From Spirogloea muscicola (Eukaryota; Streptophyta; Zygnematophyceae; Spirogloeales; Spirogloeaceae): DNA of 64,000 nt. The DNA lies in NCBI GenBank assembly GCA_009602725.1, contig WELB01000114.1, forward strand, positions 97,619-161,618, read 5' to 3'. The notes under the pieces are model-generated. The model ran no database searches. It was not told the origin of the DNA and saw only the letters and a program-made list of their open reading frames with translations. Shown here in pieces: positions 1 through 64,000 of the stretch. Made by a program: the position numbers and the translations under genes. The stretch's first letter is position 1. The number at the start of each line of letters is the position of its first letter.

Positions 1-3000
1 GGCCGCCGGCGGCGGCGGCGGCGCTGCCGGCGGCCGCAAGGTCCGCGCCTGCACCTTCTGGCTTCGCGGCGACTGCCGGCGCGGCGACGCCTGCCACTTT
101 CTGCACGCCCACACCACCGCGCCGGACGTGGAGCTCATGACCGAGCTCCGGGGCCACGAGAAGGTGGGCCCTCGGGGAATTGAACCCTGAACCCCTAAAT
201 CCGAAACCCTCGTGCAGCAAGCGACAGGCCGGCAGTGTGAACGTCTGCTGACGCGGCAGCGCCTGTCGGAGGCTGGACACCTCAGCGTCCTCCTTAAGGT
301 TCTGTCACTGTTGTGAAGCGGCTGGGGTTCGATTCTCAGGCACCGGGCCCCACATCAGATTGACCTGCCCGTTGACTCTGGGCGTTTTAAGCGCTCGCTC
401 ATCCTACAACCAAATGTTAAACACGGTGTGACGATATAGTGATTGAACACCTTATCAAACAACAAATGCTTACTAGAAGACCCGGATCTCGGGCTCAGCG
501 AGGCCGACCTCGGCTGCTAAATTCCGCTACTGTGACTGATGTGTCAGGGGTTTCTCCCGGGCTGGCTGCTTGACCTCAAGACGACCAGCAAGGAGCAGTG
601 CTGCATCAATTTCCTCTAGAAAAAGAATCTACTCGTTGCAAAGTGAAGTCTCTGATGAGTGCCAGCTTGTGGCAACGTGCCGCTGTGCCAGGCGGTCAGG
701 GCCATTGCCCTCCCAGCGGGATCGAGCCAGCTCTACACAGGCGGGCAGGACGAGAGCGTCCGCGTGTGGAACTGCGTGACCGGCCAGGTGCAGCAGCCCC
801 TCTGCAGCTTCTTCCCCCTTTGCATGAGCGAGGGACTCTGAGCATGGCTGAAAAGGGCAGCACCTTGCGGCTTGTGGCTGGGCGTGCTCAGCTCTTCCAT
901 GACAACATAAGCCCTTTTTGCATCCAGCAGCAGTTGAGCTGACTGACCTCTCTGCGCTGCAATGCCCGCACCTGCTTGCACAGTGCACCAGCGTAGTGCA
1001 AATGGGCGGCGACGTCGGAGCTCTTCTCAGCGAGTCGGGGTGGCTCTTTGTCGGACTTCCAAACGAAGTTAAGGTACATATCAAGCCACAAGGAAGCCCC
1101 TGGCTTAGGCCCACGTCCTGTTGCTCAACTGAATATGGGCTGCACAGGCAGCCTCCGTGCACCTAAGCATTGGCTGGGCTTGCACTGCACTACAGACGCA
1201 GCTCTTTGCACCATAACAATCGTCCACCTGCTGGAGTAAGTTGCTGTGGTCAGTTCAGCTGCTCGTTACTGCTGCATTATGTCACAGAGCTTCTCGGTTG
1301 TAACTCTTCCAGTTGGCTGGTGTCGGCCCGTGCACCCATGCGCTGCGCTGTGTTGCAGACGTGGAACATGCAGTCGGCTGCACAGCACAGCCTCACGGGG
1401 CCCAAGGGCCAAGTGCACTCTATGGCGATCAACGGGGACATGCTTTTTGCCGGCACGCATGTGAGTGGCGTATTTGCCAAAGTTGACTGCAAAGCTTCCA
1501 TCATGCATGTGATTGCATCTCTTGGGTCTGGGTTTTGAGTAATTAGAGGTCCATAGAGGTCAGCCTGCTTGAAGGGCTGCTTCTGTTACATGCGAGAGGG
1601 TCCTGACAGTTGTCGTCGTACTGGAAGGCTTGCTTCAGTAGGTTCTTGTTTGTCTAGGTAACAAGATGTGTATGTGCTGAAGTGAGCGCTTGCTCAAGCT
1701 CAGGATGGCAATATTCTGCTGTGGAAATTCAATCCCAGCAGCAACGGCTTCGACCCCGTGGTGTCCTTGACCGGCCACACGCTCCCCGTCCTCGTTCTGC
1801 AAGTTGCCAGCAACCGCCTCTACTCAGGCTCCATGGACCAGAGCATACGAGTGAGCAAGCTAATAAAAGTTGCTGTTTGGAACTTGTTTGCAATTTCTCT
1901 TCTCAGCCTGTCTCCCACCATCATGTCATTCGCAGTATCTGCTTGTCTAGGCTGAGGTGGAGGCTAGCTTGCAAGTACTGAGGAACTTCTAACATCCATC
2001 CTTACCTTGCGCAATCAGAAATTGGCATGTAAAGTGGGAACTAGGCTTGAGGTCCAAGGGTCTGGTGTACATAAATACTTGATGTGAATCTGAATCTATG
2101 CAAGCAAAAGGGCTTAATTTCTTCGTTGTGTGATTGCTTGAGCTTTCTATCAAGCTCTGCTTGTGCTGTCTGTATGAGCAGGTATGGGACTTGAGTAGCG
2201 GGCAATGTGTACAAACACTGCTAGGGCACACTGGCATAGTCATGGGGCTACTCTGCTGGGAGCAGTACCTGCTCTCCTGCTCCTTGGACGGAACAATCAA
2301 GGTCTGTTGCTTAAGATGCCCTGTATTTAAAGGTGCAGTATTCCGGGCTTTAGGAGGCCATTTAATGTTATTCTAAGATGCCGAGTAGTCAGATGATTAT
2401 AAAAGTCATGTCATGACCAACTTCAGACAGTGCAATACTATTTGGTTGCTAGAGGGGCCGACCATATTAAAGTAAGTGAAAAGAGAGCCGCGGCTTTGAC
2501 AGGTCTGGGGTATGAGCTCGAGCGGCCAGCTGGACAACACCTACACACACCCCGAGACTGATGAAACGCCCAATGGAGCCAGCGATGCTCCTCGAGATGT
2601 GAGTGGAAAGAGGCACAGCTGCACTCGACTTTTCGATTTTGCTACCTCTACACTGGAGTTGTGCTCGTTGTATAGAGCTGATCAGGGCCGACCTAAAGCT
2701 GATCAGGGCCGCAGCCTTTGCTTGTTCAACGGTCAGGGCGCTCTTAGCTTGAGTGGGACTATTGACGGAGCGAGCAAACCGGTCTTGTTATGTGCCTACA
2801 ATGACAACACCGTCAGACTTTACGATCTCCCAACGTGAGTGCTCTTTCAACAAGTTGCAAACAAGCACATGGGTTCCTCTCTTGCGGTAAAGCATTGGAA
2901 AGCTCTGGCGTGCATGTTGGGCTGCTGCCACGCCTACATTGAGAATTTTGCCCTCTGCCCTCTCCCCTGTTTAGCTTCCAGACTTCCTCTTCTCAACATG

Positions 3001-3167
3001 TTCTCCATCATTGTGCTTGCAGGTTCAACGAGCGAGGAGCTCTGTTCACGTTAGAGGAAGTTCGCGCCCTACATGTTGGTCCCGGCGGCATCATGTTCTC
3101 TGGTGACAGTCACGGCGACGTCAAAGTGTGGCGGTGGACGACGCCGCTGGCAGGAGTTGTCCCTTAG
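1..3167 (+). CDS. CCCH zinc finger / WD40-repeat protein (ZFWD type), 5' end cut by the window
   Basis: Plant ZFWD proteins pair one CCCH finger with a seven-bladed WD40 propeller and probably act in RNA or protein complexes; the exact role is unknown. Exons: 1-163, 692-787, 984-1073, 1359-1460, 1704-1850, 2182-2301, 2503-2598, 2737-2834 and 3023-3167 (stop TAG). All joins keep phase and give 351 visible residues. Exon 1 holds the finger (CTFWLRGDC then CHFLH, spacing C-x7-C-x5-C-x3-H), followed at once by the first WD repeat (ELRGHEK). Later blades read YTGGQDESVRVWN, YSGSMDQSIR, SCSLDGTIKVWG, CAYNDNTVRLYDLPT and FSGDSHGDVKVWRW, the last forming the C-terminus as in plant homologues. The start codon lies upstream of base 1. 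A glycine/alanine stretch from GCC codons precedes the finger. Gene identity is firm; the exon 5 and exon 8 acceptors are the least certain joins. Confidence 0.9.
181..212 (+). promoter_or_regulatory. Telomere-like (telo-box) tract in ZFWD intron 1
   Basis: A degenerate run of AACCCTGAACCCCTAAAT and AAACCCTC units begins about 18 bases after the intron 1 donor. Plant telo-boxes (AAACCCTA) near transcription starts are known cis elements. Similar tracts lie at the same relative place in the FKBP and HIRA genes of this window. A regulatory role is inference. Confidence 0.4.
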
Positions 3168-4399
3168 AAGGTCTCACGCCCACTTAGGAGGTCTCGCACC
3201 CCTCAGTTTACCATCGTACCTGTCCTATTTACCCCTTCGCCGTGGCTTGGGGCAAGCAGGACGGCGGAAGAGCAACCCTGGCTTGCCAGCCGTCTGTCGC
3301 TGCAGACCCGCCGTGTACACAAGCACCCTGCCTATTCACAGGCATTGTTTTGCAGAAGCACTGCTGCCCTCTTGGCACAATGCCAGGGCACACTCTTTGG
3401 GCCGCCTGCTTGCTGGCTTAAGCCAGACTCCACCACCACAAGCTAGCCCTGCCAATACCTGCCATTCCTCCCAAGCTGCTCCAACAAATAGGCTCTGCTT
3501 GCAGTTTTTTTCGTGGCACGAGCCAAACAAGATACACGTCCTCGGATCATGAAAGTGACAACTTCGTGCATCTATATTAGTGCATAACTGGCACAACGCG
3601 GATTTTTGAAAGCATGGCACCGCAAGGCAATGAAGGTCTCTAAGACTTCTGTGCTTATTGGTTAGACAAAGGGAGAGGAGAACCGGGGGCGGGGTGCAGG
3701 TTGGTGGCACTAGTTTCTAATGTTGTCCTACAGGCATAAGCCAGCAATTGTCTCCTCTTATGCTGCAATAGCCTTATCTTCTTTCGTGCTTACAAGGTCT
3801 CCCCTTATTTCAGGAGCGACCTCTCACAGCCATAGCCTCTCGTGTCCCTCCTTCAGATAGTCTCACATAAGAACCTCTGTCCCGGCCTCTCCCAGCCACC
3901 AGTTAATCTGGCTGCGCTTTCTGTCCCGGGTTGTAGGACCAGCGCTTGCACAGCCAGATATGAACGTTCAACTTTGACATTTCTCAACAAGCTGGCCGTT
4001 GACGACGACCTCGGCAATGAGAAGCCACATATACTCTGATCGACAAGAGAAGAAGAAGAAGCTCTTTGGAAGGGGTTGAGGGGCTCTGAAGGACGAATGG
4101 CAGGTTCCACAGAGTTTTTTCCAGAAGGGGCGATGGCTTTAAAAAGCCAGCCCAAAAACGTGTGGACAAGGTCCCAAAGAGATAGCTATCCCCACGTGTA
4201 AGGCAATGACTGTGAGAGAAACAGCTATTTCAATCTGCTGGGACGGCCTTTCACAGTAACCCGCAGAGAGAAACAGATCTTCCAATGTGAGGCAATGTGA
4301 TCGTCAGGGCAAATTTTTTCCGCCCTCTTAGCTACCCCGACCTGTACTTACTGACTAGAGGTTACTGAGAGCCCACTTGCTGACGTCTTAGAGATTAGT
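3168..4399. other. Intergenic; 3' flank of ZFWD and degraded repeats, no gene seen
   Basis: No open frame here has recognisable homology or coding structure. Fragments at about 3835-3960 (CCCGGCCTCTCCCAGCCACC) and 4080-4165 (GATGGCTTTAAAAAGCCAGCCC, then GTGGACAAGGTC) are decayed units of the GGGCTGG hairpin repeat family. From about 4345 a TACTGACTAGAGGTTACTGAG module begins, the same head seen in other copies. Confidence 0.6.
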
Positions 4400-5640
4400 A
4401 TCCTGCTTTTTGCACCACCCGGCCCTTCCTTCGGGCTGGCGTCTCACAGCCACTGCTGTCAATTTGAAAGAGCTGTTTCTGATAGGCCAGCCCAAAGGAA
4501 TGTACAAGGTCAAGGGATGTACAAGTCCACCCGCTCCCGCCGCTACCATGGGGAGCCGGTGGACTTCCATGTTGCAGATTTGCTCGCACAGTTGTATCGA
4601 ATTCGCCTGTCCGTCTCGCTGTAGAGGTCCAGGGCTCGCGCATTGCAATTGCGTGCCGGTTGTGCCCTCGCTGCGGCCTCTGGCTCTGGCCTGGGGACCT
4701 GCTGCCAGGACGACTCCTTAGCAAGCAAGCAAGCGCGGCCAGATTAACTGGTGGCTGGGGTTATGTATTGACCCGTGGTTACTGAGCGGGTCAATCTGCT
4801 ATAGGTCATGTACGTTACGTGCTTGCCTTTGTACTTGGCCATTTGTCCTTCGTTTGTTTCAAATACACGTAAATTCTTAGCAGGGGTTACTAAGCTTCCC
4901 GTTGAGTCGTCTTGTGTTTAGCTTTGTCATTTTCTTGCAGGCATCAATTCTGGCTCTTTGGGTTTTGTCCATCCTCTTCGGGCTGGCTTGCTCTCTTGCC
5001 AGCCCCTCTTCTCTATGGGCGCAGCACATTCGCCCGCAAGAAAAGGGCTCGCCCTTTGAGGGTAGGGGCTGGAAAAGCCAGCCCAAAAATGAAGGAACAA
5101 GGGTAAACGAGGCCCGCAAGAAGCAAGCGCCGCCAGATTAACTGGTGGCTGGGAAGAAGTGGCTCTCCCAATGGGGGCAAGGGCTGTGACAAGCCAGCCC
5201 GAAAAGAATTGAGCTGGGAGAGGCCAGCCCAAAGGAATGGACAAGGTCTGAAGGAGCCGGAGTGCTAAGGACTGAGACAGCAGCAAGCGGACTCTCAGTA
5301 ACCTCTAGTCAGTACAAGCAAGTCTGAAGGAGTGAACGAGGCCCAAAAAAAGCTCCACCAGAACATCCAATAATCGTGAGTAGGCCAGCCCCAGGTTTCA
5401 GCTCCTCAGAAAGAAGAAGAAGTGGCCCTCCCAATGGGGGCAAGGGCTGTGAGAAGCCAGCCCGAAAAGAATTGACAAGGTTCGAAGGGGCCAAACTACG
5501 AGCTAAGCAGCGACTGCTGGGCCTGAAGAGGCTATGGCAGAACGGGGGAGGATGGACCACTTAGTAGTTACGAGTGAGGAGCCTCACATCCGACAGACTA
5601 GCTGCCGGTAAACTATCCCCCTCAGAAAGGGGCCCCGCGA
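4400..5640. repeat. Mosaic array of GGGCTGG-hairpin repeats
   Basis: Several units abut in both orientations. At 4728-4760 a GCAAGCGCGGCCAGATTAAC unit breaks off into a TTGACCC...GAGCGGGTCAA module. At 4905-5030 lies a diverged copy of the unit duplicated at 26016-26265, with hairpin GGGCTGGCTTGC...GCCAGCCC. At 5040-5115 is the reverse of the 27735-27895 unit. At 5120-5300 two units are spliced together (ACTGGTGGCTGGGAAGAAGTGG). At 5403-5610 is a long unit (TGGCTCTCCCAATGGGGGCA to CCGGTAAACTATC) that recurs at 27413-27700 and in part at 14866-15000. The stretch 5566-5590 is the uninterrupted empty site for the insertion at 27577. Confidence 0.7.
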
Positions 5641-5715
5641 GGGCGACGCGTGGCCGAGCAATTGTGCAACACGTGGCAAGCCTTGCTTGTGAGAGGCTCG
5701 CCTGTCGGCTCCTGT

Positions 5716-5734
5716 CGGCGGCCGCCGCCACCGC

Positions 5735-5765
<31 letters not shown>

Positions 5766-5770
5766 GCCGA
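5716..5770. repeat. GCC triplet tract
   Basis: Near-pure GCC repeat about 200 bases upstream of the proposed lipase start. It is followed directly by an AT-rich stretch (5770-5845) unlike its surroundings. Similar tracts sit at the 5' ends of HIRA and LIL3 and beside the ERF gap. Confidence 0.85.
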
Positions 5771-5966
5771 TAAATGATGAAGATAGAGACAACTTGACTA
5801 ACATATGGACAGATCCTAGTAAAGGATATATAGATAGTGGATAAGCTGCTTACATCATTCTTTGTCTGCCGCACTGTTGGCTGCCGCTCCGGCGTCGCCG
5901 CGATACCGCCAATTTGACGGCGGCAACGGTTCGGTATCGATTGATCGCGCCGTGGCGGAGTCGGCA

Positions 5967-8900
5967 ATGGCGGCCGGCTGCCCGGCAGCCGGCTGCACCG
6001 GCTCCGTGTACTCTGGACGAGTCCCCCGAGCTCGGCTTGGGAGCCCAGACTGGATACAGCGCAGAGCTGTGCCGGCCTTGGTGGCCTCCCGGCTTCCAGA
6101 GGGACTGCCGGTGTCGTTCAGAAGTTGGCGACGAGGGGGTAAGGCTCAGCGCACCTTGCTTACGCCTGGATCGTCACCATTGCACAGCAGGAATGCCTTG
6201 GAGTAGGTCGTGCGCTGCGAGGGCAGAGTGGTCAGAGCGCTGATGAGGTCAGGCGGGAATGGCGTTGCTCCATACGTCCGACTGACATCTGGAGCTCATG
6301 TCATTCTCCTCATTACGCCGTGTGACAGCACATGGCCAGGCGTAGTATGATAGCAGAGTGCTCTCGCTTGATGAGGGCTCTTGTCTTTCCTGGACGTCTG
6401 CTTGCTTATAGATTCCAGGACGCTGGGAGTCAGCGGTTTGACAGGTTGGATCGTAACAGCGCTGCTCTACCCCTGTTTGCATTCTTCAGCAGGAAGAGAG
6501 GCTCTGCTTGCTCCACATGCAACAGCTTCGCAAGAGAATCTTCAAGTGGGAACAAGCAACTTGTCGGGGGACTCTACACGCCAGCCTTTTGACGTCAATC
6601 TGGCTGTAGTCCTGGCTGGATTTGCCTTCGACGCTTACAACACACCGAAGGTTGTACCATTCGCTGGGGCAGTCGTTCTTTTGACTAGCCTGCGTGAAGT
6701 TTGAGCTTGATTGATGAGCCACACACTAGCAGATTGCAATAATCATAAATTTTTCGTCGTAAGATCATGTCTCATAGACATAATCTAGCAGCTCGGTACT
6801 GCAGGCAACAAACGGCGTGGCTGAATCAGATGAGCTGGGGAGCAGAGTCGACTATCTCTCCATGTATGTACAGTGGCATGCAATTCCTGCACTGCAAAGG
6901 TCTTCTCGTGACCATCGAGGGACACACAGGCTGGCATTTGACAGGCTTTTTGTGACCTGCTGATCCAGGACATCATGCATGTGAGGTGCACCCTCGTGGT
7001 TGCAGTACGCTTAGCAATGTTCAATATTAATGATCAGGTACAATGTGATCCAGGGGATTTGCGCAGGAGATATTTAACGGACAACTCTTGGTGAAGCTCA
7101 AGAGGGCATTCAGTTTCCCTGGTCTTGACTCCTGGGTGAGTCTGAAATTGAAGAGCAGCAGGACTATGTCCCTCTTATAAAAGTTGACTTAAACATGAAG
7201 CTCATAGATTTGTCTCTAAGAATGCGCGATCAGATTCCAGATTAATTGGTAGAAGCCCTCAGGTCATCATACTGCTAGTTCCTGAGCACAAGCAACTCGC
7301 TTGGCAGGGCACCAGTGACCCTTATGTTCGCCTCTGTTTAGGCAATGGTGTGATGAGAAGTCGCACAATCTGGCTGTGAGATGCGCTTTGGAATATGTAG
7401 ATCTCTTGAAGAAGTTTATGTTGTTATTTTAGAATGTATGTGTACCTGTGTTTGAGCAGTAGTAGTCTGAGCATCATGTTCCCATCTCATTGTGTGCCCC
7501 TGTGTGCTTGACTTGTGCTCTGTTTGTTTGCCTCATTCACAATCTTCATCTGTGCCCAGGACAAGGAACCCTGTCTGGAATGAGGAGCTTAGGCTTCTTG
7601 TTACAGATCCAGTCACTCAAGCATTGCAGGTAACGGAGTGCACGCTACAGACCTTTCTTCACAGATACTGTTCTGAAGGGGGTGTCAAGTGAATTGATAC
7701 TGAGCACCCACTTTCCTCTACTGGACGCGCAAAATGCACATTGCTCCTCTGCTTTCATGGCTCACCTTGATTATTGTATGCAATATGAAGAGCGATCATG
7801 CATTTCCTACACCAGCAGAGCAGTGTCAAGTAGAGATAAGCAGGCCATTTGTCCATCCTTTCACTGCCTCCTTGTCCTTACAATGTGAAAGAGTCTTAAT
7901 GAAGGTTTGCCTGTAGATTTCAGCTTGGGATGCGAATGTTGTGTTGGCTCACCGACCCATGGGCTCAACCTCTGTTCCCCTTCAGGATCTCTGTGATGGT
8001 GAGCATGTCCAACAGAAATTACACATAGGAGAGTCTCGCTGATGAAGTGACTATGCTCGGCTTCAAGTCCTACAGAAGTATGTTACACTGTCTACAATGG
8101 TCCCATTACCTGCTGAGCGAAGAAGATGCACGATCATGATAACAGCTTCTAGCCCTGGGCTTCCAGGAGGCGTGCATGACCTGGAGCTTCTGCTCACAGG
8201 GACAGGTGGGGGTGCTACGCTCCTTTTGCAGGTCAGAACCATAAGCTCAGACGGACTTTAGCCTTCTTGCTAAGTGCGCCCAGTCGTGATACGACCTGGG
8301 ATGTCATTACAGTAGCTCAATAGATTGCTCGTTCTATGCTCCTAAGAGGCTTTTGTGCTGTAATTGTGCTGTAGGTGTGCTTCCAAAGGTTCGAAGAGAT
8401 GACATCAGCAAGGCAAGGATGGCTATCGACGTTTCAACAGTATATTGCAGCTGGTAAAGCACTTGGAGACATGACTCCAGAGAGCGTGGTTAAGGCCTTC
8501 TCTGGATTGCAGGCTCTGAGTACCAGAACTTTTCTCCGCTCTGCTATTCAGGTAGCCATGCATCCTGCAACCTAAGTATAAGCAGTGACCCCTCACAGCT
8601 TGAAACGGCCATTGACACTTAGCACAGGCAGATACCAGTACTCCACTTACATAAGGCTCACATGTTTGGCGCTCTCTTTGCTATATCAGATCGCTGCTGA
8701 TCATTATTCAGTGCTGCCGAGCTGGGCAGGCATTTCGCAGCCCTGAGAGAGAGCAGGGCAATCAAAGCTCTTCCGAGTGTGGTGAAGCAGATGGGGCAAC
8801 TACAGCAAGCAGCTCTTCAAGCCGATTAGCACAGGATGTAACAAGACAGGCATTGGAGGGTGCTGCACCAAGCGTCAGTGAAGCAGGCAGTGGGGATGAC

Positions 8901-11900
8901 ATGACAAGCTTAGAAAGTTCAAGCTCTCCTTCAGAACCTGAAAAGCAGATTAGCTTGAGGGAGAGATTACTGTCTGCAGCAGTTGGCACTCTTCAGACTT
9001 ATGGGTGGCTGAGTAGATCAGACACTGATCACGTACGTTCATCTGCGAGTGATACGGAACAGAAGATGTGGCAGTCAAGTTGCCTTGAGCTCGTCTACAG
9101 GTCGAGCAAGACACTGACTGTAACCAAGGACGACAATGGTGTTGAGGAACTGGAGAGCAAGAGAGATAAAGACCTTGTCTCACAAGCTGCTGGAGCAATA
9201 TTTGACACGGTACTCATACGTAACACAGTGGAATCTTCAGCAATAAGATCCTTCTCGCATTGCGGTCCGTTATTGCACGGAGGTTCCAATGTCCACCTTT
9301 CGTGTCTTGGATATAACCCGTGACATGTCACTTCTGTTTTAAAAAAGTAGCCTTCTCTCACGTTGTTTGTGCAGACTGAGTCTCTTCTGAGCTCTATATT
9401 CATCAAAGGCACGCTGGAGGAGAAGAGACTATCTGACAGGTATCCTGCTGACCGTCTAAAGCACAGCTCCTTGCACATACTCGGAATCAGGATCACAACG
9501 AGCAGCTTACCTTTACATGGCTGTCCACTCACGTGATTCTACAGAAACTCCTCGTTGGAGAATGGCAACCTGCAATCTGGAGGTATTTAACTACAAGAAA
9601 GGCACCCAGCTTCACATTTGTGGATACTTGCTTCTGTCTAAATCATAATCTTCCTCCATGCTGTATAGAAAGTTGCACATTGCATATTGTCAACTACATC
9701 GTCCAGGAAGTATGAATATCAGATCTATGTGCTCAGTCCACCATGTTTGATGCTGACATCTTTACGGTACAACAGGTATAAGCTAAGCACGGCTCTCATT
9801 GCAACGTCAGGCGTCTTGATCCCAGCAGGAATCAGTCAGCAGTTGTACTGTCCAACACATTGACTGCTTCTGTTACTGAGGCCAGGGGTTGCCCTCTTTG
9901 TAGGTGGCAATGACCTAGATCCAGATATTCTGGAACCGGAGGAAATCAGACAAGAGCGTCTCGAGTCTGGCAGCAAGCAGTCACTGACACCAGAAGAGAT
10001 GGAGGAAATGCGGATGATGTTTGCAAGTGCTGAGAGTGCTGTGGAAGCATGGGCTATGCTCGCAAAATCTCTTGGGCAGAGCTCCTTCCTAAAATCAGAG
10101 TATGAGAAGATCTTCTTTATTGACAACGACTTCACTGACACGCAGGTACACACAAGGTGATGCAGTGATTGTGTTGATTGGGTTGCAGGTTCTTACATAG
10201 CATATAAACAGCAGGCACAGCGACAAAGAATCTGTTGCCAGGGTAGGAGCCGCGCAGTAGCCTGCCATGAAATGGAATTATAATCTCAAGCAAGAAGTGA
10301 AGATATCGTATGCACAGTGCTTGACAGAAGCCATCCTGATGCACACTGTGGTACTCCCTGCTTGCCAGGTAGCAGTCTGGAGGGACCAGCGGCGTAGGCG
10401 GATTGTGGTTGCATTCAGGGGTACAGAACAGGTATAGCTTTTAAGGATGAAAAGCATATTAAAGTTGTTTGTCATGTGGTGGCTGCTCTTGCTCCTCTAG
10501 CGAGGCAAATCCTTATTCCAGGTCTGTGTACAACCTAGTGAAAATGCTCGTACTTTTTGATGCAGACAAAGTTGAGGGATCTGCTTACAGATCTGAACAT
10601 GGTGCCAACTGGGTAAGTCTTACAGCCAGGAATATGCGAGACTTACTTTGGTTGAAGCAAACGTTGAGGAATTTGTCGAGGTCCTTCACTCCTGTCCTTT
10701 TTGTTGGCAGCTTCATACAGGCGCAGTCTACGGGGAATTGCAACCCTGACGATGGTGACATCATGGTAATTCACGGATCTTATGACATGCATTGTTGTAG
10801 GGCCATGCAGGAGTCAGAGAAGACCTGCCTTAGTTGCAAGCGTCGCAGTGAGGTCATCGGTCCACTTAATTTACAGCTGAATCGACAGCCCTGCGTCACC
10901 AACTGCAAGTTGCAAGCTGTCACCCTTCTTGGGGTAATGTCTATTCTGTGACCGGCGTGGTCATTGCTACTTTGACAGAAAATGCCCACCTTTGCAAAGA
11001 GGCTTTTTAGCTGTATCCAAGTTGTGTTCTTCCTGATCTTGACAACAAGTTCTTAACATGCTGCAGGTGCACAGCGGATTCTTCAGTGCATATGACTCTG
11101 TCCGTTTACGCCTGCTTGCGCTATTGGAGTCTGTGGTCATGCCAAAGTAAGGGCAGCATCTTGCAAGACTCTAATGGCCAAAGTCGTCTGCAGGGTGCAG
11201 ATATTGATCATCAATTCTTAGTTGCATGACGAGAGCTTCATGACTTGCTCATTCAACACAATATTTGTAGTCGAAGGTCCCATGTCTGTCACTCATAATT
11301 GCTTAGAGGCTGCAAAATCTGCAGCCTGTGAGGTGATGACACAAGGGCTCTGATTGATCTGGTCTTACTAAGGTGTTCTGACAAACTCGCTGTTGAGCAG
11401 GAGTGATGACAGTGGAGGCAAGCCATGGCACGTGTACACAACTGGCCATAGCTTAGGAGGTGCTCTTGCAACCCTCTTTGCTAAGGAGGTGCTTTCAAGC
11501 AGGCTTGCACGGTGAGTCATGGCTCTTGCACTTGGAGCTTACATTGACTAGATGGTCGCGTGGTTGGTATACCAGTTTAGGATTGATAAGATTAACTGCT
11601 AATGGGCAACATTCTAGGCTGATGGTCTTTGTTCACATTCTACCTACTCTCCAGGGAGGGCCTAGTAAGTCTGACTATGTACAACTTTGGTTCGCCAAGG
11701 GTTGGTAACAAGGCTTTTGTGCAATGCTATAATCAGGTACTCTCTGCCATCTTCAAAGTGCTTCTCATAACTTCTTATTTCTTGGTTGCTCCTGTCATCC
11801 ACTCCATTGATATGCAAGTGTTGTTACTCTGACAAACTGTCACTTGACATACAGGAAGTCAAAGATAGTTGGCGTATTGTAAATCATAGGGACATCATCC

Positions 11901-12650
11901 CTACTGTTCCTCGGCTTATGGGTTACTGCCATGTTGCTCAACCTGTCTACCTGTCTGACAGCCAGGTTCATAGCTCTCGCGCAATTTCAATTGATTGGCT
12001 TCATTGTCTTCACCATCTAAAGCACTTGGAGGATACTTGCTGTCTGATCAGTCCACAATTTGTCTGATCAATATCAACAGGGTCCTATGAACGAAGATGA
12101 TACGAATATAGAAGATGGCTACCAAGTCGACATGATGGAAGGGACAAGTCCGTCCGTCCTCTTTGACCAATTCGTGAGTGTGCACACATGATGGTAGCAC
12201 TTGTTAGATTTTGTCAAATACATCCATTTATGCTCACTAGCCAATCCGGAGACCAATGCCAGCTAGGCACTGATTGAGATCCGCAATCAGGCCCTGCACG
12301 CTCTCTTACTCAAGTTACCCCATTTTCATGCCACTCTTCAGATGAAAGGGGAGAGACAAGTCCTCAGCAAGCTACTTCAAACAGAAATAGCTATGCTGCA
12401 GTCAATCCGTGATGGATCAGCTCTTAGTCAACACCTTGAGAATTATTATTACATCTCGTTGCTACAGGTAGCAACATCAGATTCTCCTTATTAAACTCTT
12501 GCCAAACGCCACTCTGCTCTGTACCTCGCTCAGCATCACCTGCCTTCTTTCCATATTCAGATGCCACGAAGCTCTGTAACGAATCTGCAAGTTAAGGACT
12601 TATTGGTGGAGTGGGTTCTTGTACGCTTTTGCGCAGAAAGTCCAAAGTAA
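5967..12650 (+). CDS. C2-domain class 3 (triacylglycerol-type) lipase
   Basis: A serine hydrolase predicted to cleave acyl esters of glycerolipids, with an N-terminal C2 domain for membrane or Ca2+ binding. It resembles the Arabidopsis protein At4g13550. Proposed exons: 5967-6138, 6493-6650, one unresolved exon, 7067-7135, 7308-7375, 7560-7629, a missing mini-exon, 7924-7998, 8167-8231, 8375-8551, 8712-9209, 9375-9439, an unresolved join, about 9904-10145, 10369-10431, 10566-10612, 10711-10765, 11067-11146, 11401-11511, 11655-11736, 11855-11965, 12081-12173, 12342-12467 and 12561-12650 (stop TAA). The C2 part reads GTSDPYVRLCLGNG, TRNPVWNEELRL and AWDANVVLAHRPMG. The lipase part has IVVAFRGTEQ, the nucleophile elbow TGHSLGGALATLF (catalytic Ser), MYNFGSPRVGN (region of the catalytic Asp) and VNHRDIIPTVPRL. 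Every join from 10369 to the stop keeps phase. The basic, Ala-rich first exon could be a plastid transit peptide, but it rests only on phase agreement and an ATG at 5967. Confidence 0.88.
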
Positions 12651-13639
12651 CATGACAACTCCGAGAGACGCCTGATGTTTACCACCTTCTTAGCAACATA
12701 TGTATATGCTGGTCTGCCCGACAGCAGGCAAACTCGTAATTGATTCTATTCATGTATATAGTGCAGATGGGATTTATATTGAAACCTTTTCTGCTGTCAT
12801 TCTTATTGTGCTTAGCATACAGGTTTTACATTGCTTAGGCGGCAGTGTTTTAGTGCTCGCTCCAGCAAAACTAGCAGAGTCTAGCATAATCAACGATGAT
12901 GATGTGGTCTTGTACATGGCATTGCACTTGTAAGAACATTGATGACACAAGCAAACGAGGCTGGGTGTAAGAAGGACAAGCTCATCATCAAGCCCAGGCG
13001 CTATGAAGCAAGTGAATTGTTGAAGGTGATAGGTTGGGGCTGCCACGGTGTCAAAGCAGTAATATTCTGAAAGTGTATTTTGCAGCATCTCCTTGGTGGC
13101 TCATTGCGTCGGTCTGGTATGCATGCTAAGGTGGCTGCACACGTAACTATATGAGTGCATTGAATGAGCTGTTTCATTCATTGCACCACAGCCATGTGCA
13201 CCTCTCACAGCCATGCCTTGCATTGAACGAGCGTTTCATTTATTGCACCAGCTTTTGCTTGAACAATGTATTGGCTTGATGTGGCCTCCCTTTCAGTTCG
13301 TATACGACCACGCGCCTTCTCACTGTCCGAGAGAAGCAGCTCTTCCAGGGAGGTAAAGCTATTCCCATGTAAGGCTGTGAGACTGGCTGTGAGAGCAGCC
13401 GAGAAAACTACCTCCATGAAAGGCGGTGGCCTGTTCCAAGAAGAAGTGGTCTTCCAAAAGGGGTGAGGGAAGAAGGATGGAGCTTGAGAATATGCTTCCA
13501 GCCGAGATGGGCATGCCAGCAGTTTTTTTGTCAGTTGTTCGACGTCGTGTGTCAGCCAGCATGCAGCGAGCTCAAGCTCATGCGTTGCAGCAGAAAGCTG
13601 GTCGACCTTTCGCTGGTGGCACAAGGGCTTGTCAATTGC
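12651..13639. other. Intergenic; no gene, repeat fragments
   Basis: 3' flank of the lipase gene. At 13250-13330 there is a module (GAACAATGTATTGGCTTGAT then TGGCCTCCCTTTCA and CACGCGCCTTCTC) that recurs at about 43315-43385 and, shorter, at 41440-41485. A 151-codon open frame on the minus strand (13205-13660) runs through this repeat and has no recognisable domain. Confidence 0.55.
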
Positions 13640-14604
13640 CGTCCAGTACTCGGGCATCAATTAGCGACCTCTACGTGCTGACTCGTTGTTACTAAGCGGA
13701 TCAGTTTAACAGCAGATGATGTATCATCTGTCCATGTCCTTGCCTTTGTACTTGGCTACTCAGGCCCTCCATCACTCAGTACACACGCCGTTCTTTCACA
13801 TTCATCAGCCCCCTCGGGAGGGACAATTTCCTTGCATTTAAGCCTCGTCCTCACCTGTTTGTCATGCGCTCATCCCTTCGCCAAGAGCCTTGGAACTGCA
13901 ATCTATTGTGTTGCTCTTTCCTGGCCGCTTCGAATTTTGTTCATTCTTCTCTTTAGGCTGGCGATGGCCCTCTACTGGCTACGGCCTCCGGCTTCCGTCA
14001 GGGCAACGTCTATCCGCCTGCTAGCTATTCCGACTTGCATCTACTGACTAGAGGTTACTGAGAGTCTCCTTGCTGCTGTCTTAGCACTTAGCAATCCGGC
14101 TCCTTCAGACCTTGTCCATTCCTTTGGGCTGGCCTCCCACAGCCACCAGTCAATGTGGCCGCGCTTTCTCCACTGGAAGTGTCTTTCTAGCGCCAAAGAG
14201 AGAAAGACCAAGAGGCCAAGAGGAATAGCCCTTCCAAAGTAACGCAATGCCTGTGAGAGAAAGATAGTGGCTCTCCCAAATGGAAAAATGTGTATCAAGT
14301 GATGGAGGGCCTGTGTGGCCAAGTACAAAGGCAAGCACATTGACAGGCCCCGCAGTCGCTGCTTAGCTCGTAGTTTGGCCCCTTCGAACCTTGTCAATTC
14401 TTTTTGGGCTGGCTTCTCACAGCCCTTGCCCTCATTGGGAGAGCCACTTCTTCATTGACAGATATACATCACCTGCTGCTAAGCTGACCCGCCCAGTAAG
14501 CACGAGTCAGCACATAGAGGTCGCTAACCGATGCCCGAACACCGGACGGCAACGGGCTGCGAGCCAAGCCCGCCGGCGGCGCCGCCGCCGCCGCCGCCGC
14601 CGNC

Positions 14605-14637
<33 letters not shown>

Positions 14638-15010
14638 ACAAGCTCTTAGCGCCACCAACTAAGGCTCGACCAGCTTTCTGATGCAACGCATGAGCCTGAG
14701 CTCGCTGCATGCTGACACTCGACGTCGCAAAAATGACAATTAGGCTGCCGGCACGCCCATCTGTGCTGGGGGGCAAGCCCCACGGGGGGGGGGCAAGGGC
14801 TGTGAACAGCCAGCCCGGAAAGAGCTCGACAAGGTCCGAGGCCAGCCCTAAGGAATGTGCCATGAATAGAAGAAGTGGCTCTCCCAATGGGGGCAAGGGC
14901 TGTGAGAAGCCAGCCCGAAACGAATTGACAAGGGTCGAAGGGGGCCCAACTACGAGCTAAGCGGCGACTGCGGGGCCTGAAGAGGCTATGGCAGAACGCC
15001 ATGAATAGGG
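13640..15010. repeat. Hairpin-repeat array with GCC tract
   Basis: 13640-13790 is a long module (TATTCGGGCATC-like start, GACTCG...TTACTGAGCGG, then GTACTTGGCCACTCAGGCCC-like) that recurs at 42945-43110 and 50440-50600. 14035-14165 is a near full-length unit running from CTGACTAGAGGTTACTGAG to GGCCGCGCTTTC, with GGGCTGGCCTCCCACAGCC in the middle. 14290-14545 carries reversed pieces. 14575-14638 is a GCC tract with one ambiguous base at 14603. 14770-15000 has two forward hairpin units ending just before the FKBP start. Confidence 0.7.
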
Positions 15011-15054
15011 CACAACGAGCAGGTCTTGAAGTGGACGGCACCGCGGCAAGTGGC

Positions 15055-16821
15055 ATGGCGGCGGCGCAGCTGGCGGCGCTCCGGCCGTCCTTGCCGGCAA
15101 CATGGCATCGGCCACGACGGCAGTCGCCGCCGCCGGCGAGCGCGAGGCTCGCCAGCGACGCCGACGGAAGCAAGGAGGCGACGGCCGATCCCACAACGGG
15201 CCGGCGCCGGCCTGCCATGGCTGCATTGGCGGCGGCGCCGGCGGCCGCCTTGGCCGCCTGCTTCGGCAGCCTGCCTCTGGGTGAGGGCCCCCGCCTCGCC
15301 GCTAAATTCGCGCTAAGTGCCACCCGATTTAGGGTTCTTATTGTGGGTTTAGGGCTAGTCTTTCGTAAACGGCAGACGGCATTCGTTAAGGTACTGGAGG
15401 CATGTGAGGCGCTTGAAGCGTGAGGTGGGTCAGTTGCAGGTGCTCAGATAGCGAGCGGCAAGTCATGCACTGCCGAGAACAAGCCTCATATATTGGAAGA
15501 GACTTCTATTAAGAGCTCTTTCTTTTCGAGAACAAATTCGGGCGCGGCCTTGACCAGGAGCAAACGAAGGTCTGATCCGGGCAAGGTGGCAATGCTGGTC
15601 GACGGCGAGTGCACTTAATTGCTCAGATGACCTATTTCTTATTTGTTGTTTAACTCTCATTTATACAGCATTGGGAGTGGAGGCTCCTGGGCAGGCGCCT
15701 CCTCGGCCGCGGCCCAATTTTGTGGAGCTGGAGGATGGCAACGGCGTGAAGGTGCTCAACATCCTCGAAGGCACTGGGCGTTCACCCCAGGCTGGCGACA
15801 AGGTTGCATTCTGTAGATAATACCTGCCCTCTGAAGCTTAACCCATTGGCCCTAGACTCGACAGGTAGCACGTACAGATGACTCTGTTGATTCGTTGAAA
15901 GTACAGGTGTTAGAACACTCACCGTACATTGTGCAGAATTGTAGCTCACTGCATCTATCACAACAAGCAGTTATGGAGCACAGTCATTTTCACACGCGCT
16001 GTGTAGTCACCAGACACGTACTGTTTTGTGAACACGTTAAGCTCTGACTACTAGTGTAGGTGTGGTGGCATGAAGTGATATGCACTTGTGCTGCTTGCAT
16101 GCCTCTGCTCAATCAAGCTCAGAGGGTGTACACTCAAATGCAGGCGGAAGTTGGTGGAGATGCAGGTGGCAATTCACTACTACGGCAGGCTGGCTGCAAA
16201 GCAAGGGTGGCGGTTTGACTCCACGTACGAGCACCTGAAGGACGGCACACCCGAGCCATTTAGTTTCACTGTTGGCTCTGGAGATGTGAGTGAGGATCAT
16301 GTAATTCCTCATTTACCAGTTGGCCTGTACTACCAATCATGCAGCTTGCGAGTTATCAGCAAAAGCCTCTTCATCAACCATGACTTCGGGTAACAAGAGA
16401 CTGAGCACATGGGAGGCACACTATGGCAGGTTATAGCTGGCTTAGATGCAGCTGTGAGGTCGATGAGGGAAGGAGGGATCAGGAGGGTGATCATACCACC
16501 GAGCCAAGGATACCAAACCACTCACGATCAGCCGCTTCCACCAAACGTGGGCTACACTATCTCTCAATCTCTTGCTCATAGATTGAAGGCGTCATTCGCT
16601 AACAAAGCAAATTCTGAGTTCAATCTTGGGTTGCACCAGTGACAATGTAGGGATACACTCTGATCAAGTCGTTGCAGCTCGCCAATTGTGTGTTGCAGTT
16701 TTCAGATAGGCAAAGGTTGTTCACAACCATCTTCAATCCCACAAGGATAGCGAACGGAGAAGGAGCCACCTTGGGTATTGTGATTTTTGACATTGAGCTT
16801 TTGAAGATCAGGCCCACATAG
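15055..16821 (+). CDS. FKBP17-type peptidyl-prolyl isomerase, probably thylakoid lumen
   Basis: An FKBP-family prolyl cis-trans isomerase. Plant FKBP16/17 members are mostly targeted to the thylakoid lumen and are thought to help photosystem assembly. Exons 15055-15280, 15669-15802, 16166-16285, 16430-16546 and 16699-16821 (TAG) join in phase to 239 residues. Residues 1-75 look like a two-part transit peptide: a basic Ser/Ala-rich stretch, then RRR followed by an Ala-rich hydrophobic run, which hints at twin-arginine import. The FKBP domain covers about 120-237: VAIHYYGRLAAKQGWRFDST, FSFTVGSGDVIAGLD, REGGIRRVIIPPSQGYQ, DRQRLFTTIFNPTR and IVIFDIELLKIRP. The DRQRLFTTIFNPTR block is characteristic of FKBP17. 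The ATG at 15055 is chosen because its frame meets exon 2 in phase. The canonical active-site aromatics are only partly kept, so catalysis may be weak. Confidence 0.9.
15326..15356 (+). promoter_or_regulatory. Telomere-like tract in FKBP intron 1
   Basis: TTTAGGGTT and GGGTTTAGGGCT occur about 47-75 bases after the intron 1 donor. This is the reverse-strand form of the telo-box tracts found at the same place in ZFWD and HIRA. A regulatory role is inferred only. Confidence 0.4.
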
Positions 16822-17550
16822 ACGAGTAGGTACACAGAGAGTGTCAGCATGCTGTACTTGGACGCTAGCTGAATGTGCACTTACAGTCTGGTCTTCACGC
16901 AGAGTCTTTGTGGCAAAGCGAGTGTAGTGAGTCCAGTCTCCTTACGGCCTGATGCGGCAGTAAGCAATTCTGTAATATTCTAGAGAGTTCATTGGCTTTT
17001 GCATTGGCAACAAGGGGCCTGGTGTGTCACGCTACTGTATTTTCCGCCTATGGTGGCCTCATAGATGTGCAGTCCATCTGCAATCCGGCAAATAGAGCAT
17101 CTTGCCAAAGGTAGACCGATGTGCTCAAGAGGGGATATTGAGCACCCAGCGGCCACTTGAGTCGCTGTGTGCTTCACCGTTTTCTGGCCCCTTCGAACTT
17201 TGTTCATACTTTTTCTGGGCTGGCCGACCACAGCCATCGCCCTCTACTGGAAGATGCTTCCTTCTTCTGGCGTGCAACACATCCCCGACTGTCTCCCCGT
17301 CTCCTTGGTCATATCATGCCCTCAGACGCAATGCAAGAACTCAGCATCATATTCTACACAAATAGTGTGCCTAGCTCATGGATCTGGGAGTAGCTGATCA
17401 GCACTTCTGCTGACCAGTTTTCTGACATGACAAGCAAGATGAAATTGGTTTGGGATTATTGGGAATGTACTGAAACCCAGTGGATTGAGTGATCTATTGA
17501 GAAAGCTACACCGATGCCAATGGCATAAGCTCTGTTTGTGATGGCTGGTC
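16822..17550. other. Spacer between convergent FKBP and HIRA 3' ends, with one hairpin repeat
   Basis: No coding signal. At about 17180-17265 there is a reverse-orientation unit (CCCCTTCGAACTTTGTTCAT, then CTGGGCTGGCCGACCACAGCC and CTACTGGAAGA) of the family found in other intergenic regions. Confidence 0.7.
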
Positions 17551-19432
17551 CTACAGCTCTTTCACAAGATCTAGGAATTCGTTCAAAAGACGTTGGATTG
17601 CTCGGTTGGATGTCATGGCAGGAAGGACCACCTCTCGCAACAAGGCCCTTCTGTGGAAGCCCTGGTAGCCACATGCCACACAACTACTTGTGAGGAAGCA
17701 AAGCAGAATAAGAAACCTGCAGTTGCCGGGTGCAGGACAATCATGACAAGGATGTGCTTTCAGATCAATCTTAAGTACTGACAAATGATGTCCAGGTCTG
17801 TCAACCTCAACATTTATTGTCTTGTATCAGAAGAAAAGCTGCTCTTATAAATCAGAGTGCAACACATCTCGTGTTCACTTGCACGGGGCTGAGCATCTTA
17901 CCAGAACCATTGGCTCCCATTGCGTCCTTCCAGCCGCTGCTACCGATGGAGACGGCCCCAACAGAGCTTCGCACAGCTCCCGCAGCCGGGTGACATCCCC
18001 CTCTCTGATGACATTAATTTCTCAGTTTAGGTGGAGAGATGTGAAGATGCGCCTGTTCAACGATTTCTAACCCTTTTAATGTGACCAATCACATAGCAGA
18101 TGGGATGATTATCCCACAATACTGGCACACTATCATGCGCATTGGCGAACATAGAAGCAAAGCGTGATTTTCTTAATGGAGTATAAGTACCTTGTGAGGT
18201 GGCGAGCATACGATAAGAGCCAGCGGCGGTACTCTTCTGCGGACTCCAACGCTTCAGCCGAAGCAAGCGACTGCTCTATGTGCGCTCGTGTCTGCTCTTT
18301 GGTCTCCCCACCACGCCTGCAATGTGATCGTAGTAAGCCCTGGGGACAGTTGCAAAAGCTATGTTGTACATCTAGGAGGGGCACACGTGCTTGACATCTT
18401 ATCCAGGCCGCAAAACATCTCTTGTTATGCTAATACTGTGGATCTGCAAAAGATCCTAACTAGTAGCCTTGATGAGTACTCACAGCAAGGTAAGCTGTGC
18501 ACCTGTCCAGGAGGTATGTTGGGTTTGCGCCAAAGACGTGGCCCTTGGCCCTGATCTCACTGGCTACGCCGGCCTGCAGGCTTGCAAGCTCGCCGCCCTC
18601 GGCCCCATCGCCGCCGCCCCACGATGATGCGAAGTCCGACGCCGGGAATGCATCGTCGGCGACCCGTAGCCACACGCCCATTGCCATGTGGAACAGGAAG
18701 GCGTGGCGGTTGAGGAGGACGACAATGGGCGAGCCTGAGGCCGTGGACAGCCTTGCTGACACCACATTGAGCTTGCCTGGCATGGGATAATACAAGTTGC
18801 CCATCAAAACGCCGTGGGCCAGCGAGTTCAACGCATAGCAGGCTCTGCCTGGTCAGCAAGCACTAAGACTGAAAGTAAGAGTAAGAATAAGAGCAGGCAC
18901 GTTGCAACCAGACGCTAGACCTGGGTCCTTGAGGGTGGAGCTGTGGACCAGTACCACTATCCAGGAGTAATATTAGGGGATAACGTATCTGGCTGTTAAA
19001 GGCTGAGTGGCAGGTGCAGCGGCTGTAACTAATAGGTCCAGGGGTTGGGTACTGGCAGGTGTGACAGTTTGCACCTGACGAGTCCTTGGAGGCGTGGAGT
19101 AGTGGCGCGAGAGTGGTGAGCAGTATGCGCTTGCCCAGGCTCAGGTCCCACAGGTGCACGTCCCCCGAGAGCGTGACAGCCAGGAGCCGCCACCCGCTGT
19201 CAGCCTCCAGGAAGGCCACCGGCGAGCCGAGCAGCATGGGCGGCAGAGCCCTCCTCCCGGCAGACGTGTACACCTGACAAGCTCACACGAACATGACAGT
19301 AATCCTTGTCTAAGTATAACCCAGTAGCTGTCTGCCAGATCCCACCGGGACGCACTGGAGGCAGTTGGGCATGCCCACCTAGACTGGACAGTACATAAGT
19401 GTGATTCATTCACGACGGCCATTGTGAACGTC

Positions 19433-19465
<33 letters not shown>

Positions 19466-22400
19466 GATGTGTATCATGGCCAGAACCGCTCTCAACACCG
19501 GAAATATTGTTTCACGTCGCTAATGCAAGCATCTCTGAAGTACAGGAAAGGAAGCTCATACAAGCACTCAAGCAAGTCAAGGAGGCAGATTAGCCACCTG
19601 GAGGGTGCCATCGCAGCATGCGACCACCCACAGGTGGGCGTTGCCGGCCATTGCGGAGGCCGCGCAGGGCAGGGCGTCGTGCCACGCTGCCACTCCGCCG
19701 TGAGTGCAGACCACCTCCCGCCCTTCAGAGTCCCACACACCCACTCGCTTCCCTCGGTTAGCCAAGCACACAGCAAGCATGGCCGCGTATGGCTCCGCAT
19801 CGCTGCAGCTGGACCTAGCAACTGCCGATGACATCTTAAGAACAAGCCACACCTCAATCCAACATCAGCTATGACTGTTGGTACCGTCCAGCCAATTATG
19901 TTGCAGGGTTATGGATGTCGCTTAATGACTGGATGAGCTCATGGTCAACAAAGCTGCTAAACGGTCTGGGTTATGAGGCACTAATAACTGGACTTTGGAT
20001 TAATCAGGGTCCAAAATCTATCATTGGGCCTTATGTAATAGGGCTGAGGCACAGGATGCTGATAATCAGGATACTAATGGTCTCGAGCTTTAAAGTGTAC
20101 CCGATGTTGAAGGGTCGGGCCCGATGAGGCGCTCCTCCAGGACTGCAACCTGCGGCCGGCCACCACCGTCCTCCCTCGGCGGCGAGCTCAACCAGCCCGG
20201 TGCCAGCTTGATGCTTACAGCTAGCGTGTCCCGCTGTGCCCCGCCGGTGCTCCTGACCACCAGCTCCGCCGGGCCGCTGCCGGCGGCGAAGGAGACGCCG
20301 ACCGCATCGGGCGGGAGCGGTGCAGCCGACCATGCCGAGGCGCGGGCAGGCGGCGCCACTCCAGCGGCGCCCACCTCAGCGCCGCTGCCGGCAGCGGCGG
20401 CGGCAACCATGTGGAGTCGCTTCTGGGCTGGCCCTGGCTGCGGCGGCGGCGGTGGCATCAGCTTGCCGACACTGTCAGCCGGGGCCTCTGCCACGACTCC
20501 GCCATGTTCTTTGGAGCTGCCACCGCCGGCACCAAAGAAGTGCTTGCCAGACACCTCGGGCAGCGGCGACGCTGCGCCCGCAAGTGCCTGCGGGATTATA
20601 CGGCGCCGGCCGTCCGGCTGCGTCACCACCTGCTGCTGCACAGGCGACGCCGCGAGAGGGGTCCCGCTGTACGCCGGCGTGTCTGCCGGCGCGGACGATG
20701 CCATCTGCGGTGCTAGCGCCGCCGCCGCTGTCATGGAGCCCGGGTCCGCCGGCTGCGGCAGCAGCGGCGGCTGCAGCCGCCGGCGCTCGGCCACCTTGGC
20801 AGCTGCCTCCTCCTCCAGTGCCAGCAGGTCGGCGCTCTCCGCAACAGCCCCCAGCGCAGCCGCCGTCCCGTACTGCAGCTTCCGGAAGGCGTCCATCTCC
20901 GCCGGCGAGTACGGCTCCCCCAGCTCGCCGCGCTCGAACGCAAACGCCGCCAGAGTGCCGTCTGTGGAGCACGCCAGCAGCGTGCAACCATCGCTCGCCC
21001 TGCATGCCAACCAAGTCCGAGGTACACATTAGACTCAGGCTTGACCAACTTTCAGTGCTCGGTCCAAGACAGCAGTGAATGCTAAGTTGGACTCATGGGG
21101 TTCTGTTGAATGGTAAGTTGGACTAATGGGATTCTGGCTCAAGGCCCAGGCTTGCAGGCACACCTAGGCATGGCACATGGCGCTGAGGCAGGCAAAGCTC
21201 ACCAAGCTAGGTCCGAGACGGCGGCGTCGAAGAAGTGGGCGGCGATGAGCAGCGGCGTGGGCGAGCCTGTGAACCAGACCGTGACCTTGCAGTCCTGGCT
21301 GCCCAGCGCCAGGCAGCTGAACGGCCCCGCCCCCGCCGCCCCCGCGGCTCCTCCGCCTGGGAGGTGCTGCTGCTGCCCAACGCCGCCGCCTCCGGCGGGA
21401 GGAGACTTGCCCCCGGCGCCATTTGCAACAGCGGCAGTAGTCACACCATTTGGGAGGCTCGCGGCCTTGCTTCCTAGTGACCCCTTGCCGCCGCCATTCT
21501 GGCTGTCTGGCGCTGGCTCGGCTGACCGTCCTGCACAAATGGTGGCGTCAGCGATATATCTCAGCCAGTAGCGAATATAGGCTGTCTATGCGCCTACATT
21601 ACTGAGGAGTGAAGGCACTCAGATTCTTAAATTAGGATTTACTGGCCTATCAAAAACTTTATGGACTTGGGGCTCAAATCGTCGGTTGAGAGATGTCACC
21701 TCCAGCCTCCTCATTCAGCGGCGCTGTCGGCGGTCGTGGCGGTGGTGGCTTGAGGAGGTAGGGGCCGTAGCGCACAACCACGACGGGTGCCCGGTGGCCG
21801 ACGAACGAGAAGGGTGTGGTCCATGTGCCGCGGCAGATGACTGCCGCCGTGTGCGACGGTGCCTCGTAGCTGTTGGTCGTCGTCAGGAACGTGCCGCATG
21901 GCGACCAGCTGAGCCGCCGGAAGAATGTGGCCCCCACCTGGCCAGCACGGGCGGCCCGCGAATGCGCCTTCATTGGGGTAGGAAGAAAGCAACACACATA
22001 TAGAGAGGGACGGANGGGAGGGAGGGAGGGAGGGCGCGAGGGAGGGAGGGCGGGAGGGAGGGACTAACGGAGCGGTCGTACGGCCCGCGGATGCGAGCAG
22101 CAAGGCTCCAGTCACGCGTCTGCCACACGGCGACGCTGCGGTCGTCCGACTGGCTGGCGAGGAAGGAGCCAATGGGGTCCCACGCGACGCCCTTCACCCA
22201 GCTGCCGTGGCCCTCGAGCGTCACGACGGGCGCGCCAGTCCGCCCATCCCACACCCGCACCGTGTTGTCCAGGCTGCACGATGCCAGCTGCGCGTCGCCC
22301 GGCGACCATGCCAGGTCTACCTGCGCTGCCGCCGTCCCTGCCGGGCTCAGACATTGGAGCCGCGAGCACAAACACTGAAGGCGTTGAGCAAAGTGGATAA

Positions 22401-23319
22401 ATATCGATAGGTCAGTGTGGCCGGTCGGTAGCTCAAGTACATTTGGTCAGGAGCTGGGGCGCTGACCACGTCGGCAGCATGGCCGCGGAGGTGCAGCACC
22501 ACCTTCCAGTTCTCAACGTCCGGCGGCTCCGCCGAGCCGAACTGCGCGGTGCCCGCGCCGGCCCGCCGCTCGCACACCAAGATGACCTTGTCGTCGGAGC
22601 CGGAGGCGAGGTAGCGGCCGCTGCGCGACCAGCGCACGCAGTTGACGGGCCCAAAGTGCTCGCTCAGCGTGGCCAGCTTCTTGGGCACGCCGGCATCGAG
22701 CTCGGCCGCCTCGTCCAGAAGCGGCGCCATGCTCCAGATCCGCACCTGCGCACTCAATTAGTGAGCCTGGCGTCATGAATAGAGGGGCTTCATGCAAAGA
22801 TAGTGCAAAAGTGTTAGCACATTGGCATAAGTAGCTTTTTCCATTATCTACTTTCATTGAGGGCGATCAAGCAGGGCTGAGGCAGGCAATATGCACGGGC
22901 GAAGTGAGCTGAGGCCGGGAACATGCGCTGCCATGGGGTCATCTCCAGCCATTTGGCCCCACTTGCAAGCAATTGCGAGCTCTGATCCTTCCTATATGCG
23001 GGATGACCAGCCGTGGTGGGAAGGCGGCAAGCCAGAGGAGCCACTGCTCGTCTGGCAAGCGACTGCCGCTGTCAATACTGCACACTGCGAGCTGCCACAC
23101 TCAGCGGCGCTCTTGTGCTGGAGCCCTTGGGAGCTGCGAAACCCTAACCCTAAACTCCAACCCCTAAACCCTAGAGCCCTGTGGAAGAGCTGTCGTCGTC
23201 CACGGCGCTCGCCTTGTGGTCGCCGCCGGCGGTGGCGAAGCGCGTGCCATCGGGGTGGACGTCGACGGCGAAGATGGGCGTCCCGGCGTGGCCCACCCAC
23301 GCCGGTTTCACCACCAGCA

Positions 23320-23320
<1 letters not shown>
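17551..23320 (-). CDS. HIRA: HIRA histone H3.3 chaperone subunit
   Basis: HIRA deposits histone H3.3-H4 outside S phase in a nuclear complex with UBN, CABIN1 and ASF1. Exons on the minus strand: 23320-23213, 22745-22467, 22320-22069, 21937-21700, 21530-21203, 20999-20101, 19821-19598, 19273-19075, 18776-18503, 18316-18191, 18004-17902 and 17661-17551 (TAG). All join in phase to 1046 residues, close to the roughly 1020 usual in plants. Residues 1-400 form the WD40 propeller ([58 protein letters not shown]). Exon 6 has a Pro/Gln-rich linker and the ASF1-binding B-domain motif [11 protein letters not shown] near residue 525. From about 700 on lies the Hira domain ([71 protein letters not shown]). 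The first donor is AAG|GCGAGC, implying a GC-AG intron. The start ATG abuts a GCC tract in the 5' leader. Confidence 0.95.
19433..19464. repeat. TG/AG microsatellite in a HIRA intron
   Basis: A compound (TG)n(AG)n run lies in the intron between the exons at 19598 and 19273. It is a simple repeat with no further signal. Confidence 0.9.
22003..22062. repeat. GGGA-rich purine tract in a HIRA intron
   Basis: Repeated GGGAGGGAGG units with one ambiguous base at 22015 fill most of the intron between the exons ending at 22069 and starting at 21937. On the transcribed strand this is a polypyrimidine run just upstream of the acceptor. Confidence 0.8.
23138..23174. promoter_or_regulatory. Telomere-like tract in HIRA intron 1
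   Basis: AAACCCTAACCCTAAACTCC is followed by CCCCTAAACCCTAG, about 40-75 bases inside intron 1. It contains exact telo-box octamers (AAACCCTA). The placement matches the tracts in ZFWD and FKBP. Confidence 0.5.
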
Positions 23321-23359
<39 letters not shown>

Positions 23360-24371
23360 GGCGGATGGTCCTCACGCCATGCTCCAGCGACGAGGCCCTC
23401 ACATCACTCCGGAGCCGGCGGCCGGGCCGGAGCTGCGGAACCGCAGCCAGGCCGGCCTCCTCCGCCACGCTCTGCCGCGCGAACAGCTCGCCGGGCTTCC
23501 GCAAGAGGCCGCAGGCCTGCGCCGCCGCCGCCGACGCCGCCGCCGCCGATGGGGCAGGGCACGGCTACGGCGGGTGGTGCCTCGGGCCTTGTCCTATGAA
23601 CCTGCAGACGACGTGATCCATAACCCAAATCCATCACCGTTAAACGTCAATTAAGGCGGACAGTTCCCCACAATGCGGTCTTGCCTTCTCTTGCTGCACT
23701 ACATACTTCATGACTTCCTCTCCACTTTAGGCTTCCCATCGATCGTCAGACCTTTGAAAAGGCCGGTGTGGTCACTCCAGTTCTCGATAGCATGAATCTT
23801 CGTAGTCAGACAATAAACATTGGACACTCAGAGTCCTTGCTATAGCCGCCCCGTAAGTGCCGTAACACAGCGTCTAGCACAGCGTGGCACCTTCGTGGCA
23901 TTCGGTCACTTCATCAAGAGCTTGATCCGTTGTGTGACCGCAAAGCCAAGCTCTTGCATATGCACAACCCAGCTCGTTGTCCTGCGCACTGTCAACTAGT
24001 GTGGCCCAGGCCTGCGCAATTTGTTGGCCTTCATTGGCCTTCGCTGCAGTGGAAATTATATGCATTGCAGGATCTGGACAGCCTTACGCAGTATGAAACA
24101 AGTGAGGACGATGTGACGTGCCCGGGACAACAATGAGAAGCATATGGCTAGTGCTTATTGTGCTCCATTAGCGGATAGAGTGAAGAGACGTCTGATACTA
24201 CAGTGAACCTGATTAGATTCATGAGCGACGATGCTTGCGTGCGCCACGGCAGGTCAATGCCCTGCTTTTGAAACATGCCAAGTATATGCAATCCGTCTGT
24301 CAAGGTGCTGCACTCCCCACCACCAGGAACAATCGCATAGACGGTCATGCATGAGACAGAGATTGTCCCTT
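23321..24371. other. HIRA 5' flank and LIL3 3' flank
   Basis: 23321-23360 is a GCC tract immediately 5' of the HIRA ATG (a CGG repeat in its transcript leader). 23400-23600 is GC-rich and shows no homology. 23640-24371 is ordinary AT-balanced sequence with no gene that I can recognise. Confidence 0.6.
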
Positions 24372-25428
24372 CTACTCGGCAGGCTTGTCGCCGTCAGACG
24401 GGCGCTTGCCCTCCTTCCACGTTGCCTCCCACTGCCTGTCGTAGAAGGTCCACTCGTCGGCGAGGCCCTTCAGGCTGTTCACATCGTCTGTCTTGCGGAT
24501 GAGTAGCACGCCGACGACTGTGAGGAAGAGCAGGAGCTTGCCAAGGAAACTGCTCTGCTGGTCCACAAGGCCCACGCCGGTTGCTGAGTCCACGACGTAG
24601 GCCGCAAAGTAGCCCACCATTGCCGCACGCCCTGCTCTTTCACAGTCAGACCAAACGTCAATGTAGAAGCAGCAATGAGCCGCCAGATGAGATCAAGTGG
24701 GGCCGAGTACGGTCAGGGCTTTCATCATAGGAATGCAGTCCAAGAAGCCCTCTGTGCGCGCCGCAACATCCAGCGAACACAGAAGCGGAAGCGTCGCCGC
24801 CTCGCCGCCTTCGCTGCACTGAGGAACCCACATTGTGGCGAAGAAAGAGAAAGAGAGATGGTGGTGTGCGCACCGTTGAGCTTCTCGGCCTCGGGGAGGT
24901 GGAAGCGGCGCGTCCAAGCCCACCACGGCACCTGGGAGCTCTCGAACAGCACGGGGTCGTCGTTGGTGCTCGACTCTGGGTTGTCCTCGAGCCACTTGCG
25001 CCGCAGCACCTCTGCATCACCGAGAAGGCCCCAGAAGTGACGCGCTTGAGAAGCCCGAGTAGAAAGACGGTATCAAGGTCTAAGGTGAGGCCTCAAAGTT
25101 GGGGACCGCAGCACGTTCGGCGGCCGCGCTAGACGGTGCTCACCGGCGTCGATGACTGCGTCCCACTGCGTCTTGCCGTCGGTGGTGAACTGCACGAGGT
25201 CCCAGGTGCCGTTCTTCCAGCGGGGGTCCGAGAACTTGGGCGCCGACGCCGCTGCGCCCGCCTCGGCCTCGGCCTCCTTCACGGCCGCGAACACCAGTGG
25301 CCGCCCGGCGGCGGCGGCGCCTCCCCGCCTGCTCGTTGTTGCAGCCGACGGCGGCAGTGACGGCTGAGGCAGCGGCAGCACGCCGCGGCGAAGCTGCGGC
25401 GGCGGCGCCCCCAGGCCAGCGCGGCCAT
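24372..25428 (-). CDS. LIL3: LIL3 light-harvesting-like protein 3
   Basis: LIL3 is a thylakoid membrane protein that binds chlorophyll-pathway intermediates and holds geranylgeranyl reductase and protochlorophyllide oxidoreductase at the membrane. Exons: about 25428-25144, 25011-24874 and 24631-24372 (TAG). The conserved part starts with [20 protein letters not shown], then [26 protein letters not shown] and [19 protein letters not shown]. The last is the LHC-like chlorophyll-binding motif ExxxxNxR and begins transmembrane segment 1. The second membrane segment is [15 protein letters not shown]. The N-terminus is Ala/Arg/Pro-rich, as expected for a plastid transit peptide. One oddity: the only good ATG (25428, context GCGCCATGG) is out of frame with the conserved region by one base. 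One extra G in the GGGGG run a few codons downstream would restore it, so a homopolymer error in the assembly is likely. Confidence 0.9.
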
Positions 25429-25439
25429 GGCGCCTTGCT

Positions 25440-25466
25440 CGCCGCCGCCGCCGCCGCCGCCGCCGC
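25440..25466. repeat. GCC triplet tract in the LIL3 5' leader
   Basis: A GCC run about 12 bases upstream of the LIL3 ATG on the minus strand, the same arrangement as in HIRA. Polypyrimidine sequence (CTCCCTCCTCCCTC-like) follows at 25520-25560. Confidence 0.8.
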
Positions 25467-27179
25467 AGGGAGGGACGCGGGCCGCGTGCTGGCTGGCTGG
25501 CTCACTGCAGCACCTCCGTTCTCCCTCCTCCCTCCTCAATCCTCCCTCCTCCCTCCCTCTGGACCACCCGGCGGCCTCTGGCTTGCGCAGCGGGGTTGCT
25601 CTTCCTCCCCTCAGCTCATCTGACTTCCTACTGCTGACACGGGGTTACTAAGAGCTCCCTGGCTGTCTAGCCTGTGGCTCCGTCATGAACACCTGTATGC
25701 ATCTGGCTGGCTTTCACAGCCGCTCTTTTAACATCAGCAGCCGCTTCCATTTTTTTCTCTGTTTTCCTCCCTCTTCAGGGGATAAGGGGTTTAAGAAAAG
25801 GAAAAGTAAACAGTTTAAGCGGGACTCCGCTGTCCCGCCTCCAAAGATTTGTCCGCCCCTCTGTAGAGCCGTCCACACGCGAGCAGGCCGTGCTGTGGCC
25901 GCCGCCTCTGGGTCTCGGCGGATTGCCTCTTTCCCTGCAGCGTTCCCTGCACGACGTTTTCCTGCAGCGAGCTACTCAGACTTGACGTTGCTCACTCGCG
26001 GGTACTGAGCTTCCCTCTGCATCGTCTTGTGGCTTGTTGTATAGTCTTTTCAGGCTCCTCTTTCTTTGGCTTTGGACATTGTCCATTCTTTTTGGGCTGG
26101 CTTTGCCAGCCCCTCTTCTCTATGGGCGAGCACTTTCTTCTGCATCGTCTTGTGTTTTGTGGTGTAGTCCTTTTCCGGCTCCAATTTCTTTGGCTTTGGA
26201 CATTGTCCATTCTTTTAGGGCTGGCTTTGCCAGCCCCTCTTCTCTATGGGCGAGCACTTTCTTCTGTAGAGCCCGCCAATCCGTTTCAACACCCTCAAAG
26301 ATCATACGGCCGTTCTGCGAGTTCAGCAGCTGTCAGTGGGTTCTGCTAAACTGGCCCTTGTGTGCACGGCCCGCCCACAGTTGCCTTTGTCTAAGAGGGA
26401 AGCTCTTCTTCTTCGTCTAAGCACGGTAGGTGATGGTGGTTGTCATTTATAATTTCCATAAGCAATGACAACAGATGCACCAAGGTGGATCTGTCAATCT
26501 GCCTGCTTCGAGAAGACCTTGTGAATGGCAGTAGCTTTTCATCCATCACCACAAGAGCCATACGTAGCTGCGCACCTCAGTACCAAGAATGTGAGCAGCA
26601 ATGTGCTCACTCCATGCGATCCATGCAAGACTACTTGTTTCAAGCTCCTCGTGCGAGCTTGGAGAGGCACTTTTAAAAGCGTGTAATTTGTCCTTCTACA
26701 ATGACCAGCTCTTATCACCTTTGTCACTGCTCCGCTGTAAAATGCCAACGAGGTACACATGCAAGCAGGGCCTGTGGACGAGTGGCAAAAGTTGGTGAAG
26801 CTGACGTGACCATCCTTGCCGTCCACAGCAGGAACATGTCAGTCTCCACATGCACCACCAGGAGCTGAGGGATTTAGCGTGAGCAAATAGGTTGCATATA
26901 AGTGCTGAGGATCTCCAGAGGGCAGGAGGTAAGAGAGGGGCCCAGCCGCAGAATGTCATCAGATACGTCATTTGCGCAGAAGCAGATTACTTGAGACACC
27001 GCTTTCTACGACGTATATGGCCACCACCCCTAAAAGGAAAGGACGTGACAGGCCAGCGGATATCCCTTCCTTGTGATTGGTGTCATGCCCGGGCGCAGAG
27101 CGTCGTCGTAGCGTCGGCTAGAGGGCGGTTGGGCGGAACCGACCAGGGCTAATATCTGGTCAGGTATCTCAGGTAGGAA
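25467..27179. other. Intergenic; repeats and unassigned sequence
   Basis: At 25610-25655 and 25970-26010 there are CTGAC...GGTTACTAAG and CACTCGCGGGTACTGAG modules, the heads of hairpin-repeat units. At 26420-27150 I see no repeat. A minus-strand open stretch (about 26830-26600, DGKDGHVSFTNFCHSS) might be an exon of an unknown gene, but nothing adjoining supports it. Confidence 0.45.
26016..26265 (-). repeat. Tandem pair of hairpin-repeat units, about 123-bp period
   Basis: Two head-to-tail copies begin with TCTGCATCGTCTTGTG at 26016 and 26139. Each contains TTTGGACATTGTCCATTC, the hairpin GGGCTGGCTTTGCCAGCCCC, and TCTCTATGGGCGAGCACTTT. A third copy, with the same TACTGAGCTTCCC head, is at 61570-61725, and a diverged one is at 4905-5030. 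The strong similarity suggests recent activity or duplication. Strand follows the orientation used for the 60-bp insertion; sense is not known. Confidence 0.85.
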
Positions 27180-27900
27180 GGTGGTAGAAAAGTGGTGGCT
27201 CCCAAAGGGGGCAAGGGAGGAATTTCGTGTATTTGAAACAAACGAAGGCCAAATGGCCAAGTACATCTTAAGACCTACATAACCTACAGTAGATTGACCC
27301 GCTCAGTAACCACCAATGGGGGCAAGGGCTGTGAGGAGCCAGCCCGAAAAATTTGACAAGGTTTGAAGGGGCCAAACTACGAGCTAAGCAGCGACTACGG
27401 GGCCTGAAGAAGAAGAAGAAGTGGCTCTCCCAATGGGGGCAAGGGCTGTGAGAAGCCAGCCCGAAAAGAATTGACAAGGTTCGAAGGGGCCAAACTACGA
27501 GCTAAGCAGCGACTGCGGGGCAAGAGGATATGGCAGAACGGGGGAGGATGGACCACTCAGTACTTATGAGTGAGGATTGTCCATTCTTTTGGGCTGGCCT
27601 CTCCCAGCCACCAGCTAATCTGGCCGCGCTTGCTTTCTTATGAGTGAGGAGCCTCAAATCCGACAGACTAGCTGCCGGTAAACTATCTCCATCCAGGCAT
27701 AGGGAACCTCAGCGGAGCCTAGCTTCTCTGACCTGAGGCTGCTTAGCAGGGGTTACTGAGTAACATGTAGCTGCTTTGTTTCTTGTTGTGCTTGTTTTCT
27801 TAGCGCTTCCCCTGGCCCCCTTCTCGTACTATGTTCATTCTGTTGGGCTGGCTTTTTCGAGCCCCTATCCTCCATGGGCGAGCCCTTCCCAAAGGTATAG
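27180..27900. repeat. Array of long hairpin-repeat units
   Basis: 27235-27310 holds the GACCCGCTCAGTAACCA module reversed. 27310-27412 and 27413-27700 are two copies of the AATGGGGGCAAGGGCTGTGA unit, with hairpin GGGCTGTGAGAAGCCAGCCC and AATTGACAAGGTTCGAAGGG. The second copy extends to CCGGTAAACTATC as at 5610. 27735-27895 is a unit running from GGGGTTACTGAGTAACATG to CCATGGGCGAGCCC; it recurs almost intact at 50095-50245 and reversed at 48605-48725. Confidence 0.8.
27577..27636 (-). mobile_element. 60-bp hairpin element inserted with a 14-bp target-site duplication
   Basis: The direct repeat CTTATGAGTGAGGA occurs at 27563-27576 and 27637-27650. Between them lie exactly 60 bases that match, on the minus strand, the unit GCAAGCGCGGCCAGATTA...GGCTGGGAGAGGCCAGCC...GAATGGACAA seen at 47322, 48066 and 48731. 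The host sequence is itself a repeat whose other copy (5566-5590) lacks the insert, giving an empty-site comparison. The element has two small stems (CCAG...CTGG and GGCTGG...CCAGCC) and no coding capacity. A constant GCGCTTGCTT end with a shortened opposite end resembles 5'-truncated, target-primed retroposition. Confidence 0.8.
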
Positions 27901-27999
27901 GAAACCTCAGCGGGGGTAAACCCATGGGGTGACTCGCTGGGTAGGGCGCAACCCGTATAGGCGGGCTGGAGAGCCCCGAGTCCCTGTACCTACTGCCAT

Positions 28000-30900
28000 G
28001 ACCCCCCCCCCCGCGAGCTGGGCTCTCAAGAGATCGGAGGGCACAGGAAGGCCATCTCTTCGCATGTCCCTCAGTGGAGGAAGAAGCTAGCGCCGCCGTC
28101 GCAGCCGCCGGCAAGGGCTTGGCGCAGCGCAGGTTGACGCTCCGGGCCAGGTTGGTCAGGGGGCCGCAGCGGCGAGAGATCCATTGGCGGGGGTGACCAC
28201 GCAAGCGAGAGAGAGAGAGGCGAGGTGTGACTGCTTACGTGCGGAGAGATCGCAAGTGCTCCGAGACCCAGATCCAGATCTGCGGAGGGCGAGCGACGCG
28301 GCGGCAGCGGGACCGACGCATCGGGTGACCGAAGCTGGGACGCTGGATGCCAACCCCGGAGCGGCGCGCGCTACTCGCTGCCGTCGGCGGATCTGCAGCG
28401 GGACGAGGCAGATCTGCCGCCGGAGTCGTCGGACGACGGTGCTGCGGCCAGCGACAACGAGGGCAGCGCATCGTCTGACTTGAGCATGGATCGGGAGGTG
28501 GCGGTCGCGCGGCACGGCAGGAAGTATACGGTGAGGTCAGATGAGACCTCCCTGGCGAACCTCCGCATGAGAGTGGAGTTGGCCATGGCCCGAATGGAGA
28601 TGAACCCCCGATTCACGCGGTCAGTGGGCTTCAGGACCCTCCCAGACTTCTTGGATGGGCCCGCCTTGGATTTGAACGAGTCCGTTAGGGAGGAGGTTCT
28701 TGCCCTTACCGAGGAGGTTCCGGTGGGCGAGAGGCCAGGCAGCGGGGCGAGGCTGGTGGGAGGAGGGTCGGGTGCTGGCGCCCGAATGGCGGAGGACTAT
28801 GACGCAGCGGCAGAGGAGCTTATTGCGGGTCCATCGACGGAGGGAACCCTGGGGCTGGGGACGTCGGCCAAGCGGGTGCAGTTGCTGGCGGACCCCATCG
28901 GGTACTTCCTACAGATGCTCAGCAAGCAATTCAAGACCAACACGGCCGCCAAGGTGGCGGAGCTTGCGAACTTCCGGCGGCTGCTGGGAGAGGACGTAAT
29001 GGTCATGTCTCAACATATGAAACAGCTGCGCCGGGATACGGGCAGGCTGACAGAGGTAGATGCCGCGCAAAAGTTCTTGGAGGCGCTACTTCTAGTCGGC
29101 GGCAGAAAAGGGGCCTGGCTAGAGCAACAGGTCTTTGCGACCTTCCGCGACGACTTTACCGTGGACCAGGTGGCGGAGCTCGCGGACGACGTGGAGCGCC
29201 ACTTCGTGGGCAAGGTGGTGGATGTGGCGGTGCCGGCGAAGGGCGAAGCGAGGCCGGCTGCCCAGCCACGGCAGTGGCCAGGGACGCAGCCGAGACAGTG
29301 GCGGGTGCCCAGCAAGCAGAGCATGGCGGCGGCGGCGGTCGTACCAGCCGGGCCGGCGGGGCCGGTCGCTGCTTCACCTGCGGACAGCCGGGGCATGTCC
29401 GGCGGGACTGCCCACAGGGGGCCATCACGCAGTGTGCCCATTGCAACAAGTCGGGTCACAATGTCGACACCTGTTGAATTCTGCATCCCGAGCAGCGGCC
29501 GGCGCATCTGCAGGCCTATGGGGCGCCCCGGGCGGCCAGGAGCGCAGCCGCGGCACCAGCTGTGGCCCAGGCCAGCTCGTCCAGACGAGCTGGAGCTGCT
29601 CAAGGTGGAGGTGGCACAGATGAAGGCGACAATGACAGCCGCCGCCACAACGGCGCAGGCGGATCAGAGGCGTAGAGAGGAGGAAGAATCGGACCATCGC
29701 CTTTGCTACGGAATGGGTGTGGAGGTGGTTGATGCAGCAATGGCAGGGCGGCATGGGCGCAGCAGCCGCCAGCCTCCAGGGGTTGCAGATTGCTTGGCGG
29801 GTAGAGAGCACGGCCGCCGTGAGGAGCAGGGCGCGCGGTATCCATTGTCGTTTGCACGGTTGACGGAGGTGGCTGCAGACGGTCCAGCGGCAGTGAATGC
29901 GCAACCAGCGGTGGTCAGAGAGGACGTGGGGCAAGTCTCCGCGCGGCAGCTAGCGGCCGCACTCATGAGTACGCCCTTGCTGTTGTTGGCAAACGTGGGC
30001 TGCTCAGAGTTGGCGCTGAGGAAGGCGCTGCAGCAGCACCTTCCGGGTGTGCTGGAGGGCGACGTGGCGGGGTCGAGCGAATCACCCAAGGCCGCGCAGG
30101 GGGCGAAGTCCCCCACCGGCTTCAACAATCAATTAGGCGCTTCCGAAAGGGGCCCCTGCAGGTCGTCTCTATCTGAGCCTGCATGCACCCAATGATCGGG
30201 ATGGAGTGGGAGAAGTTCCTGCGGCAGTCCTGCATTCGGTGCCGGCGGCAGTGGCACAGTCGCATTCACCGAGCACTGGGGCCCTGGGGGCTGCCCATAC
30301 AAGGGGCAGCCGGGCGCTCAAGGCTGCGCGGGGGGCGGACACCCCGACCACCTACAGCGACAATTCAGGAGCTTCCGAAAGGGGCCCCTGCAGGTCGATT
30401 CCACCCCTTCTGCCTGCGCTGGCATCTTTGGGTGAGGATTCGGTGGCAGCGGAGCAGCAACCAAGCACTCGTGCCGTTGGGGCGGCCCTTGCAAGGGGGA
30501 GCCCGTCGCTGCCTAAGCGGCGGGTGTCTGAGCGAGTGGGGATCACCCCCGATGTGGCTTTGCTGGATAACAGCCGCAGCCTTATCACCTTCAATGGCGC
30601 GGCGCCGCAACGGGTGATGCTCGATATGGGGGCCCAGCCGGTGCTGCTCGGCCTCAGCATGGCGCGGCAGCTGGGGCTGCGCGCGCAGGACTTGCAGCCG
30701 TCCCCCATCGCCATAAAGACGGCAACAGGAGGCGTCTCGGTGGGCCTGTGCCAGACCAAGGAGCCTATCTGCATCACCATCAACAAGGGTGGTCCGGATG
30801 AAATCAACCAGCACCTTCGCTGCTTGCTCACAGAGGCTACTTCCTACGACGTGCTCCTTGGGACGGAGTTTTTGTACCCGTGCAGGGCGAGTATCGACCT

Positions 30901-31850
30901 ATGGGAAGAGGTGGGGAGATATCGCCCCGGGGGTGCGTGCGGAGAGGGGCATCAGGTGGAGTTCCCACTGCAGGTGATAGCTGCAGCGGAGGATGGGGCC
31001 GCATTCGCTTGCTACGGAGAAGCGGCATGGGTGGGTAGCGAAACGTGTGACATGCCGCAGGACGAGGCAGCCACCACGTCACTGGCGCCCGTGCGGTTGG
31101 GAGCAGCTGGCGCTGGCCATAGGCCCGTGGTGCAAGCGAGGCAGGTGGAAGAGCTGGTGGACCGTGCGTGGAAGCAGCTGCCCCTGGTGGCGCAGGAGCT
31201 GCCAACGTGTCCGCCGGTGGTTGTTCAGCTGCACAGAGAGCCGCTGGTGGATAGCACGGTCACTGAGTGGGCGATCCCAGACGGTGTGGTCGTTTTAGTG
31301 GAGTTCTTTGCTGGCATCGCCACCGGGCTGGCGGCGGTGCTGGCCAACAGCGGGCGCGTCAAGCAGTACGTGTGTGTCGACCCAGATCCGGTGGCGCAGG
31401 CGGCAGCAGCGCACCACATCCGGCGGCTGATGGACCAGTACCCGGAGCTGCTGATCCCGGAGGCCATCAAGGGGTACCTCACCACCCTGCCGGCCGACAT
31501 CCAGCTGGTGGGCCCACACCACCTGAGGGGGTTGGGCAGGTGGACCTGGTGGTTGCAGGTTGGGAGTGCCAAGGGCATTCCAGCGCTGGTGCAGGCCGAG
31601 GTTGGCTGACCACCGCTCGCGACTCTTTTGGAAGCTGGAGCGTGTTTTGGCGCTGCTGCAGGGGGGGCTGCAGGGGGAGCTGCTGCAGGGGGAGCTGCCT
31701 GCACCCACCTCTTGCTGAGGTGCCGGCGGGGCAGTGGTTCTGCCCGCGCTGCGCATAGCGCTGTCATGGTTAGGATGCTTGACCCTCAGAGGATGCGGCT
31801 GCCTCAGGTCCAGGCAGCTGGGGGGGGGGGTGTGGTGACTCTTCTGCCAC
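28000..31850 (+). mobile_element. Broken Ty3/gypsy-like retroelement with methyltransferase-like and PHD-like regions
   Basis: A retroelement fossil. Parts in order: a Gag-like region at about 28450-29350; CCHC zinc knuckles near 29360-29480 (CFTCGQPGHVRRDCP and CAHCNKSGH); a retropepsin-like region at about 30540-30910 (VMLDMGAQPVLLG, YDVLLGTEFL); a region at about 31290-31600 resembling cytosine-5 methyltransferases (VLVEFFAGIATGLAAVL, then CVDPDP); and near 31700-31760 a segment like the end of a PHD finger (PAGQWFCPRC). I see no reverse transcriptase, integrase or matching terminal repeats in the window, so the element is incomplete. It is broken, with at least a few breaks. Retrotransposon-borne cytosine methyltransferases are known from charophytes and dinoflagellates, which fits this host. 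The outer limits are estimates. Confidence 0.75.
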
Positions 31851-33066
31851 ATTCTTTGCAGGTCTGCTCATCTGGTAGTGAGGCCATGCAGGGCAGGCTA
31901 CTGCTAGCTAACAAAGCAGAGTCCTGGCCTGTAGGCAGAGCTTCAGGTGTGGCACTTCGACACAGAGTGAGCGCTATACGGGCAGGCACGACATTGGCTT
32001 CATAGGCCTTGTTGGACCTTGTGCCTCCCCTTCTGCGTACTTTCCGCCCCTTCGGACCTTGTCCGTATCTTTTGCACTGGCCTTTCACAGCCCCTCGCCC
32101 CTCTGGATGAGCTGAGTTCTCCTTCGGCGCTGGCGTCTCTCACAACCATCGCTCGAGCTGTTTCACTTTCGGTCTGGCCTCTCACCGCCATCGTCCCATT
32201 TGACAGCCGTTGCCTGACATCTAAAGACCTATTGACTGAAAAACCACAAAATCACTATTGAAGAGCGTCTCGTTCTTCTTCTTCTTCGGGCTGGCTTTCA
32301 ACAGCCCTCGCCCCATTGGGAGAGCCACTTTTCCCGTTCTTCCTCTGGCCCCCCCTTCGAACTTTGTTCAATTTTATTTCCTGGGCTGGCCAATCACAGC
32401 CATCGCCCTCTACTGGAAGAGAGAAGGTGCGCGGTGCGCATGAATTATAAAGGGAGGCCAATTCTGGCCTTACAAATGTCCTGTTAGCTGGGTAATGAGC
32501 TGGCTAAGGGGGACACTAATATCCCCGAGTGAGCACATGCATACATGACATGCTATACTGAGGCGCCAAACCACCACCACGGAAGCCATTAGCCTGGGCT
32601 AACGCACGACCAGCACGCCGGTGTATCGCGAGTGCCTGGGAGCGCTGTAGACTCAATGATAGCCGCATTCTAAGGCATGCAACGATGGCTTGCGGGACGC
32701 TAAAATGCCCCAAGCTACCCGCCCGACTACGTCGGCGGAACAGACTTCCTCCTTTTGTCATGTTGGATGAAAGCAAGCGCGACGCAGGAGTGTTAACGTC
32801 AGATCATGGAGTGGGGGCCGTCAGAAGCGCCCGGCCACCGGACACCTTCGATCCGTTATCGCACGGACAGAGCGGGTCGCACAGCTCGACGTGCGACGCG
32901 CCTGCGACGCGACTGCCAAAACGGCCCCTTACGAGTGCCCCAGCCGGGATGTGGCCATGACCGCGGCCCGCGCCGCCGCGCGCCGCCTCTCCAGGCGGCG
33001 CGGCTGGCGGCGCTGACGCTGACGCTGACGCGCCCCGGCCCCGGCCATGGACGCCGGCGCGACGGC
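31851..33066. repeat. Hairpin-repeat units and membralin 5' flank
   Basis: 32040-32110 has CCTTCGGACCTTGTCCGTAT plus a decayed hairpin. 32280-32345 (GGGCTGGCTTTCAACAGCCC, CCATTGGGAGAGCCACTT) and 32350-32430 (TTCGAACTTTGTTCAAT, CTGGGCTGGCCAATCACAGC) are reverse-orientation units. 32450-33066 becomes GC-rich towards the membralin start. I see no separate gene. Confidence 0.6.
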
Positions 33067-36000
33067 ATGGACACCGAGCGGGCGTTTCTGCGCGTCCACG
33101 CCCGCCTCTCCGGCCTGCTCGCCACCGTGCTCACGCCGCACTTCCGCGCCGGCCTCGAGCTCCTCGCTCTCCTCTACGCCCTGCTCCTCCTCGCGCTCCT
33201 CCTCCTCATGCACGCCACCTTCGTCGGCCAGGTTCCGCCGCCATCGCTGCCTCATTCTCGCCCCCAATTAACCTCTTGCCGCCGCCGTGCCGCTCCTTCT
33301 GTTGTTGCCGCAGGTCGGATTAGACCTTCAAGAGTCCTTCGATGTCGAATTCGTCGACAGTCTCTCGATGTCGTCTGACTGGTGCTGTTGGTTCGCTTGG
33401 TTGCAGCCTGCCTGTGCGGCACAATTCGCACAGCCTTCTGTTGCGGGGGCACAGATAGTGCATGTAAAGGTGAGCAAGACACACATTGTTGTTGCGCCTA
33501 TTGTCGACGCGGCGTGGTTGAGCTGCTGTGTGTCTTCACAAGGCGGAGACGTCGGCTGATACGTCTTGCTTCTTCTCGAGGCAGATAACGGGGATATGGA
33601 GTCAGGTGGCGGACGAGCTTCTGACCGACTTCCGGCAGCAGGCGGCCGCCGCGTCCCTGGCCGAGCTCGCGCGCTGGAAGCAGATGCTGCTGGACGCCTC
33701 CGGTGGCGCCGACGCCTCCGGCGCCGCGCGCGACCTGTACAACAAGTGGACGGAGATGAGGCAGGAGCTTCTGCAGGAGCCGTCCGCAGCTGCAGCTTTG
33801 TATGGAGTGGACACGCGAATGGGACTTGCGCCTGATGTAGCTGCAGCTGTGGACCAAGGGGAGGGCACGACCGCAGCCGAGGTTCCTGCGCAAGATGGCC
33901 ACGTCAACCGAGGTGACTTGCTTGAGCCGCTTCCGGGGGGGTCCACTGCCACGATCGAAGACGGTTTCGGGAGCGGGCCTGGTCGAGGGCCTCTAGGCAC
34001 TGCGATTCTTCATCATGCCAGCCGCTGGAGCAGCACCGGCTTCACCTGGTACGAGGGCTTCGACAGCTCGCTGAAGCTCTTACTCAGGAACATGGTGAGC
34101 ATCCCACAGCATCTCCCCATGCCGGTGCAGCCAAATGTCAGCATACTTAATTAGGTGTGCATATGACATTCTCAATCAATCTGTTGAGCCTTGCTTCAAT
34201 GGACTCTTCCTACATCTAACTTGGCTGCATACCATAACAATAAGTAAACCATTACAGTTAGCAAACTGCCAGTGACTAGTATATTAGGCCAGTGAACATG
34301 TATCTGGCCCTAACAAGGAGGCTGCTTTGCTGGTTGGCCACCATCCTCTATCCTCAGGCCTTTATATGGGTTGCTTGTTCGTTCGCAGAGGCACACAGCA
34401 GCACTGCTTGGACCAAAGACTCCCGTGGTCACCGATCATTGCACTCGAGACAGCTTGGAGGAGCTGCGACGTATGACATCAGTCTACTTGCCCGTTTCAC
34501 TCGTGTTGCTGACCAAGTCCTAGCAGCAGATAGTGCTGCCTGTGACTGCAGTGTTTCGTTGCTTGCTTATAAGTCTCATTGCAAATATGCTGTAGACACT
34601 CTTGACGAAGTTTGATTATTTGTCTTGGGTCCAGTGCAATCCAAGCAGAAGCTTGAGTACTTGCGTAGCAGTTTGGGTGATCCCACATACATCTACAGCA
34701 TAGAGAAGGTTTGATCATTCAGCTACATTGCTTACCTGCATACCTGCTTAGGCCTTCCACCTTCCCAGAGGTCTGCCTGCCCCTTGATATCTATATGACA
34801 CCTGTAATACGACCATCGCTGATGCATGATTGAGTTTGCGGCTGGATATCAGGGCTACCTAATGCTCTCTGAAGGAGCCAAAGTGCGCCATGGGGTGCGG
34901 ACAGCCAACATCAGCATCTCGGCTGATGATCCCTGCTTTGGGAATAGGTTGGACCATTGAATTGACGTTTGTGCAGCTTCCCTGATTAAACGTCGATATT
35001 TGATGCTGTACAGGCAGTCCCCGCTAGAGCACCATCAATGGCAAAGCCTTATACTAGCCCATTGCTGAGTCACTTTGACAAGCCTAATGGAGGGTCAAGT
35101 AGGAACGCCATTCACGCAGGTTGCTGGGCTTTTTGTTCCTCCCAGAAGGTGGCAGCGAATGCTGGTGGACAATCTTGTCGGCTATGATACAATACTCATG
35201 AACAGCATTCTGCATCTGGATGGCCGCGGTAATCTCATACTTAGTGCCTTTGATTCTCGCCTTTGATTCCTGCATCTGGTTCTTGCGGGGCTTGATTTGG
35301 TCTGCACTTACAATCAGGCTGAATAGCTGGCTGTTGATCTGTCAATACTGTCAAGCCCAATCAATCTGTCAATACTGTCAAGCCCAATCTAGAGGTGTGC
35401 AGAAGATTCTTAGCTTCACTCTTCCATCGCAGAGTTGCTTCTACGGTGTCACTTTGCAAGGTCGCTTTGCTGTGACCAGATCAACATATTAGCCTCAATG
35501 TAAAGCTCCTTTTATCAAGTCATGAAGCCATGCAGACGAGGCATAGCAGATTAGCATCTGAACCTAAAGCAGCAGCTCTTCGTCCACAGGTTTTCTGTAC
35601 AACGTTCAAACCAAAGCGCTGTACAATCTCAATTACGCCCCAGTTCTTCGAGGTGTTGCTTCGTCTGAGCCAGAAGGTAGGTATCACAAGAGTCTCTCTT
35701 CATGCACAGACCACTACTTGAAGCTTCCCTAGCGCTGGATGGGAGGGCATAATCTTGTGGTTTATTCTCGTCGAATCCACCTTTAGTGGCAAGATGACTA
35801 GCCCTCAGCGTGACATACATATGTCACAATCTAGTCAGTAGTGAGTGTGAGAGATTAATGATAAAAAGTGCAGATCGCATTGCAGAGAGACTGATGGCCC
35901 TAGCTCTTAGTTCATTCACATCTGTTTGAGAGTGGTTCTCTTTGCAGATATATATATATTCAAGTGTGGGGTCCTCATCACTTCCCTCATTGTTTTCTTC

Positions 36001-38378
36001 ACTACTACTATGTCTGTGTCCTTTACCTTGAGGGAGACACAAGCTCGCATGCTGAAGTTTACAGGTGCAGCTTTCCCTGACATAGCAGCCAGTCTTCTAA
36101 ATCAGACCTTGGCAACACTCTTCTATTACATTCATCAGATTTTTGAACAAGATCTACATGGGGAGGCAGATACTGAAACATGTACCGCAGATCGAATTAC
36201 AGTAGCCCATCAGTAGCCAAGATGCTTGTATGGGAGCAGCTTATCACATGCCTTTGACGTAATTATGTGAGTGAGGTACTCCGTTTCACCAAGACTGACT
36301 GAAGCGTTGAGTACTTTGCTGTGTTCTGCGCATGTGGCCAGTGCACTTGCAGCACCACGCGCGACATCGTCTACCAACCTTCCGCCTAATCTTTGCCCAT
36401 GTGGTGGAGTCCTTAGTTTTTGTGCCTGTGAGAGCTTTTACCAATCCACTTGGCATTAGTAGGAACTACGTCCTAGACAGTTTAGTGCCTGCTTGTTGTT
36501 TAACCTGACACATCAGCCTACTCTGAACATGCAATACTGTCACTGTCAATCGCAGATAATGATTGGCATCCTCTTCTTCCTTTTTGAGTTCTTCGATGAT
36601 TCACTACTTGCTTTTATGATACTTACTCTGGTGTGGTTGTGCGAGCTATTCACTATGATCAGGTGCGTTGCCAGCAGGTCTGCCAGGCAAAATTCACACT
36701 CTACAGCAGCTGTGATTATTGATGTCTTTTGCCCTAGCTTTCTTCTGACATTATATGCAGGTTCATGTGTATGTCTGAAGGCTTGCTTGTTCTGCTATTG
36801 CTTACTATGCTGTTCATGCGCAGCATGAGGACGCGGCTATCTATGCAGTACTTTCCACGTTTTTTCTTCCTCTACTTCATACTGTTCCACATCTACTTCT
36901 TTTCGTACACATATGGTGAGTGCATCTCAAAAAGATGACTTCATTGACCGTATAACTAGCTGTGACCTTTCTCCTTGTGTATAGGTCATTCATTGTGGTC
37001 CATGACTGTCCCCCTTGGTCATCGTCCTGCAGAGCAGCAGTAAACACACTGATACTCATACACACATACAAACTAATACCTCTTGCTTAGATGTGATGCC
37101 TTGTGGAGAAGAAGTAAGGTTATATCACATAATTTTCATAATTGCTGTAACATATCCAAAGTCACACCTGGAGCTACCTCTTCAAGAAGATTTTTTACTG
37201 CACCCCTCGAGTGCACATGCAGCACAAAGCAGAAGCTTGTTGTAGCAAAAGAGATGGACGCTTTTGTTCACAAGATATGCACATGATGCATACTAAGCTG
37301 TTTCCATGATGCATGTTCCTGCCAGGCTTTTCATATTTGGCGTTCTTCACAGTTGCAGCTTTCATGCAGCATGCTGTGCTTTTCTTCTGGAGCCGATTTG
37401 AGGTAGGTGAATGAGTATGTGGACCGCTTCTGTATTCCACTTTAATTTGCTTACCGAGGGACGTTTCTGCACATGTGTAGCATTGCTTGTGTACTTGTGC
37501 GTGATCAATTCACGCCTTCCTAGTGAGAGCTATCCTACGATTGCATCTTGCCGGCGCAGTCTGCTTGAAGCATCTGCAGCAAATGAATCAAATGAACAAC
37601 GTCGTGGCCTTCTGCGCAGGTCCCGGCCTTGCAGTCTGTCCAGCGCCGCCAGCAGCGGTTCTTCCAGCAGCAGCAGGTCACTGGTGTGGTATTTGAGCAG
37701 CGCTATGACTCGCGGGAGGTGCCTCCAGAGCGGTTGCAGCCGCCACTGCAGCAACAGCAGCCACTGCTGCGACAGCAGCAGGATAGCACGCTTGCTCCAA
37801 TCTCAACATTGGGCCTGCTACTGGCGGCCAGCTCGGCGGCCTCGTCCCCAGTCCCATCCCCGTCCAGCACTTTCTTCAGGTTGCACGGGTATCAGGTCCC
37901 AGAAAGTGACGTCACAGACGCCCTGCCAGCTGCCGCTGTCAGCTTCAACAGCGCCAGCTCTGTGGAGCATGGGCCAAACGTCCTGGGAGCACAGCCGTTA
38001 GTGGGAAGTGGGTCAGCTGCTCGCTTGGGTGTCCACGAGCCCAACGATTCCGCAGCAACTGTGAGCAACTTGCAGTCAGGTCTGCAGGCTGCGAGCCCCT
38101 TGCGAGCAACATGGCAGGCCCCATTTCTCTTGCGGCGCAGGCCTGTGCGGCACGACGCCCTTGCAGAGCCATCGGGGCAAGCTTGGGCCAGCAGCGATCG
38201 AGCGGGTCAGCTTAATGCTGACGGAACAGGACTGTTGCAGCAGGAAGCTCCGCGGGCGAGCGTGCAGAGGCCCGGGCGGATGCTCTGGCGGTCCCTCAGC
38301 GACCTCAGCGTGAGGCGTCTGTCAATCTGGTCCCCCTTGCTGCAGAATCTCGGCGGGCAACTGCAGCCCGAGACTTGA
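33067..38378 (+). CDS. Membralin family ER membrane protein
   Basis: Membralins (TMEM259) are multi-pass ER proteins; the animal member joins an ER-associated degradation complex, and the plant role is little known. Fourteen exons: 33067-33231, 33407-33469, 33585-34094, 34389-34470, 34635-34708, 34853-34947, 35149-35228, 35590-35676, 35948-36064, 36342-36427, 36556-36662, 36824-36915, 37326-37402 and 37620-38378 (TGA). All are phase-consistent and give 797 residues. The N-terminus (MDTERAFLRVHARLSGLL) leads into a Leu-rich membrane segment. Lumenal signatures follow: GYLMLSEGAKVRHG, DPCFGNRW and GYDTILMNSIL. The conserved membrane core is VFFTTTMSVSFTLRETQARM, RHRLPTFRLIFAHVVES, MIGILFFLFEFFDDSLLAFM, VWLCELFTMIR, YFPRFFFLYFILFHIYFFSY and GFSYLAFFTVAAFMQHAVLF. 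The tail after about residue 545 is Gln/Ser-rich and not conserved. Exon 3 carries a long low-complexity lumenal insert (about 170 codons) that is variable in the family. Confidence 0.94.
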
Positions 38379-39740
38379 TGGGCGGAGCCTCAGAAGCTGT
38401 TGCCAGAGTTAGTCCCTTGTTCAACCACGAGCAACTTCAAGAGGGACTGCCACGAAGCATGAACCTTCCATTCTGGTGAATCTCCAAACTGGGTGAACAG
38501 GGTACACAAGAATCTACTCCTCCTTGAGTCCTTGTGCTACCTGTAGCTTGGATGCTGCAAGCTTTGGGCTTTAGCTGGCGCTAGAAGGTTGTCATTAGGA
38601 AGCTTCAGCTAGGCAAGACCTGTCACTTGGCAGGTGGACTTGCTTCCAAATTGCTGCTACCTGCTTGCCACCTGAGCATGAATGAGAGCATTCTGCTTGA
38701 CGGCTTATAGCACGGGGGGCATCCAGAAGTGATCTGATTGCTTGTACAGACCTGCTCGGCACGGATATCTTTTAGACCTGATTAGCAGACATTGCTGCTT
38801 CAGTCGGCCACTGTCTAATACTTGCAACAGAAGTTTCAGCTATACCAAGCCCCCTGGCCCTGACTCTTTGCACAACCTATGGGCCTTCCTCACTCTCCAA
38901 GTGTTGTCGCAGTATATGACGAACAGCACAAGGCTCCTCCACACACACAGATGAGTTCTAGTTGTGCTGTGTGCTGCCTCCTGTAGTCTTGAGATTTGCA
39001 TAATCTGTGTACAATCTGTGGTTGAGAATGTGTCCTGTGGCATCCTTCATCTTGAGCGGCTGCAATTATAGCCACTTGTGTCGATGTGGCACAATGCATG
39101 TCATGCACAAGACCTGGAAGCACGCACAAATTGGCTCCACAAATATTGCAAGCAGTACTTTGTCGTCACAGTGCTCACAGAAATAACATCTGCTTTAGTA
39201 CCGGTTAGTATTCCAGTCCGTGATGCCTGTGATCTATGCTTGTGAAAAAGCATTGGTTGAGTTGTCAGGAGCAGGTCCATTGCCCAACTGCCAACCTCAG
39301 TGCTAGGTTCCTGTTGACTGCAATCTTTGAATGCAGAGTCTGACCCTGCAGTACGCTCTTATCAGGGCAAGCAGTCGGCTTGGCCCCGTTGGATCAATAT
39401 ACTCAATATACTGCACGGACTTCCTAAAGAGGCATAGATCGATGGGGTTTTGGAATATGGAATCATGAAATGCATACTTTCTGCTACATCGACAAAGCAA
39501 GAGCAGTAAGGATGATCCACCAGGTACCACATCCGAAAGAATGACAAATCACGAGCACCAGCATCTGCTGATATGGAAACGAAAGAAGCGCCTAAACGCC
39601 GAAAGGCACTGTGCTGTGAGTATTCCTGACAACTCACGTACACGTAATGGCTTGGGCTCTGCCTGGCGCGCTAATTACTGCACGTGGCAAAGCTGAGCAA
39701 GCGAGCCCTTGATGCAAGCGTCAAGGCTTCCCAACACAGC
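38379..39740. other. Spacer between convergent membralin and TOP6A 3' ends
   Basis: No gene, no hairpin repeat and no terminal-repeat structure seen. It probably holds the two 3' untranslated regions. Confidence 0.6.
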
Positions 39741-41874
39741 TTAGATCCAGTCGCCCTCTTGCAGCTTGAGCGGGAGATAGACCTCAGAGAGATACTGAAA
39801 CCCAAACGAGCTGAGCGCCTGGATCTCGGCCTTCTCCCGCGTCCGCACCATGAGCTCCAGCTCTTGGTACCAAGCGGGGTCCTTCCTGATGAAGTCCTCG
39901 TCGAGGAGATCCCTGCCAGTCTTGATGTCGCCCTCTGTCATGGGCAGCCGGCACTGCTCCGGGATGCGGTACTTGTCCAGGTCCGACGGCCGGACTCCGA
40001 GCCACTTGACGTCGGGCGTCGTGAGATTTGCGCTGTCATACGACATATTCTTGGACCCACTCATGTAGACTGACAGTATTTTGAGGCCATATGGGTCACT
40101 GTCGACCAGGCCGAGCACCGGGAGCTTCAGGTCGGCCTTCATCTTGCGCAAGAAGAGGCGCGTAGCAACATCTGGCTGGCCCTTGGCGGTCACGATGACA
40201 CAGGGGAAGCGGTTGTAGAAGCGGTCCTCAGCCAGGCGCATGAATGCTGCATCCTTCTCCACCAGCAGGATGAATGTCGCGTCGCTCTGCAGGTTTGCAA
40301 CCTTGTCAATATTGGGCGGTATTGCCTTGCCCCCCACCCCCATCCTGCACAACCAGCCAATGGTTGACAGCTTCAGTGGACTGGTCACGCAGTATCACGA
40401 GCTAATGCCATTTGTGGTTCTTGGATGATGGTGATGTGCTTGTAACGCATTAATTGTCACAGGTAGGTGTCAACAAAGCGAGTGTGCGAGTGTTGGCAAA
40501 GCTGAGCGTGAGCCCCTGACCTAAAGAGTATTGGTGACTATTCTGAAGGTGGCTTTAATAAAAAAAGTGCCCACTGCACAAAGCATACAGGATAAGATGC
40601 ACACCCTACTCCTCATTACATATTCAAACGAAAGTCCACAAATGAAAACGAGACATTAGACACCAGAGGTGATTGAAATTTTTGCCGGAAAGTAGATGCG
40701 TACTGGCCAACATACACACCGTCGGCAGTCAATGAGGTCGCCATCCTCCTCAAAGGTGAGGCGCCCCACAACGACGCCCTTCTCGGAGGCGACAACGTTG
40801 AGGGAGGAGCGCGTGCAGCCGAGGAGGCAGGACGCATCATCCAGCACAGCGTCGGACTGCGCCTGGTCCACGAACAGCTTGACGTCGGTGTAGAAGAGGT
40901 CGCGCTTGGTCACGTGGATGCGCTTGGCGCAGAGCTGATGCACGAGCTGCAGGATGCGCGTGAGGATGGCCGCCTTGCGCACCGTTGCGATGCTCGCGAA
41001 AGCCCGCCAGGATGTTTTGTCCTTGAGCACGATTCGGTCCAGCTCTGGGACGTACATCTGCAGCCCACAGCAGCGACCACTGCGGAGGATTTGGAATATC
41101 AAAGGAAAGTTGAAGATCTTTGGTGTGAGACTAAGCTTCGGGATGGTGTGGGTAAAATGTCAGACAAGAAAGACTCTATGGATGAGAATACAAGAATCTG
41201 ACTCTTGGGATCTGGAGTGAGGGTCCAGAAGAGACAGATGTGATGAGGGGGGCAGTGGTGTCTATGTTGCCAAGAGCTGTACGTATTCAAAAGTTCGCAG
41301 AAGTGTCGAAAGTCCTACAGTGAGCCTGGACAATGCCGCAACCTTGAGCACTTTGCCTTAGCTCCTCTTAGCCAATGGCTTCGCTTCGTATAGCTTTATC
41401 CTCTGCACCTTATCGTCTCCCCTGATCAGCGTTCTGGCTCAGGTTGGCCTCCCTTTCATTGTCATTCGCACCACGTGCCTTCTCTCTTCAGCATGTCCAG
41501 AACCACGCCGAATTGGACCAGAGCTGGTTTGTCAGGTTTCAGGGATTGAAGTGGAGTAAAGGGTCAAGAATGTGGGTTGAGCAGACCTGGTTGGTAGTCG
41601 TGCGGGAGGGCACGTCAAAGCCGAAGCCGCTGCCGTTGAGAATGGACTTGGCGGCGGCGAGGATGAGGCGCTCCACCTCTGCGCCGACGCGGTCGGATGG
41701 CAGGTCCACGACCTCGCGGCACGCCGTGCTGAGGCCCAGTTCGGCGACCGTGCGGGGGCCACTGCAGATCGTCGTACGAGTGTCCTCGGCGAGTCGCCGC
41801 ACCTTGGCCAGGATCGTGTCATCGCTCCCCAGCCGGCGCTTGAACCCCAGCGCTGCGTCCTTGCCACTTGACAT
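39741..41874 (-). CDS. TOP6A: Topoisomerase VI subunit A (SPO11-3 type)
   Basis: The catalytic subunit of plant topoisomerase VI, which with TOP6B passes DNA duplexes through double-strand breaks and is needed for endoreduplication. It is the SPO11-3 (BIN5/RHL2) type rather than meiotic SPO11-1/2. Three exons, 41874-41587, 41057-40720 and 40344-39741 (TAA), join in phase to 409 residues (the Arabidopsis protein is about 427). The winged-helix catalytic domain holds [15 protein letters not shown], with the DNA-linking Tyr near residue 152. Then come [16 protein letters not shown] and [11 protein letters not shown]. The Toprim domain has VEKDAAF (Glu ligand) and [15 protein letters not shown] (DxD ligands). 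The C-terminus [20 protein letters not shown] is diagnostic of TOP6A. The start is fixed by an ATG (GACAT on the plus strand at 41871-41875) with no conserved residues upstream. Telomere-like AAACCCT units lie about 110-160 bases upstream. Confidence 0.96.
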
Positions 41875-42944
41875 CGCTAATTGTATGTTCTGTTATTGAC
41901 CTAAGCAATCGGGGCTGCAATGCTAATACAATTAATACTGCACTGGGCTGAAATCGGATATCTTGAGAAAAGGATCAGGGAGCACAAGGGTTTGAGGTTT
42001 ATGGGAGTAATCTCTGAGGGTTTGGGGATTGGGATTCGAGGCTGTCGTATGGCAGCAGGAACCCATCGGCATCGGCCATCAGCTCTTGTGTTGACAAGCG
42101 ACGGGAGCTCGCCCCTGCCAGTGAGAGCATTGCTGCCGAGCGCTAGCGAGAGGCTGCTGCAGTAGCCAACAACTGTCCAGGCTGCTGCGGCGATGGTGGT
42201 GGGTGAGCACCGCAGGCCCACCACATGGACGCCACTCTCCCTCCGAAGCAACGCGCCGGCTTGAAGCGCCTTTGCCTTAAGGACTGTCTGAAGCTGTGGT
42301 GTGGAGGCTGGGCGTCACGGTTTTGCCAGTGGGCCCGAGTACGCACCACCGTACGGCCCTCTGAAGGCAAGGTGGCGGAGCTGCGCTGCTGCTTGAAGGC
42401 CACAAGGGCAGCGCACTCAGCTTGGTGGAGCTCGGGGAACGCCCCACGGAACCATGAAAGCGCCACACTCAGATGGGCGAGGTGCCGCCTTGGATGCTGC
42501 AACTGACCAAGTGTGCCAATGTAGGTGCTATCAAGTCCTTAAGTAACGTAACGTCCGTTAGACTTAAGGTATTAAAGCTTGACACAGCTCCCCTGGCTTT
42601 CTGATCCCACCTCTCATCCGAAGTTGTGACGCTGACTCTGACCGACCGACCCTGACCCTGACACTGGGTCATGCTCCTGACGCTTGACGGGTCAGCTGCC
42701 GTACCACCCAGCAAGGCACCTCGCAGACAGTCGCCAGCCCCATCGCCGTCGGGCCGCAGACGGTGGCGCCGTCGCCCGCCGATCTGGCGGGGCTTCCCCC
42801 GCTTGCTGCATCTTCAGCGCGCCACGCGGGGCCTACACAACCGTCAAAATGGAAGCTGCGATCGTACGGCTGAGCAGGCCCAGGAGGCGCTGACGTGGCA
42901 GCGGGCCAGCCTTGACCCGGCTCCCGTCTGTGCGCTTCCGGGCC
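41875..42944. other. TOP6A 5' flank; unassigned sequence
   Basis: 41985-42032 carries AAGGGTTTGAGG and GAGGGTTTGGGG (telo-box-like on the TOP6A strand). 42590-42680 has a degenerate CTGACCGACC/CCTGACCCTGACA simple repeat. Open frames up to 119 codons show no recognisable domain. Confidence 0.5.
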
Positions 42945-43110
42945 CTTATTGCCGTCCGGTATTCGGGCATCGGTTAGCGACCTTTAAGTGCTGACTCGTT
43001 GGTTACTGAGCGGGTCAGGTGCAGCAGCAGCAGCAGCAGGTGATGTACATCTGTCAGTGTGCTTGCCTATGTACTCGGCCACTCAGGCCCTCCATCACTC
43101 GATAAACACT
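42945..43110 (+). repeat. Long repeat module with TTACTGAGCGG core
   Basis: It runs from CCGTCCGGTATTCGGGCATC through GACTCGTTGGTTACTGAGCG and a CAG run (43020-43041) to GGCCACTCAGGCCCTCCATC. Close copies are at 13640-13790 and 50440-50600, with reversed fragments at 14290-14545 and 27235-27310. It shares the TTACTGAG motif with the heads of hairpin units but has no hairpin core of its own. Confidence 0.75.
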
Positions 43111-43142
43111 CCAACTTCCCAAGCTAGCTTGTCCACCTGTGT

Positions 43143-43204
43143 ATAACCCTAACCCTAAAACCCCCATACCCTGAACCCTAAACCCTAACCCCTATACCCT
43201 AACC
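43143..43204. repeat. Interstitial telomere-like array
   Basis: About eight CCCTAAA/CCCTAACC-type units, several degenerate (CCCCCATACCCTGAA), lie directly after a repeat module and between other dispersed repeats. This is plant-type telomere sequence. Its internal position suggests insertion at a repaired break or a past chromosome end. Confidence 0.8.
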
Positions 43205-44907
43205 GATTGCTCACGTGGTACCAATCCCCTCTTCACCGGCATTTGCATTGCTGCCTAAGCCCCTGTTAGCGTAGGGCTTCGCTGTTTGTAGACATGGTCT
43301 CTGCGCTAGCTTTTGCCTGAACAATGTGTTGGCTTGATGTGGCCTCCCTTTCATGTCATACGAACCACGCGCCTTCTCTGCTTATAAGAGAGACTTCTTC
43401 ATTCAGGCTGACCTTGCAAAGCCACGGCTCCGTCGTTGTATGACAATTTCTCTTACCTAGCCTTCCGTCCCCCCCTCCATCTCTTAAGTGGCCCAAGTGA
43501 AAGGAAAGAAGCCCTTCCATAGGTAGCGATGGCTATGAAAACCTCTCTCTAAGTCTCTCCAGGATATCAACGGGGAGACTATTAGACGGGGCAAGGACTG
43601 CGAGAGGCCAAGAGAGTAATGGGCAACAACAGGGCGACTCCTTCATTCCTTTCTGCGCTGGCCTTTCACAGCAACGCCCTATTGTGAAATAGCTGTTTTT
43701 CAATGTTGTTTGAGTGGGTATCCTTTCTGATGTGCAACCCATCTCATGCCCAGCTCGTCTCTTGCCCATTACCTTCTAGTAGCCAATGCCTAGAGCCCGC
43801 TTTCACTGGAGCCCAATTTCACCTTGTTGCACACTTGGGCCCCTGCAAGGCACCACCGACTGCCAGCCACCAGTCCTTTCCTGGCCCTTTCGCCCTCGCC
43901 GATTGTTAGGTGCCAGGCCTGTGAGCTTAGGACAGGATGTCTCATCGGGGGAAATGACTTGAGGGGAATGGCAAGCCTAGCACCTGAGTACTGAGTAAGA
44001 GCAAGTAGTGCGCTGCTCTCCGAGGCACCTGCACGCTATTGCAGTCCCTCACATTTAGAACCTCGACAACTGCCTTGCCAGTCTGCACCCACACTACTGT
44101 TCCTCTTTGCAGCGTCACTGAAAGATCATTTGTCCCCAGCCGACACTTTGCTTGGCTTCTGCACAAGTAGGATAAGAAAGGCTCCGGTTACCTAGGGCGA
44201 AGTGACCTCCCTATCTTAAACAGACATTCAACTCCAGCTCAAATCGTAAATAAGATACGCGCTTCTTAAGACCCACAAAGCCACTTTAAGTCGGTATTCA
44301 GTGAAGCTCACACCATCAGGGGCAATGGAGAAGGTTGTGAGGCATCAGGCTGGCTGCTGTGGGCATGCCAGTGCCAGACGCCACAAATCGGCTCACTGTC
44401 CAGGCGGGTGGGTAACAAGTGTCCTAATAAGTAATGGTTTTATGAGAAATATAAGTCTATACTATCCATAAGGTGCAGAAGTTTGCAGTGATTGCAGGCG
44501 CATAAGGGTGATGCACAAGCTACAACCATCGGTGGTCAAGAAAGCCGGCTCTGGGGCAGGCATGGCCGTCGATCTCCACAGACCATGGTCGGAGTTGCCA
44601 GGGAGCACCTCCTTGCATTGGCGGGGGCTGCGCAGCCAAAGAATAGCCTGGGCGTGCAGGGCTGGGTCTGCATGTCGCGGCAACGGTAATGCCCCTCAAA
44701 GGTGGTGGCGCTCTAGCGCTACCACAGGTTAATGTAGGAGGCAAATGAGGCTCCCTTCTCTAAGTAGAGGAGCGATAAAGGAGGCAGATATGATGGTCAA
44801 AATTGCTCGCTGGCGCGCTCATGGGCTTGGCGATCTCATCGATAGAGGGCCAGGTGAAATGCGAAGGCGTTGATCGGTCAAAAATTGGTCGGCAAGCAGC
44901 CGCCTGC
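43205..44907. other. Intergenic; repeats then unassigned sequence
   Basis: 43305-43385 repeats the module at 13250. 43395-43680 has degraded hairpin units (CAGGCTGACCTTGCAAAGCC; GCGCTGGCCTTTCACAGC). From 43700 to 44907 I see neither genes nor members of the family; this includes the 3' flank of the ERF gene. Confidence 0.5.
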
Positions 44908-46350
44908 TCAGGCCATGATCGCCTCCAAGCTGCCACCAAGGAGCTCCACGGTGTCATCGTCGCTGGCGCCGCCGGCAGCATCGATGCCGCAGTCACCAAG
45001 GAGGCAGAGGTCGTCAATATTGTCGATGAAGTGAAGCGAGTCGGCGGCGCCGGGCGCGAGGCCCAGCTCCAGGAGGAGATCATCAACTGCGCCGCTGCCA
45101 CCCAAGCCGAAGCCACCCATGCTGCCGGGCTCGAGCCACGGGACCTGCGGGAAAGTGTGCCACGACGGCAGCAAGCCCTCGCCGGCGTCCTCGGTGAGGC
45201 TCGACCGATCTGACAAGTCCGGCTGCAACGGCGGCGCCTTCCTGTCCATGTTGGCTGCAACCGCCACCCCCTCTGCCTTTACCGTGGGCCCAGTCACAGC
45301 AGGCTTGCCACAGGTGGCCACCACCGCCGATGTTGCTGCCGCTTTCTCCACACGCAGCTTCTTGGCCAGCGGCCCGCGCCGGTGCTTGGAGCTGGCCAGC
45401 CGCTGCTTGAGCAGCTCATCGCCATCGACATAGTAGGGCGCCGGTGAAGCTAGCGGCTGGCTGCCCACCGTCGGCAACGCGGCACTCACACATGAGGCCG
45501 CGCTGACCGCCCTGTCTGCCTCAAGTGGGCTGGTGACCAGCACGCAGGCACCGAAGCCGCTGCCAGGAGGCGGCGACAACGACGACGTCGACGGCAGTAG
45601 CCCCGCAGCCTCAGACCCCGCCGCTGTGGCCATTGGGAAGTTGCACTTGGCGAGGGTGCCGCGGATAGAGCGCGCCGCAGCATCGTAGGCGCGCGCCGCC
45701 TCCTCTGCAGAGTCGTATGTGCCCAGCCACACGCGCACGCCCTCGCGGGGGTCCCGGATCTCGGCAGCCCACTTGCCCCAAGGCCGCTGCCGGACACCCC
45801 GGTACGCCGCCGCAGAGCCGGCAAGCGGGCTGCCGCCAGCACCGCCGCGGCGCTTCTGACCAATCACTGAGAGGTAGCCGCCCAGAACGCCAAGGCCGCC
45901 GCCGCGCTCTGGCGATGGCGATGGCGAGGACGACGACGACGGCCAGTCCTCGCTGCTGCCGCTGCCATCGTCTGCAGCATTTTTCCGAAAAGCCAACAGT
46001 CAGTGTGCGACGGGCTGAGGAATTGAACAGGCGTGCCAAGGGCGGCAGCATTCCTTGGAAAAACCAACAGCTGGAGTGCGACGGGCTGAGGAAAAGAACA
46101 GGCGTGCCAACGGTGGCAGCAGCTGCGGCGCCGATGCAGCTGGCTACCGGCGCGAGCCCCGATGCACTCGCTTGGCGGCGATGGCAAGCACCGCTGCGTC
46201 CGCGCTGGTCCGGCGTGGCTCACCGCGCTCGCTGCCGCTGGCGTCGCTGAAGAGGAACGGCGGCCCCGGCGGCCGCGGGCCGTCGAGAGGCCCGTGGCGG
46301 CCGCCGGGCAGCAGCAACGACGGTAGCGCGGCGGCACCGCCGCCGCCGCC
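44908..46350 (-). CDS. AP2/ERF-domain transcription factor, 5' end lost in a gap
   Basis: A DNA-binding transcription factor of the ERF group, which binds GCC-box-like sites. The main exon is 45971-44908 (stop TGA). An upstream exon, 46350-46224, ends at a GTGAGC donor in the matching phase (GSER then [10 protein letters not shown]), so the start codon should lie in or beyond the unsequenced stretch 46351-46690. The AP2 domain begins [18 protein letters not shown] and continues [20 protein letters not shown]. Ala and Asp at the two diagnostic positions (WAAEIRD) mark the ERF rather than DREB group. After the domain come a Ser/Pro-rich region, a basic patch ([15 protein letters not shown]) and an acidic, Leu-rich C-terminus ([26 protein letters not shown]), probably an activation domain. 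No in-frame ATG precedes the domain in the main exon, which supports the two-exon model. Confidence 0.88.
45991..46118. repeat. 71-bp tandem duplication in the ERF intron
   Basis: CCAACAG...GTGCGACGGGCTGAGG...ACAGGCGTGCCAA occurs twice, at about 45993-46045 and 46064-46116, with a period near 71 bases. The duplicated block covers the sequence leading to the 3' splice site, whose GCAGCATT context also recurs (45976 and 46047). Confidence 0.8.
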
Positions 46351-46690
46351 NNNNNNNNNNNNNNNNNNNNNNNNNNNNNNNNNNNNNNNNNNNNNNNNNN
46401 NNNNNNNNNNNNNNNNNNNNNNNNNNNNNNNNNNNNNNNNNNNNNNNNNNNNNNNNNNNNNNNNNNNNNNNNNNNNNNNNNNNNNNNNNNNNNNNNNNNN
46501 NNNNNNNNNNNNNNNNNNNNNNNNNNNNNNNNNNNNNNNNNNNNNNNNNNNNNNNNNNNNNNNNNNNNNNNNNNNNNNNNNNNNNNNNNNNNNNNNNNNN
46601 NNNNNNNNNNNNNNNNNNNNNNNNNNNNNNNNNNNNNNNNNNNNNNNNNNNNNNNNNNNNNNNNNNNNNNNNNNNNNNNNNNNNNNNNNN
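46351..46690. other. Assembly gap (340 N)
   Basis: Unsequenced. It is bordered by a GCC run on the left and eight G on the right, so the gap probably spans a GC-rich simple repeat. It hides the 5' end of the ERF gene. Confidence 0.98.
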
Positions 46691-47321
46691 GGGGGGGGTG
46701 TGGGAATAGTACTTCTGCGGGGCAGCAGCTGGGGTGGTGCTGCTGGGGGGAGGGAGGGCCGCGCCCGAAGGGAGGGAAGGCAGGGGCAGGGACGGAGGAA
46801 GGAGCCTCGTGGGGCAGCGACCAGGAAATGTAATATTGTGCTCTGAGGGAGGGAGGAAAAGGGAAGGGGGACTTCTTGGGCGAGGGCCGCAGCGGGCTGC
46901 GGGGAGGGAGGGAGGAGGGAGGGAGGGCGCCCGGAGCTTGGGGTTCCCACGGGGCCCCTCACCTCGCAGCGCGGCGGATCGGCGCCGTCGGTTGGCCCCC
47001 GGGGGGCACACCTCGGGGTGTGGATTTGGGGTGTCAAACTACCCCTCCCACTGCCCGAAGGCCTGCCTGCCGTCCGATGTGCAACATCTGAGTGGGTGGC
47101 TTACGACGGACGGCGGAAGAGAAGAGCACAAACCCCCCCCCGTCCCCGGACAGACTGGCCCGAGGGGCCCCCTCCTACCGGGGGATCGAGCCGCTGCCAG
47201 CCGTCCGATCGGGAGACGGCCAATCCCTTGCGCCGGTGCGGCCGCGGGGATCGAATCCGGGCCCCAGCTGCGTCGCTCGGTCGCCCGGCTTTTGGGGGCT
47301 CCGCTGCTCGGCCCCACAGAG
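46691..47321. other. G-rich flank of the gap, no gene seen
   Basis: 46700-46960 is dominated by GGGAGGGAGG-type sequence. 46990-47310 is GC-rich with runs of C and G (ACCCCCCCCCGTCCCC) and no recognisable coding region. GGATCGAATCCGGGCCCC at 47249 resembles a tRNA B box, but no tRNA fold surrounds it. Confidence 0.5.
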
Positions 47322-47440
47322 AGCAAGCGCGGCCAGATTAACTGGTGGCTGGGAGAGGCCAGCCCAAAAGAATGGACAAGGTCTGAAGGAGTCGGAGTGC
47401 TAAGGACTGAGACAGCAGTAAGCGAACTCTCAGCGGTCGG
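47322..47440 (-). repeat. Near full-length hairpin element
   Basis: It contains GCAAGCGCGGCCAGATTAAC, hairpin GGCTGGGAGAGGCCAGCC, AAAAGAATGGACAAGGTCTG, and then GCTAAGGACTGAGACAGCAG up to ACTCTCAG. Its first 60 bases match the insertion at 27577. Strand follows the orientation used for that insertion. Confidence 0.8.
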
Positions 47441-47757
47441 GAGCTCGGCCTACCTTTCTGGCCAGCCGCCTCCATGCGCCACCCCGCCGCTTGTCCAGGC
47501 GGCCTGAGCTGCTGGGCAGCCGCGCCCGGCTCGACAGCCTCCACACCCACACTGAAGTGCTTCAACCGGAGGGGACGATGGCTGCGAATGTCCAGCCCAA
47601 TAAGGGAGGACAAGGGCCGAAAGGGCCGGAAAGCGTAACGAACTTGCTCGTCTGGCTTAAATTCCCGGGGTCTGACACCGAGCTTCGACTCCAAGCTGCT
47701 CCTCGCAGCATGACAGCAAGCCAGCCCACACCTCGACCACCGACCCCCACACCACCT

Positions 47758-47799
47758 CGACAGGCGCTCGAGTGGCCAGCGCCACTCGAGCGCCTGTCG
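47758..47799. repeat. Perfect 19-bp inverted repeat, 4-base loop
   Basis: Arms CGACAGGCGCTCGAGTGGC and its exact reverse complement surround CAGC. Nothing coding overlaps it. Confidence 0.9.
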
Positions 47800-48065
47800 C
47801 CCACCCCCCTCGTACAGAAAGAAAGTGCTCTTTCAAAGGCGGAGGGCTGTGAAGAGCCAGCCACAATGATGGACAGGTTCGAAGGGCCGGAAGGCACCAA
47901 CACATAGCAACGAAGAGAAGTCGCCCTGAAAAAGCCATCACCTGGGGCTCGTCAGGCGAACGCGTCACATACAAGGTTGCCAAGGTACATCCTGGGCTGG
48001 CCTTCTCTATAGATGCCGTCCCTTTGAGAAGATTCTTTCGGGGCTGACCCTTTTGCAGCCACAGT

Positions 48066-48150
48066 TTGCAAGCGCGGCCAGATTAACTGGTGGCTGGGAG
48101 AGGCCAGCCCAAAAGAATGGACAAGGCCTGAAGGAGTCGGAGTGCTAAGG
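48066..48150 (-). repeat. Hairpin element copy, truncated
   Basis: The same start (GCAAGCGCGGCCAGATTAAC) and hairpin as at 47322, ending after AGTCGGAGTGCTAAGG. It is followed at once by the inverted repeat at 48157-48187 (arms TCTCGTTTCACCA, 13 bp, 5-base loop). Confidence 0.8.
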
Positions 48151-48604
48151 TCGGAGTCTCGTTTCACCACGTCCTGGTGAAACGAGAGCGACAAGAAGTG
48201 GCGTGTATGCCAATCGATGCATGAAAAGAGCTGGATCAAATCCGTGAGCCCGCAGCATGGTCGCTGCAGCAAGAGGAAAAGAGTTGAAGTGGAGGGCTAC
48301 TCCAGTGCAGGCTTGTGGAGGACGGTCGTCCAATCTCTACAACTGCCCCGCATTTCTTACTTTTGTGGGCTGGCGTCTCTCATCCCTCGCCCCCTTTGGA
48401 AGGACTATTTGGGCTGGCCTAAGATACAGCTCTTCAATGTAAGGCAATGGCTTTGAGAGGCCCTTAGGAGTCAGAAAGCGTAGTCACTCAGAATGCAAAA
48501 CATCATTGAGAATGACAAATCACTTCCTTTTCTTTCATAACATCGCACCGATAGGACGCCAAATAGTGCTGTGAGGCAGGGGGCCTAATATTTCGAAAGA
48601 CTTA

Positions 48605-48890
48605 GTCACTCAGAGAAGAGGAGAAGGGCTCGCCCATTGAGGATAGGGGCTGGAAAAAGCCAGCCCAGAAAAGAATGAACAAAGGACGAGAAGGGGCCAG
48701 GGGAAGTACGAAAACAACAAGCACAGAAAGAAGCAAGCGCGGCCAGATTAACTGGTGGCTGGGAGAGGCCAGCCCAAAAGAATGGACAAGGTCTGAAGGA
48801 GTCGGAGTGCTAAGGACTGAGACAGCAGTAAGCGAACTCTCAGTAACCTCTCGTCAGTAGATGCAAATCTGAGTAGCTAGCAAAGAAACG
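48605..48890. repeat. Two adjacent hairpin elements
   Basis: 48605-48725 is the reverse of the 27735-27895 unit (GGATAGGGGCTGGAAAAAGC, CAGCCCAGAAAAGAATGAAC). 48731-48885 is the longest GCAAGCGCGG-type copy, reaching CAGTAACCTCTCGTCAGTAG, that is, the TTACTGAG head seen from the other strand. Confidence 0.8.
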
Positions 48891-50600
48891 AAGCAGCTAC
48901 GAAGCACTCAGTAAGCCCTGAGAAGAAGTAAGTTCTTCCAGAGGGGGCGAGGGCTGTGTAAAGCCAGCCCAGAAACGCAAGACATAATTCAGGACGACAT
49001 TCCAGAGCCCATCTCTCACAATCCCGGTAAGCTGACGACACTTGGACAAAGGAACAGCTTTCAACGCAAGGCAATGGCTGTGAGAGGCCAGCCCAAAGAG
49101 GAGAAAAAGAGAGACACTTCCAGTAGAGGGCGATGGCTGTGATTGGCTAGCCCAGGAAAGGTATCAACCAAAATCCAAAGGGGCCAGAAGAGCGCTAGAG
49201 CACACAGCCCAAAGGAAACAGATTTACCAGCGTAAGGCGATGGCTGTGAGAGGAAAGCCCAAAGGAATGTACAAGAAGAGAGAAGGGGCACGGCTCGCAT
49301 GAGCGATGCAAGCCGATATAATGTTCAGGCAAAAGGATAAAAGCTAGTGCCAAACGTGGGGCTACATATAACGAAGCCCTATGCTAAGGTGGCTAAGGTG
49401 ACAATGTGACGGGAGCACCCAAGAAACGCGTCAAGAGAAAGGAAAGTGGCTCTCCCAAGGGGGCAAGGGCTGCGAACAGCCAGCTCGAGAAGACGACGAG
49501 GTCCAAGCGAGAGCAGGCGCGCGTCCAAGAGTGAAGATACCCTTTCACGAGATGGCGATGGCTGTGATTGGGCAAGACAGACAGAGGACGCCGAGATCGT
49601 GCTGTGAGGGAGGGGCTGCGGAGCAGCTGCCGCGCGGCGCGGCCGGCGCCGCCAATGGTTCGCGGCGGCGGCGCCGCCGCCGCGGAGCTCCGCGCCGCGC
49701 GGATGGCGGGCCCGAGATATTTTGGAACTGAGGGGGCCCACCCCCGCTGGGGGGGCCCAGCTGGAGCGCCCCCACCCACTCGGAGGCGAGGCGCTGATAA
49801 GGAGATCGGGTTGAGAGTGGGGAGAGGGGTGGGTTGGCCGGCACCCCCGGCGGCCGGCGGCAACGTCGTCGTGTGTCAGCCTGTTTGCAGCGAGCTCAGG
49901 ATTCGCATCAGAAGCGACAGCCCTTCCGCGTTCGAGGCGCACTGGCTGTGAGAAGGACGTGGCTGTCGCCAAGGGGGCAAGGGGCGTGAACAGCCAGCCC
50001 AAAGCGCAAGCATTGACAAGGTCCGAAGCTGCCTGCTGCCTCTGGCTCTGGCCAGGGGACCCACTTCCAGGAGCCTAGCTTCTCTGACCTGAGGCTGCTT
50101 AGCAGGGGTTACTGAGTAATACGTAGCTGCTTTGTTTCTTGTTGTGCTTGTTTTCCTTAGCGCTTCCCCTGGCCCCCTTCTCGTACTTGGTTCCCTCTTT
50201 TTGGGCTGGCTTTTCCAGCCCCTATCCTCAATGGGCGAGCCCGTTCTCTTGTCCGAAGCGGCCAGAAGCGCATTCGCAAAGCTGAGAGGCCAGCCCACAA
50301 ATGCACAAGGACTGAAAGGGCCGAAAGGCGCAAAAAGCATGACAGCTCACCAGAAAGAATTGAGCCCCTCCAACGGGGCGGGGGGCGGGGGGCTCGACCA
50401 CCTTTCTGGTCGAGCGTAAGCTGGTGACAGCAGGGCTTCATTGCCGTCCGGTGTTCGGGCATCAGGTAGCGACCAGCTGACTCGTAATTACTGAGCGGGT
50501 CAGCTTAGCAGCAGGTGATGTACATCTGTTTATGTGCTTCCCTTCTGTACTTTGGCCACTCAAGCCACTCTGCCACAACTTCGCCAACTTTTCCACTCGA
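48891..50600. repeat. Dense array of diverged hairpin units
   Basis: Units recur about every 60-150 bases: 48930-48980 (GGGCTGTGTAAAGCCAGCCC), 49060-49095, 49110-49155, 49230-49265, 49440-49500 and 49965-50030 (GTGAACAGCCAGCCC). 50095-50245 is a near-intact copy of the 27735 unit. 50270-50330 has GAGAGGCCAGCCCAC. 50440-50600 is a copy of the 42945 module. In between, 49590-49870 is GC-rich low-complexity sequence with no gene seen. Confidence 0.7.
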
Positions 50601-50988
50601 GCAGCTCCCCTGGTGGGCTCCAGGTTGTGCCAAAGGCCAACGGCAGCACAGGAAAATAAAAGACAGTTTCTTAGAAGAAAGAAAGCACGAAAGTGTGCGT
50701 GGCACTGGCTGTGACGTGCCAGTCCACAAGAGAATTGACATGAGAAGTCAATGTCACGGGGTGCATGGGAGCCGGTGGCTAGGCCCTTATGCAGTGGCTG
50801 GTGTGGCGTGCAACAATCGGCGCCAAGGCCAGCAGGGTGAGCAGCCCAGCTTCAGTGTTTCTTGGTCGCTTCATAGAAAAAGAATGAATTCTGGTTTCTG
50901 GGCTGGCTAATCACAGCCATCGCCGTCTTTTGGGAGTGTCTTTCTTCCTAGGTGTGTCGCATGCGCCCCTCGGTCTTGCTTCGACGTT

Positions 50989-51130
50989 CCAGGCTTCTGC
51001 AGTACACTTCCAAGCAGGCCACGCCTTAGCTGCTGCTTCTTAATCCTGCCAGCGCAGCTGGAAAACGTGGCAGGATTAAGAAGCAGCAGCTAAGGCGTGG
51101 CCTGCTTGGAAGTGTACTGCAGAAGCCTGG
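50989..51130. repeat. Perfect 63-bp inverted repeat with 16-base loop
   Basis: Left arm 50989-51051 begins CCAGGCTTCTGCAGTACACT; right arm 51068-51130 is its exact reverse complement; the loop is GCGCAGCTGGAAAACG. A transcript would fold into a long perfect hairpin. There is no coding capacity, no flanking direct repeat that I can see, and it lies between two hairpin-family units (50900 and 51245). Confidence 0.93.
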
Positions 51131-52182
51131 CGCGCTACTCTGACTTGCCGCTGCTGACTAGATATCTTGAGCACCCTTTCTTGTAGCCACACGTCGGCGT
51201 GTGATTAGCGGTATCCGGTCTCTTCAGACCTTGTCCATCTTTTCTGGGCTGTTATTTCACAGCCATTGGTCTCGTTTAGGAGAACCTTTCTTTCCTTCTC
51301 CTCCTTTCTTTCCCCCCCTCCAGAGGCATACCATGATGATGCCGCCTGTCATTGTCTTGTGAAAGCCACAACGAGATTGGCAACTGGTCACCTGGCAGCA
51401 CTGTCCACGTGAAGCCTTGCAAACATACCTGTGCTTCTTACTGCTTCTTGCATGCTGCTACAATGTCATTGCGTGCCGGTTGTTTCATGTCAAAGTGTAT
51501 AGGGACAGTGATTTCTCCAATAAGTCCTCAAATTGCTTCATGCAGCAACAACGCATCAGGGCCAGATTCCTACAGAGCCACTAGAGTACCAAGCCCTGTA
51601 CTTGCAACTTGACATGATCATTGTCAGCAGCAAGATATCACACCAATAATCGGATTTGTTTCATGTGCGGCCGACTTACTAATGTAATCACCTTGTCCTG
51701 TAACAAAATGACGTAGTAACAATTGCAATGGTGCATGTAGGAAATTTTACAGATCCCTGCATGCTGGCTTACTCACAATCAAAGTTGCATGCACTAAACA
51801 CTTCATTTTATATAATGTTCTGTTTAAGCCTGCAAGCAATCAAAGCGAGGTAGTAGGACCAGCTTGCAAGCTGTTGCACACGTGACAAGCTAAAGAGCCC
51901 AATTTCCTGCCCTGGTGCACGATATGTACAGCACCACATGAGCTTATGTGGTGCTTCTGTGTAAGCACTAGAGCTAGAACTTACTAAACCTAGGGCTTCT
52001 ATCCAATTATCTACAGACATACAGGTACAACCACCAGCAAGCCTTTGCTCGGCTTGCACTCGGGCGAAAAGGCAGACTTCACAAAGAGCATGCTGAGGCT
52101 GCGGGCTATGCTGCAGCAATGCAGGGTTGTCACTATGCCTACCTAAGCAGAGGAGACAGCAGCATGTGCGAGCAGGATGTGC
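51131..52182. other. Intergenic; one hairpin unit, otherwise unassigned
   Basis: 51215-51290 is a unit (TCTTCAGACCTTGTCCATCT, TGGGCTGTTATTTCACAGCC). From 51300 to 52182 there is ordinary sequence with no recognised gene; it is the 3' flank of the metallophosphoesterase. Confidence 0.55.
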
Positions 52183-55100
52183 TCAGGGTAGCTGCTTGTC
52201 CTGGCAAGCTTCATACTGGCCATACGTTGAGTACTCTAACGAGCAATGCACAGTCCGAGGGCAGCTCTCGCAACAGTCCCGGCTCTCCTCAGGAGGCCAT
52301 TCGCCGCTTGGCGTCATGCTCCCTGCTGCACGCAGCGAGCAGAAGGCTCCAAATTTCTCCGTTGGATGCCCTGCCACAGTAAACACAGCAGCAACTACTC
52401 AGATACAGGCAGCCAGCACAATCCAAGAAGCTCAAACAGGTTGTTCTCAAAGTCGACTCACCGCCATTGTCACCAGGCACAGTGCCACATATAAGGGCGA
52501 CGCACACAGACAAGTGGCACAGCACACAAGGCTCACCAGAAGCATTGAAAAAGGAGGATGCCAGGAGGCCCATGTTTTCCGAGTCCAGCCTCTTTACACC
52601 ATACAAAGTCTGGGCTTGATAGTGGACCTTCCACATTGTTGCTTTGGGCTCCTGTGACAAGTGCAGCAGCCATGCCTCAGAGACTGCATACGTCCATCGT
52701 TTTATTATGGACCTCCACAAGCGTCCTTGCAGAAGCCCACTACCTTGACATTATGATGCACACACCCTGATCTCAAGATGCTGCACCTTGGTGGTACAAT
52801 CATCCTTAAGTTTTTGACTGAGATTGAGCAACCAGATGATGCACAACATCTCCAAGAAGTGGCCCCACTTGCTAGGATACTAGCGTTATGCATAAGAATA
52901 GAAGCTTGCAGTTGCGAAAAGATTGCCATAATAGCATACGCAACCTATCAAACTCCCAAGGAAAGGGTGGTGCCAGCAACTCAGTGGCTGGGAGAGCGAA
53001 TACCTTGAAGTTGGCAGTATGCTGCGTGTAATCTATCAGTTGCTGGTATCGGTCATATCGAAAAAGGCGAAATGCTGGCCGATTGAAGAAGATGGGGCTC
53101 AGTGATGGTGCAATAAGTATGGCAGAGCCCTTGCAGGTCCGTCGCTCAACCTGCTGCGAAAGCGTGTCCCCTCCGCCAACGTCCTCAGACTTCTGATTGT
53201 CCGGCAGGCCCACTGATAAACCCCGAGGACTGTGCTCTTTTCCCAAGGACCTCTTTGCACGCGCTTGCATTCCAAGCACCTGTGAAACAGCATACAGCTG
53301 AAGCAGCTTCCGCACGGAGGCCCTTGGCTGTAACACTGCCTCCTCACTGCCACGAACTTGGGGCAGTTCGCCAGCGCTCTTGATGTCTGGTCCAGGCAGG
53401 TCGGCGCCTGTATCATCATCAGCTTCATCGAGCGCTTCGTTGCTTATGTTGTCCATGCCATGCACTGGCGTCTCTGCAGGAGTATCATCCTTGGGAGGAG
53501 TGTACACTGCATTGAGGGGCAGCGGCCGCATCAGCCGGAATTGATCCCGATGCAAGTACCCAAAGAGCTGCCCCACAATCACGTCACTGTACGTGAGTAC
53601 AGTGCGCAGATAGCGCTCCTCGAAGCGGGGGTGCCACAGTGGTCCTCCACCACGCATATTCACACCGGGAGGCATGTGACCAGCAATCAGGATTTTGCGT
53701 CCCTGCAAAATCAAGGTGCATATAGTTGTCAAGCTTGGTCACTACATCACATCAGCAGACATGGATCTGCAACCACCTACAGCTCTGATCCCTCCTGACT
53801 CCTGACTATATCGAGCTAAGACCTGGCAAGTCATGGTAAGGCTAGCTGGCAGCCCAGCAATCTCCTTGCTCCAATCATCCCATCTAATCTTTGGAATAGA
53901 CGCATGAAAAGAATCAAAAAGCTTGTAAGATAAGGGGCATAAGCCTGGTAATCATACTGGTTGGTTCTGGCACTGACAACCCACGCAACACTGTACCAAA
54001 CCGTCTAACATTGTGCGTTGACGCATTGCAAGTTAACCATGCCAGCAACTCACCCAGTGCCGTGCCTGGTCCAACTCATTTTCCAACCAGCTAAGCTGGC
54101 CCCCGGGGTCTGTCTCAAATCTTGACACAGCTCGATTCCACATCTGTGAACATCGATGGTAAAGATCGAGTCAACGGAAGGGAATAGCGACTGCTGGCAG
54201 ACAGACTATGAAGTCAAGCCACGCTGTGGTGTTGACAGAAATATTGGGCATAGTGATAGGAAGCAAGGATAGCAAGTGTTTGAGCATGCTATGGAAGCTC
54301 TTTGGATCACTGCTATCTAACCAGTTACTACCTCAGTCAAATTGTTTTACATGCCTACTAGACCAGCAACAGACACAGAAAGCTGGCAAACATACTGAAT
54401 AATAAACTGTATTCAGGACAATGACCGCCATATTGAATGGCTGAGCTGGACGCCCTGGCCGAGCAGGCGCATCAATCAGTGCTGTATAATATCCACCTGC
54501 ATATCGGCACATGAAGCCAAAGTAGTCAGACATAAGTATCTGGGGGTCCGATGGACTCACTCTACAGTACTGAGCGCTTCACTACATTGCGTCGAACTCG
54601 AGGAGACAGCTTGCAGGCCTGCCAGCAACTCGGCAGGGTCATATGGCTTACAACAAACCCAAGGCTGTAGCGCTACTGCTTTTTATATACTTAACAATGT
54701 AACAATTTATAATACTTATCAATGACATGCATGGCTGACATGCTGCATCCAAGAGACATCGCGGCTGGACAGCAGCCGATTGCTTCGAAGAGAATCTCAG
54801 TGCCGACAAATTGTAAGAAAAGCAGGTGTAGACTAGTAAGTTCAGACACAGGAAGTAAGTAAGACTAGCACCTCTACGGAAGGTAGCCAGTGCATCCGGG
54901 CTGGCCTGTGATACAAAGTGACACCCAAGCAAGGCCAAGAATCTTAAGTGAGTCTCCATGTCATGGCTCCAACAGTGTGACAGGGCAAGACAATGTGTCC
55001 AACATGACAATCAGTGACCTTAATGTGGACTACAATACTGGTAGAAAGGACCAAATCAACAGGCTCATGGCAAATGAGCATGGGCTCACAAAAGGTGCCG

Positions 55101-57170
55101 GACAACTTCATCACGTGATTCTGATAGTAATGGCGTGCTCTAGTGGAGCAAGCCTGAGTGAGTGATATTCTATACCTCGGACAGGGGTTCATGCCACGTC
55201 CTCGCAAGATGCGCTAGCCACCTTGTATGTTTCCCGCCAAGGGAGTGCGACCTGCACCATGTCGCACCTAAGAAATCAGCTCACTCCTCTCATCGTGTCC
55301 GTTTGACGTTAAAAGCTGTGCGTACTACTTCATGACTACAATCTTCTTGTGGGACATTGTTACAAAGCTTGTACGCAAGCAATAACCAAAACGTGGTGTG
55401 CAAGTCAGTTGAATGCTTGAGCTGCTCCCTGCTTCACTATAATCAGTCATGTATTACAGTGATGGATATGACAACATCCAGACATAAACGGATATCACGG
55501 AAGCAAGACTCACGGCATCATGTCATTGCCTCCAACGGCATACAGTATCCTCGTCAGCCGGTCTGGGAAGGCACCCCGGATCTCTTTATGCACCTGAATG
55601 TCACGTATGCAGGAAATTGCCCGGCAGAGCCAAACACTCATTATCAAAATCATATAGGAAGGCAGAATACATCTGGTAGCAGCAGTCAACCTTAGGATCA
55701 TAAGCTACGAAGCTGAGCATGCTTGAACAACAGTGACCACTTGTAGCAGCTGGGTGAACGAACAAACAAGATCTTGATTGTGAGCAAGTGCATGGTCCTT
55801 TGCAGAAAGAAAGGGGCAAAAATGATAAGTCGTACAATCGCCCCGATATTACCACAACCTGACAATGTGAAAGCCAAGGTAAGAATAGGTTGTAAGCTAA
55901 AACCTGCTGGACGGCGTCGGTGACATCTTGCCGTGATGAGACATTGTGGGCGGCGCTGTCGCCAGTGACGAGGATGAAGTCTGGGCGCTTGGACACATGC
56001 GCCATGGTAGCTAGAGAGCTTCTCAGCAGCGACAGCGGCCTGCACCAACAGGCCAGGGTCAGAAGGCTGACAAGGGGCTTCTGCAGATCAGAGTAGGGCC
56101 ACATTCAGCAAAACACTGGAAGGTGGCCAAGATTCACAGAACAATGGCGACTGGCAGACAGGCATGGCAACCCTGGATGGGTGAGGCGGCATTCCAGATG
56201 AGGCGCTTACGTGTCACAACCATTCCGGCCATTCACTGCCGGGCTTGTCCCTTCCCCAGGCTCCCGACAGGCACTGTCCTTTGTCCCCGTCGACCTGCGG
56301 TATCACATAGCCATTGCCGCATGGAATGGAAGAGCCTGATAAATTGCCGCAGAACAGCTATCTTCCAAGGCTGTGAACCCAATGCTGGACAACTGCTGTA
56401 GCTAAGGGCAGCCATGGTGCTCATTAACGACTGCAAGAGGCGGAACTTCTGGGACAGTGGCCACGCCCACCTGTACTGGAGGTCGAGGTGAACATCTGAG
56501 AGCTGGTAGAAGACAAAAATCTTCTCCTCGCGAATCTCCTCAGCGACGCTGAGCGTGTACACCATGGTCGTGGCGAGTGCTCCGAGGAGCACCGCAGAAA
56601 AGAGTAGCAGCGGCGCGACCCACTCGTGGAAGGTCGCATTGCACTGCTGCTGCCGGCCGCTGCCATGGCCGCGCCGCAGGCCTCGCCGCAGGTCGACGGA
56701 GCACGCCGCAGGTAGCGCAGCGGCAGCGGCAGTGCTGGCCACTCGGCTGCCGCCAACATCCTTTGCGCTGGAAGGCGCGGGGCCCAGGGGGTTGGGCGAC
56801 TCGGGCACGACGTCTGGCGGAGCCGAGAGCCGCGGCGACCTGTACTCTCGGTGCGGCGTCTGCAGGCCAGGCGAGCTGAAGCTGCGCTGGGGCGGCGGCG
56901 GCGGCGGGGCCGCTGGGCGCGCGATGGGTGAGTCCAGAGCCCCCGCTCCCGGCGACTGTTGCCGTGCGACCGCCGAGGCGTCGAGCGGCGTCGGCTTCGT
57001 CACACGGTGGTGGTGGTGATTGGGATGGTGATGATGGTGGTTGTGTGGCGGCGCGGCGGAGGCGGCGTCGCCGGCGGCGCCGCCAAAGAGCCGCCGCGGG
57101 CTCGTCGGGATCCGGATGCTGGGCGACGGCGGGTGCTCGTGCGACGGCCGCTGCGCCACGGCGCAGGGCG
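52183..57170 (-). CDS. Membrane-anchored calcineurin-like metallophosphoesterase (acid sphingomyelinase / endopolyphosphatase-like), 5' end in a gap
   Basis: Probably hydrolyses phosphodiesters or polyphosphate on the lumenal side of a membrane; the substrate is unknown. Exons: 57170-56471 (open into the gap), about 56039- or 56066-55904, 55593-55514, an unresolved join, 54905-54872, 54496-54396, 54143-54054, 53702-53004, 52651-52537 and 52325-52183 (TGA). Phases agree throughout, except across the unresolved join. A Pro/Ser/His-rich N-terminal region precedes one membrane anchor (LLLFSAVLLGALATTMVYTL), consistent with a type II protein. Metal-site motifs in order: QLSDVHLDLQY (DxH), DFILVTGDSAAHN (GD), YAVGGNDMMP (GNxD position), ILIAGHMPPGVN (GH) and GQLFGYLHRD (GHxH position). 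Family members end with a Cys-rich tail, here CCESCPRTVHCSLEY. Two motifs deviate from consensus (GGND, and Tyr for the first His of GHxH), so activity is uncertain. The start codon is not visible. Confidence 0.82.
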
Positions 57171-57485
57171 NNNNNNNNNNNNNNNNNNNNNNNNNNNNNN
57201 NNNNNNNNNNNNNNNNNNNNNNNNNNNNNNNNNNNNNNNNNNNNNNNNNNNNNNNNNNNNNNNNNNNNNNNNNNNNNNNNNNNNNNNNNNNNNNNNNNNN
57301 NNNNNNNNNNNNNNNNNNNNNNNNNNNNNNNNNNNNNNNNNNNNNNNNNNNNNNNNNNNNNNNNNNNNNNNNNNNNNNNNNNNNNNNNNNNNNNNNNNNN
57401 NNNNNNNNNNNNNNNNNNNNNNNNNNNNNNNNNNNNNNNNNNNNNNNNNNNNNNNNNNNNNNNNNNNNNNNNNNNNNNNNNNNNN
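57171..57485. other. Assembly gap (315 N)
   Basis: Unsequenced. It hides the 5' end of the metallophosphoesterase gene and adjoins a long A run. Confidence 0.98.
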
Positions 57486-58799
<1,314 letters not shown>

Positions 58800-59960
58800 C
58801 TTGCCAGAAGAGGCTCCTCTGAAAGAGAAGAAGCTCTTCAAGAGCAGTAGGAGGCCCGCCCTTAAATAAAATGAATGAGCTCTTCTGAAGGGGCCGTGGC
58901 TCTGAGAGGCCAGCCCAATGGAGAAAGAAGCAGCTCTTCCAAGGGGCGAGGGCTGCAAAAGGTCAGCCCGCAAGGAGTGGACAAGGTCCGGAAAAGAGCA
59001 GACAGGAGAAGCTCTTCAAGAGCTCTCCGTTCTCCACTGCAAAGGCGCCGTCGCTCTGAAAGAAGAAGCAGCTCTATCCTGCAAGCGAGGGCTGCAAAGG
59101 GCCAGCCCGCTAGAGAGTGACAATGTCCAATATAGACGGAAGCACATAGCATGCAGGAAATAAGCTTTCTCTTAAGATGGCCGCTCAGTAACTCGCATTG
59201 GCTGTCAAAGGCCAGCCTAATTGAAGTAGAAGCTTCTCACAGAAGGTGATGGTTACTTCCCAGGAAGTCCAGCCGAAAAGTGGGCGATGGCTGCAGAAGG
59301 CCAGCTCAAAGAATGGAACAAGGGAGTCCTTATCCGCAGCAGTAATGTAGACATACCTCCCACTACGGGGGAGCCCAGGCGCCGGGAGAGATCTTGCAAA
59401 TTGCTTTCATTTTCTCTTGGGTTGGTAGTTCTATTTTCACAGCCATCTCCTCCTGCAAGACAATACTTATGTTGCGGACGGTTGGGCTAGCTTCTCACCT
59501 CTGCAATTCCCTTCTATAAGAGCTTCTTTCGTCCGTGAGCTTCTCTTTCTTATAGTCACTTGCTTTGCTGAGTTGTTTGCGCTAGAGCCTTTTCGAACCC
59601 TGTCATTTTGAATTCGAGTTGGCCATTCACAGCCACGGCTGCCTTTTGTCAAAAACTGATCTTATTCCCCCAAAACGTGTTTCCATGGCAACAGGTTTCA
59701 GAACTTAGGCACAAGGGGAGCTGCAGGCGTAGGCCGCAGTGCGCGCTCAGCTCAGCCGCAGAACGCTTAGAGTATGAGGCACTCAGAGCAGGTGCTACTC
59801 CACCAAGGGCAATGCTGAGAAGGGGTAGCCCAACGTATGAACAAGCGTCTGCGAGGAAGCCTTGATATAAGACGTAGCACTTCTTATATCAAGGCCTTGC
59901 TATAAGCAGCAGCACTTCTTACGAGGGCTGCAAATAGCCAGCTCAAGAGACAATGACAAG
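58800..59960. repeat. Diverged hairpin-repeat array and a 13-bp inverted repeat
   Basis: Forward units at 58870-58920 (GCTCTGAGAGGCCAGCCCAA), 58930-58985, 59085-59115, 59195-59220 and 59280-59320. Reverse units at 59480-59500 and 59590-59640. 59859-59895 is a fold-back with arms GCCTTGATATAAG and its complement around an 11-base loop. 59920-59965 is a further unit. Confidence 0.6.
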
Positions 59961-61554
59961 GTCCATTTGAGACGGACAGCGGATTGATGCAGAAAAACAA
60001 GCAACCACTAAGAATGGCCGTTCAGTAACCCCTTCTTTTGAGCCGCAAGTCAGAGATACCAGCAGCTGATAGCAGTCACCCCACTGATAGCCGGAGGCGG
60101 CAGCTAGGAGCCGGCAGCCCGCTGATGCAAGGCGTGAGCCAAAGAACACTGCAGGAAAATGGATAGCCGCAATCAGTACACCAGGCCAAAGAGCCTGCGG
60201 CGTTGAAGTCAGTCTGCTCCCCTTGCCGCCCGAGGGACATCGCACATTGCACAAGCGGGTGCAGTAGTCCAAGATAGGACAAACTTCTCAGCAAAGTGCG
60301 TCGCCACTGCAGAAAGCTTTCAAGAACCCCAAGCAACCGCAAGTCGGCAAGAATTGCGGCAGAAGTAAGAAATCTATTTTACAAAAGGGCAATGGCTGTG
60401 TTAGGCCAGACCACAAGGATGGACGAGGTAAGGACTCGTAACGCCAAAAGTCAGAGGCCGCCAGCAGATGCAAGGCGACCGCCTGAATTGTGGAAGAAGA
60501 TGATGAGTCGCATGCGGTATAGCTGCGAGAGCGACCGGCCTGGCCGTACTCAAAGGTGTTGGCTAGTCAGCTCTCTTATCCTTATTCAACGCCTCTCTTA
60601 TCCTTGTTCACTCTTTTGTGGGCTCGCATTTCCCAGCCTTTGCCTACTGTGAAGTAGCTGCTTCTTCTGTTTATGTGGCTGGCTGTTAGGCGAGCCGGCA
60701 GCCTCTGCTGGTATGCGTTTACCACTTTGCACTGCTGCGGCCACTGCTGAGCTTGAGGTCAGCTCCAGCGGCTGCAGCTGTGCCCTCTGACGTGGCCACT
60801 CTGCTGGATATGCTGGCAGCTCTTTGGGGGCGGCAGTGGTGTAGCTCGCCCGGCCCGCCCTTGTTGCCGGCTTGGCAGCCCGAGCGAGGACACCTTGCCA
60901 GGTCCTCGACAAGGGCAGGCTGCAAGAGCAGGTCTGGCACCCTATGTGCACGCCCGTGGCCGTGGTCCTCGGTGAAAATCTGCCAACGTGGATCAGCCCG
61001 ATGTATAGGTGACATTGTAAGAAGTACATGGAAAGATAATATCAGGGCTACCGCTAAGGCTGCTCAGGAGAGCAACTCCACATTCTCTCTGCGGTTGCGC
61101 CCTTTGCGTCGCTGGCACGCCGCTCGCCAAGCTCTGGCAATCTTCCTTGTGTCAAGAACTCTCGGCAGCTCGCAACACCTGACGATGCTGATCACAATCG
61201 GCTAGAATGCTATTAGGATCTGCTGCTGGACTTTCCACAATTACTCTGTAGAGCCTTTTTCAGGCCCCTCAGACCTTGTCCACTCTTTCGGGCTGGCCTC
61301 TCACAGCCATCGCCATTAATGTCCCTTGACCTGTGCTTTCGCCCTGTTACCGAAGCCCCTCTTGGCCTTGAGCTTTGACTTTTGCCGCCCCACTTTTAAT
61401 CAATAAGTTCGCCTGAGCAGTGCACTGGCTCCGCTTGTCCTTTGCACGGCTTGGCCTCCACCTTCAATCATGTGCCCGCTCGCCTCCCCTCGTGGAGGTC
61501 TACGACCTTCGCTCTTGACAGGGCCTCTCGGTACCCCGTACCCTAGCTGGCCCC
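59961..61554. other. Intergenic; scattered repeat units, no gene
   Basis: Hairpin-family fragments at about 60380-60430 (GGCTGTGTTAGGCCAGACCA), 60605-60650 and 61260-61320 (AGACCTTGTCCACTCTTTCG, GGGCTGGCCTCTCACAGCC). A 150-codon frame at 60753-61205 has no recognised domain and overlaps low-information sequence. Confidence 0.5.
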
Positions 61555-61990
61555 CTCCGGCTCACTCGTGGGTACTGAGCTTCCCTCTGCATCGTCTATG
61601 TGTTTTGCAGTGTCTTGTAGTGTAGTCCTTTTTCCGGCTCCTCTTTCTTTGGCTTTGGACATTGTCCATTCTTTTTTGGGCTGGCTTTGCCAGCCCCTCT
61701 TCTCTATGGGCGAGCACTTCATTCTTTTCTCCGGGGGAGAGCCACTTCTTCTCCGCGCCCGCTCTGAGCTACTTGCAGGGCCCTCACCTTGGGACTGCCG
61801 CCTGTCCGCGCAGGGGAGGAGCTTCTTCAATTGAGAGGAGCGGCTCCTTCATTTAGGTCACTGTAGTGTTCTATCCTAAAGGGAAAAGCTTCAGGACAGC
61901 GCTTTTCTTGCGTCCATTTTTTTTGGGCTGGCCTGTCTCAGCTCCTACATTCTATGGAAGAGCACTTTCTTTCCCAGCACCTACCTTCTA
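61555..61990 (-). repeat. Hairpin-repeat units beside the Copia element
   Basis: 61558-61725 is a near-intact copy of the unit duplicated at 26016 (GTGGGTACTGAGCTTCCCTC through TCTCTATGGGCGAGCAC). 61910-61960 is a shorter unit (TTTTGGGCTGGCCTGTCTCA). Strand follows the orientation used for the 60-bp insertion. Confidence 0.8.
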
Positions 61991-64000
61991 ATGGCGAGCA
62001 CTTTCTTTTCGGCCCTTTCGGCCAGCTCCTCTTCTCTGTTGAATTTCCTGGGCTGGCCGCTCCTGTATCTGCTCCTGTACCTGTTCCTGTCTGTTGTAGT
62101 CAGTGTTCTCAGATTGTTCCTTCCGCCAGTCGAAGTCCTCCATCGGACGTTTGCCCTTGTCTATGGGCCCAGCAGACCGCCCTCGACGCGGCGGCACAGA
62201 AGCAGATGCGCTCATGGCGCCAGACAGATTCAGATCTCAGACAGTCAGTCAGTCTGACAGCACAGGCTCCGCCCTCACCCAAGGTGGGTGGCAGCCATGG
62301 CTAGGGCGCACGGGCGCACCGCGTGGCCTCAGATATATGGGAGGTGTTCCGATGGGTGGCCGAGGCCTCCCTTATCCAGGGGAGACTCTCACGGCCCAAT
62401 TAGACGGTCGGGATGGTCACCCACCCCGACCCGCCGATTCACCATATTTCTATCTTCAACACTCCCACTAAATATGTGAATCAGCCAGACCTAGCAAACT
62501 TCTACATCTATCATACTTGGGCTTAGGCAAGCCCTTGGTCAGAATATCTGCAGTCATATCTGCTGTACTACAGTACTGCATCTTGATGACTCCCTCGTCT
62601 ACCTTCTCTCGGATGAAATGATGTTGTATCTCTATATGCTTAGTACGAGCATGATAGACAGGATTCTTAATCAAAGCAATGCTACCTTGACTATCACTGA
62701 ACAAAGTGGTTGCACTCGATGAAGAAAGGAATCCACATTCTTGTAGTAGTCTCCTCAGCCAGGTTGCTTCTTTTGCTGCTGCAGTCGTTGCCATGTACTC
62801 CGCTTCTACAGTTGAAGTCGCCACAGTCTGCTGTTTCCTACTACTCCAACTGACTGCTCCTGCTCCCAACTCAAAGGCATAACCTGTTACTGACCTTCTA
62901 TCATCCAGACTGCCTGCCCAGTCGGCATCACAGAATCCTACCAGTTCATCAGATTTATCTCCTGAATTTCTAAACGTCAAGCACAGATTCTTGCTTCCCT
63001 GCAGATATCGCATGATCCTCTTGACAGCTTGCCAATGTTCACAACCAGGATCTTGCACAAACTGAGCAACCACTCCCACTGCTGCTGCTATGTCTGGACG
63101 TGCTGCCACAGCTATGTACATTAAACATCCCACTGCCTCCCTATAAGGCACCTGTGCCATCTTTTGTCTGTCTTGATTTGTCTTGGGTCCCTGATTTTTG
63201 CTCAAAGTCTGTTTTGTATCCTGTGGAGTAGAGATAGGATTGCAGTCTTGCATACCAAATCTGTCCAAGACTTCAGTTATGTACTTTGATGAACTCAAGG
63301 TCAATATCTTCCTGCTTCTATCTCTCTTGACCTGGATACCCAAAAAGTACTCCAAGGGCCCAAGATCCTTCATCTTGAATCTACTACTCAGCTCTTGCTT
63401 TACTCTTTTCACTTCAGTAGCTGAGTCTCCCAGTAAAATCAGATCATCAACATACAGTGCCAGAACCACTTTAGCAGGTTTCTTCCTCACATACACGCTG
63501 TGGTCAGCCTCAGATCTCTTGAAACCTTGGTTCACTAGAAAAGTATCAATCTGTGCATACCAGGCCCTGGGCGCCTGTTTAAGTCCATACAGTGCTTTCT
63601 TCAGCTTGCACACTTTACTCTCCTTGCCTTTGACCTCAAAACCTGCAGGCTGTTGCATGTAGATCTCTTCCTCAAGATCGCCATTCAAGAACGCTGTGGT
63701 GACGTCCATCTGTTCTACTTCTAAATCATGAATAGCTGCCATAGCCAGCAAACTTCTGACAGCACTATTTTTAACCACTGGAGCAAATGTCTCGTTGTAA
63801 TCAATCCCTTCCTTCTGAGCACAACCTTTGGCCACAAGGCGTGCTTTATATCGATCTACAGACCCATCGCCCTTCAGTTTGATCTTGAACACCCATTTGC
63901 TGGGGATCGCTTTCCTGCCAGCAGGTAACTCTACCAAATCCCAAGTTTTGTTCTCCTTGATAGAATCTAGTTCTGCTTCTGCTGCTGCTTTCCACTTGAG
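61988..64000 (-). mobile_element. Copia (Ty1) retrotransposon: pol 3' part and LTR, cut by the window end
   Basis: The minus-strand frame 64000-62468 encodes the reverse transcriptase and RNase H end of a Copia polyprotein: WVFKIKLKGDGSVDRYKARL, EQMDVTTAFLNGDLEEEIYM, LKKALYGLKQAPRAWY, LALYVDDLIL (YVDD core), CDADWAGSLDDRRSVTGYAF and VEAEYMA. The visible part looks whole and continues past the edge. A purine run (GTGGGAG) at the stop is followed by TGTTGAAGATAG at 62461, the probable start of the 3' LTR, which extends to roughly 62220. Beyond it a further frame (62215-61988) starts at a TGGCGCCATGAG site that resembles a primer-binding region. This may be a second, truncated internal region sharing the LTR, but it is uncertain. 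Low visible decay suggests a fairly young insertion. Confidence 0.88.

Follow-up and report, generated by a model that had tools for sequence, protein, structure and literature searches.

The insert and its host repeat

The window, by which we mean the whole 64,000-nucleotide stretch of Spirogloea muscicola DNA analyzed here, carries a 60-bp insert at 27577–27636 on the plus strand. The insert is bounded on both sides by identical 14-bp copies of CTTATGAGTGAGGA (27563–27576 and 27637–27650, plus strand), which form its target-site duplication; a first-pass annotation of this DNA had reported a 14-base direct repeat around exactly 60 bases, and both the perfect repeat and the spacing were borne out. 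This 14-mer is found at three exact places in the 153-Mb genome, two of which are the flanks of the insert. From genome matches, and from longer copies that run on into the 3′UTR and ORF of a LINE, the insert is a 5′-truncated, 3′-terminal piece of an element that we call LINE family A. Three parts were placed within it on the plus strand: hairpin 1 of the 3′ module (GGCTGG…CCAGCC, 27592–27609), given by the fold of a family A sequence and with its pairs kept in aligned copies; hairpin 2 (CCAG-loop-CTGG, 27611–27623), given by the same fold and the aligned copies; and a constant 3′ terminus, GCGCTTGCTTT (27626–27636), defined by comparison of family A copies, among which the last bases differ (CT, CTC, CTT, CTTT, and others).

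Elsewhere in the window, the ORF at 62468–63937 (minus strand) has a strong match to RVT_2 (E = 2.3e-81), the domain that serves as reverse transcriptase in Copia-type LTR retrotransposons. The ORF at 30206–31609 (plus strand) matches aspartyl proteases (PF13650, E = 3e-7; PF13975, E = 1.1e-6), is preceded by a 571-aa ORF at 28480–30195 without a Pfam match, and perhaps belongs to an LTR retrotransposon. The ORF at 44908–45996 (minus strand) contains an AP2 domain (E = 1.4e-14) and is likely a host gene.

The repeat that received the insert looks like the ORF end and 3′UTR of a sister LINE, family B, into which a family A tail was inserted. Minus-strand translation gives putative C-terminal codons of a family B ORF, DSLPAASLSDLRLLT, at 27651–27690, and the insertion splits this ORF end such that its last codons fall within the 14-bp duplication. 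Positions 27520–27562 (minus strand) would be part of the family B 3′UTR. Downstream of the stop codon, a by-eye comparison with family B contexts places a probable family B 3′ module at 27444–27490 (minus strand), in which the hairpin GGGCTGGCTTCTCACAGCCC (GGGCTGG…CAGCCC) lies 3′ of the host ORF end. Read on the minus strand, the host ending DSLPAASLSDVRLLTRNY plus stop parallels the family A ending DVFPPASYSDLHLLTRGY plus stop, and one extracted locus (L010) has an ORF end resembling that of the host and, 101 bp beyond it, a module of family B.

An uninterrupted paralogue of the host lies within the window at 5526–5623 (minus strand), where it reads DSLPAASLSDVRLLTRNY plus stop with 93% identity across the join, confirming an empty copy that had been noted at 5566–5590. 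When the joined flanks, 27520–27562 included, were searched against the genome, matches spanned the insertion point at 40 of the 40 places scored among 1,868 first-look candidates, 5526–5623 being one of them. Among extracted loci, 34 matches were flagged as spanning the join; the insertion-side flank, which is not an empty site, accounts for one of them and 5526–5623 for another, and at least two pairs stem from overlapping loci. Because the host repeat is continuous at the insertion point elsewhere, the 14-bp duplication was most likely created together with the insertion and is no part of the host repeat.

Relation of the insert to LINE family A

Searching the genome with the 60-mer, with 40 of 786 first-look candidates scored, gave 45 matches, of which 40 were full length (60/60 bases) at 98–100% identity, the window's own copy included. 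Three further copies lie between 47 and 49 kb of the window on the minus strand. The 60-mer matches them at 97–98% identity (47318–47379, 48068–48124, and 48731–48789), in keeping with the first-pass annotation, but as units they are longer than 60 bases, with lengths from the anchor of about 110 bp (47324–47433), 88 bp (48069–48156), and 149 bp (48734–48882). A very short copy of about 30 bp, for which no duplication was found, is present at 4730–4759 (minus strand), and a family A-like LINE end at 13966–14169 (plus strand) combines an ORF C-terminus (13966–14058; tblastn 84% over 31 aa) with a diverged 3′ module (14112–14169; 88% over 58 bases). Beyond the window, family A copies are scattered across many contigs.

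Upstream of the 60-mer, the longer family A copies stay collinear to differing points. The copy in L010 has 161 to 377 bp in common with eight other copies at 97.6–99.6% identity, and the shared sequence extends back through a 3′UTR into an ORF ending LLTRGY. A protein search with the C-terminus of this ORF yielded 150 scored matches, the best 23 of which were 100% identical over all 85 aa, and some of the matches sit in long open frames. In two loci (L079 and L085), the frame is open for 585 codons up to the start of the locus, carries the YADD box of a reverse transcriptase near its upstream end, and ends at a stop just before the 3′UTR. RVT_1 was matched in the locus directly upstream of L085 (L111, E = 4.5e-5) and in a sister element (L013, E = 1.9e-6), with scores of 23.7 and 28.2 bits that both fall under the Pfam curated cut-off of 29.6 bits, which we count against the LINE reading. 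A genome search with the reverse transcriptase as query produced 1,154 candidates, of which about 150 were scored; some of the frames found are 2,600–4,500 aa long, and many places with 78% identity are about 1,150–1,430 aa.

Thirty loci (L061–L090) were chosen by the C-terminal protein alone. In 23 of them an exact copy of the family A 16-mer follows within 160 bp, whereas 3 have a similar 3′ end and 4 have none. Since these loci were chosen without the tail, the link between ORF and tail is independent of tail-based picking. The family A 3′ end is shared with an element encoding a reverse transcriptase. Setting the constant end against the 3′ termini of resident LINEs, a check put forward in the first-pass annotation, gave a match. 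Judged by its sequence, the family A element is a LINE.

Copy lengths and target-site duplications

The 3′-terminal 16-mer of family A occurs at 1,423 exact places in the genome (690 + 733), compared with 0 for the reversed control. From 100 of these places that were listed, we read 54 copies regardless of their 5′ extent. Their lengths range from 17 to 700 bp with a median of 100.5 bp and no 60-bp class (two copies reach the locus end and one stops at an N, making these three lower bounds); the shortest are 17, 21, 24, 31, 31, 33, 33, 34, 39, 47, 55, 55, 60, 65, 65, 66, and 71 bp. Lengths of 60 bp or less were found in 13 copies, 50–70 bp in 6, and 55–62 bp in 3. Family A copies break at many positions on the 5′ side and have the 3′ end in common, and the pattern of one constant end (GCGCTTGCTT) and one variable end that had been described for a few copies was seen again in 138 unique copies, all picked by the exact 16-mer of that constant end. 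A discrete unit length and a non-LINE 5′ head are features of SINEs; here, lengths are continuous (n = 54), and the longer copies compared have no such head, their shared upstream sequence being LINE 3′UTR and ORF. By eye, no common foreign head was noticed among the 138 listed copies, and tRNA and Rfam scans of the window gave no match. Genome-wide word counts with at most one mismatch drop toward the 5′ side, from 3,674 for the 3′-terminal 16-mer to 1,262 and 768 (reversed controls 0, 14, and 3), but a hairpin word lying between the counted words is found at 7,565 places and is presumably common to other families, so that the counts give no clean truncation curve.

The 149 anchored copies included 138 unique ones, of which 108 were tested for duplications, the other 30 being dropped for touching a locus end, an N in the flank, a short flank, or a length more than 25 off the reference. 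We found that 40 of the 108 copies reached a duplication score of at least 7, compared with 2.1% of 2,137 re-paired flanks, and that 17 reached at least 9, compared with 0.5%. A narrower search gave 28/108 versus 0.8% and 12/108 versus 0.1% at the same two thresholds; relative to it, the wider search raised matches and control alike. The duplication of the window's 60-mer is among the 4 of 108 that score at least 14, a value reached by 0 of the 2,137 re-paired flanks. The remaining 68 copies score below 7, whether through age, deletions, blurred ends, or lack of a duplication, and we count them against the reading as LINE truncation.

In the 40 copies scoring at least 7, the duplications are variable in length, from 7 to 21 bp. 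Short copies are among those with a duplication: copies of 23, 31, 47, and 60 bp (the last in L025) carry 9, 8, 11, and 14 duplicated bases, of which 1, 3, 0, and 4, respectively, also match the element. Other short copies (17, 21, 21, and 30 bp) have no duplication. The duplications start with a pyrimidine in 85% of the 40 copies (52% in flanks) and have T as their second base in 55% (23% in flanks), a bias that may come partly from overlap with the element's own CTT tail. In 26 of the 40, a count without a control of its own, the duplication extends at least one base into the 5′ end of the element, a pattern consistent with microhomology where the 5′ end was joined.

The hairpin-bearing 3′ module

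A similar block recurs in at least four families of tail (A–D) and comprises a TTGTYMATTCTTTT-like run, hairpin 1, a second part specific to each family, and a tail rich in CTT. The hairpin pairs are kept in 43–45 of the 45 family A copies aligned (of 111 found), although these copies were picked by GGCTGG…AGCC and most of hairpin 1 was thus fixed by the choice of copies. For this reason, covariation is uninformative on the MAFFT alignments, which took 45 of 111 copies of family A, 45 of 75 of B, 42 of 42 of C, and 41 of 41 of D, while 331 of the 600 contexts fell into no class and were excluded. The two small stems that were first described in the 60-mer do fold as stated, but the stability of a folded family A sequence does not exceed that of its shuffles (z = –0.99), which we count against the reading as LINE truncation, and the tails of families B (–0.92) and E (–0.94) likewise do not go beyond shuffles. 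The tails of families C (z = –2.50) and D (z = –4.29) are stable through an outer stem.

In families C and D, this outer stem pairs GTYCAT with ATGGGC around hairpin 1; the corresponding arms in family B are GTCAAT and ATTGGG. One outer-stem pair differs between families, A-U in place of C-G. Shuffles within families gave the outer stem no convincing support, with the observed score reached in 20 (B), 486 (C), and 189 (D) of 500, in a test made poor by misplacement of the 5′ arm in most C rows.

We also recorded the first module within 420 bp of the ORF C-terminus at loci that were all chosen via family A sequences and at which the downstream module may be a separate insertion: for C-termini with at least 85% identity (n = 30) it was A in 19, D in 1, another in 7, and none in 3; at 60–85% (n = 58), A in 5, B in 10, C in 1, D in 10, another in 17, and none in 15; and below 60% (n = 28), A in 5, B in 3, C in 2, D in 3, another in 6, and none in 9. 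These counts suggest that each tail family may be paired with its own ORF. Passages in PMC3747384 describe structured tails as recognition elements in other LINEs, and we infer that the hairpin-bearing 3′ module of these several sister families is such an element.

Discussion

The insert records genuine retroposition, with a clean empty site and an ordinary mechanism. The retroposition proposed earlier, with a 3′ end that stays constant while the 5′ end varies, a duplicated target site, and an empty copy of the host, is supported by the copy listing, the duplications, and the uninterrupted hosts. We put the probability at roughly 0.93 that the 60-mer is an extremely 5′-truncated copy of LINE family A resulting from target-primed reverse transcription. 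Most likely, then, the 60-base insert is not a new kind of mobile element. The suggestion of an undescribed mobile system is left unsupported, the 60-mer being a LINE 3′ end, and so is the description of the element as smaller than ordinary SINEs, 60 bp being one point in a continuous range of lengths.

In the mechanism that we propose, the LINE protein would nick the target DNA, and the freed target 3′ end would prime reverse transcription at the 3′ end of the RNA (…GCGCUUGCUU); the pyrimidine-rich starts of the duplications hint that the target 3′ end may pair with the –CUU of the RNA. The reverse transcriptase would stop once it had copied about 60 nt, the second strand would be cut 14 bp away, and gap filling would produce the 14-bp duplication. 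PMC3747384 and PMC7650587 treat it as established that LINEs lose 5′ sequence when reverse transcription is incomplete, and the former gives a range of 100 to 1,000 bp for truncated members. Family A resembles such copies in its constant 3′ end, variable 5′ end, variable-length duplications, and reverse transcriptase ORF in longer copies, but its products are rather short (median about 100 bp, 13/54 at 60 bp or less). Target-primed reverse transcription in this genome seems often to halt within 20–100 nt and yet to complete integration with a duplication. The shortness of many family A copies is the only mildly surprising aspect. The 60-bp "element" that stood out is what an aborted insertion of a LINE left behind, and a false lead is removed. 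Thousands of copies make template recognition and early termination open to statistical study, and sister LINE families with similar hairpin-bearing 3′ ends are at hand.

We think it very unlikely that the 60-mer instead represents an ultra-short, SINE-like retroposon in its own right, about 60 nt long, that is transcribed into its own RNA and moved in trans by LINE machinery. A LINE 3′ end with hairpins might suffice for recognition, and 6 of the 54 sampled copies do measure 50–70 bp, but the length distribution has no visible peak at 60 bp (3/54 at 55–62 bp), the longer copies are collinear into LINE sequence, and inspection of the 138 copies revealed no shared foreign head. The same long odds apply to a variant in which, besides truncation, free RNA of the ~60-nt hairpin module arises by synthesis or processing and is mobilized in trans, with the several LINE families that have such a module perhaps cross-mobilizing it; if true, this would be an exceptionally small retroposon. 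SINEs with a borrowed LINE tail, whose stringent type is treated in PMC3747384, are among the nearest known systems. The likeness lies in a short element ending in hairpin-bearing LINE 3′ sequence; unlike these, family A has no non-LINE head in the longer copies compared and no discrete length.

Even less probable, in our view, is an account in which the host repeat duplicated 14 bp internally and a LINE fragment, the 60-mer, was brought in through recombination or end-joining. In its favor, nested repeats form a dense patchwork in this region, but the host repeat is unbroken at the insertion point in all 40 scored places, the end of the insert coincides with the 3′ terminus of the LINE, and other copies of the family also have flanking duplications. 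We give next to no credence to a DNA transposon of the MITE-like hairpin kind: inverted repeats do occur within the 60-mer, but no terminal ones were seen in it by eye, and such an element is contradicted by the variable end and by duplications that vary from 7 to 21 bp in the 40 copies of score at least 7.

Returning to family A as a LINE, its C-terminal ORF sequence contains, by eye, a CxC…H…C cluster and a D-x(n)-D pattern, read against the C-terminal zinc knuckle and PD-(D/E)XK-like endonuclease of R2-type, restriction-like-endonuclease LINEs; these patterns suggest that the family A endonuclease may be of that type. Pfam gave no endonuclease match at E up to 1. An N-terminal APE endonuclease was sought through PF03372, which has 10 places in the genome; by eye, the 10 kb of same-strand sequence upstream of each listed reverse transcriptase place contains none of them, in a comparison that took in about 150 scored of the 1,154 candidates. 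In the PDB, R2 retrotransposon proteins give the best sequence matches, but these are weak (E = 0.024), and unrelated proteins come close to them (one enzyme at E = 0.062). The likeness of family A to R2-like LINEs consists of these matches and the C-terminal motif patterns. R2-like LINEs include some at dispersed sites, such as the non-site-specific elements of the German cockroach (PMC7650587). The dispersal of family A copies over many contigs is a point of difference from the R2-like group. In three loci (L071, L045, and L021), family A copies apparently lie inside antisense family A at about the same place (…GTGCTAAGG/ACTGAG…, by eye), hinting at a possible preferred target in family A's own sequence.
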